From NCBI RefSeq assembly GCF_028768465.1, contig NZ_CP118225.1:5685001-5749000 (forward strand): 64,000 nt of DNA, written 5' to 3'. Shown here piece after piece: positions 1 through 64,000 of this stretch (its first letter is position 1; the number at the start of each line of letters is the position of its first letter). The notes under the pieces are model-generated. The model worked only from the letters and a program-made list of their open reading frames with translations, searched no databases and was not told the origin of the DNA. A program made the position numbers and the translations under genes. Source of the DNA: Rhodopirellula sp. P2 (GTDB lineage: Bacteria > Planctomycetota > Planctomycetia > Pirellulales > Pirellulaceae).

Positions 1-3000
1 TGGCGGAGCGACAACACCGCCGATGACGGATCCGGCCCCGCAATCATGGGCCGGTTCTACAATGCCGACGCAACTGCCAACGGGACGGAGTTCCTTGTCA
101 ACACGACAACCAGCGGGACTCAGCATTCCGCCGAAATGGTTCAATTGGATGCCGACCGCATTCTGGTGACCTACGAATCTTCCGACGGCAGTGGTTACGG
201 CATCTACGGGAAGATCTACAACGTGAACGGAACCGTCGAAAAAGACGAGTTCATCCTGAACACTTCCACGGTCGGCAATCAAGCTCAACACCAAGTCATT
301 TCGCTTGACGATGGCGGCTTCCTCGTCACCTTCACATCCGATGACTCAGGAACAAACGGCCGAATCCTGGCTGCCCGTTACGACAACGCCGGAAATATGG
401 TCGGCAACGAGTTTGCCGTCAGCACAGAAGCTGTCGACTATCAACAGCTGTTTCCCAGCCTCGCCCAACTCGAGAACGGTGAAATCGTTTTCGCATGGGA
501 AAAGACCAGCAACTACTCCGAAGCCACCGAAACGAACGACAAAGTATTCCGTCGACACTTCGATGTAGATGGAACTCCCGAATCCGACATTTTAGAAACC
601 GAAACGTTCGCTCAGGTCGGCAATCTCTTCCCTCACGTCACAGCACTCGCCGGTGGTGGCCACATCACACTCTGGCACAACTACGGATTCGAAGCCACAG
701 GTGGGAATTCGGCTGGGATCATTGCTCAGATCTACGACGAGGCGGGCGATCCTGTCGGTGCCAAGTTTGTGCTGAACACTGAAACAGCAACCAGCGACCT
801 TTATCCAGCCGTGGAAGCCTTGCCGGGCGGCGGGTTTGTTGCCGCTTGGACGACCACCAATGATGGCAACAGCTACGGAGTGATGGTCGCTCGTTACGAC
901 AGTTCCGGTACGCTGATCGGAAGCGAACAACTGGCCAACACCTTTACCGATTCCGTACAACAAACGCCCGACATCGCGGTGGCCGATGATGGCAGCTTCG
1001 TTGTCACCTACATGAGTGCGCAGTTTGACAGCGTCGCGAACTCCTACGAGCAACTCTTCCAACGCTTCGACGCCGCGGGCAACAAGGTCGGCGTCGAGAC
1101 GATGGTCAACCAGAATGTTGCGGGTGTCCAATACCACGGTGAAGTGAGCTATGGCACGGATGGTAAGTTCCTAGTCGCGTGGGGCGATTCCACCGGCGAC
1201 AGCAGCGGTTGGGGCGTGAAGGCACGACTGTTCAATGCCGATGGTACGCCGGCGGATGACGAATTTGTTGTCAACACCAGTGAGTACAGTTCGCAACTTC
1301 ATCCCTCCGTCGTCACCCTCTCCAGCGGCAAGTACGCCGTGGCGTGGCAAAGCAGTGGCACCGATGGGAGTCGATACGGCGTCTACGCTCAAATATTGGA
1401 AGCCGATGGGACGCCCAGCGGAAGCGAATTTCTACTCTCACAAATCACCGCCGGGGACCAGGACTCCGTCAAACTTCAATCACTCAGCACCGGAGGTTTC
1501 GCTGCCACATGGATCGGCAGCGGGGAAGGTCAAAGCGCCGCGATCTGGGGCCGAACGTTCGACGCCACGGGAACCGCGACCAGCGATGAGTTCCGCGTCA
1601 GCGACACTTCTGATGGATGGAATGTTGCACCGAGTCTGACCGAACGCGCCGACGGCTCGCTCATCTTTGCTTGGACCACCTACGACCGCGAAATGGGAAG
1701 CGTTGTCCAGCAACGCGTCTACACACAAGGCCTCGTCGACAGCACCGAGACCGGTGCGATCATCGGCAAGTTCACCACGACCGACCCGGACGCCGCCGAC
1801 ACGCACACCTACGAAATCGTCGCATCGGACACCAATGACTTTGAGATCGTCGAAGGTCACCTGAAAGTCAAAGCGGGGGCAGCTTTCGACGCTGAAAACG
1901 ATCCTCCTCGAAGTGTGACGATCCGTGTCACCGATAGCGTTGGCAACACCTACGACGAAGTCTTCGTCATCAATCCCAAGCCGACCAATTTCGCCCCCAC
2001 TGACGTCGTCCTCGACACGAACACGATCGCCGAAAACTCCGACTCCGGAACCATCGTCGGCACGGTCACCGTCACGGACCCCAATGCTGGCGATTCCCAC
2101 ACCTTCGATCTCAGTGACGACGCCGACGGTCGATTCTCGATCGATCCCAACACGGGTGTCATCACCGTCGACGACGGAACTCAGCTCGACTTTGAAATCG
2201 CAAGTTCGCATGACGTCACAGTCATGGTCACCGACGGTGGCAGTTTGGTCTACAGCGAAGTGGTCACGATCAACCTGACCGACGCTCTCGATGCACCAAC
2301 CATCATCATCCCTGACGACCAAACGACTGACGAAGACACGACTTTGGTCTTCAGCGCCGGAAACAACAATCAAATTCTGATCAGCGATGATGCGAGTGAC
2401 ATCATCCGGGTGACGATCGCTGTCGACAACGGCACGTTGACACTCAGCCAAACCACCGGACTGACGTTGGTTGCAGGTGCCAATGGCAGTGGCACCATGA
2501 CGATGCACGGGACGACCAGCAACATCAACGACGCTCTCGATGGTTTGCAATACAGTCCTCTGACGAATGTCAACGGCGTCGACACGCTGACCATTTCGAC
2601 GACCGACGAGACGATTTATCAATTGAACATTCGTGGCGATCTGGATGGTTACTACACCTTCAGCGCCAGCGATGCAGGAATCGATTCCAGCCCAACGGGT
2701 TTGAACGACGGTTCGCTGGAAGGCAATGCATTCATTGACAGTGACCCTGTTCACGGAGACGTTTTGTCACTCGACGGTGACGGTGATTACGTGTTGATCA
2801 ACACGTTGCTGGACGAACCGACCGATGTCACATTGGCGGCATGGGTCAACCTGACCACCGCGGATACAAACGGTTCGAGCATCATTCAGATCAGCAGCAG
2901 TCTCGGTTTTCGACTGGACAATGCCTCTGGCCAATTGGTCGCGTTCTTTGACGACGGGTCGGGCACGCAATCCATCACGTTCTCTGCGACAGTCGCAGGA

Positions 3001-6000
3001 ACCGGATGGCGACACGTTGCGTTCACATTCGACGATGCAGCCGACACCGCCAAGCTGTATCTCGATGGTGCTGAAGTTGCGACCAAAACCATCACGGAAT
3101 CGATCAATTACACCGGCAGCGAAACCCGCATTGGCGGATTGTCACCCGACGGCTACGACTTCCACGGTTTCATGGACGATGTGCGTGTCTACAACACTGC
3201 ACTGACCGCCACCGACATCACTGACTTGGCCAGCGTCCCCGGTGCTTCAAGCGATAGTGATTCCGTCGACATCACGGTGAATGCCGTCAACGACGCGCCG
3301 GTGATGTCTCCCTGGACACCGACATACAACACGACCGAGAACTCCAGCGCATTTATGGCAAACGTCTCCGCCATGCTGAATACAAGCGTCAGCGACGTTG
3401 ACGCCGGAGCCGTCGAAGGAATCGCGGTCTACGGTCAGTCCGGAAACGCGGGAACGCTTGAATACAGCACCAATGGCGGCAGTTCATGGCAGACGTTCGA
3501 TTCGTTGTCTGAGACCAACGCGACGTTGCTGCGGGCGACGGATTTGTTCCGTTTCACTCCCGACGGTGAAAACGGCGGCACGATGACGTTGGACTATTAC
3601 GCCTGGGATCAAACCGCAGAAACCGCTGGGCCCGGCGCCAACGTGACCACACGCGGCGGTGCGACGGCGTTCAGCACAGTCGACGATACGGTGACGATCA
3701 ATGTGACCGATATCAACGACGAACAAACCGTTTCGACCAATAACGGCGCGACGTTCTTTGAAGGATCGTCTTTCAACGTCATCAACTCCACGATGCTGGA
3801 AACCACGGATGTCGACAACAACCCCGCTGAATTACTTTACACGGTAACGGGAAACCCGAGTTTCGGGCAGCTCATGATGGACGGCATGGGAACCGCCTCG
3901 TTCACACAAGCTGACATCAACGCCGGCCGGGTCTATTACGACCACGACGGCAGTGAAGACTTTTCGGACAGTTTCTCGTTCAGCGTTGATGACGGGTCCG
4001 GCACGGCATCGACGGGTTCGTTCAACATCACGTTGACCCCAGTCAATGACAACGTTGTCACGATCACCAGCGATGGTGGTGGGGCAACCGCCAGCATCAA
4101 CGTGGATGAAACCGTGTCCTTCGTGACTCAGGTCACCGTCAGCGATGGCGACTTGCCGGGCGACACGATGACGTATTCGATCATCGGCGGAACCGACCAA
4201 AACGATTTCGCGATCGACGCCTCAGGCAATTTGACGTTTGTCAGCCCACCTGACTACGAAAACGCGGATGACAGCGATCTGGACAACGTGTACGAGGTCA
4301 CGGTCCAGGTCAGCGATGGACTCTACACCGACAACCAGACAATCACGGTCACCGTGCTGGACGTGCAAAGCACCACGCTGAACGTCACCACCACCTCCGA
4401 TGTCGACGACACCGGATTGGGTGCCAGCTACACGATCGAGGAACTGCACGCCGTTGGCGGCGGTACCGATGGTGAAATCTCGCTTCGTGAAGCGATCATA
4501 GCCGCCAACAACACGCTCGGCCAAGACACCATCAACTTTGCGATTCTGGACACCGATTCGGGGTACACCGGAACGGCGGGAACCGATGCGTACTGGCAAA
4601 TTTCGCTCACCGCTGCGCTGCCGACGATCACCGAATCCGTCATCCTCGACGGAACCTCACAAACGGTCTTTGGCGCGAACGTCAACCCGGGCACACTTGG
4701 TGAGGTGACCGAGGCAGGCACGAACGGCCAAGCCATCAGCGACGTCCAGCGCCCTGAAATCGCAATCGTGGGCGCAGCCGGTTTCAGTGGGATTGTCGTG
4801 GGTGCCGATACGGTGACGGTGCAAGGATTCTCGATGTACGGATTCACTTCCGATGCCGCCATCCACATCGAAGATGCTGCCCTGGACACCGTGATCAAAT
4901 CGAACGTCTTTGGGGTGGCTCCCACCGGGATCGTCGATCCCGGTGCCGCACTGAACAACTTCAACCATGTCGAATCAGTGGGCGCGGACAACGGTACGCT
5001 GTCCAACAATATCTTTGCGTATTCCAAAGCGACGGGATTCCACGCCAGCAATGGGTCCGACAATTGGACGGTCTCCGGCAACCAGTTCATCAACAGCGGA
5101 TACAACTACAGCAACGGTGACGCGATCGCAATGAACGCATCGACTGGCGGCACCATCGATGGCAACTACTTCACCGGCAGTTCCACGCAAGCCATCATCC
5201 TATCGGGATCCTCCAGCGGCATCTCGATCAGTAACAACACAGTCGTCGGCAACGCCGTCGGCCCCATCACCGGTTCGCACGTGCAGTACGATGCCATCGC
5301 ACTGCGAAGCGGCACCCACAACATCTCGCTAATCCACAACATCATTGCCGACAACTACGGCGCTGGAATTTTGGTCAACGATGGTGCCTATGCCATTGAG
5401 ATCACCGAAAACTCGATCGACGGCAACGGCACCATCCTGTCTCGGCAAGGTGACGCTGCCAGCGGAATTGTTGGCATCGATTTGCAGGGTTCGGGCGACG
5501 ACGTCAATGTCGGCACAGCCCCTTACTACACCGCCAACGACGCTGGCGACACGGACACCGGTGGCAACTCGCTGCAAAACTTCCCTGTCATCACATCAGC
5601 GGTCAGCGACGGATCGCAAATCACGATCGACGGAACCTTCAACGGCACAGCGAACACGACGTTCACGCTGGAGTTCTTCGATTCGGCGGAATACGCAAAC
5701 GGTTACGGCCAGGGCCGCACCTTCCTGGGTTCCATCGAAGTCACCACTGACGGTTCGGGCAACGCAACCTTCAGCACCACTTTGACGGAATTTGTTTCGG
5801 CAAGCGACTTCGTCACGGCGACAGCGACCAATCAAAACACCGACGAGACGTCTGAGTTCTCCGCTCAGTTCGCGATCAATGGTCCCGTCTACGCCGCCGA
5901 CAACAACGGACACTTCGTGTTTGACGGCGACGACATGATCACCATCGCAGACACGGCCAACCTGACCATGTCCGCAACAATGACAATGGAAGCCTGGGTC

Positions 6001-9000
6001 AAACCAGACGATTCACTTCTCGCAAGGATGATCCTGAATAAGGAAGGTGAGTACGAAATCGGAATCGGTGACAACGGCAACCTGTGGTGGGCCTTCACCA
6101 ACACCGATCCAGGCTGGGCATGGCACGATACAGGCGTCACCGTCTCGACGACCGAGTGGTCTCATATTGCCGTTTCGTACAACAACGGCACCGTCAACAG
6201 CTACATCAATGGTGAACTGGTCGAAAGCTATGCCGGCAGCGGCACGATCGGGGATGCCCATCCGACCAAGAACGATCTGGTGATCGGCGGACGTTTGAAC
6301 AATCCGACCGACCAGTATTTCCTTGGCGGAATCGACGATGTCCGAGTTTGGAACGTCGCTCGAACCCAAGCGGAGATTCAAGCCAACTTGACGGCCGAAT
6401 TGGCCGGCACGGAAACGGGGCTGGTTGGATATTACAAATTCGACAGTCCTGATGAAGTGGTGGTTGATTCCTCAACCTTCGGACACAACAGCAAAATCGG
6501 CATAGACGGGCAGAAGCCAGCTTGGACCGGCATCACACTGACCGAAGACGCCACCTACACCGTGGACGCGTCCGGCGGGGTCCTGTTCAACGACATCGAC
6601 CTGGATGGTGACTCTTTGACCGTCACCGAGGTGGAAGGCAACTCCGCTGCAGTGGGCAGCGTGTTCACGCTCGCGTCAGGCGCAACGGTTGACCTCGCAT
6701 CCAACGGCAGCTTCACTTACGATCCCGGCACAGCGTTCCAATATCTCAACGACGGCGAATCCGCGACGGACACGTTCACCTACACCGTCACGGATAACAA
6801 CGGAAACGCCGACACGGCGACCGTCACTCTCACGATCGCTGGGTCCCAGGATGCCCCCGTCGCGGACATCGGCGGCCCCTATGTGATCAATGAAGGCACC
6901 CCATTCAACTTTTCCGCCGGTGGATCCTCCGACCCCGAAGGTGACACTCTCACCTACAACTGGGACCTTGATAACGACGGTCAATACGACGACTTTTCTA
7001 GCTTCGGAGGTGGTTTGACCTGGTTCGGGTTGGCTGGTTTGGGCATCGACGATGACGGCGTCTACACCATCGGCGTCCAAGTCGATGATGGCAATGGTGG
7101 CATCGCCACCGATTCAACCACCCTCACGGTCAACAACGTCGCTCCCACGCTTTCTGTCACCGGATCCGCCACTGCAACCGGTGGCGATGTCTACACGCTG
7201 AATCTATCCGCCGTGGATCCCGGGGATGACACAATCACACAGTGGGTCGTCAACTGGGGTGACGGCAACATCACCACGCATGCCGGCAATCCTAGCAGCG
7301 TCACGCACACCTATGCCAATACCGGCGTTGGGATGACCTACGACATCACCGTCAGTGCCCAAGACGAAGACGGCCAATGGTTTGAAGCCGATGCGCTCGT
7401 CCCGTTGTACGAAGGCAGCGAAGTGGTCCGACTTGATGGTGAATCAGGAACCTCGGTCAACGTTTTCGCGCCGTCCGCCGACGGAATCACAGGTCATGCC
7501 GGAATTGTTCGAACAGCAGATGGAACGTATTTGATTTCAGGATTCTCCACCGGAAACGTTTTGGAGTACGCATCCGACGGCACGTTCATCGGAACCTTCA
7601 TCTCGGCCGGTGACCCGAATCTATCCAACGCATCCGGAATGGCGTTTGGTCCCGATGGGAACCTATACCTTACCAGCCGATACGACGACAACGTGTTGCG
7701 TTACGACTCCGACGGCAACTTCATTGACGTGTTCGTTCCTGCAGGCACCGGCGGACTCAATGATCCACTGGGTCTGACCTTTGACGACGCTGGCAATCTG
7801 TACGTCACCAGTACCGGTGCCACGGGAATCCTTCGCTTTGACGGCGATGGCAACCTCGACGCGTCCTTCAATTCACCGACAGTGGCCGGCGCGGAAGACA
7901 TCACGATTGGTCCCGACGGTTACATCTATGTCTCTGACATTTCAAACGGAATCAAACGCTTGGATCCCACTGACGGATCCCTGATCGATCTCTTTATCGC
8001 CACGGGCGCCAATCTTCAAAGCCCAACCGGGATCGAGTTTGGCCCCGATGGGAACCTTTACGTTGCAGACCAAGACGCCGACAAAATCCGTCGATTCGAT
8101 GGCACGACCGGCGTCTACATCGACGACTATGCTGACGGCATCAACGGACCTGCGTATCTGGAATTCGAAGCCGATCACACGGTCACGATTCTGAACGGAA
8201 ACGAAGCGGGATCAATTGATTCCGGCTTCGATCAATTCACCAGTGAATTCGGCGGCTCAGACACCATCACGGTCACCGGCAAAAACAATTTCAACGCGGA
8301 CGATAGGATCGCGATTGATCCCGACCAAACCTACGAGTTGTCGGTCACGGTCTCCACCGCCAACAGCGATCCCGCCGAGTACCACTACCTCGGATTCACC
8401 AGTTACGACAGCGACGGACTGGAGATTACAGGAAACCACGTCGGACTCTATTCCGGATCAGCACGAACCACCTTGGCGGTCGACTTGGTCCCAGGCGCGA
8501 CTCAGATCGTCCTGACCGACGCATCCGGATGGTTTGACGGCGGTTCATCCAACGGTCGATCAATCGCTTGGTACGGGTACACCAACAGCGACGGATACAC
8601 CTACGCCGACTACACCTATACCCGAAACGTCCAAACCGACCTTTGGGACGCCGGTGCGATCTCCGGCAACGTCATCACGTTGCGAGAAGCCTGGGCCGGA
8701 CCGGAATTGAAAGCGGGAGAAGCCGTCGGCAATGCGACCTCCAATGGGGGCACCTTCCAGTACCCACTGCTTTCATCGCAACCGATCCCGGAAAGCCCCA
8801 CGACCTACACCGCGACCATCGGCGGCGGCACGATTACTGATGGCGGCGCCGGCAACAGCATGTTCCGTCATGGCACCGCGTACATCAGCCCCTTGGTGCT
8901 CGCGAATTACACGGACACCGCCACCGAACTGACCGTTTCTGACTTCACCGTCACCGCCACCACCGGAACCACGGTCTACACCGAAGGCGGCCCGGCAATT

Positions 9001-12000
9001 GGCATCGTCGACGCCGACGTACAAATCACCGACGCCGATGATTTGCACACAGAATCCGTCACCATTGAACTGACCAACGGCAAGGCGGGTGACATTCTGA
9101 ACGTCGACGTCGTTGCCATCGAAGCGTTGGGGATCTCCGTCTCGGGAGTGCCAGCCGGCGAATTGACCGCCGACGGTACGATCACGTTGACTCTCACCAG
9201 CGACACGCCTGAATCCGTCACGCACGATGACTATGAATCGGCATTGAAGCTGATCACGTTCGAAAACACATCCGACAATCCCGATGTCACCGACCGAACG
9301 TTCACGTTCGTCCAAAACGATGGCGAAATGGACTCGGCTACCGAAAACCTGATCGTCAAAGTCCATGCGACCAACGACGCTCCCGTCGTTACGATTCCGG
9401 TTGGAGACGCGGTCACGAGCTACGATTTTGAAGGCGGCACGGCGTCCGGCGTTGGTGGCGGACCAGCTATCACTGTCAACGCGCCGGTCACGATTGACAG
9501 CGGCAGCGGCAACGGTGGTAGCAGCGGATTGCTATTTCCCAATGACAACGTCAACTCGGCGACCCACCCAGTGAGCATCAGCTCGATCCCGGGCGTTGCC
9601 ACATCAGGCGAGTTTTCGTTCGCAGCGGATGTCCGGTTTGACGCTGGCAGCGGCGACCGATTCTGGGAAACCATTTTCAGTTTCGGTGGTGGGGCGAACG
9701 ATAACAACGTCTACTTGGGCCGGGTTGGATCGACTGACAACCTGCAGGTGACCGTCTACGACGGTCCGGCCGAACTGTGGAACATTACCGTGACCGATGC
9801 GCTCGACGGAATTGAGGGCGAGTGGCACCACTACGCCGTGACGCTCAGTTCAAGCGGACAATTGAGTCTTTACATCGATGGAGCCAGCGCGGGATCCGTC
9901 AACGTCGGAGGCACGCCGGACTATTCGACTTGGGATGAAAACTACATCGGCAGCTCGAACTGGACGTCTGACAAGCGTCTTCAGGGAGCGATCGACAACA
10001 TTGCGATCTTCGATTCGGTGATCTCGGCGAGCGATGTTGCAGACCTTGCCTCCGGCATGTCGGTCGCTGGCGGGACACTTCAATACACCGAAAATGATCC
10101 AGCCACGGTGGTCGCCCCCGAGATCACATTGTCGGACGTCGATGACACGAATCTGGAATCGGCCACCGTCTCCATCACCAGCGGTCACGTCACAGGCGAA
10201 GACGTGCTGGAATTCACCAATCAACTCGGTATCACCGGATCCTGGGATAGTGCAGCCGGTATCCTCACACTGACGGGAACGGCAACGGTCGAGCAATACC
10301 AAACAGCACTTCGTAGCATCACGTACGAAAATACGTCCGACAATCCAGACACAAGCGATCGGACAGTCAGTTGGACGGTTAATGACGGATCGCTCGACAG
10401 TGCCACGCAAACGAGTGCGATCGAAATCACCGTCGCAAACGACGCGCCGAGCATCGACATTACCGGCGACATGACTCTGTCATCGATCACCAAATACCAG
10501 ACTGACAACGATGGTCAGTCTGTGGGAGCCATGCTAGCGAGTGCTGGAGGCGATCGCATCACGGACGTGGATGCGAGCGACCCCGAAGGGATTGCGATCA
10601 CTTCTTTGGACAGCGGAAACGGCACTTGGCAGTACTCCACTGACGATGGCGGCTCCTGGACGAACATCGGATCGGTCAGTGAGTTGTCCGCGCTGCTGCT
10701 GCGAGACTCAGATCGTGTTCGCTTCATTCCCAACGGAACCAGCCCCACTACCGCCAGTATTGACTTTCAGGCCTGGGACCAGTCCTCGGGTGCCGAAGGC
10801 TCAAAGGTCGACATCTCGACCAATGGCGGGACGACTGCCTACAGCTCGGCAACGGAGACCGCGACGATCACGGTTGTTGATATCAACTCCGCGCCGGTGC
10901 TCGACGACACGCAAAGTCCGTCGCTCGATACGATCGACGAAGATGCCGGTGCGCCATCCGGAGTCGTCGGAACGCCCATTTCCTCCCTCGTCGACTTCGC
11001 TACGCCAGCGGGTGAAAACGACAATATCACGGATGCCGACAGCGGTGCCGGTTTGGGGATTGCGATCACCGCAGTGGACGACAGCAACGGCAGCTGGTTC
11101 TACTCAACGGACAATGGCAGCACTTGGAACGCGATGGGGACAGTCAGCGAATCGAACGCCCGCCTGCTGGCCGATGACGGCAGCACACGTCTCTACTTCC
11201 AACCCAACGCGGACTATCACGGCACGCTTACCCATGCGATCACCTTCCGAGCTTGGGATCAAACGAGCGGTACCAACGGTGGCACGGCGGACACTAGCAC
11301 CGAAGCGGGAACTTACCTAGATACTTTCAGTACAACGTCCTACAGTCAGAACAACGGATCACTCTCGTGGTCAACCGACTGGATCGAAAACGATTCCTCC
11401 GGCGGCGGTGCCACTAGCGGCGACTACTTTGTCGCCGGCGGCCAGCTCAACCTTAGCGAGGCCAACGGCGGTCGCTATATCTATCGCGAGGCCAATCTAG
11501 GTGCTGCGACCTCGGCCACGCTCTCGTTCGATTTGACAGCTAACAATTTGGTTGGCGGAGGCAATTTCCGCATCCAAGTTTCCAGCAACGGTGGCAGCAG
11601 TTGGACCACATTGGAAACCATAGCTGCAGGCAATAGTACCGGCACCAAGAGTTATGACATTTCAGCGTTCACATCCGACCACACTCAAATTCGCTTCATC
11701 GATAGCGACAACGGTGGTGGTAAAGAGATCCGAGTCGACAACGTACAAATTGCGGCCGCGTTCTCGCTATCGGGTGGAAGCACTGCCTTTTCGTCAGATA
11801 CCGACACGGCCAGTTTGGTCGTCAATGCTATCGCCGATACTCCCTCAGTAACTGATACGACAACGAACGAAGACACTCAGTCGAGCTCGGGTTTGGTGAT
11901 CACTCGCAGTGCATCCGATGGCATTGAGGTTTCGCATTACAAAATCTCGGGCATCACCGACGGCACCCTGTACAAGAGCGATGGCGTCACCGAAATCGCC

Positions 12001-15000
12001 AATGGATCATTCATCACGATTGCGGAAGGCAATGCGGGACTGGAATTCAAGCCGAACGACGACTTCAACGGCACCAGCACTTTCAACATTCAGGCGTCGA
12101 CTTCCGACGATGACGCCGGCTTGGGCGGGACTCCTGCGATCGCAACGGTGACCGTTGTCCCAATCAACGATGCTCCGGTGCTCGACAACAGCGGTGATCT
12201 TTCGCTGACAACCCAGCTCGAAGACGCAGGACCTCCATCCGGTGCCGTCGGAACGGTGATCACTTCCCTGGTGCAATTGGGCAGCAACGTTTCAGACGTC
12301 GATGCAAACTCGCAAGTCGGAATCGCAGTGACCGCGGTCGACACGACCAACGGAACTTGGTGGTACACAACCGATGGCGGCACCACCTGGACCGCCGTGG
12401 GAGCTGTCAGCGATTCCTCCGCACTCGTTTTGAATGCGAACAGCAACACCCGTGTCTACTTTGAAAGCAACGCCGATTACAACGGAACCATCAGCGATGC
12501 AATCACGTTCCGCGCCTGGGACCGCAGCGTCGGCACCAATGGTTCTCTACAAGATGCCAGCACGAACGGTGGCACATCCGCCTTTTCATCGGACACCGAA
12601 ACGGCCGACTTGACGATCAACAACGTCAACGACGCTCCGACCGGCACCGACCACACCGTCACGACGCTACGGGATCAAGGCTACGCGTTCGTCGCCAGCG
12701 ACTTTGGTTTTGGTGATGTCGACGGCGATGCGTTTGAATCGGTTGTTCTCAACACATTGACCGACAAGGGAACTCTGTATCTCGATGCAAACAACGATGG
12801 CGTTTTGGATGCCGGCGAAGCAATCGTGGCAAACCAAGTCGTCACCAAAGCCAGCATCGACGCGGGACAGCTGAAGTTCCAGCCGATTGCGGGAGAAACC
12901 AGCAGCGCATACACCGACTTCACCTTCAGCGTCAGTGATGACGGTGGCACCAACGACGGTGGCGTGGACACCGACACCACACCGAACACCATGACGATCG
13001 ATGTCAATAACGCATATCGCGTCGAAGGCAACGTCCTGGAAGACGTCAACGGTGATTCCGTGCTCAGCGATGCGGTCGGTGTCTACGGCGCGACCGTTTA
13101 CTTGTACCAAGACACCGACGACGACGGAGTGATTTCGGCGGGCGATTCCTTCTACGCCACCACCACGACGGACGCCGGCGGATTCTACTCGTTCAGCAGT
13201 TTGCTAGACGACACCTACTTCGTCATCATCGACTCCAACACCATCACCGCAAACGCCGGATACAACGGCGGTCATGACATCAACGATGTGCAAGCGGAGC
13301 AAACCTATGGCGTCGCTGGTGCGGCCAGCGGGACCGGATTCCTGAGTTCGGATGGTTCCTTGTTCGGCGGTCGGAACGCGGGAATCGATGACAACACAGC
13401 ATCGTTGTTGACCGCACAACACGTGACTCGCGTGAACGTCAGCGGCACGGACGTTGCGAACATTGATTCCGGGTTCAGTTTCAACGCGGTTACCAACGTC
13501 AACGATTCCGGCCAAGGCAGTCTGCGACAGTTCGTCGACAATGCCAACGCGATCAGCGGCGGCAATGAAATGCGATTCGTGCCAGGAGTGGCGGCTAACA
13601 CGACTGACGGCAATGGAAGCGATTGGTGGACGATTCAGTTGACATCGTTGCTTTCCACGATCGAAGACATGCAAACGATCCTCGACGGAACGGCCTATTC
13701 GTCCGCTGACGGAACCACGGTGCTCAATTCCAATGCCGGGCAAATCGGCACCGGCGGCACCGTCGGACTGGGTGCCGACGGGATCTTAGGGACCGGCGAC
13801 GATGTCACCATCGCACAATTCGAACGCACCGAACTTGAAATCGTCGGCAGCAGCAGCGGGTCCCGCGTCCTAGTCTTCGAAGGGGATGACGCGGAACTAC
13901 GTGACGTTGCCATCCGCAAAAGTTCGGACGGAACCACCACCAGCGCTCTGTTGAATTTCAGTGGCGACAACGGCGTCTTGGCCAACTCGTTGATCGGTAC
14001 ATCCGCAGACGGAACCTCCTACGGGGCCACCGGAACCGCCGGCAACTTCGTCTCGTTCAGCGGTTCAGCGAACGCCATCGTCACGGGCAACTACTTCGGC
14101 TACGCCGGCACTGGCGTGATCACCGCCTTGGGTGTTTCCGATTCCATCGATGCTCTCGTCTCAGGCAATGAAATCGCCGGTGCGTTCCAGTTCGGAATCA
14201 GTGCGTACAGCAACAACATGACGGTAGCTGGCAACCTGGTCGACGGCGTGACAAGTGGTTTCGGGATCGGCACGTTTTATGGCCCACGAACCGGCATGAT
14301 CGTGGAAAACAACACGATTCGAAACACAACCGGTTACGGTGCCATCGTGGCTGGTTATGGATCCGTTGACGAAACCATTCGTTACAACATCGTTCACGAC
14401 AATACCAATGCGATCGTTGTGCGAGGCGATGGATCCGGCTTCAATGAAGCCGAGAACGCTGTCATCTCCATGAACTCGGTCTACAACAACACCGGTCTCG
14501 GAATCGACAATGCTGACACCGATGTCAACGACGGAATCCTGGACACCGACCAAGCCAATGACGGCATCGATCATCCAATCATCACCGATGCCAACTTAGA
14601 CGGGACCGACTTGTCCCTGTCCGGGTACGTGGGTGCTGCTGCCAATGACACTGACTTTGCCATCGCACGAGTCGAGTTTTTCTTATCCGATGGTAGCGGC
14701 GAAGGACAAACCTATCTCGGCTTCCTAACGACCGACGCCAGCGGAAACTTCAACGGGACCCTCACCGTCAGCGGTGTCGTCGACACCAACTCAATTGTGG
14801 CAACCGCCACGCTGACCGGCATCGGCACGTCCGAGTTCGGCAACGAGTTCGGCGTCAACATCGCACCGTCGTTGACCGTCCCCGGCGACCAATCCGCGAC
14901 CGAAGACGTCTCTCTGCCAATCAGCGGCTTGTCGGTGGGTGACGCTGACACCAACGTGACCTCGGTCGCTCTCACCGTCAGCAACGGAACACTGAACGTG

Positions 15001-18000
15001 ACGCTTGACGGCGCCGCAACAATTTCATCGGGCGTCAATGGTTCGGCTACGCTGACCATCTCGGGCACTCAATCTGAGATCAACAACACATTGGCGTCGC
15101 TCGCCTATCAGGGCAACGCGAATTACAACGGCAGCGACACTCTGGCCGTCCTGGTAACCGACGCCGGCGGCCTGACCAACACCGACACCGTCGACATCAC
15201 GGTTGACGCAGTGAACGATGCACCGATTTTCGACACCGGTGGGTCAACGACACTCACAACCATCTCCGAGGACGATTTCAACAACGCGGGCAACACCGTT
15301 GCTTCGATCATCGCGAGTGCGGGAGGCGATCGAATCACCGATCCCGACGCCGGGGCGGTCGAGGGGATCGCAATTCGGGCCCACAGCGGTTCGGCGGGAA
15401 CCTGGCAATACCAGCTCGACGGCACGGGAACTTGGGTCGATTTCGGCACGGTCAATCCTAGCAATGCGTTGTTGTTGCGAGCCGAAGACCTTGTCCGCTA
15501 CGTCCCTGATGGTGAAACCGGCGAAGAAGTTTGGATCAGCGTCCGTGCATGGGACCAAACGTCCGGTTCGCCCGGCGACAAAGTGAACTCGAACACCACC
15601 GGTGGTTCAACGTCGATCAGTGATGGCACCAAGTACGCCTACCTGACCGTCACGGATATCAACGACGCACCGATCGTGACAGGCCCCGCAACCGCGACCG
15701 TCGCCGAAAGTGGCTCGCTGTCATTCAATGGATTGGTCGACACGACCGATGTCGATGGCGACGATCTGACCGTCACCCTGACCGCCGATCACGCGTCCAT
15801 CACGCTGACGGTCACCAATGGGCTGACGCTCATCGACAACGACGGCACTGACGGAACGCTGCAGTTCAGCGGATCGACCGCCGATATCAATGCGGCAATC
15901 GATGCGTTGGCTTACGACTCACAGGCTGGCTACAACGGATCCGCGTCGCTCGCGATATTAGTCGATGATGGGAACCTAACCGATTCCACCACGGTCGCCA
16001 TCACCGTCAATCCTGGCCAGACCGTGTTTATCTGGGACGGGGGCGGAACGACCAACGACTGGACCGACGCAGACAACTGGGACCATGATCTTGTCCCCGA
16101 AGCCGACGACATCGTCGTGTTCGATGCGACCAGCACGAAAGCCTCGACCGTCGACGCGGCGTTCGCGGGTGCAATTTCGCAGATCATCGTGACCGCGGAC
16201 TACACGAACACGATCACCCAGGTTCGCGACCTGAACGTGACCGGCGACATGACCTTCCTGGGCACCACTTGGAACGCGAACGGAGCCACTCTCGACGTTG
16301 ATGGTGACTTCACCGTGACAGACCTCCGCAGCGGTGGCGCGGACCTGTTCTTCGGTGGAGACTACACCCAAACCGGCGGCGCGAACAACTTCAGCGGCAC
16401 GTGGATGTTCGATTCGATCGACGCACAAACGATCGACACTTCACGAACCATCGGTTCGGTTGATTTCGCATCCGGTGACACCATCACTTTCGGAAGTGAT
16501 CTGAGCGTATCGGGTGATCTCACTCACTCGTCAGGCAATGTCGACTTTGCTGGGCACGAAGTCAGCTTGAGCGGCACAGGCAGCCAACTCATCGATGCGG
16601 TTGGTTTGACGTTCGACGACTTCGAGTTCAACAACGCGACCGGAACGATCACGATCACCGGCGGCTTGGACATCAACGGCGACCTGACCTACACCAATGT
16701 CGGAACAATCAACGGCGCGGGGATCACCGCATCGGGCAATGTCACCACGACCGATGATGCGATCGCCGGCACCAGCGTTCTGACTCTCGATGGAACGACC
16801 GATCAACAGATCTCGACCGGCGGCGGAACCGGTGAACTTGGCAATCTGGAAATCAACAAGGCTTCCGGCACCGTTCAACTGGTCGACGACATCGAACTGG
16901 GCGGCAACTTCACGCACACCTCCGGCGGCTTTGACGCAGGCGGCAACACAGTCGAATTCCAAGGGCACAACACGACGATCTCCGCAGGATCTGCCACGTT
17001 CGACAACGTGATTCTGAACGGCACCGCCTTTGGTACGCGAGTCATCGTTGGCACCCTGGATGTGGATGGCGACTTCACGTTCCTCAACACGGGCACGCTC
17101 AACGGCGGTCAAATCACGGTCGCCGGCGACATGGTTTTCAGCGATGCGGCCTACAGCGGAACCACCATGATCATCGCCGACGGAACCGGCGATCAAGAAA
17201 TCTTGGCGGGGGTCGCGGGTGCGAAGGTGGAACAACTGACGATCAACAAAGCATCCGGAACGCTCACCTTCGCATCAGACTTGACGATCAGTGCCAGCCT
17301 CACGCATCTCGCGGGCACGGTCACCGATGTCGCACACACAATCATCTTTGGCGACAACTCAGGCACGATCAGCGCCAGTGCAATCCACTTCGCCGATGTG
17401 ATCATCGATTCCAGCAACAACAAAAACATCTCGGGTGTTTTGAATGTGGGCGGAAACCTGACGATCGAGCGAGTCGGAAATCTCAGTGTCGGCGACATCC
17501 GCGTCTCGGGCGACGTCACGTCCAACGACACCTCCATCGGCGGCGACGCAACGTTGACTCTGGTCGGCACCGGCGACCAAACGATCTCCGGGGACGACTT
17601 TGCCAATGGCGATCTGATCATCGACAAAACATCCGGAACAGTCATCCTAAGTGACGCATTGATCCTGGATGGGACCAACCAAGACGTCAACGTGATCGGC
17701 GGCACACTGGACCTGAATGGGCAAACGATCACCACCACCGGTGGCGTGATCATCGATGACGCCACACTAAGGGGTGCCGGAAGAATCACCAACGATCTGT
17801 CGGTTCTCAACGATGGAATCGTTCAGTTAGCAGCCAGTTCCACCAGCGTTTACGAAAAGATCGCGGTGGGCGGCGACCTGAAACTCGGCACGGGCAGCGA
17901 ACTGCAATTGGATGTGGCTGGCATGACCGCTGGCGGATTGCTCAACGATCTATTGACATCGGCCGGAATCAGCGGCACCTGGAGCACCGTCAGTTTGGTC

Positions 18001-21000
18001 AACGACGGAATCGGCTTCACCGTTTACGACGAGTACGACAGTCCCAACGGCGCCGTGGACATTTTCCTGAACTCCAACCCCACCGGCTCGATCGCTGATG
18101 TCAACGTAGCCGAAGATGCACCGGACACGGTGATCGATCTCGACGCCGCCTTCAGCGATCTTGAACATGCCGATAGCGAATTGACCTACAGTCTGATCGG
18201 CTACAGCGACCCGGCCTTCCTCGACTCCGCGTTGATCAACAACGCTGCGGGAACCCTGACGCTGGACTACGCCGCGAACGAACACGGCACCCAACAGATC
18301 ACCGTGCGCGCCACCGATGCGAGAGGCGAATTCACCGATGTGACCTTCGACGTCACAGTGGCCTCAGTCAATGATGCTCCCGTGGCAAACGATGGCACCA
18401 ACACTGCCACCGAAGACGGCGTCCCCGTCGCAGGAACCCTGATCGCGACCGACAACGATCCAGCCGACAATCTGACGTTCACATTGGTTTCGAACACTGC
18501 GGAAGGCGACGTGGTCGTCAACTCCAACGGATCGTACACGTTCGATCCTGGGGCAGACTTTCAAGACCTCGCCACGGGCGAAACTCGCGACGTCACGTTT
18601 GTCTATCGGGCCACCGACGACGGCACCGGAACGCTCAGCGATGACGCCACCGTGACCATCACGGTCACCGGCACCAATGACGCTCCGATCATCACGGACG
18701 GCCCCGACTCGGTCGGCTTGACCGAGACCGATAGCGAATTGACCACGACCGGATCGCTCACAATCAGTGATGCTGATTTGACCGACAACGTGACCGCCGC
18801 AGTCGACACGGTCGCGGTCAGCGGCACGGGTACCGCCAGTGTTCCTGGCACCTTGAACAACTCAACCTTGCTCGGCTTCTTGACTGTCTCGCCCTCCGCC
18901 ATTCTGGATGGAACGGAGACGACCGCCTCGCTGACGTGGAATTTCAACAGCAATGGCGAAGCTTTTGATTTTCTTGCGGACGGCGAGACGCTCGTGTTGA
19001 CCTACACGGTCAGCGCTACGGATGACGATGGCGTCCAACTGAGTGATACCGAAACGGTCACCGTCACAATCACGGGCACCAACGATGGACCAGTCGCTTC
19101 GGACGACCTGGGATCCGCCACCGAATCGGGCGGAATCGGAAACGCTACCTTGGGGTCCGATGCCACTGGCAACGTGCTCATCAACGACAATGACCCGGAC
19201 GTGTCCGACAGTCTATCCGTCATCGGCGTCGCGGCAGGGTCACAAAGCAGTGCCTCCGGACTGGTCGGAATTGAAGTCGCCGGTGCATTCGGTTCCATCG
19301 AAATTGACTCCCTTGGTGCTTACACATTCGTCGTGAACGAAACCCATCCAGCGGTCCAAGCACTTCGCACGACAGGTGAAACACTGCAAGAAGTGTTCAC
19401 TTACACGATCGAAGATTCCAACGGTTCGCTCAGCACGGCGGAAATCACGATCACCATCCATGGTAGCAACGACGCCCCACATGACCTGGACTCGGTCGGC
19501 CTAGCGATCTCAGAAGCGGCCAACAATGGCGACTCCGTGGGAACGATCACCCACAGCGATGTTGACGCGAGTGACTCAGCTACATTCAGTCTGATCGATG
19601 ATGCCAACGGTCGATTCACGATCGACCCCACCACGGGTGAAATCACGGTGGCTGACGCCGCCCAACTCGACTACGAGACCGACACCACTCACACGCTCAC
19701 TGTTCGTGTGACCGACGCCTCCGGGGCAACCTATCAAGAAGACTTCGTCGTCACCATCAGCGATGCCAACGAACACGACGTCACCGTACCCACGGATTCC
19801 GATCCTGCCAGCAATGAGGTGGATGAGAACGAACCTGCTGGCGTGCTCGTTGGTCTCACAGCCGATGCCTTCGATCTGGATGCAACCGACAACACGGTGA
19901 CTTACTCCTTGACCAGCAATCCCGATGGGTTGTTCCAGATTGATCCCAACAGCGGCGAAGTCACCACCGCCGCATCGATCGATCGAGAAACTCACGGTGC
20001 AACCCGTTCGATCACGGTCATGGCATCCAGTTCGGATGGTACCACCGCGACACAGACGTTCGAGATCTCCATCAATGACGTGAACGAATTTGGTGTCTCC
20101 GTTCCAACCGATATCGACACAGACACCAACTCGGTCGATGAAAACGTCGCTGCAGGAACCTCGGTTGGCGTCACAGCCGATGCGTTTGATTTCGACGCAA
20201 CCAACAACACAATCACTTACACCTTGAGCAGCAACCCAGGTGGATTGTTCCAGATTGATCCCAGCACCGGCGAAGTCACGGTCGCGGGTGCACTCGACCG
20301 CGAAACCACGGCCAGCCACGCGATCACAGTCACTGCCACGTCCAGCGATTCATCCTCCGAATCGCAATCCTTCACCATTGTCGTCAACGATGTCAACGAA
20401 TTCGTTGCGATCTCGGGGGGCGATGTGGATGGCAACCTCAATCAAGTCAATGAGAACTCGGCTGCCGGTGTCTCCGTAGGCATCACCGCATTGGCGACAG
20501 ACGCCGACGCGACGAACAACAACATCCAGTACGCCATGGTGGATGACGCTGGGGGCCGCTTCGATGTCGATCTCAACACAGGTATTGTGACCGTTGCCCC
20601 CGGATCGTCGTTGAACTTCGAATCCCAAGCGTTCCACGACATCATCGTCCGCGGCCTCTCGGACGATGGTTCATTCATCGACCAAACCTTCACAGTAGAG
20701 ATCCTCGATGTCAACGAAGCCCCGCTTGCCTTGAATGACGGGTCGTACAGCACCACGATCGGGCAACACAAATTGCTGAACAACCCTTCATTGCTCGCCA
20801 ACGATGTCGATGTTGATTCGGATCCACTGCGAGTCGTGATCATTGCTCATCCGACCAACGGGTCACTGAGCATCGACCTGGATGGACACGTAACTTACAC
20901 ACCGAATTCGGGGTTCTTCGGCACGGACTCGTTTCAGTACCAAGCAAACGACGGATTCCTGTCCAGCAACACAGCCACCGTCAGCATTGATGTCGTCGCG

Positions 21001-21735
21001 GGCAACACCGGCGGTGGCTCCAGTGGAAGCGGTGGCGACCCAGGTGACGGATCAACGGGCAGTGGCGATGGCAGTGGCGATGGCAGCGGCGATGGCAGCG
21101 GTGATGGTGATGGTGATGGCGATGGTGGGAGTGAAGCCCCCAGCGACACGAATGGCAGCAACGATGCAGACGGTTCCACCAGTGGAACGGGCCTGAACGG
21201 CGGCGGTGGTACAAATTCCAGCGACACAACCCAGTCAGGTCGCCACACCCCCGACAATCAAGCTGGAGATGGAAACGGGTCCGATTCCGGCGACGATTCG
21301 ACTGGCAATTCCAACGACAGTCGCAACCAAGGGGTTCTCGCTTCCGCCAATCAGTCCAGCCGATTTGCTCAACGATTCGGATTCGGTAATTCATTGTTCC
21401 ATTACGACATCTTGGCCGGCGGCGACTCACTCCTGGACGACCTGGTTGGCGAGACCGACCTCGACACATTGCTGACGTGGCACCTGTCCGACAACGGTTC
21501 GGTTCGCATCAACGAAACCTACGACAACGAAGACATTCACGTGGGCGCCGTTGGAACCACCTTGGGGCTGGCTTCGATCGGCTATGTCCTCTGGGCCCTC
21601 CGCGGCGGGATGTTCATTGCGACCATGTACGCAGGCATCCCCAGTTGGCGAATGCTCGACCCGGCTTCCTTGTTGTCCGCTTACCGCGGCGCCGACGGAA
21701 CAGCCCAAGACGAAGTGGAAGAAATGCTCGACTAA
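1..21735 (+). CDS. giant multidomain surface/adhesin-like protein (5' end outside window)
   Basis: The frame is open from base 1; the first ATG, at 46, lies inside repeat sequence, so the true start is upstream. Numbering from that ATG (7,229 residues), the domains in order are: about ten 45-residue propeller-type repeats (1-560); cadherin repeats (580-760); LamG-like domains (about 862-1062, 1951-2116, 3126-3336); a CSLREA-like motif, with Ile in place of Cys, leading into a parallel beta-helix (1446-1840); PKD (about 2276-2450); an NHL/SMP-30-type propeller (2479-2719); an SdrD/Cna-B-like domain (4324-4402); a second beta-helix (4482-4819); filamentous repeats (5325-5950); VCBS and cadherin repeats (6112-6980); a Gly/Ser/Asp linker (6985-7095). 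The end has one hydrophobic helix (about 7166-7199) followed by PSWRMLDP. The protein is very acidic and I noticed no cysteine. Role inferred: cell-surface adhesion or glycan binding. Domain family calls are by eye. Confidence 0.93.
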   Translation, partial: WRSDNTADDGSGPAIMGRFYNADATANGTEFLVNTTTSGTQHSAEMVQLDADRILVTYESSDGSGYGIYGKIYNVNGTVEKDEFILNTSTVGNQAQHQVISLDDGGFLVTFTSDDSGTNGRILAARYDNAGNMVGNEFAVSTEAVDYQQLFPSLAQLENGEIVFAWEKTSNYSEATETNDKVFRRHFDVDGTPESDILETETFAQVGNLFPHVTALAGGGHITLWHNYGFEATGGNSAGIIAQIYDEAGDPVGAKFVLNTETATSDLYPAVEALPGGGFVAAWTTTNDGNSYGVMVARYDSSGTLIGSEQLANTFTDSVQQTPDIAVADDGSFVVTYMSAQFDSVANSYEQLFQRFDAAGNKVGVETMVNQNVAGVQYHGEVSYGTDGKFLVAWGDSTGDSSGWGVKARLFNADGTPADDEFVVNTSEYSSQLHPSVVTLSSGKYAVAWQSSGTDGSRYGVYAQILEADGTPSGSEFLLSQITAGDQDSVKLQSLSTGGFAATWIGSGEGQSAAIWGRTFDATGTATSDEFRVSDTSDGWNVAPSLTERADGSLIFAWTTYDREMGSVVQQRVYTQGLVDSTETGAIIGKFTTTDPDAADTHTYEIVASDTNDFEIVEGHLKVKAGAAFDAENDPPRSVTIRVTDSVGNTYDEVFVINPKPTNFAPTDVVLDTNTIAENSDSGTIVGTVTVTDPNAGDSHTFDLSDDADGRFSIDPNTGVITVDDGTQLDFEIASSHDVTVMVTDGGSLVYSEVVTINLTDALDAPTIIIPDDQTTDEDTTLVFSAGNNNQILISDDASDIIRVTIAVDNGTLTLSQTTGLTLVAGANGSGTMTMHGTTSNINDALDGLQYSPLTNVNGVDTLTISTTDETIYQLNIRGDLDGYYTFSASDAGIDSSPTGLNDGSLEGNAFIDSDPVHGDVLSLDGDGDYVLINTLLDEPTDVTLAAWVNLTTADTNGSSIIQISSSLGFRLDNASGQLVAFFDDGSGTQSITFSATVAGTGWRHVAFTFDDAADTAKLYLDGAEVATKTITESINYTGSETRIGGLSPDGYDFHGFMDDVRVYNTALTATDITDLASVPGASSDSDSVDITVNAVNDAPVMSPWTPTYNTTENSSAFMANVSAMLNTSVSDVDAGAVEGIAVYGQSGNAGTLEYSTNGGSSWQTFDSLSETNATLLRATDLFRFTPDGENGGTMTLDYYAWDQTAETAGPGANVTTRGGATAFSTVDDTVTINVTDINDEQTVSTNNGATFFEGSSFNVINSTMLETTDVDNNPAELLYTVTGNPSFGQLMMDGMGTASFTQADINAGRVYYDHDGSEDFSDSFSFSVDDGSGTASTGSFNITLTPVNDNVVTITSDGGGATASINVDETVSFVTQVTVSDGDLPGDTMTYSIIGGTDQNDFAIDASGNLTFVSPPDYENADDSDLDNVYEVTVQVSDGLYTDNQTITVTVLDVQSTTLNVTTTSDVDDTGLGASYTIEELHAVGGGTDGEISLREAIIAANNTLGQDTINFAILDTDSGYTGTAGTDAYWQISLTAALPTITESVILDGTSQTVFGANVNPGTLGEVTEAGTNGQAISDVQRPEIAIVGAAGFSGIVVGADTVTVQGFSMYGFTSDAAIHIEDAALDTVIKSNVFGVAPTGIVDPGAALNNFNHVESVGADNGTLSNNIFAYSKATGFHASNGSDNWTVSGNQFINSGYNYSNGDAIAMNASTGGTIDGNYFTGSSTQAIILSGSSSGISISNNTVVGNAVGPITGSHVQYDAIALRSGTHNISLIHNIIADNYGAGILVNDGAYAIEITENSIDGNGTILSRQGDAASGIVGIDLQGSGDDVNVGTAPYYTANDAGDTDTGGNSLQNFPVITSAVSDGSQITIDGTFNGTANTTFTLEFFDSAEYANGYGQGRTFLGSIEVTTDGSGNATFSTTLTEFVSASDFVTATATNQNTDETSEFSAQFAINGPVYAADNNGHFVFDGDDMITIADTANLTMSATMTMEAWVKPDDSLLARMILNKEGEYEIGIGDNGNLWWAFTNTDPGWAWHDTGVTVSTTEWSHIAVSYNNGTVNSYINGELVESYAGSGTIGDAHPTKNDLVIGGRLNNPTDQYFLGGIDDVRVWNVARTQAEIQANLTAELAGTETGLVGYYKFDSPDEVVVDSSTFGHNSKIGIDGQKPAWTGITLTEDATYTVDASGGVLFNDIDLDGDSLTVTEVEGNSAAVGSVFTLASGATVDLASNGSFTYDPGTAFQYLNDGESATDTFTYTVTDNNGNADTATVTLTIAGSQDAPVADIGGPYVINEGTPFNFSAGGSSDPEGDTLTYNWDLDNDGQYDDFSSFGGGLTWFGLAGLGIDDDGVYTIGVQVDDGNGGIATDSTTLTVNNVAPTLSVTGSATATGGDVYTLNLSAVDPGDDTITQWVVNWGDGNITTHAGNPSSVTHTYANTGVGMTYDITVSAQDEDGQWFEADALVPLYEGSEVVRLDGESGTSVNVFAPSADGITGHAGIVRTADGTYLISGFSTGNVLEYASDGTFIGTFISAGDPNLSNASGMAFGPDGNLYLTSRYDDNVLRYDSDGNFIDVFVPAGTGGLNDPLGLTFDDAGNLYVTSTGATGILRFDGDGNLDASFNSPTVAGAEDITIGPDGYIYVSDISNGIKRLDPTDGSLIDLFIATGANLQSPTGIEFGPDGNLYVADQDADKIRRFDGTTGVYIDDYADGINGPAYLEFEADHTVTILNGNEAGSIDSGFDQFTSEFGGSDTITVTGKNNFNADDRIAIDPDQTYELSVTVSTANSDPAEYHYLGFTSYDSDGLEITGNHVGLYSGSARTTLAVDLVPGATQIVLTDASGWFDGGSSNGRSIAWYGYTNSDGYTYADYTYTRNVQTDLWDAGAISGNVITLREAWAGPELKAGEAVGNATSNGGTFQYPLLSSQPIPESPTTYTATIGGGTITDGGAGNSMFRHGTAYISPLVLANYTDTATELTVSDFTVTATTGTTVYTEGGPAIGIVDADVQITDADDLHTESVTIELTNGKAGDILNVDVVAIEALGISVSGVPAGELTADGTITLTLTSDTPESVTHDDYESALKLITFENTSDNPDVTDRTFTFVQNDGEMDSATENLIVKVHATNDAPVVTIPVGDAVTSYDFEGGTASGVGGGPAITVNAPVTIDSGSGNGGSSGLLFPNDNVNSATHPVSISSIPGVATSGEFSFAADVRFDAGSGDRFWETIFSFGGGANDNNVYLGRVGSTDNLQVTVYDGPAELWNITVTDALDGIEGEWHHYAVTLSSSGQLSLYIDGASAGSVNVGGTPDYSTWDENYIGSSNWTSDKRLQGAIDNIAIFDSVISASDVADLASGMSVAGGTLQYTENDPATVVAPEITLSDVDDTNLESATVSITSGHVTGEDVLEFTNQLGITGSWDSAAGILTLTGTATVEQYQTALRSITYENTSDNPDTSDRTVSWTVNDGSLDSATQTSAIEITVANDAPSIDITGDMTLSSITKYQTDNDGQSVGAMLASAGGDRITDVDASDPEGIAITSLDSGNGTWQYSTDDGGSWTNIGSVSELSALLLRDSDRVRFIPNGTSPTTASIDFQAWDQSSGAEGSKVDISTNGGTTAYSSATETATITVVDINSAPVLDDTQSPSLDTIDEDAGAPSGVVGTPISSLVDFATPAGENDNITDADSGAGLGIAITAVDDSNGSWFYSTDNGSTWNAMGTVSESNARLLADDGSTRLYFQPNADYHGTLTHAITFRAWDQTSGTNGGTADTSTEAGTYLDTFSTTSYSQNNGSLSWSTDWIENDSSGGGATSGDYFVAGGQLNLSEANGGRYIYREANLGAATSATLSFDLTANNLVGGGNFRIQVSSNGGSSWTTLETIAAGNSTGTKSYDISAFTSDHTQIRFIDSDNGGGKEIRVDNVQIAAAFSLSGGSTAFSSDTDTASLVVNAIADTPSVTDTTTNEDTQSSSGLVITRSASDGIEVSHYKISGITDGTLYKSDGVTEIANGSFITIAEGNAGLEFKPNDDFNGTSTFNIQASTSDDDAGLGGTPAIATVTVVPINDAPVLDNSGDLSLTTQLEDAGPPSGAVGTVITSLVQLGSNVSDVDANSQVGIAVTAVDTTNGTWWYTTDGGTTWTAVGAVSDSSALVLNANSNTRVYFESNADYNGTISDAITFRAWDRSVGTNGSLQDASTNGGTSAFSSDTETADLTINNVNDAPTGTDHTVTTLRDQGYAFVASDFGFGDVDGDAFESVVLNTLTDKGTLYLDANNDGVLDAGEAIVANQVVTKASIDAGQLKFQPIAGETSSAYTDFTFSVSDDGGTNDGGVDTDTTPNTMTIDVNNAYRVEGNVLEDVNGDSVLSDAVGVYGATVYLYQDTDDDGVISAGDSFYATTTTDAGGFYSFSSLLDDTYFVIIDSNTITANAGYNGGHDINDVQAEQTYGVAGAASGTGFLSSDGSLFGGRNAGIDDNTASLLTAQHVTRVNVSGTDVANIDSGFSFNAVTNVNDSGQGSLRQFVDNANAISGGNEMRFVPGVAANTTDGNGSDWWTIQLTSLLSTIEDMQTILDGTAYSSADGTTVLNSNAGQIGTGGTVGLGADGILGTGDDVTIAQFERTELEIVGSSSGSRVLVFEGDDAELRDVAIRKSSDGTTTSALLNFSGDNGVLANSLIGTSADGTSYGATGTAGNFVSFSGSANAIVTGNYFGYAGTGVITALGVSDSIDALVSGNEIAGAFQFGISAYSNNMTVAGNLVDGVTSGFGIGTFYGPRTGMIVENNTIRNTTGYGAIVAGYGSVDETIRYNIVHDNTNAIVVRGDGSGFNEAENAVISMNSVYNNTGLGIDNADTDVNDGILDTDQANDGIDHPIITDANLDGTDLSLSGYVGAAANDTDFAIARVEFFLSDGSGEGQTYLGFLTTDASGNFNGTLTVSGVVDTNSIVATATLTGIGTSEFGNEFGVNIAPSLTVPGDQSATEDVSLPISGLSVGDADTNVTSVALTVSNGTLNVTLDGAATISSGVNGSATLTISGTQSEINNTLASLAYQGNANYNGSDTLAVLVTDAGGLTNTDTVDITVDAVNDAPIFDTGGSTTLTTISEDDFNNAGNTVASIIASAGGDRITDPDAGAVEGIAIRAHSGSAGTWQYQLDGTGTWVDFGTVNPSNALLLRAEDLVRYVPDGETGEEVWISVRAWDQTSGSPGDKVNSNTTGGSTSISDGTKYAYLTVTDINDAPIVTGPATATVAESGSLSFNGLVDTTDVDGDDLTVTLTADHASITLTVTNGLTLIDNDGTDGTLQFSGSTADINAAIDALAYDSQAGYNGSASLAILVDDGNLTDSTTVAITVNPGQTVFIWDGGGTTNDWTDADNWDHDLVPEADDIVVFDATSTKASTVDAAFAGAISQIIVTADYTNTITQVRDLNVTGDMTFLGTTWNANGATLDVDGDFTVTDLRSGGADLFFGGDYTQTGGANNFSGTWMFDSIDAQTIDTSRTIGSVDFASGDTITFGSDLSVSGDLTHSSGNVDFAGHEVSLSGTGSQLIDAVGLTFDDFEFNNATGTITITGGLDINGDLTYTNVGTINGAGITASGNVTTTDDAIAGTSVLTLDGTTDQQISTGGGTGELGNLEINKASGTVQLVDDIELGGNFTHTSGGFDAGGNTVEFQGHNTTISAGSATFDNVILNGTAFGTRVIVGTLDVDGDFTFLNTGTLNGGQITVAGDMVFSDAAYSGTTMIIADGTGDQEILAGVAGAKVEQLTINKASGTLTFASDLTISASLTHLAGTVTDVAHTIIFGDNSGTISASAIHFADVIIDSSNNKNISGVLNVGGNLTIERVGNLSVGDIRVSGDVTSNDTSIGGDATLTLVGTGDQTISGDDFANGDLIIDKTSGTVILSDALILDGTNQDVNVIGGTLDLNGQTITTTGGVIIDDATLRGAGRITNDLSVLNDGIVQLAASSTSVYEKIAVGGDLKLGTGSELQLDVAGMTAGGLLNDLLTSAGISGTWSTVSLVNDGIGFTVYDEYDSPNGAVDIFLNSNPTGSIADVNVAEDAPDTVIDLDAAFSDLEHADSELTYSLIGYSDPAFLDSALINNAAGTLTLDYAANEHGTQQITVRATDARGEFTDVTFDVTVASVNDAPVANDGTNTATEDGVPVAGTLIATDNDPADNLTFTLVSNTAEGDVVVNSNGSYTFDPGADFQDLATGETRDVTFVYRATDDGTGTLSDDATVTITVTGTNDAPIITDGPDSVGLTETDSELTTTGSLTISDADLTDNVTAAVDTVAVSGTGTASVPGTLNNSTLLGFLTVSPSAILDGTETTASLTWNFNSNGEAFDFLADGETLVLTYTVSATDDDGVQLSDTETVTVTITGTNDGPVASDDLGSATESGGIGNATLGSDATGNVLINDNDPDVSDSLSVIGVAAGSQSSASGLVGIEVAGAFGSIEIDSLGAYTFVVNETHPAVQALRTTGETLQEVFTYTIEDSNGSLSTAEITITIHGSNDAPHDLDSVGLAISEAANNGDSVGTITHSDVDASDSATFSLIDDANGRFTIDPTTGEITVADAAQLDYETDTTHTLTVRVTDASGATYQEDFVVTISDANEHDVTVPTDSDPASNEVDENEPAGVLVGLTADAFDLDATDNTVTYSLTSNPDGLFQIDPNSGEVTTAASIDRETHGATRSITVMASSSDGTTATQTFEISINDVNEFGVSVPTDIDTDTNSVDENVAAGTSVGVTADAFDFDATNNTITYTLSSNPGGLFQIDPSTGEVTVAGALDRETTASHAITVTATSSDSSSESQSFTIVVNDVNEFVAISGGDVDGNLNQVNENSAAGVSVGITALATDADATNNNIQYAMVDDAGGRFDVDLNTGIVTVAPGSSLNFESQAFHDIIVRGLSDDGSFIDQTFTVEILDVNEAPLALNDGSYSTTIGQHKLLNNPSLLANDVDVDSDPLRVVIIAHPTNGSLSIDLDGHVTYTPNSGFFGTDSFQYQANDGFLSSNTATVSIDVVAGNTGGGSSGSGGDPGDGSTGSGDGSGDGSGDGSGDGDGDGDGGSEAPSDTNGSNDADGSTSGTGLNGGGGTNSSDTTQSGRHTPDNQAGDGNGSDSGDDSTGNSNDSRNQGVLASANQSSRFAQRFGFGNSLFHYDILAGGDSLLDDLVGETDLDTLLTWHLSDNGSVRINETYDNEDIHVGAVGTTLGLASIGYVLWALRGGMFIATMYAGIPSWRMLDPASLLSAYRGADGTAQDEVEEMLD
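11314..11769 (+). other. domain inserted inside a repeat unit of the giant protein
   Basis: About 152 residues, from YLDTF to AAAFSL, interrupt an otherwise regular repeat. The unit before it ends DQTSGTNGGTADTST and its expected continuation (GGSTAFSSDTDTASL) resumes after the insert; the next unit, near 12530-12610, shows the two halves joined. The insert looks like a beta-sandwich (jelly-roll) domain: it contains FRIQVSSNGGSSW and an IRFIDSDNGGGKEIRVDNV stretch, as in CUB-like or carbohydrate-binding domains. Its codons (CTA, ATA, AGT, GCT) look more AT-rich than those of flanking units. Confidence 0.6.
21058..21123 (+). repeat. 12-bp/6-bp in-frame tandem repeat encoding a Gly-Ser-Asp linker
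   Basis: Four 12-bp units of GGCAGYGGYGAT (21058-21105) are followed by three 6-bp units of GGYGAT (21106-21123). They encode (GSGD)4(GD)3. The unit length is a multiple of three, so copy-number change by slippage would keep the frame. The repeat forms part of the flexible linker ahead of the C-terminal membrane segment. Confidence 0.85.
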
Positions 21736-22112
21736 GTAGGTACGCAGGTGTCATTGGGTATGTGAGCCGTTGGCGTTCGCCACGGTTTTCACGCGCAGGC
21801 CAGGCGAACGCCCAAACGGCTCACATGGTTGTGCCCGATCATTCCAGCCGACCTGCTTAGCACCATCCCAGCAGTCGTTACCAAGCGATCAATCCGATCA
21901 CCCGGCTAAATCGCTAACAACCTCAAGACTTTTTCACGCCAGTACAGTTGATCACCACTCATCACCGATGTGACACGTTTCATGGCGAAGACTTATCCAA
22001 AGGGAATTCCTTCTCTGTTTTTCGCGGTCGACGGACCGCGTCTCGTCGCCTGCGTGCGACGGTTCAGTTGGGAATTTGACGTCAACCATCCCTCATTCGA
22101 TCGATCTCTTTT
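21736..22112. other. intergenic region between the giant gene and the GGDEF gene
   Basis: It holds the palindromic element at 21761-21825. The rest shows no open frame that looks coding, no RNA gene and no clear promoter. An in-frame stop at 22077-22079 limits how far upstream the next gene can start. Confidence 0.6.
21761..21825. repeat. long imperfect inverted repeat (REP-like; possible terminator)
   Basis: The left arm 21761-21781 and right arm 21803-21825 pair over 21 bases with a 2-base bulge, around a 21-base spacer. The arms begin TGTGAGCCGTT and end GGCGTTCGCC. It sits 26 bases after the stop of the giant gene. A transcript would fold into a strong hairpin, but there is no U-run, so it may be a dispersed palindromic element as much as a terminator. 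Confidence 0.75.
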
Positions 22113-24731
22113 TTGTTCCAGGCCGTTTTCGCATCGCTTCGACTCGCCTTCGCACTTGTGTGCGTCGGATTGGGTCTCATCCTCGGAGCTCAGTGGCTCG
22201 GGTTCATCCCCGATTCACGGCTGGCCGAGGAAACTGCGCGCCGAAAATTCTGCGAAACCGTTGCAATCGCCTCCATCGACGACATTCGGCAACACCGCTG
22301 GTCCAAACTGAACACCACCCTGGAAGCTCTGGTCCGTCAGAACGACGCCTTGCTTTCCGGAGGCCTCCGGACCGAGAGCGGAACCCTTCAAGCGGCGACC
22401 AAGCATCACCGTCTGTGTTGGAAAAGAACAGCGACTTCCGCTGCTCCAAGTAACGAGCAAGTGTCCCAGCCACCGCCCGTCGGCGCGACCGCACATGACC
22501 CTGTTCTGTTCCTAACGGATGCCCCCGAAACCACCGAAGTGGTTCCCTCGTGGGTCGAACCCAGTGAACCAGTTTCGCGTGATGCCACCGCCGAACTGGA
22601 TGGCGCCATCATCCGGTTGGACATCCCCATCACGGTCCAAGATCGGACCTGGGGCAACCTGGAATTCACTTTCAAAACCAATGCCACAGGTCTGTTCGGA
22701 AACCTGCTGGACCAAGGCATCCTGCGCCTGCTGATCTTCTTCGCCGTGATCGGCATGGGATCGTACTCGTTCCTGATGATGCGAATTCTGGGCGTGTTTT
22801 CGAGAACTCAGGTCGTTCCGGAACGCGTCCGCCAAGCACTCGATACCCTTGCGGAAGGTCTGCTGGTTCTCGACAAAGATGGCAAGATTATCTTGGCCAA
22901 TGACAACTTCCTGAATACCAACGGTTTTGAACCCGAAGAACTGCAAAAACGTTTGGCCGCTGATTTGCCCTGGGTCTTCAACACCGACGACAAAGACGCC
23001 GACATTGAATTGCCTTGGACGCAAGCCATTAGCCAACGCAAATCCGTGGTCGGGGAAATCCTCCGTCTGACTGGACGGGATGGGGTGCACCGTGTCTTCA
23101 GCGTCAACGCGGGGCCGATCGGTGAAGACGAAACGCGAAAAGGAGCCTTGGTCACCTTCCAGGACGTCACGCACGTGGAGAAGCATCGTCTCGAACTCGA
23201 GAACATGCTTTCGATGTTGCGTTTGAGTAAAGACGAAATCCAAAAGAAGAACCAAGAACTCGAGATTCTCGCCACGCGAGACGCACTCACTGGCTGTCTC
23301 AATCGCCGTGCTTTCTTTGAACGCATGGAAACCATGCTCGTTGACTATCGCAGCGCGGGACGTCCCCTGTCCTGCTTCATGGTCGACATTGACCACTTTA
23401 AAAGCGTCAATGACACCTACGGTCACCACACCGGTGACGATGTGCTTCGAAAAGTCTCCAAGGTTCTGCGCGACCTTCACGAAGAAAACCAAGTCGTCTG
23501 TCGTTACGGGGGCGAAGAGTTCTGTGTGATGTTGCCCGGGCACGATCTCGACGAAGCGATGGAACAATCCGAGCGGACTCGGTTGGCGATCATGAACATT
23601 CGCTTGGACGATCCGGAATCACTCCGACTGACCGCTTCCCTGGGGGTCAGTGAACTGCAATTTGGTGCCGCCGATGTGCAATCGCTGATCAACCAAGCCG
23701 ACAATTGCCTCTACGTTGCCAAACGCGGCGGACGGAACCAATCCGTTCCGTTTGATCCTGATCGCGTGGACGTTCTCGGCGAAGAAGCCCCTCAAGCCGA
23801 AGATGTTGCTGATCCCGATTTGGTCAGTCTCCCGTTCCATGCCGTGACGGCGTTGGTTTCGGCGTTGGCCTATCGCGATCCAGCGACCGCAGAGCACAGT
23901 CGACGAGTGGCCAACCTTTGTGTCCAAGCCGCCGACGGCCTCGTTTGCCAGCGGGACATTTACGTTCTGGAAATCGCCGCGCTGCTGCACGACATCGGAA
24001 AAATCGGTGTTCCCGATGATGTCTTGCACAAACCCGGGCCGCTGACGGACGACGAATGGAAGATCATGCGGCGTCACAACACCATCGGTCTCGACATGGT
24101 CGCCGGCACCTTCCACTGCCCTGAACTCGAACGCATCATCCGCGCTCATCATGCGATCAGCGACCGCGGGGAAGTGGAGCGTCATCTGAAACTGGACGAA
24201 CTTCCAATCGAAGCTCGAATCCTCACCATTGCCGACACCTACGACTCCATCGTTTCCGATCACGCCTATCGCCGAGGCCGACCGCACTCGTCCGCTGCGA
24301 TCGAACTTCAACGGTGTGCAGGCAAACAATTCGATGCCCAGTTGGTGAAGCACTTCCTCACCAAAATCGAAGCTGACGTCAAAGAAAGCTCGATGGGTGT
24401 GCCAACCTCCACCGGAATTGCGTTTGCCGTTCCCAAGCAGACGGCACTGAAAATCGGGCAGCAAATCGAACGCATTGCCGAAGCCATGGACGCGCAAAAC
24501 CTCACGGACCTGCGAGACCTGGCCAAGGATTTGTCTGAAATCGCCAATGCCAGCTACCTGACCCCCATCGTCGACTCCGCAAAACAAATCGAAGAAGCCG
24601 CCTCGAAAGGCGAAACCGTCGAGTGGATCACACTGCTTCGGCAAACTCAAAAACTTCTCGACCTTTGCCGGGCCACCCAGAACGCCCACCTCATCGAAAT
24701 CGAACAAGACGAAGCCCTGTTCATCAACTAA
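22113..24731 (+). CDS. membrane-bound PAS-GGDEF-HD domain signalling protein
   Basis: Predicted cyclic-di-GMP turnover or sensing protein, 872 residues. It has a membrane segment at about 5-28, a sensor region at 30-199, a second membrane segment at about 203-230, a PAS domain at about 240-350, a coiled coil at about 360-395, a GGDEF domain with an intact GGEEF (about 466-470), and an HD domain with LLHDIGKIGVPD (about 624-635). The GGEEF motif suggests active diguanylate cyclase; no RxxD inhibitory site is visible in the usual place before it. The HD half resembles HD-GYP (HDIGK, ARILTIADTYDSIVSD), but the region after the conserved HH lacks the GYP tripeptide. The start is TTG; no ATG or GTG lies between the in-frame stop at 22077 and the first membrane segment. 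The 3' end overlaps the convergent gene by four bases. Confidence 0.9.
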   Translation: MFQAVFASLRLAFALVCVGLGLILGAQWLGFIPDSRLAEETARRKFCETVAIASIDDIRQHRWSKLNTTLEALVRQNDALLSGGLRTESGTLQAATKHHRLCWKRTATSAAPSNEQVSQPPPVGATAHDPVLFLTDAPETTEVVPSWVEPSEPVSRDATAELDGAIIRLDIPITVQDRTWGNLEFTFKTNATGLFGNLLDQGILRLLIFFAVIGMGSYSFLMMRILGVFSRTQVVPERVRQALDTLAEGLLVLDKDGKIILANDNFLNTNGFEPEELQKRLAADLPWVFNTDDKDADIELPWTQAISQRKSVVGEILRLTGRDGVHRVFSVNAGPIGEDETRKGALVTFQDVTHVEKHRLELENMLSMLRLSKDEIQKKNQELEILATRDALTGCLNRRAFFERMETMLVDYRSAGRPLSCFMVDIDHFKSVNDTYGHHTGDDVLRKVSKVLRDLHEENQVVCRYGGEEFCVMLPGHDLDEAMEQSERTRLAIMNIRLDDPESLRLTASLGVSELQFGAADVQSLINQADNCLYVAKRGGRNQSVPFDPDRVDVLGEEAPQAEDVADPDLVSLPFHAVTALVSALAYRDPATAEHSRRVANLCVQAADGLVCQRDIYVLEIAALLHDIGKIGVPDDVLHKPGPLTDDEWKIMRRHNTIGLDMVAGTFHCPELERIIRAHHAISDRGEVERHLKLDELPIEARILTIADTYDSIVSDHAYRRGRPHSSAAIELQRCAGKQFDAQLVKHFLTKIEADVKESSMGVPTSTGIAFAVPKQTALKIGQQIERIAEAMDAQNLTDLRDLAKDLSEIANASYLTPIVDSAKQIEEAASKGETVEWITLLRQTQKLLDLCRATQNAHLIEIEQDEALFIN

Positions 24732-26278
24732 CGTTTCGCTTCGCCAGTGTACCGATACCGACCGCGAACTCGAGGATCCAGCAAGCCCGCATTGTGAAAC
24801 GGTTGCAAGCGAGGTTGCAACCATCGCCACAAATCCGCGTCCAAGACATCGTTCGCTAGCTGACACTGTGTCGCCGCGATCAACTGACAAAACGGTTCGT
24901 CGTCGCACAGCCACAAAGTGGAATGAACGTTGCCACCGGATGCTAAAAACTCTTCCGAGGCAATCGCGGAGGCAAAGTACAGCATCGAAACGGCTTCAAA
25001 ACGCGACATCGTTGACAGACTTTGATAGCACATCGAAACCAAAGCATCGATCTGCAGCACCTCGCGTTCGACCGTGGTCGCATAGCGATCGAGCAACTCA
25101 CGTCGTCGCGATGACTCGCTCAACAAGGCGTCCGCCAACCTGGACACGCCGATCAATCCATGCGCAATCCCTGTGCTGTGCAGCGGATCAATCGTGGCCA
25201 CCGCCGTTGGCATCGTCACGTAATTCCGATTCCTGACTGGCAACTGCATCCGCTGGACTCGGTCCACAGAAATCCAATGGGGGGTCGCGTCGCACAACGT
25301 CGCTCCTTGCATCAGCGTTTGCAGACTGGGATACCGACGCCAATTCTCTGAATCACGCGTTCCCGAAACATGCCCGCCGGAACTCGTCCCCGTTGGCTGA
25401 GTCCAGCCGACACTGGTGACACCGTGATCCATCCGCAACATCCACATCCACCCCTCCGCGGTCAAATGGTGCTGCGCCGCATCATCGGGATCAAACGGCT
25501 CGTCCTCACGCAACTGGCCGGTCCTTCTCAGTTCCTCCGTCCAGGATTTCACACCACGAAAGTGTCCAAAGACACTGCGCGTGCTCGTCTGCAATCGCTC
25601 ATCAACGCGTCGCACCCCGATTGACTGCGTCAATGAATCCGGCAACACACCAAACCGCCCCGATGCATTGACCAACCACTGCGCCGAGAGGCTCTGCGTC
25701 TTCCCGCTGGCTCGTTCCCCGGATCGATCACACAACGTCAACTGAATGGATTTCCCCCTCGTGGCATCGACCACCTCCGTCCGTTCACGGCAATCGGCTC
25801 CCGCACAAACGGCTTGCTCGATGAAGAATGAATCCAAGTCACTTCTCAGCCACTGCGTGTCAGACCAAGTGTCGCTGGGACTCGCCGTGACCAACAAACT
25901 ATTTCCCCAAACGTTTTCCGATGTTTCATAACGATCGTGAAACTCATGACCAGCTTCGTGACGTGACGAGGCGTCACCGTGGTGGTAGTAGCTGAAACCT
26001 CGCTTCTTTCCACAACGCAAATTCGGAAAGCCTTCCTTCCAAGTCGGGTACGTCGACAACGCGCGCAGATCGGGCAAGCCGTATTGATCGGCAAGCTGCC
26101 GCAAGACCAAGTCGGCCATCGGAGTGCTGGATTCACCAATTGCAAAACGCCCGAACTGCTCGCGCTCGATCAGTACGACACGGACGCCTCGGGAAGCCAA
26201 AACCCAAGCCAGCAGCCCACCGGAAAAGCCACCACCCAAAATCGCAACATCGTAATTCGCGGATGGATCAGACATCAT
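24728..26278 (-). CDS. flavin-dependent halogenase-like FAD oxidoreductase
   Basis: The N-terminus carries a FAD-binding Rossmann motif (VAILGGGFSGG) and a beta-strand ending VVLIERE. A GESSTP motif follows at about 50, then TWKEGFPN, where the halogenase catalytic Lys normally lies. A GWMWMLRM segment near 300 corresponds to the WxWxIP region of flavin-dependent halogenases but is not a perfect match. Length (about 516) is normal for the family. It may halogenate a small or carrier-bound substrate, or be a non-halogenating relative. The chosen start is the ATG at 26278, which lies inside the end of the upstream radical SAM gene (coding ATGATGTCTGA), giving translational coupling; a GTG at 26290 is an alternative. 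Confidence 0.8.
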   Translation of the reverse strand: MMSDPSANYDVAILGGGFSGGLLAWVLASRGVRVVLIEREQFGRFAIGESSTPMADLVLRQLADQYGLPDLRALSTYPTWKEGFPNLRCGKKRGFSYYHHGDASSRHEAGHEFHDRYETSENVWGNSLLVTASPSDTWSDTQWLRSDLDSFFIEQAVCAGADCRERTEVVDATRGKSIQLTLCDRSGERASGKTQSLSAQWLVNASGRFGVLPDSLTQSIGVRRVDERLQTSTRSVFGHFRGVKSWTEELRRTGQLREDEPFDPDDAAQHHLTAEGWMWMLRMDHGVTSVGWTQPTGTSSGGHVSGTRDSENWRRYPSLQTLMQGATLCDATPHWISVDRVQRMQLPVRNRNYVTMPTAVATIDPLHSTGIAHGLIGVSRLADALLSESSRRRELLDRYATTVEREVLQIDALVSMCYQSLSTMSRFEAVSMLYFASAIASEEFLASGGNVHSTLWLCDDEPFCQLIAATQCQLANDVLDADLWRWLQPRLQPFHNAGLLDPRVRGRYRYTGEAKR

Positions 26279-27251
26279 TTCGAGAGTCACTCGGCGAGTC
26301 GGGCCCCTGGCCTTCGGCTGGTTCAGACTGATCGGGTTCCAAACCCCAGGTGTCCAAGGTCAGCACCGGTCCAAAGTCAAAACGGGAATCAGTTTCCAAC
26401 CTGTCCATGACCGCCAGCATCTGCTTTCGCGACGGCGGATGAAAACGGCCCTCGCGAGCCAAGCGGTCCATGAAACCGTTGCCGGTTCGACAGGGCAACA
26501 CACTGATGTGACGTGCTCCCGCTGCGGCCGCGAATCGCGCCGACAAGATGGTCCATGCGTACGATTCCTCCGGAGCCAACCACGGCAGCCCATGGATCAG
26601 GAACACACGCAAATCAATGGAGGCGTCTTTCAAGTGTTGTGCAAATTGAAAAAATTGCCCCGGGCGAAGTCGTTTGTTCAATCGATCCAACATCCGCGGC
26701 GCGATGCATTCCAGCCCCACCGCGATTTCCAGTTTCCCGCGCAAACGTTTCGCGAATTCATACAGGCGTCGTGTACCAATCAAAGGATGGTTCTCCACCA
26801 CCACGCGATCAAAGGGCTCGCAAAGCTTTGCAATCGTGTCATCGTCCGTCGACGGGGTGGTGCGAGGATCGAAGAAATTCCCGCTGTTGTAAAGCTTGAT
26901 CGTGCCCCCCGATTCGCGTCCGGTTTGCTCTCGCCACTCTCGCAAACCAATCCGAATTTGACTGGGCAGGGCTCCTGGCGGAGTCGGCTGATCCAGCGTG
27001 TTCCGCCATAAATCACACATGCTGCAGTGCAGCGAACACTCCGAAGACGCCAGCAACAACGTCAACACAGATGTCATTTGGGCCGCCCGGCCCGGGTGGC
27101 GTTCGACAGGTTCCAGTTCCACGAACACGGAATTGGGCCGATTGGCATCCCGGTTGCGATGCACCAATGACGTGGCACTGGCCTCGCCTCGCGACGCCAG
27201 CACCTCTTGTGGTGACGGTTTGGCAAACAACATCGGTCCCCTGCGTGTCAT
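26268..27251 (-). CDS. radical SAM protein
   Basis: The motif CSLHCSMCDLW gives the CX3CX2C cluster-binding triad of radical SAM enzymes. SAM-barrel features follow: GGTIKLYNSGNFFDP, VVVENHP, IAVGLECIAP and LRVFLIHGLPWL. There are about 327 residues, with no extra cysteine-rich auxiliary-cluster domain visible. The substrate is unknown. It overlaps the halogenase-like gene by a few bases, so the two are almost certainly co-expressed. The start is uncertain: GTG 27278, ATG 27251 and ATG 27233 are possible, the last having an AGGGGA just upstream. The gene is divergent from the secreted protein at 27324. Confidence 0.85.
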   Translation of the reverse strand: MTRRGPMLFAKPSPQEVLASRGEASATSLVHRNRDANRPNSVFVELEPVERHPGRAAQMTSVLTLLLASSECSLHCSMCDLWRNTLDQPTPPGALPSQIRIGLREWREQTGRESGGTIKLYNSGNFFDPRTTPSTDDDTIAKLCEPFDRVVVENHPLIGTRRLYEFAKRLRGKLEIAVGLECIAPRMLDRLNKRLRPGQFFQFAQHLKDASIDLRVFLIHGLPWLAPEESYAWTILSARFAAAAGARHISVLPCRTGNGFMDRLAREGRFHPPSRKQMLAVMDRLETDSRFDFGPVLTLDTWGLEPDQSEPAEGQGPDSPSDSRNDV

Positions 27252-27323
27252 GGAATTGATCTTGATCCAGTCCACCACAGATTGTTACCCCCAACAAGAT
27301 CACGCTTTCACGGATGGGATACC

Positions 27324-28298
27324 ATGATCCGATTTCTGACCAACGTTTTTCAACCTCAGCATGCTCACCCGCTCTTCGCGGCTGTGTTCGTGCTGGTCGG
27401 TGTCTCGACGCTTGTCTCGTCCGAAGCCGCGCGTGCCCAGCAAGCGTTGCCATTTCGGCCGATCGGTTCCCCCAGCGCCGTTGACCAAACCGAGACGGCT
27501 CGCCGGCAACGCGCCGCACAAAACACGGTGGTGAGACCGACCTCCTTCCGTTCGCCTCAGACAGCCTACGATCCCAATGTGCGACAAGTCGCCATGCAGT
27601 CGGGCGGTTTTGATCTTCCCGGCGACATCGGCGGCCCACAAACCTTCACGCCACCAGCCGGTTCCCAGCCCGTTCAATCGCAACCATCGTTTGGCGTGCC
27701 GCCCAGTGTTGGCAATTCGCAACCCGGCTTTGGCAATTCGGCGCCCGTCCCATCGCCTCCCTCGGGAATGTCTGCGCCAGCGGGCGGTGCCCCAACCCAA
27801 GGTCGATCTCTGCCGGCTCCGACAGCGGTTCCCAACGATGTTCTGGGCGGAAATCCAACCTTCGCTCCGAATCGAATCGGTCCCCCACCGTCCGACTACG
27901 CTCCCGTTCCACCACCTCAACTGAGCAATGGTGGCTACGCCACAATGAGCAACTGCGCCTTGATCTCGGCACCGAGTGAATACTCGGCGATGAGTCCCTA
28001 TTCCGGCTACGGGTACGGCCAAGGTTGTGCGACTCCCGGTGGCGTTGCTCCTGTTGGCTACATCGCTCCACCCGCACAAATCGCTGCTCCGGCGGCCATT
28101 CCCGCCACAGCTTATCCTGTCGGATCCACTGTCCCCCCCGTCGCATCCACCACGCTGAATGCTGGCCCCGCGGGCGCTTTGATTGACTTTGGACAGGGTG
28201 CCAATCCAGTTCAGGTGGGTCCTGGACTTTGGGGCCAACCGGTTGCCTACGTCCCCGGTCAAGGTGTCCGAAACTGGTTGCGTTACTTTTCTTTCTAA
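27324..28298 (+). CDS. secreted proline/glycine-rich protein of unknown function
   Basis: Not recognised. The ATG at 27324 opens a signal peptide (MIRFLTNVFQ... then LFAAVFVLVGVSTLVSS...ARAQQ). The mature part is low in charge and rich in Pro, Gly, Ser, Gln and Tyr, with many short repeats such as PPSVGNSQPGFGNS and PPPSDYAPVPPPQLSNGG. It ends in a better-ordered segment with LIDFGQGANPVQVGPGLWGQPVAYVPGQGVRNWLRYFSF. An upstream in-frame TTG at 27282 would add 14 residues in front of the signal peptide and is disfavoured. Probably an exported envelope-associated protein. Confidence 0.75.
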   Translation: MIRFLTNVFQPQHAHPLFAAVFVLVGVSTLVSSEAARAQQALPFRPIGSPSAVDQTETARRQRAAQNTVVRPTSFRSPQTAYDPNVRQVAMQSGGFDLPGDIGGPQTFTPPAGSQPVQSQPSFGVPPSVGNSQPGFGNSAPVPSPPSGMSAPAGGAPTQGRSLPAPTAVPNDVLGGNPTFAPNRIGPPPSDYAPVPPPQLSNGGYATMSNCALISAPSEYSAMSPYSGYGYGQGCATPGGVAPVGYIAPPAQIAAPAAIPATAYPVGSTVPPVASTTLNAGPAGALIDFGQGANPVQVGPGLWGQPVAYVPGQGVRNWLRYFSF

Positions 28299-28564
28299 GA
28301 CACCCACGCGGCACCACCCCGCTCGCAGCGAGCCATTCGCATCGCCGGTTCAACCCGAATCGACCGGAGCAACCCGACCCGCCAACCCTGCTTTTCGGTC
28401 GGGCCCACAGGAAGCCATCCAGGCGGGATCGCGATCGTTCGATGAATTGCTGTAGGGTCGCATCATTCCAATGATCCGACTCGCCGGCAGCTTGCTCTTC
28501 CACCCCCTCCCCAGCAACGCCGCCCTCCCAATCCGTGTCTCTCGTATTTGTCAGGACCGATCCC

Positions 28565-28840
28565 ATGCGCACCTCCTCCCTGCGCGTATGCTCGTTCGCC
28601 GGCGTGTCCACGCTGATTCTGCTCACCAGCCTGTCCGCTGGATGTCGCGGTCGTGGTTTCCTGCCGGCCCCAGGAACGATGAACCAACAGCAAGCCAACG
28701 CGATCGTGCATGACCCGTACCCCCTGACCGACATCGGGCCGAACGATCAAGGCAGCCGGCCGCCCAGCTACCAGCAACCCCTGCCGGGACCGGTTCGAGA
28801 TCGTCTGAGCGCTGACGCAATGCCCTGGCTCGGTCGCTAA
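28565..28840 (+). CDS. small putative lipoprotein
   Basis: 91 residues. The N-terminus is MRTSSLRVCSFAGVSTLILL followed by a lipobox, LSAGC, so Cys26 would be lipidated. The mature part is short, Pro/Gln-rich and without a recognisable domain; it ends DRLSADAMPWLGR. An AGGA at 28553-28556, eight bases before the ATG, supports this start over an in-frame upstream one at 28535. It lies in the same direction as its neighbours but far enough away for its own promoter. Confidence 0.7.
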   Translation: MRTSSLRVCSFAGVSTLILLTSLSAGCRGRGFLPAPGTMNQQQANAIVHDPYPLTDIGPNDQGSRPPSYQQPLPGPVRDRLSADAMPWLGR

Positions 28841-28964
28841 AACCAGCCAACCCACCCCATTCGGGTGTCATGGCGTCTCATATTGCAACCTCGACAAACA
28901 TCACATTGACGACACTTGAGCGAGTGTCCCGCTGGCGAATTCGGCCTGACACCTGATTTTCATC

Positions 28965-28986
28965 CCGAAAAACAGGCATTTTTCGG
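28965..28986. other. perfect 8-bp hairpin in the leader region of a small exported gene
   Basis: CCGAAAAA (28965-28972) and TTTTTCGG (28979-28986) flank a 6-base loop. The hairpin lies 145 bases before the start at 29131. The surrounding sequence has further short GCATTTT/GCGGCATTTTG repeats. It could be a weak terminator of the preceding lipoprotein gene or a leader element; the sequence does not decide. Confidence 0.4.
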
Positions 28987-29117
28987 CAAAAGCGGCATTT
29001 TGTGACGTTTTGGCAGCGTTTGGCCCCCGGGTTGCTTTCGTTATCCGTTGAAATGAGTTTCACGCGACTTGTGAACAGATGTCGAAGAGGCATCACGCGG
29101 CGGAACAAGTTATCTAC

Positions 29118-29121
29118 GGAG
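29118..29121 (+). promoter_or_regulatory. ribosome binding site deciding the start at 29131
   Basis: GGAG lies nine bases before the ATG at 29131, within GGAGAAAAAAACAATG. It excludes the longer in-frame start at 29002, which would put 43 charged residues ahead of the signal peptide. Confidence 0.75.
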
Positions 29122-29130
29122 AAAAAAACA

Positions 29131-29511
29131 ATGTCTCAATTGACCAAATGGATCGCCGTCCCTGTTCTCGCTGTCGCAGCCACCTTCATGGCTGACGCCC
29201 CAGAAGCGAACGCACAAGGGTTCTCGCTTCGCATCGGTAGTGGCGGGTTGAGTTACGGCAACTACGGCGTGAACCGTTACGGAAGTCGTTATGGAAGCCA
29301 TTACGGCAGCCACTACAATCGCGGACACCAAGCCTTTGGCCCCGTCGTGTCCCCCAACCGCTATTCGGCCGGATACCGTGGGTACACCCGTCCTCACTAT
29401 GACTATCACGCCCCAGCGGTTGTTCCTCACGGAAATCACTACCACTACCAACCCGGCCATTACGACCTGCACTACGGTGGACACGGCCGTGGTCACCGCG
29501 GCCACCACTGA
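29131..29511 (+). CDS. small secreted His/Tyr/Gly-rich protein
   Basis: 126 residues. A signal peptide (MSQLTKWIAVPVLAVAATFMADAPEANAQ) is followed by a mature chain dominated by Gly, Tyr, His, Ser and Arg: repeats of YGSRYGSHYGSHY and a C-terminal HYGGHGRGHRGHH. Histidine clusters suggest metal binding or a structural envelope role, but there is no known domain. It has a good Shine-Dalgarno sequence and is followed by a factor-independent terminator, so it is likely a monocistronic, well-expressed gene. Confidence 0.8.
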   Translation: MSQLTKWIAVPVLAVAATFMADAPEANAQGFSLRIGSGGLSYGNYGVNRYGSRYGSHYGSHYNRGHQAFGPVVSPNRYSAGYRGYTRPHYDYHAPAVVPHGNHYHYQPGHYDLHYGGHGRGHRGHH

Positions 29512-29578
29512 TCCGCCCTCGGACCAGACCGCTCATTCAACTTCTGATTGGGCCGCCTGAATCACCGAACCAACATTC

Positions 29579-29620
29579 AAGCGTGTCGTCTCCTTTTGCG
29601 AGACGGCACGCTTGTCTATT
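29579..29620 (+). terminator. factor-independent terminator
   Basis: A 14-base stem (29579-29592 with 29600-29613, one mismatch) has a 7-base loop and is followed by GTCTATTTT. It ends transcription of the small secreted protein gene and lies just before the antiporter start. Confidence 0.85.
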
Positions 29621-29629
29621 TTCAGCCGC

Positions 29630-30631
29630 ATGAATGGTATCATCGCACTACAAATTCTCGGCGGCGTCCTCTTACTCTTGATCGGAGGGGAGTGGGTCGT
29701 CCGCGGCGCCTCCCGATTGGCCATCGCTGCCAAACTCAGCCCGCTGTTTGTGGGACTGACCGTGGTCTCGCTGGGCACGAGCGCCCCTGAGATGGCCGTG
29801 TCGTTCGCCACGGCGCTTCGAGGCCAAGCCGATATCACCATCGGCAACGTCGTCGGTAGCAATCTGTTCAACATGTTGATGATCGTCGGCTTCAGCGCTC
29901 TCTTTGCGCCCCTGCCGGTGGAGAAACAAATCACACGCTTTGATGTGCCTGTGATGATCGCGGCGACCATCGCCATGATGCTCGCTTCGTGGAACGGAAT
30001 CATCGGGCGTTGGGATGGAATCGGATTGATCCTGATCATGATCGCGTACTTTGCGATCTCATACCGGCTCGGCAAACTGTCGGGCGAAGGTGCCATCCAC
30101 GATGATCTTGAGTTGCCGGACGCCTTGGAAGAAGCCACCGAATCACTGGGGCGACGTGTCGCGGTGATTCTCTGGCAATTGGTTTTGCTCGGTGCCGGCG
30201 TCGCTGCCTTGGTCTTCGGGTGCGAGTTGTTCGTCGACGGAGCGGTTTCGATGGCACGCATTCTGGGTGTTTCCGAATTGGTGATCGGACTGACAATCGT
30301 CTCCGCTGGCACCTCGCTTCCTGAACTGGTCACGTCCGTTGCTGCCACCATCAAAGGCGAACGCGGGATCGCAATTGGCAACGCCGTTGGCAGCACCACG
30401 CTCAACATCGTCGCGGTGCTTGGCATCACGTCCGTGATCGCTCCGGGCGGCCTGAATGTCGCTCCTGAAATCATGGGTCTCGATATGCCGCTGATGGTGA
30501 TCGCAGCCATGCTCAGCTGGGTCCTGTATCGAACCGGACGTACCATCGTTCGCTGGGAAGGCATGCTGATGATCGCGTTGTACTGCGGCTATGTCGGCTA
30601 CCTCCTCCAGACCAGCGGAGCGTTCGGATGA
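29630..30631 (+). CDS. K+-independent Ca2+/Na+ antiporter (CaCA family, YrbG-like)
   Basis: Inner-membrane exchanger that uses the Na+ gradient to export Ca2+. It has the two inverted half-repeats of the family, each with its alpha motif: GTSAPE with GNVVGSNLFN in the first half, and GTSLPE with GNAVGSTTLN in the second. The second GNxxGSN motif has Thr in place of the usual Asn. About ten hydrophobic segments are visible, with a central acidic cytoplasmic loop (DDLELPDALEEATE). Length of 333 is typical. The ATG at 29630 is preferred; the upstream TTG at 29612 falls inside the terminator stem of the preceding gene. The stop overlaps the next start (ATGA). Confidence 0.92.
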   Translation: MNGIIALQILGGVLLLLIGGEWVVRGASRLAIAAKLSPLFVGLTVVSLGTSAPEMAVSFATALRGQADITIGNVVGSNLFNMLMIVGFSALFAPLPVEKQITRFDVPVMIAATIAMMLASWNGIIGRWDGIGLILIMIAYFAISYRLGKLSGEGAIHDDLELPDALEEATESLGRRVAVILWQLVLLGAGVAALVFGCELFVDGAVSMARILGVSELVIGLTIVSAGTSLPELVTSVAATIKGERGIAIGNAVGSTTLNIVAVLGITSVIAPGGLNVAPEIMGLDMPLMVIAAMLSWVLYRTGRTIVRWEGMLMIALYCGYVGYLLQTSGAFG

Positions 30632-32301
30632 ATTCGCAGCCCCGAAGACTTCGCTACACCCGGCGGGATTTGCTGTCTTCGGTGCTCGGTGTCGGATCCC
30701 TCGCCTGTGCGGGCTGCGATTCGCTTTCCTCCCGTTGGTCGGGTGCACTTCCATTTGCCGGTGCCTTCCTGTCGCCCAACCGAGAGATCGGTCATCGGTT
30801 GCGAGTCCCAACCTCGGAGCGATTGACCGGCTCCTCAGATGCCACGCGGCGCCGCGCATCCTGTGTCATTGTCGGTGGCGGAGTCGCCGGCTTGGCCGCC
30901 GGCTACGAACTTTTGAAATCAGGAGTGGATGACTTCCTCGTTTTGGAATTGGAATCATCGCCCGGCGGCACATCGCGAAGCACCCAGTACACATCCGAAT
31001 CCTTCGGTTCGTTGCGTGCCCCTTGGGGAGCCCACTACTTACCACTGCCGGGCCCACGCAACGCACCCCTGCAAGCATTCTTGCGAGATTGTGGTGTGCT
31101 CGATGAACACGGTGTCGCCGCCGAACAGATGCTCTGCCGCGATCCCGAAGAACGCGTCTGGGCGAACGACCGCTGGCAATCCGGATTGCTTCCCATGCGT
31201 GACGCAACCCCCGAGGATGTCGCCCAGATCGAACGCTTCCAAACTGAGATGTCCGAGTTTGCATTGCGAACTGGCAACGACGGCAAACCTTGGTTCGTCT
31301 TGCCGACCTCGCATGGGACGAACGATCCCGAACCGCTTTCTCTCGATCAAATCTCGATGCAACAATGGATGCAAAATCGCGCATTTGATTCCCCCCGTCT
31401 GCTCTGGTTGGTCGATCACTCTTGCCGTGACGACTATGGATTGCGAGCCGGTCAAACGAGCGCTTGGGCTGGGATTTTCTACTTCGCCGCGCGGTTGCTC
31501 GATGCCTCGCAATCGCCTGATTCCGCCCCTGTGCTGACTTGGCCCGAAGGCAATGGATTCTTGGTCGACCAGCTGGCACAACGTCTCGGGGATCGCATCG
31601 AAACGGACCGAGCAGTTCTTTCGATGACGGAAGACGAACCCGGCACCCAAACGCTACATGTCCTTGACACGCAAACGCAACAGTCGACCAGGATCACCGC
31701 CGAGTCCGTGATTCTCGCTGTTCCACAGTTCATTGCCTGTCGTTTGCTGGATGACTCATTAGGAGAAACCAAGCACGAACGAATCCATCAGGCGAGATCG
31801 TTTCAGTATGGCAGTTGGCTGGTCGCCAACATCGTGCTGAAGGATCGTCCCACTGAGACGGACTCCTGGATGTGCTGGGACAACGTCCGTTACCAATCCA
31901 CGTCTTTGGGGTACGTCAACGCCGGCCATCAAACCGGACGCGATCATGGCGGCACGGTGATCACGTGGTACCAAGCCCTGACCGGTGACAACGCAGCGCT
32001 GACTCGGACCGAACTTCTGAACCTGACCTGGGACGAGGCCGCCGAGGTCGTGTGCAGCGATCTCGAAGTCATGCACCCCGACATTCGCCAACGCATCGAG
32101 ACGTTGGACATCATGGTTTGGGGCCACGCGATGATCCAGCCCACCGTCGGCAGCCGTTCCAATCTGCGACGCGTTGCGGCCAGCCAAGCGATTGGCAACG
32201 TCCACTTCGCCGCCTCGGATCTCAGCGGAGTCGCGCTGTTCGAAGAAGCCTTTGACCACGGTCGCCGGGCTGCGAAAGCGGTGGTTGCAAGCTGGAGCTG
32301 A
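30628..32301 (+). CDS. Tat-exported FAD-dependent oxidoreductase (amine-oxidase-like)
   Basis: 557 residues. The N-terminus has a twin-arginine motif (YTRRDLLSS) followed by a hydrophobic stretch and LACAGC, which reads as a lipobox, so it may be a Tat-exported lipoprotein. A FAD motif follows (VIVGGGVAGLAAGYELLKSG, strand end LELESSPGG), then a NAD(P)-binding-like / flavin amine oxidase body with a C-terminal FAD segment (GNVHFAASDLSGVALFEEAFDHGRRAA). Substrate unknown. It overlaps the antiporter gene by four bases (ATGA) and so is translationally coupled to it. Such proteins fold with FAD in the cytoplasm before export, consistent with the Tat signal. Confidence 0.82.
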   Translation: MNSQPRRLRYTRRDLLSSVLGVGSLACAGCDSLSSRWSGALPFAGAFLSPNREIGHRLRVPTSERLTGSSDATRRRASCVIVGGGVAGLAAGYELLKSGVDDFLVLELESSPGGTSRSTQYTSESFGSLRAPWGAHYLPLPGPRNAPLQAFLRDCGVLDEHGVAAEQMLCRDPEERVWANDRWQSGLLPMRDATPEDVAQIERFQTEMSEFALRTGNDGKPWFVLPTSHGTNDPEPLSLDQISMQQWMQNRAFDSPRLLWLVDHSCRDDYGLRAGQTSAWAGIFYFAARLLDASQSPDSAPVLTWPEGNGFLVDQLAQRLGDRIETDRAVLSMTEDEPGTQTLHVLDTQTQQSTRITAESVILAVPQFIACRLLDDSLGETKHERIHQARSFQYGSWLVANIVLKDRPTETDSWMCWDNVRYQSTSLGYVNAGHQTGRDHGGTVITWYQALTGDNAALTRTELLNLTWDEAAEVVCSDLEVMHPDIRQRIETLDIMVWGHAMIQPTVGSRSNLRRVAASQAIGNVHFAASDLSGVALFEEAFDHGRRAAKAVVASWS

Positions 32302-32328
32302 GCTGATGCATTCCGCTTCCGACCAAGT

Positions 32329-32404
32329 CGTAGCCGGATTCGCCAGAATTCGGTTCCGGACGAACGAAGGCCACCCCATCCGAATTCTGGCGAATCCGGC
32401 TACG
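32329..32404. repeat. perfect 25-bp inverted repeat between convergent genes
   Basis: Arms at 32329-32353 and 32380-32404 are exact reverse complements, with a 26-base spacer. Each arm contains GGATTCGCCAGAATTC. It lies 28 bases after one stop codon and 16 bases before the convergent one. It can act as a bidirectional terminator; the length and perfection suggest a recently mobile or dispersed palindromic element. Confidence 0.9.
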
Positions 32405-32419
32405 GCGTCCCAACGCGTC

Positions 32420-33079
32420 TTAGCGGACCGCCAACAACCGAAACACAGTCCAACTGCTTCGAACCGCTTCTCGCAAATTCAGCTTGCTGGTCCCGTGAAC
32501 TCGTTCGGTGAACGTGATCGGAACTTCCACGCACTTGGCCCCATCGCGATGGAGCCTCAACAAGACTTCTTGAATGAACGCGTACCCGTCGCTGGGATTG
32601 CGAGGCGGATCCAATCCGGCCAAACAACTCACCCGATAACAGCGGTACGAACCACTTGCATCGCGAACCGGCAATCGCAACAGCGTTCGCGTGAACGCAT
32701 TGATCAGCCCGCTCATCAGCTTGCGACGCCAGGGCCACCCGACGATCGCCCCGCCTTCGGCGTAACGAGAGCCGACCACCACGTCAGCGTTCTCCTTCAC
32801 GCAGGTTGCAACCAACCGAGGCAGATCCGCGGGATCGTGGCTGAGATCCGCGTCCAGGTTGCAGAACAAATCGAAATTGCCATCGATCGCCGTTTGCATC
32901 GCCGCCCGAATCGCACCGCCCAATCCGCGTTCGTCTTTGCGGATCTTCACCTGGATCCTGTCACCGGCCCCGGTTTCCTCCGCGTACACGCGGGCGATCT
33001 CTGCGGTTCCGTCGGGCGAGTCATCGTCGACCACCAAACACACCGCCTCGGGAAGCGCCTCACGGATCTTGGCCAACAT
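32420..33079 (-). CDS. family 2 glycosyltransferase, polyprenol-phosphate mannosyltransferase-like
   Basis: Cytoplasmic GT-A enzyme expected to transfer a sugar from a nucleotide donor to polyprenol phosphate or a similar acceptor. Motifs: VVDDDSPDGT, NLDADLSHDP (DxD-type metal site), GSRYAEGG and DASGSYRCYR, ending at TFTERVHGTSKL. There is no C-terminal membrane domain, as in single-domain DPM1-type enzymes. The only conventional start is this ATG, which removes the first GT-A strand. The same frame continues upstream to 33211 without a stop and encodes RILVGICTYNEAANVKPM, the family's normal beginning, yet contains no ATG, GTG, TTG or CTG. The real start is therefore probably an ATC or ATT codon (33202 or 33127) or depends on the upstream gene. 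Confidence 0.85.
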   Translation of the reverse strand: MLAKIREALPEAVCLVVDDDSPDGTAEIARVYAEETGAGDRIQVKIRKDERGLGGAIRAAMQTAIDGNFDLFCNLDADLSHDPADLPRLVATCVKENADVVVGSRYAEGGAIVGWPWRRKLMSGLINAFTRTLLRLPVRDASGSYRCYRVSCLAGLDPPRNPSDGYAFIQEVLLRLHRDGAKCVEVPITFTERVHGTSKLNLREAVRSSWTVFRLLAVR

Positions 33080-33204
33080 TGGCTTGACGTTGGCGGCTTC
33101 GTTGTAGGTGCAGATTCCAACTAAAATCCGCTGCCCCGACGCGAAGTCAGGGGCAACGGAATGAGAAGCGGTTTGGATGGCGGTTTGGGAAGTCGTTTCG
33201 ATGG

Positions 33205-34326
33205 CTACGATTCAATCAAGAGTGCAACCGCTTCGAGATAGCGGCGAATCACGTCGGGCGACACGTCATGGAACCCAGCGGACTTGTGCCGCAGGATCGA
33301 CAACTTCAGTTGTTCCACGACGTCGCTGAGGTCGTCCGGCAATTCTGGCAAACCTGCGAACGGTTGCAAAGGTGACGGAGGCGTTTCGGTCGCCAAACCA
33401 GCCTCCCCTTCTTCACGCCCCGAATCACCGAGTTTGTTCAGCTCTTCTTCCTCGCCAAAATCAGGGCCTTCGTAGGTCGGTCCCTGAACGCCGTCGGTGT
33501 CGCCGTCGTAATCTCGCGTGGTGTCGTCGCCCTGGGCGGGAGCGGTTCCCAAATCCGCATCGCTCATTTCCGGCTGGTCCTCGTCCAGATCGACGTCCAT
33601 CACCTGGCTGGCAGTTGGACGCTGCGATTCCAATTCCCCGTTGGCCTTCCAACGCTTGTCTCGCATGTTGGAAACCGACCACTTCTCCTCGACAGCTCCT
33701 TGCAACCAAAGGGCTGCGTCGTCCCAGTCCAGGGCGGCCAAGAAGTGCGACCAATACAACCCTTCGTACTTGGGTTGATCCTCGGCAAAACGATCGAAGA
33801 CGCGACGCAGACGGCCCACATGGGGTGCCGTGACACCGCCTACCCGTGAGGCCCAAGCTTCGTCGGAATACTCCGTCGAGGGAGCTCCGGCTTCGATCAA
33901 GGCCGCACGCCATTGGCTGATGATGCGTCCCTTTTCCCAGTTGGTCGTGCTGACCAACCCGTTCCAGCGTCCGACGAAGGGCTGTTGCAGCGCCAACAAC
34001 TCCGGCGACAGATCCTGGTCGTCGGATTCCACGGGGGCGTCGGTTGCCGCCACCGCTGAAACCGCGAATTGGTTGACCTCGTCCGAGAGTTCTTCCACAT
34101 CATCGGCCAAGTCCGAAACGTCTTCGTTCAGCATCTCAGCTGTCATGGTCTCGGTGGTCGACTCCGCTGCGGCGGCAGCTTCGCCCGCAGTTTCGTCGTC
34201 CGGCACGTCTTCATAGACGTCTGACTGGGCGGTGGGATTCGATTCCACTGAATCGGGCGTGCCCAAATCATCGGCGTCGAATCGTGGCGAGTCGCTGGTC
34301 AAAGATGGATTTTCGTCAGAATTCAT
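33205..34326 (-). CDS. acidic protein of unknown function
   Basis: 373 residues, not recognised. The N-terminal 110 residues are very acidic and low complexity (Asp, Glu, Ala, Ser, Thr). A conserved-looking core follows (about 112-240: PFVGRWNGLVSTTNWEKG, GRLRRVFDRFAEDQPKYEGLYWSHFLAALDWDDAALWL, EEKWSVSNMRDKRW), rich in Trp and charged residues. A second acidic stretch precedes a helical C-terminus (LSDVVEQLKLSILRHKS...RYLEAVALLIES). No signal peptide, so it is probably cytoplasmic. The stop lies inside the region that must encode the N-terminus of the glycosyltransferase, so the two genes are coupled. Confidence 0.8.
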   Translation of the reverse strand: MNSDENPSLTSDSPRFDADDLGTPDSVESNPTAQSDVYEDVPDDETAGEAAAAAESTTETMTAEMLNEDVSDLADDVEELSDEVNQFAVSAVAATDAPVESDDQDLSPELLALQQPFVGRWNGLVSTTNWEKGRIISQWRAALIEAGAPSTEYSDEAWASRVGGVTAPHVGRLRRVFDRFAEDQPKYEGLYWSHFLAALDWDDAALWLQGAVEEKWSVSNMRDKRWKANGELESQRPTASQVMDVDLDEDQPEMSDADLGTAPAQGDDTTRDYDGDTDGVQGPTYEGPDFGEEEELNKLGDSGREEGEAGLATETPPSPLQPFAGLPELPDDLSDVVEQLKLSILRHKSAGFHDVSPDVIRRYLEAVALLIES

Positions 34327-34501
34327 GTGCAGGGATTCGCGAGGAGCGGGACGTGATTTCAGTCCGCATACGCTAACCCGCCGACCCCGTCTCAGGGAAG
34401 ATTCCTGACGTCCTTTTCTGGTTTCTCAATGCCATCGCGCGTCAGACGCATCGCGTGGGGAAACCATGCGGTGTGGGAAAGATGTCGGGCTTGAACGAAG
34501 A

Positions 34502-34537
34502 AACGGTCCGGCGAGCTCAAATGCCCGCCGAACCGTT
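34502..34537 (-). terminator. hairpin terminator after the lipoprotein gene
   Basis: A 12-base stem (34502-34513 with 34526-34537, one mismatch) has a 12-base loop. On the minus strand it is followed by a pyrimidine-rich TTTCTTCGTTC. It lies 54 bases past the stop of the gene at 34591. Confidence 0.6.
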
Positions 34538-34590
34538 GTCGTTGTTCAGTGCGATTGCCAGCCGGAATGTTGCTTCCGGAATCCCGATCC

Positions 34591-35181
34591 CTACAAGTTC
34601 GGAGTCGTGTAGGGCTCGACGTCACCCACCATGTGGAAGTGGTTGTGGTCAATGTAGACGACCTCAATCGCTTCACGGTCACGCAGGGTGTGCGGAACGG
34701 GGTAACCGACAATGGTCGACTCGTCGAAGTAAATCGTGCACTTGTAGTGTGCATGGTGCAACTGAGCTGGTCCGATCAGCGGGTAGAACCGCGGTGGATC
34801 GATGTAGTCCGAGATCTTCTCTTTGATGATCCGCACATCGTTGCGTTGTTTTTCCCAGATCAAAGGGATGCCGCCTTGAACAGGACGTGCCTGCTCGAGG
34901 GCTTGCATCACTTCGTCATCGCTGGGTGGATCCAACGCGATGGGCGGACCACCTGAGGTGGTCGGGCCGAGAATCGGCACGCGATCGTAGCGTTCCTTGT
35001 TGTGGAACTTCTCTTCTTGCTTGTGCTGGTAATACGGGCTCACAGGAATGGGGAACCCGAGGATCCCCAAATTGTAGTTGCTGCCGCCCAGGCCATAGCA
35101 ACCTGTGCTCGTGATCACCACCATGGTGAGCAGGCACAACGTCCCGAATCGTGTGAATGTTGTGGTCATCTTGCTGGTCAT
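34591..35181 (-). CDS. putative lipoprotein of unknown function
   Basis: About 196 residues. The N-terminus (MTSKMTTTFTRFGTLCLLTMVV) leads to a lipobox-like ITSTGC, so the mature protein would begin CYGLGGSNYNLG. The body has a Pro/Tyr-rich segment, a helical region with DDEVMQALEQARPVQGGIPLIWEKQRNDV, and a C-terminus with YKCTIYFDESTIVGYPVPH and VYIDHNHFHMVGD. No known family. The ATG at 35181 is chosen because a strong Shine-Dalgarno lies eight bases upstream; an in-frame ATG at 35250 would put 23 polar residues in front of the signal. Confidence 0.75.
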   Translation of the reverse strand: MTSKMTTTFTRFGTLCLLTMVVITSTGCYGLGGSNYNLGILGFPIPVSPYYQHKQEEKFHNKERYDRVPILGPTTSGGPPIALDPPSDDEVMQALEQARPVQGGIPLIWEKQRNDVRIIKEKISDYIDPPRFYPLIGPAQLHHAHYKCTIYFDESTIVGYPVPHTLRDREAIEVVYIDHNHFHMVGDVEPYTTPNL

Positions 35182-35189
35182 CCGAGCAA

Positions 35190-35197
35190 CCTTCCTT
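35190..35197 (-). promoter_or_regulatory. ribosome binding site deciding the start at 35181
   Basis: AAGGAAGG on the minus strand, eight bases from the ATG. It fixes the start of the lipoprotein directly before its signal sequence. Confidence 0.75.
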
Positions 35198-35377
35198 GGT
35201 TTCCGACTTGGCAAATCCGCACTTGAACCAATCCGCAGAGGATCATTCATTTGCGTAGTACCTGTATCGTGTCAAACTGTTCCGATCTTGCGGGTCATTC
35301 CGGAAATTCGCTCGGAAAGTTTGCGGACAACAGTTTCACGCGTGGAACCCCGACCCATTGGCTGAGGCCCTTCCCCT

Positions 35378-35399
35378 CACGATTTGCCCTCCAATCGTG
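35378..35399 (-). terminator. possible terminator hairpin after lepA
   Basis: CACGATT and AATCGTG (35378-35384 and 35393-35399) form a 7-base perfect stem with an 8-base loop, 31 bases after the lepA stop. No U-run follows on the minus strand, so this is weak. Confidence 0.35.
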
Positions 35400-35430
35400 T
35401 GAGTGAAAGCGACATCCAACCCATGGTTTG

Positions 35431-37245
35431 CTACTCGCCGTCGGTCAGAACCGCCATGAAGGCCTTCTGGCTGATCTCCACGTTGCCAACCGCCTTCATT
35501 CGCTTCTTGCCTTCCTTTTGCTTCTGCAGCAACTTGCGTTTTCGCGTGATGTCACCGCCATAACACTTGGCTGTCACGTTCTTTCGCATTGCCGGCACGG
35601 TCTCTCGAGCGATCACGCGGCTGCCGATCGCGGCTTGCACAGCCACTTCAAACATGTGCCGCTCAATCTCCGATTTCAGCTTCTTGGCCACTGCACGACC
35701 GCGACGGTCAGCGTCGGCTCGGTGACAAACCACCGACAATGCATCGACACGGTTGCCGTTGACCAGAATGTCCAAGCGGCACAGGTCGGCTTCTTCGTAG
35801 CCCACCATCTCGTAATCCAGCGTTCCGTATCCGCGTGTGCAGCTTTTGATGCGGTCGTGCAAATCGTAGATGACTTCCGCCAGCGGGATGTCGTAAGTCA
35901 ACATCGCTCGCGACGCCCCCAAGACCTCGTGAGCTTTTTGAATCCCGCGTCGTTCCTGACACAGTTTCATGACTGGGCCGATGTACTCCTCCGGCACGAT
36001 CACGTTGCAACGCACGATTGGTTGGCAGAACTTCTCAATGTCGCCCGGATCGGGCACATCCTGCGGCTTGTGAATGTTCTTCGTCACGCCGCGTTTGTCG
36101 GTGATCTCGTAAGTCACGTTGGGAGCGGTTTGAACCAAATCGATGTCGGATTCCTGCTCCAATCGCTGCTGAACGATCTCCATGTGCAGCAACCCCAGAA
36201 AACCACACCGGAAACCAAACCCAAGTGCATCACTGGTTTCGGGTTCAAACTCGAAACTCGGGTCGTTGACGGCCAATCGCTCGAGCGCGTCCCGCAATTC
36301 GCTGAAGTCCTGTCCGTCGCTGGGGAACAAACCGCAATAAACCATCCGTTTGGGCCGGTCATAGCCCGGCAGCGCCGGTGCTGGGTCGTTGCCCGCGATG
36401 CTGATCGTGTCTCCAATGTGCACATCCCCCAGGCTCTTGATGTTGCAAATCAAGTATCCCACTTGGCCGGCAACCAATTCATCACAGGCCACGCGGGCAG
36501 GCGCAAATTGGCCCAGTTCCACGACATCGTGCGTCGATCCAGCCCGCAAGAATTTGATCTTCTGACCTTTGCGGACCGTTCCTTCCATCACTCGAATGTA
36601 GGTGATGGCACCGCGAAAATCGTCGTAGTTCGAATCGAAGACCATCGCCTGCAACACAGCGTCTGGATCGCCCGTGGGTGGCGGAACGGCTTCCACAATC
36701 GAATCGAGCAATGCCGCAACGCCTTCGCCGGTTTTGGCACTCACCCGCTTGCACTCATCCGGGTCCGTGCCCAGGGAATTCATCATTTCCTCGGCGACTT
36801 CATCTGGCCGAGCGTGAATCAAATCGATCTTGTTGATCACGGGCACGATCGTCAGGTCGTGCTCCATCGCCGCAAACGCATTCGCAACCGTCTGGGCTTC
36901 CACACCTTGAAAGGCATCGACCAACAACAGCGCGCCTTCGCAACAAGCCAGGGAGCGTGAAACTTCGTACTGGAAGTCCACGTGGCCGGGCGTGTCAATC
37001 AGGTTCAATTCGTATTCCACCCCATCTCGCTTGTAGCGCATGGCGACGGCGCGGGCCTTGATGGTGATGCCACGCTGTTGTTCCAACGCCAAATCATCCA
37101 GCATTTGCGTTTTCTTGCCGCGGTTATCAACCGTGCCCGTGCTTTCCAACAAACGATCGGCCAACGTGCTTTTGCCGTGGTCGATGTGAGCGATGATGCA
37201 GAAGTTGCGAATGTGTTCTTGCGAACGAGAGGGTTTCGATGCCAT
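35431..37245 (-). CDS. lepA: elongation factor 4 (LepA), ribosome back-translocase GTPase
   Basis: 604 residues, full length. GTPase motifs: AHIDHGKSTLADRLLE (G1), RGITI (G2), DTPGHVDF (G3), NKIDL (G4). The EF-G-like domains follow (YCGLFPSDGQDFSELRDALERL, FRCGFLGLLHMEI), then the LepA-specific C-terminal domain ending KCYGGDITRKRKLLQKQKEGKKRMKAVGNVEISQKAFMAVL. It acts on stalled or mistranslocated ribosomes at the membrane or in the cytosol. Many bacteria pair lepA with lepB (signal peptidase); here the downstream neighbour is a lipoprotein and the upstream one a sugar kinase. Confidence 0.98.
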   Translation of the reverse strand: MASKPSRSQEHIRNFCIIAHIDHGKSTLADRLLESTGTVDNRGKKTQMLDDLALEQQRGITIKARAVAMRYKRDGVEYELNLIDTPGHVDFQYEVSRSLACCEGALLLVDAFQGVEAQTVANAFAAMEHDLTIVPVINKIDLIHARPDEVAEEMMNSLGTDPDECKRVSAKTGEGVAALLDSIVEAVPPPTGDPDAVLQAMVFDSNYDDFRGAITYIRVMEGTVRKGQKIKFLRAGSTHDVVELGQFAPARVACDELVAGQVGYLICNIKSLGDVHIGDTISIAGNDPAPALPGYDRPKRMVYCGLFPSDGQDFSELRDALERLAVNDPSFEFEPETSDALGFGFRCGFLGLLHMEIVQQRLEQESDIDLVQTAPNVTYEITDKRGVTKNIHKPQDVPDPGDIEKFCQPIVRCNVIVPEEYIGPVMKLCQERRGIQKAHEVLGASRAMLTYDIPLAEVIYDLHDRIKSCTRGYGTLDYEMVGYEEADLCRLDILVNGNRVDALSVVCHRADADRRGRAVAKKLKSEIERHMFEVAVQAAIGSRVIARETVPAMRKNVTAKCYGGDITRKRKLLQKQKEGKKRMKAVGNVEISQKAFMAVLTDGE

Positions 37246-37436
37246 CCGGTTTCAATTTCAATGATGGTGAATGTTCAAAACGGCAACCGGCTTTCATCCT
37301 TTGAAAACCGCGATGCAGTGTCTTGGGCCTGACGCGACGCGGGCGTTTTGGCTGGAATCGCTGATCGGTGCGGGGTCGCGAAGGATTTCACGTCCACGCA
37401 GCGACCGCAGGATCCCAGCACGACAGAACCTGCTGT

Positions 37437-38435
37437 TCAGGAGTCTTTCTTGCGAGCATACCCGGCGGCGCCCAAATAACCGGCTTCGTGCCCGAGCGTC
37501 GCAAACGAAATGGTCGTTCCCGCGAAGACATAGGGGAAGGTCCGTTGTCGAAATTCTTCCGTCACCCCCCCCAAAAAGCGACGCCCGATCTCACATTCGG
37601 CCCCGCCAAAGTTCATCGCTCCGCCCAGTGCCACATGCCCTGGGTCCAACGTGTGGACCAAATTGGTGACTCCGATGCCCAGCCAACGAGCGGTTTCGTC
37701 GATCATCAAATTCGCGAATTCGTCGCCGTTTGCCGCTGCTTCCCAGATCCGTTTGGCGGTCAACAGCGAACTGTCCTCTCCGGTGAATTGCTGCAACGAC
37801 GATTGCGGGTACTCCGGCAACCGATGCCGCGTTCGCAAAACCACCCCGCTAGCCGACGCGTACGCTTCCAACTGCCCACGGCCACCACCCCATGCACAAA
37901 GCTGCGCGTCTGGCGAGGAGTCCACGACGATGTGACCGCATTCACTGCCAAAGCTGTTGACGCCATTGACCAATTGATCCTCGACAATGATGCCGCCGCC
38001 AACGCCAGTCCCCAGCGTCAACAGAACCATCGACGAGCCTTGGGATCCACTGCCCAGCCAAAATTCGCCGTAAGCTGCCGCGTTGGCGTCATTCAAAAAT
38101 GAGATCGGCCGGCCCGTGGCTTCGGACAGTTTCTCGCACAACGGGAACTCCCACCAAGACGGCAACTGCGGTGGTGCAACCAAAATCCCACGGTGCAAAT
38201 CCATCGGTCCGGGCGCCCCCATGCCAATCCGCGGCACCTTCCCGACCGTTTTGGTGCTCGTCTCCACCTCACGAATCATCGTTGCCAAGCGATTCACCGC
38301 CGCTTGAGGGCCTTCGGATTCCAGCGTCGCCACTTGCTCAAAGGCGACGGTCTCACCGGCGGAATTGACCAGACCGCACTTGATGCTCGTGCCGCCAATG
38401 TCGATGCCCCAGTAGTGACGTGAATCAGTTGTCAT
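37437..38435 (-). CDS. ROK-family sugar kinase (glucokinase-like)
   Basis: 332 residues. The N-terminal phosphate-binding motif is WGIDIGGTSIKCGLVN. Later motifs are GMGAPGPMD, NDANAAAYGEFWLG, TLGTGVGGGIIV and ECGHIVVD, which place the catalytic Asp in the LNDANAA segment. ROK kinases usually bind zinc through CxCGxxGCxE; here the segment reads CAWGGGRGQLEAY, so two of the three cysteines are Trp and Gln and the spacing has changed. Most likely a cytoplasmic glucokinase that phosphorylates glucose for glycolysis; other hexoses or N-acetyl sugars are possible. It stands apart from lepA by about 190 bases. Confidence 0.9.
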   Translation of the reverse strand: MTTDSRHYWGIDIGGTSIKCGLVNSAGETVAFEQVATLESEGPQAAVNRLATMIREVETSTKTVGKVPRIGMGAPGPMDLHRGILVAPPQLPSWWEFPLCEKLSEATGRPISFLNDANAAAYGEFWLGSGSQGSSMVLLTLGTGVGGGIIVEDQLVNGVNSFGSECGHIVVDSSPDAQLCAWGGGRGQLEAYASASGVVLRTRHRLPEYPQSSLQQFTGEDSSLLTAKRIWEAAANGDEFANLMIDETARWLGIGVTNLVHTLDPGHVALGGAMNFGGAECEIGRRFLGGVTEEFRQRTFPYVFAGTTISFATLGHEAGYLGAAGYARKKDS

Positions 38436-38684
38436 GCAAACGTTTTAAAAAGGATGGGAATGGGTCTGATTTGCTGGCCGAAAGTATAGCGAATCACTGA
38501 TTCTTGGCAGCAACGTTCACCACCCTTTCGCAAAGGGAATGACACCCCCGCTAAACCTTTCCGGAGGTGCCCCCCAAGAACGCTCGCCCAAAAGTTGAAA
38601 GTTCCCGCTCCGGCGAGAGTTGGCTTTCAACCCGAGCGGCCTCGATCCCGTCACGAAAACGCATCTGTGGCAGCGACGGCAGAC

Positions 38685-39347
38685 TCAGCTCTCTTCATCC
38701 TGCACCGCGACGGCCCCCGCCCGAGCCCACTTCTGCGTGTCGGTGCCCAACTGTTCAAACGTGCCCACCACGTCGCCAAAGGGGGCGTCAATCCGCTGAA
38801 CTCGCGATGGCTCCACCATCACCACCTTCCCATTCCAAGGATCCGGCGATCCCGGCAGATACAACGTCACTCCCAAGGGATCGTTGGCAACATCCGCTCC
38901 CCGGTGCCGCTCAACCTCAAAGGCCAACTGCGAATACCCTTCCAATTGCACCACGACCGGGCGCAAGCGGTTTTTCGCAACGTCGCCACCAATGTTGCCG
39001 CTGAGCTGCTCCTTGAAAATCGCGTAGCGAGGAAACAGCATCAACAAATATTTCTCGATGAACCGCGTGAACTGCCTGGCGATCGATCGTCTCGCCATGA
39101 TTCCCGAGACAAAACAGGCCAAGATCAACAACAACGTCGCGATCCCGAAGATCAACAGGTAACCCGTCGTGTCATGAAACGGCGTGTAGTCCTGCAAGAT
39201 CGGCAGCAGTGCCACCGCCACGGCGTAGATGACCTGGACCAATTGCCCGATCAGCACCAACACAACCAACAATGGCAGCAGAAAAAAGATGCCACCAATC
39301 GCGGTCGTGCGTAGAAAGGAAAAGTGTCGCTGGACGTGCTGTTTCAT
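38685..39347 (-). CDS. DUF502-family membrane protein
   Basis: 220 residues with two hydrophobic segments (about 14-47 and 61-85). The first leads with FLRTTAIGGIFFLLPLLVVLVL, typical of DUF502 proteins; a soluble domain follows with FPRYAIFKEQLSGNIGGD, VVVQLEGYSQLAFEVER, VTLYLPGSPDPWNGKVVMVEPSRVQRID. Function of the family is not established. Divergently arranged to the PAP2 gene. Confidence 0.85.
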   Translation of the reverse strand: MKQHVQRHFSFLRTTAIGGIFFLLPLLVVLVLIGQLVQVIYAVAVALLPILQDYTPFHDTTGYLLIFGIATLLLILACFVSGIMARRSIARQFTRFIEKYLLMLFPRYAIFKEQLSGNIGGDVAKNRLRPVVVQLEGYSQLAFEVERHRGADVANDPLGVTLYLPGSPDPWNGKVVMVEPSRVQRIDAPFGDVVGTFEQLGTDTQKWARAGAVAVQDEES

Positions 39348-39383
39348 GACGGCAATGTTTCACGGAACGAATCGAAAGATCGC

Positions 39384-40769
39384 ATGTTATCACGTGGGCA
39401 GCGAACTCCATACGCAGCGAACTCAACGGGCATCGCGGCCTGCCTCCCAGGGCCAAATGCGTCGTTTGGAGAGGCGCGGACAACTGGGAAACCACCGAAA
39501 TTCACTTCGATTCCTTCTCCGCCGTCCAATCTTCACGCCGACTGGGGTTCCCTCGGTCAGCCAGCGTTTCGTACCGTCAAGATCGTCCAGGATTCACATC
39601 AAACGACGCGGGCCGCACGACCGATCGGATTCGATCTGGCCCCGTTTCTTCGATCGCGAATCCGTCCTCCAGGCCGCCGATCTGAACCAGTCGCGATACA
39701 GGACGCCATCGTGAATCGACTCGAATCGCCTCGCGAAGATCAACTTCGTGAAAATCAGCCCCGTGAACGTCAGCTTCGCGAACATCCATTGTTCACCAAA
39801 ACCAGCACCACGAACGATGCGGTGACCCTGTATCGTCCCGTCACACTGTTCTACATGGCAGCGATGACAATGATGCTGGTGCCGATGATGACGCTGGTGG
39901 ATGTGAACATCGCGTCGTACTTCCGAACCGCACCGCTGCCAGCGGAACTGGATTCCGCTTTGGAATTGTCCTTGGTGCTCTCGCACGGTTACGGGGTCTT
40001 TGTGATCTTGCTTGCCATTTTGCTGATGGCCCCCAAACGCCGCTGGCATTTGCCTCGACTCGTCACCTTGGCACTCGGCGGAGGAGCCATTGCGACGATC
40101 GCAAAGATGTTTGTGATCCGGCCGCGTCCCAGCAACCTCAATCTCAACCATGCCGGTCATGATTCCGCTTGGCTTTGGGCATTCGATTGGGATCTCAGCG
40201 AAGTCGCCTCCTTTGACTCCGCCATGCGAGCCTTTCCCAGTGGTCACGTTGTCACTGCGACCGCCATGCTGATCGGATTGTGGGTGGTTGTCCCGAGAGG
40301 TCGCTTGCTTTTCATCATGGTTTGGATGGGCGTGCTGGCCAACCGAGTCAACACCAGCGCTCACTTCACCAGCGATGTGTGTGGCGGCGTGGCGTTTGGA
40401 CTGTTTTGGTCCTATGTCTGCTTTCATCCGCGTTTATTGGGCAACCTCTTTGACAAGATGGTTCCCGAACATGGCCGACGCACTCGCGGGGAGACCAGCG
40501 ATTCATCTGAAGCCATTCCATCATTGCCCCCGCAAATCAACGTGGGTTCGCCAGCGGGAACACCTTCGTTCCCCATGCACGCTTCACCAATTCATGCGTC
40601 GCAAATGAGTGCGACCGAACAATACGAAGCGCTGGCATCCAAGATGTCGCCCAATGCGACCCCAACTCGTCCGAACACTTCGGATGATCTCGAGCAGAGT
40701 GATCAGCAGACGCACGATCATCACAACAGGCAACAAGATTTCGGCGATGCGGGCGAGCGAGCGGCTTAG
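39384..40769 (+). CDS. PAP2-superfamily membrane phosphatase
   Basis: Carries the three phosphatase motifs of the PAP2/acid phosphatase superfamily: KMFVIRPRPS, AFPSGHVVTA and NRVNTSAHFTSD (Arg-x5-His-x3-Asp). Five or six hydrophobic segments are visible from FYMAAMTMMLVPMMTLV onward, and a polar, Ser/Thr-rich tail follows the last one. Likely dephosphorylates a lipid phosphate such as undecaprenyl or phosphatidylglycerol phosphate in the cytoplasmic membrane. The start is uncertain: about 110 residues before GTG 39711 look like non-coding sequence (no hydrophobic or ordered pattern), so the true start may be GTG 39711; GTG 39324 would overlap the divergent gene. Confidence 0.85.
   Translation: MLSRGQRTPYAANSTGIAACLPGPNASFGEARTTGKPPKFTSIPSPPSNLHADWGSLGQPAFRTVKIVQDSHQTTRAARPIGFDLAPFLRSRIRPPGRRSEPVAIQDAIVNRLESPREDQLRENQPRERQLREHPLFTKTSTTNDAVTLYRPVTLFYMAAMTMMLVPMMTLVDVNIASYFRTAPLPAELDSALELSLVLSHGYGVFVILLAILLMAPKRRWHLPRLVTLALGGGAIATIAKMFVIRPRPSNLNLNHAGHDSAWLWAFDWDLSEVASFDSAMRAFPSGHVVTATAMLIGLWVVVPRGRLLFIMVWMGVLANRVNTSAHFTSDVCGGVAFGLFWSYVCFHPRLLGNLFDKMVPEHGRRTRGETSDSSEAIPSLPPQINVGSPAGTPSFPMHASPIHASQMSATEQYEALASKMSPNATPTRPNTSDDLEQSDQQTHDHHNRQQDFGDAGERAA
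39732..39791 (+). repeat. degenerate 15-bp tandem repeat, four copies
   Basis: Four in-frame units beginning CGYGAA encode REDQL, RENQP, RERQL and REHPL. They lie just inside the N-terminus of the PAP2 protein, directly ahead of its first membrane segment. Confidence 0.75.
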
Positions 40770-41010
40770 CTCCCCTTCGGCGACTTCACTGCAATTCGGC
40801 GTTCGCCTCGGTTTGATCGACGACCAGCCCAAACGATCATCGACGGATCTGCCGTGACGTTGTTCTGTCGGATCGTGTTTGATGGTCGCTTCGGCCCCTC
40901 AGCTCAGAAAACCTCCGAGCCAGACGTAGCTGACGACACACCCAGTGTCAGGAACCCAATCGAGTCGGGTTCCGATTGGATTCAGGATCATCGTCCTGAA
41001 TCACAACGGC

Positions 41011-41304
41011 TTAGAGCGAGCCGTCTTGTTCCAACATTTCTTTGTATTGGTCGCGTTCGCGACGAGTCGCTTCCAAATCGAAGATCAGATACTTCATGTC
41101 CAAACGAAGTTGCGACAGGGCTTCTTGAACCAAGTTCAAGATCCGACGACGGCGAGTGCTGCATTCCACCACGCGAGCCAAAGCGGGTGCAACCGCGTCC
41201 CGATACCGAGCGGGCAAGGCATCAATCGCGGCAGCCATTTCTTGCAATTCGACTGGGGTTTCGTCGTTGATTTTGGCGGTGTTGTTCGCAGCAATTTTGG
41301 TCAT
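41011..41304 (-). CDS. small coiled-coil protein of unknown function
   Basis: 97 residues, cytoplasmic, almost entirely helical by composition. The N-terminal part (ELQEMAAAIDALPARYRDAVAPALARVVECSTRRRRILNLVQEAL) leads into a heptad-patterned C-terminus (LDMKYLIFDLEATRRERDQYKEMLEQDGSL). An AAGGAAA Shine-Dalgarno (41314-41320) nine bases before the ATG supports it as a real gene. No family recognised; regulator or scaffold is possible. Confidence 0.75.
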   Translation of the reverse strand: MTKIAANNTAKINDETPVELQEMAAAIDALPARYRDAVAPALARVVECSTRRRRILNLVQEALSQLRLDMKYLIFDLEATRRERDQYKEMLEQDGSL

Positions 41305-41707
41305 AGAAGTGACTTTCCTTCGAGGGCGTCAGGGTGTGGGACCAAACCAGCGAGTCGTTGCTTGTTTGGTGAGAGCCATCCATTGCACTTGCGGTGCCAG
41401 CTGCCTGCCGACACGACGTTGTGGTCCCGAAGTCATTACGGGAAAAGCACTTACGGTTTTCAATGATGTGTGTTGCGTTTTCGCAACGTGGCGTTCTAGC
41501 AACACACTTTCGATCTGGCTTTCCTGCCCAAGACTTGGTATCCCAAGCACTTAGGTGCGTTTCGGGGGATCAACCCGTAGTTGGGGAAGTTTCGCAACGT
41601 GATGTTGCGTTTTCGCCTCCCGGTCACTTGCAAGGGATTGTTCCCTTGGCTCCGAAGGTGGTCAACGTTCAATCTGGCTTGCCGACACGTTTGCAGAACT
41701 TCCCGCG
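41305..41707. other. divergent intergenic region with two related short hairpins
   Basis: Between a minus-strand and a plus-strand gene. It holds GTTGCG-TTTT-CGCAAC (41472-41487) and CGCAAC-GTGAT-GTTGCG (41593-41609), the same 6-base arms in opposite order, about 110 bases apart. They could be protein-binding sites or attenuator-like hairpins. Nothing else stands out. Confidence 0.5.
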
Positions 41708-44626
41708 ATGGCTGAAACGGCTAGGAAAAGTATTCCGATCCAGTCCCGATCGAATCGGGCGTGGGCCAACGTTGCGCGCTCCCCCCGGACCGAGAACGTG
41801 ACAAAATTGAGTTCCATCGGAACGGCCACTTGCGTGAACCTCACTTCGACTCTCGTCGCCATCGTGTGTTTCCTCACCACGATCAACGTGGCTTCCGCGC
41901 AGCTCATTGATTCGCTCGATGCCTATCCGCCGCGTTGGTCACTTCACGAAAGTGACTGCGACGCCAAGGTTGCTGACCAAGGCCATGAGCATGACCCTTC
42001 GGCCGAAGGCGGAGTCTGCGAAGCGATTTCGTTGGTGACCGGACATGGCACGCAAGCCATCTTGGTGTACCCGATCGAACCCGTCCGCCCCATCGATGAA
42101 TTGTCGGCGATGGTCTCGGTCAAAGGTCTCAACACCGGCATTCAAATTGGCTTTCGGGTTCGGTTCCCCTACCTGATTGATCCTGAAACACGCCGTCCCG
42201 CTTCGGTGATGATCTTTGGTTCGCAATATCGCCGCGTGGGAGAATTCCAAAGGTTGGGGATCAGCAACATCACCGCTCCGCTGCGATTGAAAATCATCGC
42301 CCTTCGAAACGAGTACGGCATCCAAGCCGACGTGTCCTCGCCATATGTCGATGCGGTCGTCGTCAACGCGTATGGCAAACCCGGCAACGCAACGCTGCGA
42401 TTGGACGATCTTCGCGTCAACGCCATGGTTCCCGTGACCGAACTGGACAGTTCCCCTCATTCGACCAGCAACGCCAGTCGCACACCGCTGCAATCCTCCT
42501 CAAGGATGGACATCGACCTTTCGGTATTGCAAGGCGAGCGACGACCGAATCTGACCGAGTCCGTTGCCAATGCTCGTTCCTTGATCTCACCGGCTGATCA
42601 ACCCGCGTTTCCCATTGGGCACGTCACGCGAATCATTCAATACAACAACGAACCACTCAGTTGGATTCGTTCATTGGGCTTCGATGCGATTTGGTTGGCG
42701 GAGCCTCCGACCGCTGCGATCTTGTCCGACGCGATTGCTCATCGCATGCGGATCTACGCGCCGTGCCCAACCGTTCCGGATCCCAAACTAGAACCATTGC
42801 TTGAACCGGTTGCGGGCTGGATCGCCGCACCGAATCTGGTCATGGACAGCCACCACCGAGAGCAAATCTCTCAGCAGGTAGCTCGCCTCCGCGCGTTGCC
42901 ACGACGTTGGCAACGACCGATTGTTGGTTCGCCCGTCGAGGACTTTCGGCATTATGGCGCGATGTTGGATGCCGCCGTGTTGACTGCACCTCCGCGCATC
43001 CGCGCCCTTTCCAGTGAAGCGATTCGCACCGAACGTTCCCAGCAACGTTTTCGGTTGGGCGGCAAACCCATTGCAATCAGTGTCCTGGGAATGCCCAACG
43101 CCGCCTCCATCGCTCAATCCAATGCAATTGCAAACCGGATCGGCACGCCAACCACCGAAACCTTTGCTTGGCAACCCATGTGGCGAGAGGTTGCCGACGC
43201 GATGGTCGATGCTCCGTCAGCAATTCTGGTTCGATCCACCCGTTCATTGGCTTCCGGCGAAACGCTGGACCAAAATCGCGGGATGGCGATCAGCTTCATC
43301 AATCGCTTTGTCGCCTCGCTCGAAAAATGGATCTCCACGGGCACGCCCGATGTCATGCCTGTGCCAGTCGGACCGCACTACACCGCCCATCGTCTGACCA
43401 GCGGTTCCACCACGTTTTTGATTTGCACTTCCGCGATGGTCCGCGGGACCGGCATCATGAGCGGCGATGGCAAGACGCTTCGCATTGACTTGCCTGCCTT
43501 TGAGCAAGGCAAGCTGATGTGGCGTTTGACTCACTTCGCCGCCGAACGCATTGAGCCCGAGACCACCGCCCAGGGCACTTCGATTGAAATCGTGTCGCCT
43601 GATGTGGTCGAAGTCATTGCGATCAGCGATCAAATTTCCGAAGGTGGTCAGCTGGCGTCATCGCTGGACAAGTTTTCACAACAAGCGTCCTTGGACCGCT
43701 GGCAGTTGGCTCGCGATTCCATTGAGCAGTCGGGCACCGCTTGGGCACGTGCCGTTGCCGCCCGCGCGGTTTCGCGAGACGCACCGAATGATCTGCTCGA
43801 GGTCGCTCGCAGCACCATCAACAATTCGGAACGCATGGTCCGCAGCAACGACGCCCAATCGGCGTTGCGTTTGGCAGCGCGGGCGGATGCCTGGAGCATG
43901 AAAGCCAACTGGATGCTCTGCGACGCCTTTCGGGAAGACCCTTACGGCATCGTCAGCAGTCCGCCGATTGACGCCGGCAACTTTGAAACTCAAATCGCTT
44001 GGTCGCCGTTATTGAATTCCGGTTTGGCCACGTCTTCTGTCCTGAAGCTGCCACCGATTGGCGATATCCACGGTCGTTCTCGTTGGGGAGTGAACCTACT
44101 CAGTGGCGGCGGCATGGACCGTCCCGACAGTCTACAAACCGAGGGTTGGACCTTTGGTCGCCGTCATTCCGAATGGGCCGAGACCACGGCGGAGTGCGTG
44201 GACCGCGGAGTCTTTCATGGCACCGGGGCTCTGGCTGTTCGTGTGATCCCGAAACGGGACGACGCGTTGCCAGGCGGATACGAAGGCACCGCCTTGCTGG
44301 TCCGCAGCCCGCCGATTTTTGTTGAACCCAACCAGGCGGTACGGATCGACGCCGTCGTCCGCACATTGGGATTTGGCGGCCCTCATCAAGGGCTGTTGAT
44401 GTACGACTCCCTTGGCACGCAAGAGCTCGGTGTGCTCATCCGCGATCGTCCCGACTGGACCCCGATCACGCTCTACCGACAAACCGTCAACAACGATCCG
44501 ATTCACGTGATGTTTGAGGTCATCGGTGGCGGGGAAGCGATCATCGACGAGATTCAGGTCCGAGCCTGGGAAACCGAAGCCAACCCCCTCCCCGCGATGC
44601 GTCCCATTTCACACCCGCAAGAGTAA
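41708..44626 (+). CDS. large secreted protein of unknown function
   Basis: 972 residues, not recognised. A hydrophobic export signal lies at about 45-64 (LTSTLVAIVCFLTTINVASAQ); the GTG at 41798 would give a normal 34-residue signal peptide and may be the real start. After an N-terminal beta-rich domain (about 65-250, resembling a carbohydrate-binding sandwich), the middle (about 310-560) has alternating motifs (IRSLGFDAIWLAEPPTAAI, PIVGSPVEDFRHYGAML, PIAISVLGMPNAASI) that suggest a TIM-barrel, glycoside-hydrolase-like fold. A helical region (660-790) and a C-terminal beta-sandwich with RWGVNLLSGGGMD and GEAIIDEIQVRAWE follow. No catalytic residues can be assigned. Confidence 0.8.
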   Translation: MAETARKSIPIQSRSNRAWANVARSPRTENVTKLSSIGTATCVNLTSTLVAIVCFLTTINVASAQLIDSLDAYPPRWSLHESDCDAKVADQGHEHDPSAEGGVCEAISLVTGHGTQAILVYPIEPVRPIDELSAMVSVKGLNTGIQIGFRVRFPYLIDPETRRPASVMIFGSQYRRVGEFQRLGISNITAPLRLKIIALRNEYGIQADVSSPYVDAVVVNAYGKPGNATLRLDDLRVNAMVPVTELDSSPHSTSNASRTPLQSSSRMDIDLSVLQGERRPNLTESVANARSLISPADQPAFPIGHVTRIIQYNNEPLSWIRSLGFDAIWLAEPPTAAILSDAIAHRMRIYAPCPTVPDPKLEPLLEPVAGWIAAPNLVMDSHHREQISQQVARLRALPRRWQRPIVGSPVEDFRHYGAMLDAAVLTAPPRIRALSSEAIRTERSQQRFRLGGKPIAISVLGMPNAASIAQSNAIANRIGTPTTETFAWQPMWREVADAMVDAPSAILVRSTRSLASGETLDQNRGMAISFINRFVASLEKWISTGTPDVMPVPVGPHYTAHRLTSGSTTFLICTSAMVRGTGIMSGDGKTLRIDLPAFEQGKLMWRLTHFAAERIEPETTAQGTSIEIVSPDVVEVIAISDQISEGGQLASSLDKFSQQASLDRWQLARDSIEQSGTAWARAVAARAVSRDAPNDLLEVARSTINNSERMVRSNDAQSALRLAARADAWSMKANWMLCDAFREDPYGIVSSPPIDAGNFETQIAWSPLLNSGLATSSVLKLPPIGDIHGRSRWGVNLLSGGGMDRPDSLQTEGWTFGRRHSEWAETTAECVDRGVFHGTGALAVRVIPKRDDALPGGYEGTALLVRSPPIFVEPNQAVRIDAVVRTLGFGGPHQGLLMYDSLGTQELGVLIRDRPDWTPITLYRQTVNNDPIHVMFEVIGGGEAIIDEIQVRAWETEANPLPAMRPISHPQE

Positions 44627-44658
44627 GCAACAACTCCGCCCCCCACCCTCCTCCATAT

Positions 44659-44671
44659 GGTGCCAGCCACC
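44659..44671 (+). repeat. REP-like palindrome, left copy
   Basis: GGTGCCAGCCACC, followed by TTGATTT. It is the inverted counterpart of the copy at 46120-46132 on the other side of the transposase gene, and can itself fold with a GGTG/CACC stem. Confidence 0.75.
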
Positions 44672-44740
44672 TTGATTTGACTTTCCTGATGCGATGCATA
44701 CGATGCTTTTGTCTTGCCAATCCCACTGGAGAGCAGAGCG

Positions 44741-45901
44741 ATGCCGCGGCCTCAGCGAAGCGAACAGTTTGATCCCAGCGAAGTGGGGATCGTGCACGTG
44801 GTCCAGCGATGTGTGCGACGCGCCTTTCTTGCAGGTGTCGACCAGGCGACCGGCAAGGATTTCTCGTTCCGCAGGGAATGGATTCGCCGGCGGATGGAAG
44901 CTCTGGCTTCGGTGTTCGCGGTCGATGTGCTTTCGTACGCGGTGTTGAGCAATCACATGCATCAGATTCTCCGCAACCGGCCGGATGTCTGTGCTCAATG
45001 GAGCGACGAGGAAGTTGCGATTCGCTGGCTGCGTGTGTTCCCCGGTCGACGCCTCGAAGAACACTTGGCCGAGCCGACTGAAAACGATGTGCAAATGCTG
45101 GTTCGCAACAAAGAGCGGCTGACTGAAATCCGTCGCCGCTTGTCAGACATCTCTTGGTACATGAGAGCCTTGGCCGAACCCATTGCCCGACTGGCGAACA
45201 AACAGGACGAGTGCACCGGCCGATTCTGGGAAGGTCGCTTCAAAGCACAGAAAATCGTCGACGAGGCAGGCTTGCTCGCCTGCAGCATGTACGTTGATCT
45301 GAACCCGGTCCGTGCAGCGATGACGGCGACTCCCGAGACCAGCCCGCACACCAGTGCCTACGACCGGATCGAAGCTCGCAAGGGCGAACGAATCCCTTCG
45401 GCCGCCTTTGATCTGAAACCGATTCCGACGGAAGAAGCCGGACGAGAAATTCGAGAAACGCCGGTCGAAGTTCTTCAGGAAAAACGCAGGGCGAAGCGAC
45501 GCAATCCAACCGGGAAACGGATCCGGCGAGACGAATGGTTGAGCCCTCTGACGTTGAGCGAAACCAAACTGTCCACCGAACCGCAAGTCCACACGAAAGG
45601 GCTCCGCAGCAGCGATCGCGGATTCTTGAACATCCGCTGGAGCGATTACAAACGGTTGCTGGACTGGACCGCGGCGCAACCGATTGCCTGCCGAGCGGCT
45701 GAACTGCCCAAGCGTCTCGCCCAAACGCTCTCGGAAGTCGGAATCGACGCTTCGATGTGGCGAGACTTGGTGTGGGACTGGCAGAAATACTTTGGCAAAA
45801 CCAGCTGCATCGGTCGCCCTGAATCGCTGAAAGCGGACGCAGAACGAACGGGCCGCCATCACCACCGCGGCCAGGTCCAAGCCGCAGCCTGCTTTGCCTG
45901 A
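44741..45901 (+). CDS. Y1-type transposase, REP-associated tyrosine transposase (RAYT)-like
   Basis: 386 residues. The N-terminal half has the TnpA_REP/IS200-like pattern: HVVQRCVRRAFL, a metal-binding SNHMHQIL (HMH in place of HuH), and, after a variable segment, RFWEGRFKAQKIVDEAGLLACSMYVDLNPVRAAM, where the Tyr of YVDLNPVRA is the likely nucleophile. The C-terminal half is basic and specific to this group. It would nick and join single-stranded DNA at hairpins. The ATG at 44741 has GGAG nine bases upstream, better than the ATG at 44714. A single copy flanked by inverted REP-like palindromes, with no second ORF, fits a domesticated RAYT better than an insertion sequence. Confidence 0.85.
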   Translation: MPRPQRSEQFDPSEVGIVHVVQRCVRRAFLAGVDQATGKDFSFRREWIRRRMEALASVFAVDVLSYAVLSNHMHQILRNRPDVCAQWSDEEVAIRWLRVFPGRRLEEHLAEPTENDVQMLVRNKERLTEIRRRLSDISWYMRALAEPIARLANKQDECTGRFWEGRFKAQKIVDEAGLLACSMYVDLNPVRAAMTATPETSPHTSAYDRIEARKGERIPSAAFDLKPIPTEEAGREIRETPVEVLQEKRRAKRRNPTGKRIRRDEWLSPLTLSETKLSTEPQVHTKGLRSSDRGFLNIRWSDYKRLLDWTAAQPIACRAAELPKRLAQTLSEVGIDASMWRDLVWDWQKYFGKTSCIGRPESLKADAERTGRHHHRGQVQAAACFA

Positions 45902-46210
45902 GCAGCAAGGTCAAAGCACGCGTCATCCTTCGCAGTGGTGCAAGGGGCGACGGAACAGTTGGGGACAACTGCTCTACTCTGCTGCGCTCAATCGATCGCA
46001 CTCACGAGGCCGGCGTCTCCGAGCAGTCAATCAAGCTCGCAAAATGCCATCAAGACAGCGGAAGTCGCCCTCAATCAGCCCCGGAACAAGCCAAGGTTTC
46101 AGGTCATCAAAATCGGGAAGGTGGCTGGCACCTTACGGGAAACACTCCGCGGTCCGCGGAAGCGAAGAGAACGGATTGTTGACGCAAAAAGCAGCCAATG
46201 AAACGGGCTC
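45902..46210. other. intergenic region after the transposase gene
   Basis: Carries the right REP-like copy (46120-46132). I see no coding frame or RNA gene in the remainder. Confidence 0.55.
46120..46132 (-). repeat. REP-like palindrome, right copy
   Basis: GGTGGCTGGCACC on the plus strand, the exact reverse complement of the left copy. On the minus strand it is followed by TT-CCC-GATTTT, close to the TTGATTT that follows the left copy, so the match extends beyond the 13-base core. Confidence 0.75.
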
Positions 46211-47833
46211 CTATTCGTGTTTCTTCATCTCTTGATACATGTTGTATCGCTCAGGGAAGGCCACATCCGTCTTCGTCGCCCAAGCCTCCCAAGCCGCAAC
46301 CATTCGATCACGACGCTCGGGTTCCATCGTCGCAAGATCGTTCCGCTCCGTTCGGTCTGCCGCGATGTTGTACAGTTCCCATGGCTTCTTGTATTCGCGA
46401 ACGAGCTTCCAGTCGCCGTCACGCATCGCCGCGTTGCCTTCATGCTCGAAGAAGATTGGTGTGTCATGGATCGGCTGTTTCGCGGCTTCCGAGTCCCCCT
46501 TCAAACTCCTTGCGAACGAATTGCCTTGGCACGGTGGAACATCGTCTGGAATCTCTGCGTCAGCTAGATCCGCACACGTTGCCATGATGTCTGGCAAATA
46601 GGCCGGCTCCCTCACAAACGAATTGTGACGAGACTCAGGAATTCCATTGGGCCAGTGGGCAATCAACGGCGTGTTGGCTCCGCCTTCGTGCAAAAAGTGT
46701 TTGTACAAGCGGAAGGGCGTGTTGCTTGCGTTCGCCCAAGCCAAACCTTGACGCACGCCGTCCGTCGTTTCCAAAGGAGGATTTCGGACCATCTTTTCGT
46801 CGCCGAATCCCAACCGTCCGCCTTCCTGACAAGCACCATTGTCAGACAAGAACAGAATCAACGTGTTCTCGTATTCGTCAACCGATTTCAAATGAGCGAC
46901 CAACTTGCCGATGTTCTGATCGATGTTGTCCACGCATCCGGCATACGCCGCCATGATCGCATCCAAATCGTCTCGCTTCTTTTCCTTTAGTGAATCCCAA
47001 GCTGGCCCCACATGCGGTGCTGGTTGCACGGATTCATCGAACAAACCAATCTCGCGCTGTTTCGCAAAGCGTTTCTTCATCAACGCTTCCCAACCATCTC
47101 GGTAACGTCCCCGATACTTTTCAAAATCTTTCACCTTCGCGTTCAGCGGCCAGTGCGGAGCGTTGTACGCCAAGTACAGAAAGAAAGGTTTGTCATCAGC
47201 CTTCGTCGCATCACTGATGTACTGGCAAGCGATGTCCGTGAATGCGTCCGTCGCATAAAAACCCTCCTCGGTTTGCACGTCCTTGTTCCCGTCGGTCATC
47301 CCGCGATCACCACCGGGTTTGAAATAGTTGAACGCGCCGCTGATGCCACCATAAAAACGGTCAAACCCACGCTGCATCGGCCAATCATTCTGATTGACAT
47401 GCCCCAGGTGCCACTTCCCCGTCATGAACGTGTGATAGTCCTTCGACTTTAAAACTTGAGGAATCGTCACGCACGTTTCATTCAAATGCCCTTGGTAGGC
47501 CGGCGGAGCATTCAGGACTTTGCCAGGAGGAGCCGTCATGTGACCGATGCCGACTTGATGAGGATGCAAGCCCGTCATCAAACTCGCTCGCGTCGGACAA
47601 CAACGGCCCGAGTTATAAAACTGCGTGAATCGCAATCCATTCGCAGCCAACGCGTCGATGTTCGGGGTTTCGATCTCACCTCCGTAACATCCCAAATCGG
47701 AATATCCCATGTCGTCTACCAACACCAATACAATGTTGGGCGGTGAAGTTTCCGCAGCAGCGTTCGACAGAGTGCCGACGAAGAACAAACAACTGAGAAT
47801 CGAGAGACAAGCTCCGGAGAAAACTCGTTTCAT
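46211..47833 (-). CDS. secreted sulfatase (arylsulfatase A-like, formylglycine type)
   Basis: 540 residues. A signal peptide (to about residue 28, NAAAE) is followed by the sulfatase start PNIVLVLVDDMGYSDLGCYGG, giving the metal-binding Asp pair, and RCCPTRASLMTG, in which Cys78 of CxPxR would be converted to formylglycine by a sulfatase-modifying enzyme encoded elsewhere. Later motifs are TGKWHLGH and LFLSDNGACQEGG. Exported, probably acting on sulfated algal polysaccharides; the exact substrate cannot be told. It belongs to the large sulfatase repertoire typical of marine planctomycetes. Convergent with the transposase gene. Confidence 0.95.
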   Translation of the reverse strand: MKRVFSGACLSILSCLFFVGTLSNAAAETSPPNIVLVLVDDMGYSDLGCYGGEIETPNIDALAANGLRFTQFYNSGRCCPTRASLMTGLHPHQVGIGHMTAPPGKVLNAPPAYQGHLNETCVTIPQVLKSKDYHTFMTGKWHLGHVNQNDWPMQRGFDRFYGGISGAFNYFKPGGDRGMTDGNKDVQTEEGFYATDAFTDIACQYISDATKADDKPFFLYLAYNAPHWPLNAKVKDFEKYRGRYRDGWEALMKKRFAKQREIGLFDESVQPAPHVGPAWDSLKEKKRDDLDAIMAAYAGCVDNIDQNIGKLVAHLKSVDEYENTLILFLSDNGACQEGGRLGFGDEKMVRNPPLETTDGVRQGLAWANASNTPFRLYKHFLHEGGANTPLIAHWPNGIPESRHNSFVREPAYLPDIMATCADLADAEIPDDVPPCQGNSFARSLKGDSEAAKQPIHDTPIFFEHEGNAAMRDGDWKLVREYKKPWELYNIAADRTERNDLATMEPERRDRMVAAWEAWATKTDVAFPERYNMYQEMKKHE

Positions 47834-48148
47834 GCTGGGTCAATCAAAGGTAGGACTGGAAATTCGTCGTGCGACGAACAACAAGGATGGAGGGGAGTTC
47901 GTCCGACAACGAACGAGCAGGGAAATCAAGGCGAAAACTCTTCGAGGATCGAATTGAGGCGGAGGCCATGAATTCACAAACCGCCAAAACATTAAAATCC
48001 CCCTTGGCCGAACAATTCCCGGCAAACGTCGCCCAGGAACCGCCGGAACCGCTCGCGGACGAGGCGCCATTGTAAACTAACACCGAATCAGATTCTTTGT
48101 CACGCAGCCACTCCCGCCCGTCCGCTCCAAAATCTCTGTCTCGGCACC
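47834..48148. other. divergent promoter region
   Basis: Separates the divergent sulfatase and serine-hydrolase genes, so promoters for both must lie here. I could not pick out convincing -35/-10 elements or an operator. Confidence 0.45.
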
Positions 48149-49369
48149 ATGAATCCATTTCTTCTTCACGCTGTGCTCGCCCTGCCTTTTGCCCTGGCAA
48201 CTCCGAGCGTTCTCCTCAGCGAAGACATCCCCGCCTCCAAGGAAGACTTCCCGAGCAAGGAGGTCGAGCAACTTGTTCAGGACGGCATCCAGGCCCAGAA
48301 ATGCCCGGGCGCCGTCGTGACCGTCGGCTTTCGCGGCAAAACCGTCTACCAGGCAGCCTTTGGAAGCCGCGAGCTCGAACCGCAACGCAAGCCCATGAGC
48401 GTCGACACGATCTTCGATCTGGCCTCGCTGACCAAACCGATCGCGACCGCCACCAGCGTGATGATCCTCGCCGACGAAGGCAAACTGTCACTCACCGACC
48501 CTGTCAGCAAGTACCTGCCAGACTTCGCCGTCCATGAGAAAGAGTCGGTCACCGTTGAACATCTTTTGCTTCACACCTCCGGCTTGATCCCTGACAACGG
48601 GATGTCGGACTATCGAGGCACGCACGCGGAATCAATCGCCAACCTGTTGTCACAAGAACTTCGCAGTCCACCAGGAACACGTTTTCGATACTCCGATGTC
48701 GGCTTCCTGGTCCTTGGCGAACTCGTCCATCAAGTCTCGGGCATGCCGCTGGATCAGTTCGCTCAAAAACGAATCTTTGAACCCTTGCAAATGAACGACA
48801 CCGGCTTTCGATCGATCGGTGGCAACGACGACCGATGCGCCACCACTCAACAACGCGAAGGTCACTGGATGCGGGGCGAGGTTCACGACCCTCGGGCTTA
48901 CGCTCTGGGCGGGGTCGCTGGTCACGCGGGACTGTTCAGCACCGCAGACGACCTTTCCCGATTCGCGAACGCCATGGTGAACGGTGGACCAACCGACGAT
49001 CGGCCTCTGTTCTCAAAGTCAACCTTCGATGCCATGACCTCCCCCGTCGAAGTCCCCGGCAAATTGCCCAGCCAGATTCAATGGCGAAGCCGAGGCTGGG
49101 ACAAACGGTCAGCCTACTCGTCCAACCGAGGCAAATCGATGACCGACGCCGCATTCGGGCACGGCGGCTTCACCGGCACCGCCCTGTGGATTGACCCAGA
49201 GTTAAAACTGTCTGTCATCTTCCTCAGCAATCGCGTCCACCCGAACGGCAAAGGCTCCGTCAATTCGCTCGCGGGAGAAATCGGAACGATCGCCGCCGAC
49301 TGGGCCGCTCAACAACTTTCAACGCCCGAAGATTCCACGGCATCCGATCCAGTCGAAAGCGAACAATGA
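48149..49369 (+). CDS. exported serine hydrolase, class C beta-lactamase/PBP-like
   Basis: 406 residues with a signal peptide (MNPFLLHAVLALPFALATPS). The catalytic SxxK is SLTK (Ser93, Lys96) within FDLASLTKPIATATS. The second motif is YSD (RYSDVGFLVLG), replacing YxN, and the third is HGGFTGT, replacing KTG, as usual in esterase/beta-lactamase-related proteins. Probably an esterase or D-amino-acid peptidase acting in the periplasm; beta-lactam resistance is not implied. First gene of a three-gene operon; its stop overlaps the next start (ATGA). Confidence 0.9.
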   Translation: MNPFLLHAVLALPFALATPSVLLSEDIPASKEDFPSKEVEQLVQDGIQAQKCPGAVVTVGFRGKTVYQAAFGSRELEPQRKPMSVDTIFDLASLTKPIATATSVMILADEGKLSLTDPVSKYLPDFAVHEKESVTVEHLLLHTSGLIPDNGMSDYRGTHAESIANLLSQELRSPPGTRFRYSDVGFLVLGELVHQVSGMPLDQFAQKRIFEPLQMNDTGFRSIGGNDDRCATTQQREGHWMRGEVHDPRAYALGGVAGHAGLFSTADDLSRFANAMVNGGPTDDRPLFSKSTFDAMTSPVEVPGKLPSQIQWRSRGWDKRSAYSSNRGKSMTDAAFGHGGFTGTALWIDPELKLSVIFLSNRVHPNGKGSVNSLAGEIGTIAADWAAQQLSTPEDSTASDPVESEQ

Positions 49370-50019
49370 CGCTCCCATTCCCCCCTGTCGGCGACGATGA
49401 TTCGCACCTGATCTACTCCACGAGCAAGTGCTCCCTCGGGCAGGTCTTGGTCGCAGGATTCCGCAACGCAAATTCAAAAGGACAGGTGTGCTTTCTCTCT
49501 CTCGGTGATGACCGAGCGACTGTGCTCGATGAATTGTCTGCTGCGCACTCGGTCCGAAGAGTTGTCGAGACCGATGCAGCTTTCCAGGCCGAACTGGCGG
49601 CCATCGTCGAATTCATCGAACTTCCGGCAGAGCCACTTCGCCTTCCCTTGGATCTTCACGGCACCGATTTCCAGAAACGAGTCTGGATCGCTCTCACACA
49701 AACTCACCCCGGCGAAACGATCACCTACCGCGAACTGGCCGATCGGATTGGTTCCCCCGGATCAAGTCGCGCTGTTGGTTCCGCGTGCGGACAAAACCAA
49801 ATCGCCTTGGCCATCCCCTGCCACCGTGCCGTGCGTTCGGACGGCAAGGACTCAGGCTTTCGCTGGGGGCTGGAGCGAAAGCAAGAACTCTTGCGACGAG
49901 AAAGAATGGCAAACGGTGGGACCACCGAGTCCACCACCAGTCAGCTCCACTTCCCAGCCTTCGACGCTCTCCCACTCAAACAACCTTCTGCAAGCAACAC
50001 GCTAAAAACACTGCCATGA
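49366..50019 (+). CDS. O6-alkylguanine-DNA alkyltransferase, Ada C-terminal type
   Basis: 217 residues. Removes methyl or alkyl groups from O6-alkylguanine by suicide transfer to Cys152 of the IPCHRAV motif. Other family features are SSRAVGSACGQN (Arg finger and helix-turn-helix) and FRWGLERKQELLRRE. The first 100 residues (STSKCSLGQVLVAGF, LSLGDDRATVLDEL, LDLHGTDFQKRVW) match the AdaB half of E. coli Ada rather than a short Ogt, but the AdaA zinc domain and AraC-type regulator are absent. It overlaps both neighbours by four bases. The last 40 residues after RRERMANGG are low complexity. Confidence 0.93.
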   Translation: MTLPFPPVGDDDSHLIYSTSKCSLGQVLVAGFRNANSKGQVCFLSLGDDRATVLDELSAAHSVRRVVETDAAFQAELAAIVEFIELPAEPLRLPLDLHGTDFQKRVWIALTQTHPGETITYRELADRIGSPGSSRAVGSACGQNQIALAIPCHRAVRSDGKDSGFRWGLERKQELLRRERMANGGTTESTTSQLHFPAFDALPLKQPSASNTLKTLP

Positions 50020-51158
50020 GCCCATCGACCACCGGCAGCGGATTCAGCCTGAAGGACCAGCTCTTCAATCGCGACCGCATCGATTTCCTGAGCGGGTTAT
50101 TCGCAGCGTCCGCCCCAAACTTCGATCGCCAAGCGTTCACACGCCAATGCATGCGAGGCCTGAAAGACCTGGAACTCAAACAGCGAATCGCGCACATCGC
50201 TGGCGTGCTCGACAAACACCTCGCCGCTGATTTCCCCACCGCCGCGAAACAGATTCGCGAAGCCCTGCCGCCGCCATTGGATCCGAAACGCAAAGACGAC
50301 GACTTCGGTGACTTCATCCTGGCTCCCCTTGGCGAATACGTCGTCCGCAACGGTCTCGAACAAAAGCAACTCCGGCACTCACTGAGAACACTCAAAGCGA
50401 TCACGATGCGATTCTCGATGGAAGATGCTATCCGAGCCTTCATCGACGCCCACCCGGAAGCGACCCTGACGGAACTTTCCAAGTGGTCCAGTGATGCCAA
50501 CTATCACGTTCGTCGACTGGTCAGCGAAGGCACGCGTCCAAAACTGCCGTGGTCGCGTCGCCTAAGCATTGACGTCACCAAACCGCTTCCGTTCCTCGAC
50601 ACGCTTCACGCAGACCCAACGCGATACGTCACCCGCTCGGTCGCCAACCATCTCAACGACATTTCCAAATCACATCCAGAACTCGTCCTTCAATCCCTTC
50701 GCAACTGGAAATCCGCGAACAAGCAATCGTCCCACGAGCTCGACTGGATCAGCCGACATGCACTGCGAACGCTGGTCAAACAAGGCCACTCGCCAGCACT
50801 GAGGTTCCTCGGATATCGCGACAGTCCCAAGATCGAAGTCTTCGACCTTGAACTCAAGAAGAGCGATCTTCGACCGGGTGATTCGATCGAGTTTTCTTTC
50901 TCAATCAATGCGGAGCGAACCGAAGCCCTGATGATCGATTATGTCATCGACTTCGTCAAAGCCAACGGCACCACGGCTCCCAAAGTCCACAAACTCAAAC
51001 GAGTTTCAATGAACCAAGGAGAGACCGTCTCGCTAACCAAACGTCATCGATTGCATGCCAATGCGACCACCTACAAGCTCTATCCTGGTCGCCACTCGAT
51101 CACCCTGCAAATCAACGGCAAACCGTATGGCACACGTCCATTTGAGCTACTGAGTTGA
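50016..51158 (+). CDS. alkC: AlkC-type DNA alkylation repair glycosylase
   Basis: 380 residues. Helical HEAT-like repeats (about 1-270) resemble COG4335 AlkC, with YHVRRLVSEGTRPKLPWSRRL, DPTRYVTRSVANHLNDISKSHP and DWISRHALRTLVKQGHSPALRFLGY. The C-terminal 100 residues (LKKSDLRPGDSIEFSFSI... to YGTRPFELLS) form the Ig-like beta domain known from AlkC but absent from AlkD. Excises N3-alkylated purines without flipping the base. The ATG at 50016 overlaps the preceding stop (ATGA); an in-frame upstream ATG at 49785 lies wholly inside the preceding gene and adds a non-protein-like leader. Confidence 0.88.
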   Translation: MSPSTTGSGFSLKDQLFNRDRIDFLSGLFAASAPNFDRQAFTRQCMRGLKDLELKQRIAHIAGVLDKHLAADFPTAAKQIREALPPPLDPKRKDDDFGDFILAPLGEYVVRNGLEQKQLRHSLRTLKAITMRFSMEDAIRAFIDAHPEATLTELSKWSSDANYHVRRLVSEGTRPKLPWSRRLSIDVTKPLPFLDTLHADPTRYVTRSVANHLNDISKSHPELVLQSLRNWKSANKQSSHELDWISRHALRTLVKQGHSPALRFLGYRDSPKIEVFDLELKKSDLRPGDSIEFSFSINAERTEALMIDYVIDFVKANGTTAPKVHKLKRVSMNQGETVSLTKRHRLHANATTYKLYPGRHSITLQINGKPYGTRPFELLS

Positions 51159-51180
51159 ACGTCGTCACAGTGTCACAGCG

Positions 51181-52251
51181 TTAGCCAACCAATGCGACAG
51201 CCGCACTGCCAGCTCGCGATCGCCGACGGATCCCGATGGTCAACGCACCAACCGCCAACAACAACACCCCGGAAGGTTCAGGCACAGCAGTCGCGTTGAT
51301 GGTCCAACCAAGATCAGAAAGAGCAGCGACGTCCACGTTCGTGAGCAACTTGCGAGTGCCAACCGTGATATTCGGATCCAAGGCGACTTCTTGAAGCGTC
51401 GTGGTTCCGTAGATGTAAGACAGAGTGCCGTCTGCAAAATGTCGATTGGTCAGGTCTTCTTCATTGATGCCCAATGTGCCCGGGTCATCGACCATCGCAG
51501 CGACCGTGGGAACAAACGCAGCGTTCAAACCATTGTCCGCGTTGTAGGCCGCCAGTGCAGCTGCGCCATCAAACTGCCCCTCCGTACCCGGGCTGGAATC
51601 CGCGCCCCCGTCCACTCCGGGAGTCCAATGATCGTCCCAAGCATCACTGCTCGCTCCCAACCCAAGCACATGTCCAAACTCATGAATGGCGACGGAGAAG
51701 AAATCACTCTCCGCTGCCCCCGGTCCATTCGCGACATCAAAATTCCAATTCGTCGCAGTGTCAAAGGTCGCTGCGCCACCCCACAGACCGAACGAAGCAC
51801 CGGAATCACCACGCGAAATCGATTGAACAAAGGTTCCGATCCCTGATGCTCCGAATCCACCACGCCCCGCTTGTCCAAGTGTGTTGCCTCCCAAATCTCG
51901 ACCACCGACAAAGATCCGAATGGTATCTGATCCAAGGCTCAGGTCAGTGATGGAATGAGAATTGCCAGTCCCAGGATGAGAAAAGTTGGCACTCCAACTG
52001 TCTTGAAATTCCAACACCGTCCCCGCATTGTAAACCGTGCCGGGCGTGATCGCGTTGAACGACTGGCTGATCAAGTTTTGATACACATCACGCGCCGCTT
52101 CCAGGGAAGCACGCTGAGCAGATCCAGCCGCACCGAAAAAACCATTGCTATCCAGCGAATAGTCGAGGTCAATCGTCAACGCTGCCTGGCTATGCGGCGA
52201 AGGAAGGCACGTGAACAAACAAACCAACGCCAAGGAGACTCGAAATTTCAT
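51181..52251 (-). CDS. secreted metzincin-like metalloprotease with PEP-CTERM anchor
   Basis: 356 residues. A signal peptide is followed by a matrixin/NF038122-like domain containing FSVAIHEFGHVLGLGASSD, which supplies the HExxHxxG zinc site; the third ligand is probably the later Asp or His near DDHW. The C-terminus is a PEP-CTERM signal: VPEPSGVLLLAVGALTIGIRRRSR, with a short extra tail (AGSAAVALVG). In PEP-CTERM systems an exosortase processes this signal and the protein goes to the exopolysaccharide matrix; the exosortase is not in this window. Convergent with alkC. Confidence 0.88.
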   Translation of the reverse strand: MKFRVSLALVCLFTCLPSPHSQAALTIDLDYSLDSNGFFGAAGSAQRASLEAARDVYQNLISQSFNAITPGTVYNAGTVLEFQDSWSANFSHPGTGNSHSITDLSLGSDTIRIFVGGRDLGGNTLGQAGRGGFGASGIGTFVQSISRGDSGASFGLWGGAATFDTATNWNFDVANGPGAAESDFFSVAIHEFGHVLGLGASSDAWDDHWTPGVDGGADSSPGTEGQFDGAAALAAYNADNGLNAAFVPTVAAMVDDPGTLGINEEDLTNRHFADGTLSYIYGTTTLQEVALDPNITVGTRKLLTNVDVAALSDLGWTINATAVPEPSGVLLLAVGALTIGIRRRSRAGSAAVALVG

Positions 52252-52564
52252 GATGACGACCTGCTGGATTTATCGAGAACGTTGACTCTTCATCTCAACC
52301 ACTCAAGGCGAGAGTAGGTGGGCCCGATTCCCAATGCAAGCGCCGCGAACCTCCAACATCGCTTAACAATCCAATCTTGCTCCCCTGCCCCCTTGCCGGG
52401 CGGTGATCATTGAGCATCCGACGCCCCTTTTGCAGCAGAACAACAACGAAGCGTTCCCTGATGGCGTTGCACAAGTGCCCTCACCATCCAAACCCCGAAC
52501 TCCATTCAGCCTGAAACCATCTCGACACAGGTGGAGAGATGCGCAAGCAAATGATTTCGTCTCG
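52252..52564. other. intergenic region
   Basis: Upstream of the metalloprotease gene, downstream of the hydrolase gene; both are on the minus strand. No coding frame, RNA or clear repeat seen. Confidence 0.4.
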
Positions 52565-53461
52565 TCACTCATCTCCTTTGAATCGGTGTGGCTTGCCACC
52601 GATGATCTGATCGCTAGTGATCGTTGGGCAAACCGTTCGCTCGATATGAGAGATCACTCGCCGTGTCCCTTCAAAGTGACTGACGTACGGCCACATCTTG
52701 GGGTTGTACATCGAGTCTGTCATGTCTCGCATCAACACAACCTGCTTGCCGTTGCGAGCCAATTGCCGAAGGCCGAAGGGACGGCCGAGCACACACATGT
52801 TGGTATGAACTCCAACCAAGATCACGTGCTCGATCTTCTTCGCTTCCAAGACATTCCAAACCTCCTCGCCTCGATCCGTGATGAAGTCCACGGATTCGTC
52901 GATTTCGATTGTGTCCAGTTGCCGTTGCCAAGGCCGTTTTGGATCACGGCCCATCGACTCCAGTTTGGCTGCCCATTCGGCGTGCTCTTGGGGATCATCG
53001 TCTTCTCCGCCATCCGACTGATCGACCGGATACTCGGAGTCCTCTTCCGCTGGAATCTCATAGCACCAGGCTCCAATCTCCTTGGGTAGGTTCGCAGCAA
53101 CGGGTGCCTCAACAGCACGTTTACGAGCCGGACTGTCTTCGTAGAAATCAACACAATCGCTGGGCGAATGAATGATCGTCACCCCGCGTCGCCGTGCTTC
53201 CGCAATCACCTTGTTCATGGTCGGTGCCATTTCATTCAGGCGACCGACCGCATTGAAACAGTGGTGATAATCCCACGCGTCGCAAATGATGATGGCGGTT
53301 TCTGATGGCATCCATGACTCATCCTGATGCTGAACAACGAAGTCGCCTGAATCCGTCTTGGCTTGGGACTGGAGTCTGAGTTCCAAATTTGATTGCCCAC
53401 TTGCCACTTGAGCAACCAGCACTCCGACGAACAAAGCAACCACCGCAAAACTCTTCGGCAT
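52565..53461 (-). CDS. exported isochorismatase-fold cysteine hydrolase
   Basis: 298 residues. A signal peptide (FAVVALFVGVLVAQVASGQ) precedes the fold: IIICDAWDYHHCF (catalytic Asp, with nearby His for metal), and VILVGVHTNMCVLGRPFGLRQLARNG, where Cys of TNMCV is the nucleophile. An acidic insertion (EEDSEYPVDQSDGGEDDDPQEHAEWAAKLE) sits in the middle. The family includes nicotinamidases and N-carbamoyl hydrolases; the substrate is unknown. Exported members are unusual, since most are cytoplasmic. Confidence 0.88.
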   Translation of the reverse strand: MPKSFAVVALFVGVLVAQVASGQSNLELRLQSQAKTDSGDFVVQHQDESWMPSETAIIICDAWDYHHCFNAVGRLNEMAPTMNKVIAEARRRGVTIIHSPSDCVDFYEDSPARKRAVEAPVAANLPKEIGAWCYEIPAEEDSEYPVDQSDGGEDDDPQEHAEWAAKLESMGRDPKRPWQRQLDTIEIDESVDFITDRGEEVWNVLEAKKIEHVILVGVHTNMCVLGRPFGLRQLARNGKQVVLMRDMTDSMYNPKMWPYVSHFEGTRRVISHIERTVCPTITSDQIIGGKPHRFKGDE

Positions 53462-53725
53462 CCGATTTCTCCAAGTTAAAAGTAGGGCCCCCTATCCTAC
53501 TCGCACCAGAACTCACTTTGGATCAACCTGCCTGGTGCACGCCAGCTAAAATCAGAAATGCCCCCCCCCAACGTCACGCCACCCCCACAAGACTTCTCCT
53601 GATATTTCGCTGCTGCCTCGCCGGCTGGTTGGTTGCCACCACCACATTGTTCGCCCGTGCCGTTGAACCCTTCCAGGTCGACATGGTGGTCCCTTCTCAG
53701 ACGCCATGAGCTCGGCCCAACCAGA

Positions 53726-54118
53726 TCATGCTTGATCGCCGCTTCGCTCATCTTCCCAGTGACCGACCAAGCCGCCCGGTGCATACATCCACATCACGAC
53801 CAGTTCTTCCTCACTGTCATTGATCAAACTGTGTGGCACATTGGATGGAATGTAGATCGCCGTGGTCGCCGAAACCTTCTTCACTTCATCTCCCACACGC
53901 ATCTCACCTCGTCCTGAGAGAACGACATAAACCTCCTCGTTCACGTGTGCGTGCTCGGGGATCGAGCCCTTCGGAAAAAGCGTCGAATGGCCGACCGCGA
54001 ATTTCTCGACGGGCAGCCCTTGCGGTCCTCCCAAAATGCAACTGCGACGACCTGCAGGAAAGACCTCCCCTGGGGTTTCTTCGACGCGGATGGTTTGCAT
54101 CGGCTTCTCACTCAACAT
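53726..54118 (-). CDS. cupin-domain protein
   Basis: 130 residues, a single cupin. Motif 1 contains PKGSIPEHAHVNEEVYVVLSG (metal-binding His, His, Glu) and motif 2 is PSNVPHSLINDSEEE (third His). There is no signal peptide. Single cupins bind a metal and act as small dioxygenases, isomerases or sensors; nothing here tells which. The second methionine (54100, MQTIRVEE) has GAG in a better position and may be the real start. It lies 42 bases after the methyltransferase gene on the same strand, consistent with one operon. Confidence 0.85.
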   Translation of the reverse strand: MLSEKPMQTIRVEETPGEVFPAGRRSCILGGPQGLPVEKFAVGHSTLFPKGSIPEHAHVNEEVYVVLSGRGEMRVGDEVKKVSATTAIYIPSNVPHSLINDSEEELVVMWMYAPGGLVGHWEDERSGDQA

Positions 54119-54160
54119 GTTTGCAACACCCGCGATCCTGGCGGGCTTCGATCGAGCGAA

Positions 54161-55168
54161 TCACTTGATTGCGAGGACCGCGTCGACGGGGGCACCGGTG
54201 ACTCTCCCGGTCACTTCACGGAAACCAGCACGGCGCAAGATGAGTTCATACTCGGCCAGAGTCCGCTCGCGCCCCTCGGTGCAAACCAGCATGTTGAGGT
54301 CTTGCATTTGGCCCCAATCCGGCCCGCCCCGATCGTCTTGGATCAAAATCTCCGCTAGCAGCAAACCGCCACCATCGGGAAGACGCCCGTGAATCTTGGC
54401 CAACAACCGATCGATCTTTTCATCGGACCAATCGTGCAAGATGCGGCCCAACGACATCAAATCCGCTTGGGGCAGATCGTCATCAAAGAAGTCTCCACCA
54501 ACCACATCGATTCGCTCGGACACAGTGGACTGGGCGACAATTTCTTTGGTCAACGGAATCACATCCGGCAGATCAAACACGGTCGCAGTCAGCGAGTCAT
54601 AAGCTTCACAAGCAGCGATCGACAGGTGCCCCGTCGCTCCGCCAAGGTCCACCAAGTGCTTGAACGGGGAGAGGTCCACGGCACGCACGACCTTGGGTGA
54701 ACTGATCACACCATAACCATGCATCCCCATCAAGAACTCACGCATGGCGGCTTCGTCAGCAAAGAAACTGCTGAAGATGGGTTGCTCCCAACCGTAGGCA
54801 TCCTTCCATCGATGCGACCCTTCGCGAATCGCGTTTTCGAAATGCGTCCACAACTTCCAGCTCACATCGTTGCTGAATTTGATGTAGCCGGTCATCCGGT
54901 TGGGGCTGGTCGTTGTCAGCAACTCCGACGCGAGTTCCGTGTTGTTGTACAAGTCACCTTCTCGCGAAAGCAGGTCCATGCCGACCAACCCATCGAGCAA
55001 GCGTTTCATCGCGGCGGGATCACACTTGAGTTCCGTCGCCGACTCGGATGCCGACCGCGGTCGTTGCTCCATCAGATCAAAGACGCCCAGCTCAACGGCA
55101 GCGAACATGACTTTCGAAAAACGAAAGCCGTTGATGTATTGGAGAACTGGCGTGGGATCGACGGGCAT
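54161..55168 (-). CDS. SAM-dependent O-methyltransferase (HIOMT/DmpM family)
   Basis: 335 residues. The N-terminal winged-helix dimerisation domain (about 10-95: GFRFSKVMFAAVELGVFDLM...RLLDGLVGMDLLSR) is followed by the SAM site VDLGGATGHLSIAACE, GGDFFDDDLPQADL, and the catalytic-base region LGRILHDWSDEKIDRLL, in which the His of LHDW is expected to deprotonate a substrate hydroxyl. C-terminal EYELILRRAGF is typical of the family. Members methylate phenols or polyketide hydroxyls. Downstream of the isocitrate dehydrogenase gene by 90 bases and just before the cupin. Confidence 0.9.
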   Translation of the reverse strand: MPVDPTPVLQYINGFRFSKVMFAAVELGVFDLMEQRPRSASESATELKCDPAAMKRLLDGLVGMDLLSREGDLYNNTELASELLTTTSPNRMTGYIKFSNDVSWKLWTHFENAIREGSHRWKDAYGWEQPIFSSFFADEAAMREFLMGMHGYGVISSPKVVRAVDLSPFKHLVDLGGATGHLSIAACEAYDSLTATVFDLPDVIPLTKEIVAQSTVSERIDVVGGDFFDDDLPQADLMSLGRILHDWSDEKIDRLLAKIHGRLPDGGGLLLAEILIQDDRGGPDWGQMQDLNMLVCTEGRERTLAEYELILRRAGFREVTGRVTGAPVDAVLAIK

Positions 55169-55258
55169 GGTGAGCAGTTGATTCGCAGGAAAGAGTCACG
55201 GTGGGAAACCACCGAGCGACCAATCGTTGCGAACTGCTCGGCGGTGGCAACAGTCTTG

Positions 55259-57484
55259 TCAAACGCCTTCGATGATGGCGTTGAGCGTTTCGCTGGGTCG
55301 CATTGCGGCAGTGGCTTTCGTCTCGTCAGGATGGTAGTAGCCACCCAGATCGATTTCGACGCCTTGAGCATCGTTCAGCTCGCCGACAATCTTTGCCTCG
55401 TTGTCCGACAAGGCTTTCGCGACCGACTCGAACCGTGCTTTCAAACCTTCATGACCGGATTTTGCCAAGGCTTCGGCCCAGTACAACGCCAAGTAGAAAT
55501 GGCTGCCGCGGTTGTCAAGTTCGCCGACTTTTCGCGACGGTGATTTGTCGTTGTCGAGGAACCGCCCTGTGGCATCGTCAAGTGTTTTGGCCAAGACCGC
55601 GTACTCTTCGTTGCCAGTCTTTTCAGCCAAGTCTTCGAGAGAAACCGCCAAGGCGAGGAACTCACCCAGCGAGTCCCAACGCAAGTGATTCTCGCTGACG
55701 AATTGCTCGACGTGCTTCGGAGCCGATCCACCGGCCCCGGTTTCGAACATGCCACCGCCAGCCAGCAACGGAACGATCGACAGCATCTTGGCACTGGTGC
55801 CAAGTTCCAGAATCGGGAACAGGTCGGTCAGGTAATCTCGCAGCACGTTGCCGGTGACGCTGATCGTGTCTTTGCCTTCCCGAGCCCGGCCACAAGCGTG
55901 ACGGGTTGCCTCGGCAGGTTCCAAGATTTGGATGTCCAACCCAGCGGTGTCATGATCTTTCAGGTACTCGTTGACCTTGCTGATCAAGTTGCGATCGTGG
56001 GCTCGGTTTTCATCCAACCAAAAGATCGCGGGAACTCCGGTGGCACGCGAACGCGAAACCGCCAAACGCACCCAGTCTTTCACGGCGACATCCTTGGTTT
56101 GGCAAGCACGCCAGATGTCACCTTTCTCGACGTCGTGACTCATCAATTCTTTGCCAGCCGATGTGACCACTCGAACCTTGCCGTCCGCAGGCACCCGGAA
56201 TGTCTTGTCGTGGGAGCCGTACTCTTCGGCTTTCTTGGCCATCAACCCGACGTTGGCGACGCTGCCCATTTGGGTGACGTCAAACTTTCCGTTGGCAATG
56301 CAATCGTCGATGGTGGCTTGGTAAATGCCCGCGTAACAACGATCCGGAATGACCGCTTTCATGTCGTGCAGTTTTCCATCGACTCCCCACATCTTGCCAC
56401 CAGCGCGAATCGCGGCGGGCATGGATGCGTCGATGATCACGTCACTGGGCACATGCAAGTTCGTGATGCCTTTGTCCGAATCGACCATCGCGATGTCAGG
56501 CAATCCGGCTTGGATTTCGACCAAGGTTCCCTCGACCAATGCCCGCTGATCCGCTGGGAGGTCCTGGACTTTGGCAAACACCGACGCGAGACCTTGATCC
56601 GTGTCAACGCCCGCGGCAGCCAGCACCTCACCGTGTTCTTGGAACAAACGGTCGTACATGACACTGACGCAATGCCCGAACAGAATCGGGTCACTGACCT
56701 TCATCATCGTCGCTTTGAGGTGCAGTGAAAACAGCACGCCGCTGGACTTTGCGTCCGAGATTTGCTCCGCGTAAAACGCTCGCAATTGACGAACGCTCAG
56801 ACGAGCCGAATCGACGATCTCGGCCGCTTCGACATGGAGTCCGTCACGGAGAACCGTGACTTTTCCCGTCGAATCAACATGTTCAATCCGCAGAGATTCA
56901 TCGGAATCCATGATCACCGATTTTTCACTGCCGTAGAAATCGCCTTCGCTCATATGAGCCACGTGCGTCTTCGAATCGGCTGACCAATCGCCCATCGAGT
57001 GCGGGTTCTTCTGAGCGTAGGCTTTGACCGGGGCGGCAACGCGACGGTCAGAATTGCCTTCGCGGAGGACCGGATTGACGGCACTTCCGAGCACCTTGGC
57101 GTAGGCCGCACGAACAGATTTCTCGTCGTCGGTTTGAGGGTCCTGAGGGAAATCGGGGATGGCGTATCCCTGAGCCTGCAGTTCAGTGATCGCTTCGACC
57201 AATTGCGGGATCGAGGCGCTGATATTGGGCAGCTTGATCACGTTGGCTTGCGGTTGATTGACCAACTCGCCGAGTTCCGCCAGTGCATCGGGAACCTGCT
57301 GGTCCGCCGGCAGTCGGTCCGCGAATCCGGCCAAGATTCGAGCGGCCAAGGAAATGTCCTTGGTCTCAAATGACAGGCCACTGCCGCGGGTGAACGCTCT
57401 CAAGATCGGCAGCAACGAACGAGTCGCCAGGGCGGGGGCTTCATCGGTGTGCGTGTAAACAATCGCGGCAGTTTCGCTGGGCAT
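55259..57484 (-). CDS. icd: isocitrate dehydrogenase, NADP-dependent, monomeric type
   Basis: 741 residues, the length typical of the monomeric IDH-II family. Conserved segments: [14 protein letters not shown] at the start, [29 protein letters not shown] (substrate-binding), [20 protein letters not shown] and LATRSLLPI. It oxidatively decarboxylates isocitrate to 2-oxoglutarate and makes NADPH in the cytoplasm. The gene interrupts the ACP/desaturase and methyltransferase genes on the same strand, with a 160-base gap upstream, so it probably has its own promoter and need not be part of the pathway. Confidence 0.97.
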
Positions 57485-57645
57485 TCCAACCTCGTCAGGA
57501 CAAAGACCCCGAAATCACGGGAATCAAGAAGAATTTGCGACTGAAAGCCTGCGGCCCCAACGCTCAATTGTCAATGCCGGCGCGGCTTCAACGGTCCGAC
57601 TGCAACCAAAAACCGCAACCTAGGACGCACGATCAGCCTTCACCG

Positions 57646-59040
57646 TCAAACCTGAAGGCAGTGCCGGTTCGCCATGCTGATGCCACTGACGATCGCCCCC
57701 ACAATCCCCACAAAGCCCTGGTCCGTCCCGCACAAGAAAACATTGGGCAGGTGTGTCGTGCCATCGAGCTGCTTGTCAGGTGCACCATAGACAGCGCCAT
57801 TGTCGTGCCAGGTGAACCGACGAATGGTTTTCGGAGTGAAAACGTCGGTGTCGATGACTCGCGAACGAAAATCGGGCATGAACCGAACGGCCGACGCGAC
57901 AGCGTCGTCGTACTGGGTCACCTTCTCGGCCCGATACTTTTCCTCGGGCAATTCCGACCACAGATCGTGATTGGCAAGCGTGGTGATCCGAACGACGCCG
58001 TCGGGCAAATCGCCTTCTTCCGCGTCGTAGATGTAATTGTTGGGGCTGCAGATGACTCCTGTCCGAGCATCACACAATGAGTCGTTGGGGCGTTCCCAGT
58101 GAAAGTTCGGGGAGTCGTTGTAGAACACGATCGTGCGGTCGAAGCCCAAATCTTTGGGTTTGCAATCCAGCACGCTGATCGATTCAATGAACGACAGTTT
58201 GCCAGCCTTGGCGACATCGGGTTCGGTGATGTCGTCGCACATCCGCATGGTTTCGACCGTGCCCGCGGACGAAAGGATGCGTTTGGCCCGCAACTCGGTG
58301 CCATCGTCCAGCACGACTCCCACGGCTTGGCCGTTTTCGACGTGAATGTTGGACACGCCGCTTCGGAGCTTGAGTTCGCCGCCCAGCCCACGAAATTTGC
58401 GGACCAAGTTCTTCAGGATGACTCGCACACCTTTGTAAGGACGCCCGAAACCTTCCAGGTAACACGCTCGGAACATGATGCAGAACTGGCCGAAGTCCAT
58501 GTCGTTTTCACGAGCGTTGCCGTACCACATCAGCGGGCACAGCAGCATCTCGATCAACAACGGGTCCGACAGGTGCTCGGCCATGACCTCGCGAGCCGAA
58601 CGCATGAACTCGGGCGCGTCGCCGTCCATGTCGCTGTAGTCGAGCAGCGAACCACACAGGCTGCGAAAACCATCGATTTGGTCAGGGAAGCGAGACTTGA
58701 TCTCGCTTTCCAGCATCGCGATGTCGTTGTTGAAATCCAATTCCACACCGGGAAAGCGGATCGAGGATCCGTTTTGCTCCGCCAGCTTGAAATCTTCCCA
58801 GCCAAATCGCAATTGTCGAATGAGTTTGGCCAGCGGACCTTTCTTGTCGCCCTTGCGAGCGAAGTTGGTCATCGCGTGCAGCCCCACGTCATAATCGCGG
58901 CCACCCATTCGATAGAACGAGTTCAGACCACCGATCGTGTAGTGCTTCTCAAGGATGCAAACGCGTTGGTCAAAGTGGGCCAGCCGAATGCCAGCGGCCA
59001 ACCCGCTCATCCCTGCGCCGATGATGATGGTGTCGTACAT
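57646..59040 (-). CDS. CrtI-like FAD-dependent desaturase/isomerase
   Basis: 464 residues. FAD-binding N-terminus YDTIIIGAGMSGLAAGIRLA, followed by VCILEKHYTIGGLNSFYRMGG, as in phytoene desaturases and carotene isomerases. The C-terminal FAD segment is LFLCGTDQGFVGIVGAIVSGISMANR-like (NVFLCGTDQGFVG). No signal peptide. Position next to an acyl carrier protein and a beta-ketoacyl synthase suggests an acyl or polyene chain rather than a carotenoid as substrate. Carotenoid modification remains possible, since no other crt genes are visible to decide. Confidence 0.88.
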   Translation of the reverse strand: MYDTIIIGAGMSGLAAGIRLAHFDQRVCILEKHYTIGGLNSFYRMGGRDYDVGLHAMTNFARKGDKKGPLAKLIRQLRFGWEDFKLAEQNGSSIRFPGVELDFNNDIAMLESEIKSRFPDQIDGFRSLCGSLLDYSDMDGDAPEFMRSAREVMAEHLSDPLLIEMLLCPLMWYGNARENDMDFGQFCIMFRACYLEGFGRPYKGVRVILKNLVRKFRGLGGELKLRSGVSNIHVENGQAVGVVLDDGTELRAKRILSSAGTVETMRMCDDITEPDVAKAGKLSFIESISVLDCKPKDLGFDRTIVFYNDSPNFHWERPNDSLCDARTGVICSPNNYIYDAEEGDLPDGVVRITTLANHDLWSELPEEKYRAEKVTQYDDAVASAVRFMPDFRSRVIDTDVFTPKTIRRFTWHDNGAVYGAPDKQLDGTTHLPNVFLCGTDQGFVGIVGAIVSGISMANRHCLQV

Positions 59041-59047
59041 ACGAAAG

Positions 59048-59135
59048 CCGCTAGCTGTTAGCGATTAGCCCCTAGCTTTGTGGGTGAGAATCATCGGAAT
59101 GCGAAAGGCTAGAAGCTAGTCGCTAGTCGCTCGTG
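59048..59135. repeat. imperfect inverted cluster of GCTAG-type short repeats
   Basis: Units such as GCTAGCTGTTAGCGATTAGCC (left) and GGCTAGAAGCTAGTCGCTAGTCGC (right, shown only in part here as a direct doublet of TAGTCGC) face each other across the gap between the desaturase start and the ACP stop. The two halves are roughly inverse to each other. Confidence 0.6.
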
Positions 59136-59140
59136 AGCTC

Positions 59141-59392
59141 TCAAAGATCCTTCATCTTGGGTTCCAGGTACGTGACCGTGGAATGCATGCTGGCGAGATG
59201 GCCGTAATCTTCCTCTGGAATCTGCACGCGGTGACGCTTGCGAAGTTCCATCACGATGTCCAAAAAGTCCATCGAATCCAATTCCAATTGCTCGCGAAAC
59301 GCCTTCTGGTCGTCCAGGTTGTCGAGGTCCTCATCAGGAGAAATGTCGTCGAGGATATCGATGATTTCTTGGCGAATTTCGGCAGGAGTCAT
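59141..59392 (-). CDS. acyl carrier protein
   Basis: 83 residues. The four-helix acyl carrier pattern is present, with the phosphopantetheine attachment Ser in ELDSMDFLDIVMEL (DSM). It has the acidic composition usual for ACPs. The start is ATG 59392 (MTPAEIRQEIIDIL); the frame upstream is open but not protein-like. Different enough from housekeeping AcpP (GADSLDTVE motif) to be a pathway-specific carrier. It lies 100 bases ahead of the desaturase gene and downstream of the ketosynthase on the same strand. Confidence 0.9.
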   Translation of the reverse strand: MTPAEIRQEIIDILDDISPDEDLDNLDDQKAFREQLELDSMDFLDIVMELRKRHRVQIPEEDYGHLASMHSTVTYLEPKMKDL

Positions 59393-59763
59393 GAAAGGAA
59401 GCAGGGATGCGAGAGAAACGGGAGGGAAAACACGTCCGTGTCCCACTCGGCGGAGCAACCGCCACCGCGGGATGGAGTAGTTTCGGCGGCATTGGGATTC
59501 GACACAAGGGGCACCACGCGGCACCCCGTGCAATTGAAACAGGACAGATCGCCGCAGGGTGGGGAAAGTGGCTCAGGGCCACAGGGCCACAGGACCAGGG
59601 GATCAGGGGATCAGGGGACGACACACCTCATTTCAATTCACCCTCCCTCTGGGAGGGTCGAGCGAAGCGAGGGGAGGGCCGAGCACTGAAATTGCAAATT
59701 GACAATCGCAAAGTGCAAATTTGAAATGGGGTGCTGACTCGACGTTGGCGAGCGACTCCGCGA
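59393..59763. other. intergenic region with several repeats, between ketosynthase and ACP genes
   Basis: Contains a run of CAGGG-type repeats (about 59573-59618, including three copies of GATCAGGGG-like units), a 7-base perfect hairpin CCCTCCC-TCT-GGGAGGG (59641-59657), a CGAGCGAAGCGAGG stretch and an AT-rich inverted region (59690-59726). No coding frame looks real. Confidence 0.55.
59641..59657. repeat. GC-rich hairpin, possible terminator of the ketosynthase gene
   Basis: CCCTCCC and GGGAGGG pair perfectly across a TCT loop, about 107 bases after the ketosynthase stop. No U-run follows on the minus strand. Confidence 0.45.
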
Positions 59764-61023
59764 TCAAACGCGGCCGACGATGACGACGGAGTTGATTCCC
59801 AACATGCCGAACGAGTTGTTCAGGATGTAATCGACTTGTGGCTTGTCTTGAGGCTCGTTGAGCACCAAACCGGGCAGATCGCACGCAGGATCCAGTTCAT
59901 CGACATTGATCGTGGGATGCACGACTCGATCGCGGAACGCCATCAAGTTGCCTGCCAATTCCAGTGACCCAGCGGCTCCCATCGCGTGACCGATGTAACT
60001 CTTGGTGTTGTTGATTCGAACGTTTTCACATTTCCCAAACACGCTTCGCAACGCCGCACACTCTTGAATGTCGCCGCTGTTCGTTCCCGTCGCGTGCGTG
60101 CTGACGATGTCGATTTGGTCCGCTTCCAAACCAGCTCGTTTGAGAGCCTTCTGCACGCACTGAGCCTGACGTTCCGGGTTGGGCAACACGAAATCGGTCG
60201 CGTCGGTGTTCATCGCGTAACCAACCAATTCGCCGTGAATCTCGGCTCCGCGAGCCTTGGCATCGCTGAATCGCTCGAGCGTGTACAAACAGCCGCCTTC
60301 GGCGACCACAATGCCGTTTCGCTTTTGGTCGAACGGGCGAGACGCCAGCGTTGGATCCGCGTGAGTCGCCAACGCGTTTTGGCTGTTGAAACTGGCGAAG
60401 ATTCCGAACGTGTGAATGCTTTCGCTGGTTCCCCCCGCGATCGCCACATCGCACTCGTTCAACCGCAGCATCTGGGCACCTTGAATGATGCCGGCGTTGC
60501 CAGCCGCACAGGCGGCACCGATCGTGTAGTGCGGGCCAGTGATTTGCATGTTCAGTGCAATTTCGCCGGCGGGATTGTTTGCGACCGTGCGAGGGTTGTG
60601 GTGGTGTGACCAGCAACTCGTGTCGTAGTCGAACCCTTTGATCACATGGATTTCGTTTTCGGTTTCGACGTTGCCGTGCTCGGTCACGCCGACGTAAATG
60701 CCGACTCGATCCTTGTCCACGTTTTCCCAGTCCAACCCCGAATGCGCGACCGCTTCCTGAGCCGTGTAGACACCGACGCTGCCGGCACGCGTGCCCCGCC
60801 GAATGTCTTTTTTGGATTGGTACTTTTGGGCATCGAAGTCACAGACCCCGGCCAGAGTTTCCCCGAAGTAACGGATCTCGTAGGGCTGCACGCCGCTGCG
60901 TTTTTCAAGCAATGCCTGGCGAAAGGAACCCCAGTCGTTGCCATTGGGCGAAGTCAGACCGACGCCGGTGATGACAATGCGTTGGTCGTCGGGAAGTTGA
61001 GAGGCGAGGTGAGGGGCGATCAC
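59764..61023 (-). CDS. beta-ketoacyl-ACP synthase (FabF/KAS II type)
   Basis: Condenses an acyl chain with malonyl-ACP. It has the Cys-His-His set: Cys in TIGAACAAGNAG, His in STHATGTNSGD and His in KSYIGHAMGAAG, so it is a full condensing enzyme rather than a chain-length factor. The fold begins RIVITGVGLTSPNG. From the GTG at 61023 the protein is 419 residues, the family's normal size; the ATG at 61206 would add 61 residues without thiolase-fold character. It is the first gene of the ACP/desaturase group on this strand. Confidence 0.9.
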   Translation of the reverse strand: MIAPHLASQLPDDQRIVITGVGLTSPNGNDWGSFRQALLEKRSGVQPYEIRYFGETLAGVCDFDAQKYQSKKDIRRGTRAGSVGVYTAQEAVAHSGLDWENVDKDRVGIYVGVTEHGNVETENEIHVIKGFDYDTSCWSHHHNPRTVANNPAGEIALNMQITGPHYTIGAACAAGNAGIIQGAQMLRLNECDVAIAGGTSESIHTFGIFASFNSQNALATHADPTLASRPFDQKRNGIVVAEGGCLYTLERFSDAKARGAEIHGELVGYAMNTDATDFVLPNPERQAQCVQKALKRAGLEADQIDIVSTHATGTNSGDIQECAALRSVFGKCENVRINNTKSYIGHAMGAAGSLELAGNLMAFRDRVVHPTINVDELDPACDLPGLVLNEPQDKPQVDYILNNSFGMLGINSVVIVGRV

Positions 61024-61224
61024 GGATGGTGCGGCCAAAATGAGCGATTGGTGCGTGGATGGCGACCCAAAAACGTAGCAATCCGAGCACGTTTCCTCAA
61101 CGGGCAATGCCAGAGGCAATCTCGAATTTGCGGCGAAGTGCCCCGCCGAAACGTTGAAAAACACCTGCGAACAAAATGATTGAGCAGGGCGAGATGCCCT
61201 TGCCAAGCACCTCGCCTGGGTGGC

Positions 61225-62589
61225 TCACTCGGTGCGAATCGAAATGCTGCGGGCGTGAGCCGTCAGGCCTTCTTTCTCAGCAACCGTGATCACATCGGGA
61301 GCGATCACTTCCAATGCCGAGCGATCAAACTGAGTCACACTGCCCGACCGCAGAAAGCTGTTGGCGGACAACCCAGCGGCCCAACGGCAGGTGCCTCCCG
61401 TCGGCAAAACGTGACTGGGGCCGGCCGCGTAATCGCCCAGTGCGACCGGGGTGTGGTGCCCTAAAAACGCTGCTCCACTGTGCCGAATCTTTGCAATCAA
61501 CGATTCCGGCTCGCGAGTTTCGATCTGCAAGTGTTCCGGGGCAAACGAATCGGTCAACACGCAGGCATGGTCTGCATCGCGAGCCAAAATCAGTGCCCCG
61601 AAATCGGCCAGAGCATCCCGAGCCAAATCGCCGCGTTCCAGCTCGTCGAGCTGTTTCGCCAATTCCGTTTTGACATTGTTCAGCAGCGTCTCGTCCCAGG
61701 TGATCAAGATCGCCGACCCGGGTGAATGTTCGGCTTGAGCCAACAAATCCGACGCGACAAACGAGGCGTCCGCGGAATCGTCTGCGATCACGATCACTTC
61801 GCTGGGCCCGGCAAAGGAGTCAATGTCGACGGTTCCAAACACGTGCTTCTTCGCCAAGGCCACGAACAAGTTTCCAGGACCGACGATTTTGTCGACGGCC
61901 GGCAAGGCATCACAGCCATACGCCATTGCGGCGACCGCCTGAGCCCCACCGCACCGATAGACTTCCGTGATTCCCAGCTCGTGACAGGTGGCCAGCATGT
62001 CGGTGTTGTACGCACCAAACGGAGTCGGAGGCGCGACGACCGCGATCTCATCGACGCCGGCGACCTGAGCCGGAATCGCGGTCATCATCACAGTGGAAGG
62101 GTACGCGGCAGCGCCACCAGGAACACAGATCCCCACCCGTGGGATCGGCACATAACGCTGGGTCAAAGAAACGCCGGGTCGGGGCGTGATGGTGACGTCG
62201 CGGTGCAAAATTGCCGATTGAAACGTCGCAATGTTTTCGCGAATGCGGCCGATGGTCTCGATCAGCTTGGGATCCGCTGCCGCATGGGCAGCCTTCAAAT
62301 CCTGCTCCGGCACTCGCAGTGTCTCAGCCGTCAGGTCGGCTCCATCCAGCGCCTTGGTGTATCGCAGCAAAGCCTCGGTGCCCTGAGCCTGAACGTCGTT
62401 GCAAATCGTTTCCACGACTTCAATCGGCGAGAGCGCCCTGCCGAACACTTTCAACGTCAATTCCCGACCGCGGGGGCTGACCAGATCACCACGAGGGCTC
62501 AACTTTTCACGCAAAGCAGCCAGCGTTTCCGCGGCATCCCCCGAGGAGGCATCGCGAGCATCAACGGTTTGGATTGAAAATTCAGGCAC
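61225..62589 (-). CDS. hisD: histidinol dehydrogenase
   Basis: About 454 residues. Oxidises histidinol to histidine in two NAD-dependent steps, the last of histidine synthesis. Conserved features: [76 protein letters not shown] (catalytic Glu-His), and [21 protein letters not shown]. The start is either GTG 62589 ([11 protein letters not shown]) or TTG 62607. It stands alone, without other his genes in view, and is divergent from the membrane glycosyltransferase. Confidence 0.95.
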
Positions 62590-62695
62590 AGCAGCGACGC
62601 GGAACAAACAGAGGAAGGGATCGACAAATTCGGATCGGCCACCAAAGCCGTGCGGTCAGTTTACCGAGCCAACAACCTTGGGCTAGGCTTGGCCC

Positions 62696-64000
62696 ATGAA
62701 TCACGCCCAGATGCCATCTTCGCCCTCATCCGAAACAGGATCGCTTGCCGCCCAGCGACACCCGCTGGTCGAATGGGCGATCATCACCGCCATCTTCACG
62801 TTGACCTTCGTGGTCCGTTGGCCGTTTTTGGCAGAGAGTTTCTGGGTCGACGAACTTCATACCGCGTGGTGCGTTGCGGACGGATGGAGCGACGTCGCCC
62901 CACGAGCCAAGATGGGCAACCAGCAGCCACTGTATTTCTGGCTGCTCTGGATTTGGCAACAAATCCCCTGGGCAGAACCGTTCGCCAGCTATCCCGTCGA
63001 AGTCCTGCCGCGGTCGACCAGCCTGTGGTGCGTCAGCCTCTCCGCCGCCCTGATCACATGGGGATCGATGCGATACCACGGCAGCCTGCTGGCAGCAGCC
63101 GTCGCTGGATTGGCTTTCGCGGTCGACCGACAAGCCGCGTTCTACGGCGTCGAACTTCGACCGTACGCGGCAGTGATTCTATGCAGCACGCTGGCCGTCG
63201 GATGTGCCGCTCGACTGTGGTCCAGCCCAAACCGTCCGCAACCGCTGGGCTGGGCTGGCCTTCATTTGAGCGTCCTCCTGGCAACTTGGATGCACATCAC
63301 ATCGTTGCTCACGCTCGCTCCGCTGATCGTCGCGATTTCGGCCTGCGACCTGATTCGCTCACGAAGTGCCTCCGCCGAATTCAAACGCGGAATTTGGCGT
63401 CATCTCTGGTGGTTGGCACTCTGGATTCTCGTTGGATGCCTGCTGGCCAACCACCAGCGAGAGATTTGGAACCACCGAGCTGCCTGGTCAGCCTTTGGAC
63501 GCCCGCAATCCATTTTCGCGATCTGGAAAATGTGGCCTTGGCTGGGATGGACATTCATCCCGGGCATCGTCGCGGCGGTCAGCATGCTGGGCTCGTCCGT
63601 CGCCAGCGTTTCCAAATCCAATCGTGGCAGCGGCGCAGTTCATCATCCGGCCCCCAATCCCCACCATCGAACCATCTCTTTCACGCTCCTGTGCGTAACC
63701 GTCCTGCTGCTTTCCGTTCTTTCCGCATATTTTTTGGCAAAATTTTTGGGGGTCCCAATCTGGCATCGTCGCTACCTGGTGGCCGGATTGCCGCTCGGTT
63801 GCATCAGCCTTGGAGGCTGGATTGCTTCGATTCGGCCGCAAAAGCACTACGAAATTTTGGCAACGACCGTCGCCATCCTGTCGCTCGCTGCGATCCCATG
63901 GGCTCAAGGATCAATTCATCCTCAAGTCGCTTCTTACTGGGTGTATCGACAGGAAAACTGGCGAGACGCCATCCGGCAAATCGCTCGCGAAACAGAGCCG
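62696..64000 (+). CDS. ArnT/PMT-like membrane glycosyltransferase (3' end outside window)
   Basis: The ATG at 62696 opens a frame with no stop up to the window edge (435 codons). An N-terminal hydrophobic helix (WAIITAIFTLTFVVRWPFLA) is followed by the acidic pair typical of GT39/ArnT-type enzymes in the first external loop (SFWVDELHTAW). Several more hydrophobic segments follow, with GNQQPLYFWLLWIW, AVDRQAAFYGVELRPYAAVILCSTLA and LANHQREIWNHRA. Predicted to transfer a sugar from a polyprenyl-phosphate donor on the outer side of the membrane. The acceptor is unknown. Confidence 0.85.
   Translation, partial: MNHAQMPSSPSSETGSLAAQRHPLVEWAIITAIFTLTFVVRWPFLAESFWVDELHTAWCVADGWSDVAPRAKMGNQQPLYFWLLWIWQQIPWAEPFASYPVEVLPRSTSLWCVSLSAALITWGSMRYHGSLLAAAVAGLAFAVDRQAAFYGVELRPYAAVILCSTLAVGCAARLWSSPNRPQPLGWAGLHLSVLLATWMHITSLLTLAPLIVAISACDLIRSRSASAEFKRGIWRHLWWLALWILVGCLLANHQREIWNHRAAWSAFGRPQSIFAIWKMWPWLGWTFIPGIVAAVSMLGSSVASVSKSNRGSGAVHHPAPNPHHRTISFTLLCVTVLLLSVLSAYFLAKFLGVPIWHRRYLVAGLPLGCISLGGWIASIRPQKHYEILATTVAILSLAAIPWAQGSIHPQVASYWVYRQENWRDAIRQIARETEP

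Follow-up and report, generated by a model that had tools for sequence, protein, structure and literature searches.

A window of 64,000 nucleotides from Rhodopirellula sp. P2 (the whole stretch analysed; NZ_CP118225.1, positions 5,685,001–5,749,000) carries on its minus strand a run of six genes, all placed as first described. KAS (window positions 59764–61023) encodes a FabF-like beta-ketoacyl-ACP synthase of 419 aa, with a GTG start and the Pfam domains PF00109/PF02801. ACP (59141–59392) encodes an acyl carrier protein of 83 aa, with an ATG start, an LDSMD phosphopantetheine site and a PF00550 domain (26.4 bits, cut-off 20.8), and FAD1 (57646–59040) a 464-aa flavoprotein of the CrtI/CrtISO superfamily. 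Downstream lie the genes for a monomeric isocitrate dehydrogenase (IDH, 55259–57484), an O-methyltransferase with a Methyltransf_2 domain (54161–55168) and a cupin-domain protein (53726–54118). By their coordinates, KAS and ACP are separated by 371 bp, and ACP and FAD1 by 100 bp. A promoter and terminator scan of 53500–61400 returned sites no commoner than in shuffled sequence (2 against 2.2, and 8 against 9.6), and so has no bearing either way on co-transcription.

The description of a ketosynthase, a carrier with a DSM motif and a CrtI-like FAD enzyme on one strand is confirmed for genes, domains and the LDSMD site. Cys172, His310 and His346 of KAS align with the triad of a solved FabF, and the Cys-His-His triad is intact. 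Among orthologues in the fetched regions, alignment places the triad in 24/24 KAS proteins (a strict motif test had passed 20 of them), and LDSMD is present in all 26 ACPs. In a flavoprotein tree, FAD1 forms one group (support 89/86), and FAD1 and a second flavoprotein, FAD2, form separate, coherent groups; the tree carries a warning of long outgroup branches, omits three rows (L112, L233 and L236, of which L233 is a true CrtI-family protein), and is used only for this separateness and coherence.

Relatives conserve the grouping of KAS, ACP and FAD1. Of the 41 phylum genomes with both KAS and FAD1, 29 have the two within 3 kb of each other, and in relatives ACP and KAS are positioned just upstream of FAD1, as the initial annotation had proposed looking for in planctomycetes: among the 66 named loci whose upstream sequence extends for 2.5 kb or more, ACP is found in 47 and KAS in 43. 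The closest relatives show weaker linkage, with KAS upstream in 7 of the 12 that have 2.5 kb or more available. A neighbourhood without conservation, the outcome that would have spoken against a functional unit, did not occur.

A draw of 199 Planctomycetota genomes places this grouping within a larger set. FAD1 and FAD2 are found in an identical 42 genomes, a count that sets aside one weak FAD1 match (G123). KAS is present in 41 of these 42 and in none of the other 157 (E<=1e-80), and a FabI-like reductase shows the same distribution (41/42 and 0/157 at the thresholds used), while OleA, OleC and OleD are each found in 42/42 at the thresholds used. KAS, FAD1, FAD2 and the FabI-like reductase constitute one co-inherited set, which is accompanied by OleA, OleC and OleD and has ACP and a FabZ-like dehydratase next to it. 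All seven genes form a single cluster in 15 of the 42 genomes, and the set is retained in a further seven although no two of its genes lie within 15 kb of each other; six of those seven are drafts, and one (G184) is without a KAS match. The 42 genomes span nine family labels, and relatives among them are not independent; Rhodopirellula baltica and Neorhodopirellula pilleata both carry FAD1. Ole genes also occur without the two flavoproteins (OleA in 30 and OleC in 35 of the 157 genomes), so the dependence is one-way.

In Rhodopirellula sp. P2 the seven genes occupy six places. In genome coordinates, FAD2 is found at 5908273–5909709, OleA at 6688094–6689152, OleC at 2834503–2836194 and OleD at 6169496–6170377, with FabZ adjoining FabI at about 2102287–2103650. 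The initial statement that no ketoreductase or dehydratase is visible is true locally but not of the genome, where this FabZ-FabI pair belongs to the set. The first reading had overlooked FAD2, FabZ and FabI and, most importantly, the Ole genes. OleA matches the solved chain 3row, which we take to be Xanthomonas OleA, at 8e-52, with its NACL cysteine and LEP glutamate aligned; these are presumably the OleA active-site cysteine and its partner glutamate. It scores 466 bits against NF006720 (cut-off 285). For OleD the two best models are olefin-pathway enzymes, and for OleC such models rank second and third, yet both fall below the curated, olefin-specific cut-offs (543 against 900 for OleC; 370 against 580 for OleD). 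No OleB turned up in those parts of the genome that were read; an OleB-like gene adjoins OleA/C/D in 12 of 37 phylum regions, and in one of 80 named loci.

The best explanation of KAS-ACP-FAD1 is that it forms one fragment of a dispersed pathway. On the reading preferred here, with a probability of roughly 70%, discrete type II enzymes would supply polyunsaturated chains on ACP, which Ole enzymes would join in pairs into a C31:8/C31:9-type hydrocarbon, the Ole genes in the set serving as a pointer to the product class. The initial proposal, in which a dedicated module works on a chain bound to ACP and has its partners elsewhere, gains support from the conserved gene order and the distant FabZ-FabI pair. 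The product and the flavin chemistry that we infer are as follows. KAS would elongate the chain on the dedicated ACP, FabZ would dehydrate it, and the FabI-like enzyme would reduce selected bonds; the ketoreductase would usually be housekeeping FabG, with a FabG-like gene lying within the cluster of some relatives. FAD1, proposed to be a double-bond isomerase or desaturase for the ACP-bound chain, would together with FAD2 decide where the double bonds lie or which geometry they take, a task that falls elsewhere to FabA or Pfa dehydratases. Head-to-head condensation of two chains by OleA would follow, after which OleD and OleC, helped by OleB in genomes that have it, would convert the OleA product to a very long C31:8/C31:9-type polyunsaturated alkene. 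It is an even call whether the two CrtISO-like flavoproteins are double-bond isomerases that replace FabA or Pfa dehydratases on ACP-bound chains, with the Ole-joined product a Pfa-independent source of C31:9-type hydrocarbon across many Planctomycetota lineages, its genes co-retained after they scatter.

Two alternatives stay close to the window. That a local cluster extends through the O-methyltransferase and cupin, yielding a methyl-capped chain as the initial annotation supposed, would fit the shared strand, the short gaps and the genuine Methyltransf_2 and cupin domains, but is very improbable and was rejected, since the downstream half is unconserved: relatives of IDH, the O-methyltransferase and the cupin were found at the cut-offs used in 0/56 loci offering 5 kb or more of sequence downstream of FAD1 (ten close relatives included), and in 0/80 loci overall. 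A further 37 regions gave as sole match one weak cupin (30% identity, about 7 kb away, L054). As 0/56 related loci hold any of them, these three genes look incidental to the module, and methyl capping is left without support from conservation. It is hardly credible that KAS and ACP are housekeeping fabF and acpP adjoining a carotenoid desaturase. The enzyme classes are indeed those of type II fatty acid synthesis (FabF, AcpP, FabZ, FabI), the ketosynthase triad is that of FabF, and FAD1 and FAD2 share with CrtISO/CrtI the superfamily, an N-terminal FAD-binding region and a length of about 460–480 aa. Housekeeping type II synthesis, however, would be expected to be near-universal in the phylum and fabG/fabD/fabH-linked, whereas the KAS and FabI-like paralogues occur in only 41–42 of the 199 genomes, and a separate locus in this genome holds fabG-like, ACP and fabF-like genes, its fabF 35% identical to KAS. 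KAS scores 319 bits against the fabF model (cut-off 494). The best NCBIfam model for FAD1 is carotenoid isomerase at 96 bits (cut-off 587), with 53 bits against crtI_fam (cut-off 238); FAD2 is likewise far under the carotenoid cut-offs (88 against 587, 92 against 238 and 93 against 550), both flavoproteins co-occur with KAS and the FabI-like gene in the draw, and true CrtI-family proteins are located elsewhere in the genome (599 and 406 bits, against 30 for FAD1; cut-off 238). This explanation, already contradicted by the scores and the separate loci, was rejected, and KAS, ACP and FAD1 are confirmed as real and dedicated, not housekeeping.

The remaining alternatives concern the product. The same enzymes might make a polyunsaturated or polyene chain for another lipid (a membrane PUFA, a pigment-like polyene or an ester), the Ole enzymes being merely co-inherited or partial users. 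The Ole genes found without the module and the seven scattered genomes favour this, but it is unlikely, as none of the 42 genomes lacks OleA, OleC or OleD at the thresholds used, and 15 hold Ole genes and module in a single cluster. Multidomain PKS genes elsewhere in the genome, one of them reductase-KS-KS-AT-ACP-KR-DH, might feed OleA, which counts against the preferred pathway. A ladderane-type pathway is scarcely credible. Anammox candidate clusters likewise pair ketosynthases with phytoene-dehydrogenase-like proteins (PMC2649909), but nine presumed anammox genomes, taken as those with a hydrazine-synthase domain in frames of 809–844 aa (the domain alone is unspecific, occurring in 37/199 genomes including the FAD1-positive G036), hold only FAD2 relatives of 25–27% identity, and no FAD1, FAD2, KAS, OleA or OleC match at the thresholds used. 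Their flavoproteins fall in tree groups separate from FAD1 and FAD2, in the tree with the long-branch warnings, and have different partners: a ketosynthase pair in five regions (L225–L228, L231), and radical-SAM, MMPL and CoA-ligase genes, named from sequence only, in L229 and L230. In L225, the one pair aligned, one ketosynthase is without all three catalytic residues, and KAS is 29–30% identical to the ketosynthases of one anammox region. The pathway was rejected on these grounds; the connection to ladderanes raised initially is distant and goes no further than the shared superfamily.

The preferred pathway, two type II-made chains joined by Ole enzymes, has precedents in part. In Shewanella, parts of PMC6463001 describe C31:9 formation by an OleABCD head-to-head pathway fed by a Pfa synthase, and Ole genes of planctomycetes have already been reported in parts of PMC7158056 and PMC10176705. 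OleA and the candidate OleC and OleD are shared with that system, and the likely substrate would again be an ACP-bound polyunsaturated chain; unlike Shewanella, the chain source here would be discrete type II proteins and two CrtISO-like flavoproteins, with no Pfa megasynthase. Pfa-type PUFA synthases are multidomain (KS-AT-ACPn-KR), whereas here KAS and ACP are two distinct proteins of one domain each, and the multidomain PKSs of this genome lie elsewhere. Rattray et al. (2009) reported C31:8 and C31:9 in Desulfotalea psychrophila; according to that paper, no other PUFA pathway is known in this organism, but it has three ORFs resembling phytoene dehydrogenases, of which two (DP2405 and DP2406) bear consecutive tags. 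The authors proposed a related anaerobic PUFA/PUHC pathway for D. psychrophila and Kuenenia stuttgartiensis, and cited such hydrocarbons in planctomycetes (PMC2649909). FASII genes and phytoene-dehydrogenase-like proteins are common to that proposal and the present one, and the C31:8/C31:9 product is that of D. psychrophila, DP2405 and DP2406 being known by tag only; 'olefin' and 'head-to-head' are absent from the text of PMC2649909. Among the literature matches listed, none links phytoene-dehydrogenase-like proteins with Ole genes, an absence that carries little weight.

The synthesis of C31:8 and C31:9 in bacteria without Pfa synthases was left open in 2009 (PMC2649909). A precise gene list, inherited all-or-none in the draw, offers testable candidates in cultured planctomycetes, Rhodopirellula baltica and Neorhodopirellula pilleata among them. 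If it is true that the flavoproteins act on ACP-bound chains, they would represent a new way to place double bonds, which would bear also on the search for ladderane enzymes, for which heterologous expression has been unsuccessful (as stated in part of PMC4790861). What keeps the pathway's genes together seems to be their joint retention and not their linkage, and the module would probably explain how planctomycetes could make such oils without the usual enzyme.

In Rhodopirellula sp. P2, a FabF-like beta-ketoacyl-ACP synthase (KAS; 59764-61023, minus strand), an acyl carrier protein (ACP; 59141-59392, minus; 83 aa from the ATG at 59392) and a flavoprotein of the CrtI/CrtISO superfamily (FAD1; 57646-59040, minus) lie side by side, the whole window sitting inside a single 7.29 Mb contig. 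Cys172, His310 and His346 of KAS align with the FabF triad. FAD1 was compared with the best 80 of its 584 relatives, a listing from which the source genome or a very close one may be missing; identity is highest to named proteins of a Rhodopirellula MAG (90%), of Neorhodopirellula pilleata (89%) and of Rhodopirellula baltica (87%). The same strand carries hisD (61225-62607) upstream and, downstream, genes for a monomeric isocitrate dehydrogenase (IDH; 55259-57484), an O-methyltransferase (OMT; 54161-55168) and a cupin (53726-54118). The cupin scores above the Pfam DMSP_lyase gathering score (35.6 versus 27), with Cupin_2 the better fit; it adjoins the OMT, and the pair could form a small separate unit. 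Within 59041-59763 (minus), short tandem-like text (cccctgatcc, ggccctgtgg) occurs between KAS and ACP, and gcgactagcgactag-like repeats occur between ACP and FAD1, which together look like intergenic repeat invasion.

The initial annotation had drawn all of 53726-61023 into one biosynthetic cluster, of which the KAS-ACP-FAD1 part recurs elsewhere and the OMT and cupin part does not in the named loci compared. The comparison took in named loci that carry a FAD1 relative (the best 80 of 584), 56 of them extending at least 5 kb downstream of FAD1 and 66 at least 2.5 kb upstream. At the cut-offs used, relatives of IDH, OMT and cupin were found in none of the 56, which include 10 close relatives (FAD1 78-89% identical), and in none of the 80 overall; hisD relatives occur in two of the 80, several kb off. 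A further 37 regions added one weak cupin match, about 7 kb away. ACP, by comparison, is present in 47 and KAS in 43 of the 66 upstream-extended loci among these best 80 of 584, and FAD2 (a second flavoprotein of the superfamily), FabZ-like and FabI-like genes in 31, 25 and 22 of the 80, respectively. As ACP and KAS are often kept near FAD1 and the other neighbours are not, the local module looks to be KAS-ACP-FAD1, with the remainder incidental. Counting against this is the looser linkage nearest home, where KAS is found in 7 of the 12 close relatives whose loci reach at least 2.5 kb upstream (again among the best 80 of 584).

Inheritance was followed in one draw of 199 Planctomycetota genomes, used for every protein search, with genome-wide counts covering FAD1, FAD2, KAS, FabI-like, OleA and OleC. 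FAD1 gave 43 matches at E<=1e-20, of which 42 were counted, G123 (59% complete, one partial 28% match) being set aside. FAD2 was found at E<=1e-40 in the identical 42, a threshold lying in a wide gap between the weakest counted match (7e-128) and anammox relatives (5e-25 to 2e-29). KAS (E<=1e-80) and FabI-like (E<=1e-50) are each present in 41 genomes, all inside the same 42; the sole absentees are G184 (82% complete) and G151, whose gene cluster runs to the contig end. OleA (72/199, E<=1e-20) and OleC (77/199, E<=1e-40), enzymes of head-to-head hydrocarbon synthesis, include all 42, as does OleD (42/42, E<=1e-20) in a search confined to the FAD1/FAD2 genomes. These 42 carry nine family labels, hence they are not 42 independent events. 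OleA and OleC also occur in 30 and 35, respectively, of the 157 genomes without FAD1/FAD2. Contig C37 of G156 has two FAD1 matches of equal score, inverted and 1.1 kb apart (7610-8947, minus; 10077-11414, plus), which point either to recent duplication or to an artefact of assembly.

The co-inherited genes are clustered in many relatives. The kept KAS-ACP-flavoprotein grouping for which a search had been proposed is borne out, KAS and FAD1 lying within 3 kb in 29 of 41 genomes; the same holds for FAD1-FAD2 in 27/42, FAD2-FabI in 23/41 and OleC-OleD in 30/42. Locus L059 has the full order OleA-OleB-OleC-OleD-possible regulator-KAS-ACP-FAD1-FAD2-FabZ-FabI, the possible regulator being MarR-like with a score just under the family cut-off, and G121, of another genus in the host's family, holds OleA, FabI, FabZ, FAD2, FAD1, ACP, KAS, OleD and OleC together. 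In 15 of the 42 genomes, KAS, FAD1, FAD2, FabI-like, OleA, OleC and OleD can be chained into one cluster, no link exceeding 15 kb. In seven, no two of them lie within 15 kb; six of these are draft assemblies (40 to 220 contigs), while the seventh, G024, consists of one contig. G184, the genome without a KAS match, is among the seven. In N. pilleata, FAD2 (L191:5918-7363, minus) and KAS lie on opposite strands about 0.8 kb apart, an arrangement intermediate between clustered and scattered. Since the genes are co-retained without linkage, this speaks for a common function rather than hitch-hiking.

In the genome of strain P2 the set is scattered: FAD2 at 5908273-5909709 (73% identity to the G121 protein), OleA at 6688094-6689152, OleC at 2834503-2836194 and OleD at 6169496-6170377. 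The partners expected outside the window include adjacent FabZ and FabI genes at about 2102287-2103650 (58% and 67% identity). OleB was absent from the inspected stretches, and OleC and OleD score under the cut-offs of olefin-specific models; the catalytic residues of OleA, like those of KAS, are supported by alignment. The FAD2 frame overlaps an apparent ABC-transporter ATPase gene by 4 bp (L092:9034-11411), and the two might be cotranscribed. Another group (L094:8644-11598; about 2625143-2628097) comprises an apparent stand-alone KAS (35% identity to the one in the window), a dehydratase-like protein, an ACP and a second dehydratase-like protein, adjoined by an ABC-transporter ATPase. A 2935-aa protein (L250:3877-12684; about 772376-781183) with the domains reductase-KS-KS-AT-ACP-KR-DH is a secondary-lipid-synthase-like polyketide synthase that could provide another polyene source, and other multidomain polyketide synthases of this genome could likewise feed OleA.

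The module could instead be read as housekeeping fabF/acpP beside a carotenoid desaturase. The top curated model for FAD1 is a carotenoid isomerase, at 96 bits versus a cut-off of 587. This reading was rejected, as a separate locus holds fabG-like, ACP and fabF-like genes (window KAS 35% identical to that fabF), and true CrtI-family proteins sit at other sites (599 and 406 bits). In two further ketosynthases of this genome (L095:9231-10565 and L096:9381-10790) the catalytic Cys is replaced by Glu and Asp, matching two R. baltica paralogues tabulated in PMC2649909; the window KAS is neither.

For comparison with ladderane synthesis, the hydrazine-synthase-alpha domain, which we take to mark anammox genomes, was found in 37 of the 199 genomes, including FAD1-positive G036, and the anammox set was defined as the nine with this domain in 809-844 aa frames. 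Flavoproteins of these nine presumed anammox genomes are 25-27% identical to FAD2. A ketosynthase of locus L225 has Val/Asn/Glu at the triad positions, the state tabulated for Kuste3606 (PMC2649909), and the adjoining flavoprotein is presumably the Kuste3607 equivalent; together these features support the anammox assignment. Kuste3607 and Kuste3336 yielded no lycopene in E. coli (PMC4790861). The presumed anammox ladderane clusters differ from the KAS-ACP-FAD1 module, sharing with it the flavoprotein superfamily and a presumed ACP-bound substrate.

Polyunsaturated hydrocarbons have precedents. In Shewanella, a 16:4 chain from the multidomain PUFA synthase Pfa is converted to a 31:9 product via Ole enzymes (PMC6463001, PMC4882568), and other 'pfa-like' synthases have been linked to ole genes (Shulse and Allen 2011, PMC3098273). 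Desulfotalea psychrophila contains C31:8 and C31:9, and is described in Rattray 2009 (PMC2649909) as lacking the Pfa pathway and having phytoene-dehydrogenase-like genes; the same paper also points to hydrocarbons of this kind in planctomycetes (references 19 and 20, by title planctomycete descriptions). Ole genes as such were already known in planctomycetes (PMC7158056, PMC10176705). A word search of a 2025 review of planctomycete metabolism (PMC12078418) returned no hydrocarbon, olefin or alkene, and the listings of open-licence papers covered, some of them capped, show no prior description of the FAD1/FAD2-Ole link.

From family knowledge, KAS would elongate an ACP-bound chain, with ketoreduction in this genome probably falling to the housekeeping FabG; in five other loci (L052, L055, L057, L062 and L105) FAD2 has a FabG-like gene close by. 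FabZ would then dehydrate the chain, FAD1 and FAD2 may shift, flip or introduce double bonds, and the FabI-like enzyme would reduce some of them. OleA would join two such chains, and OleD, OleC and OleB would complete the alkene.
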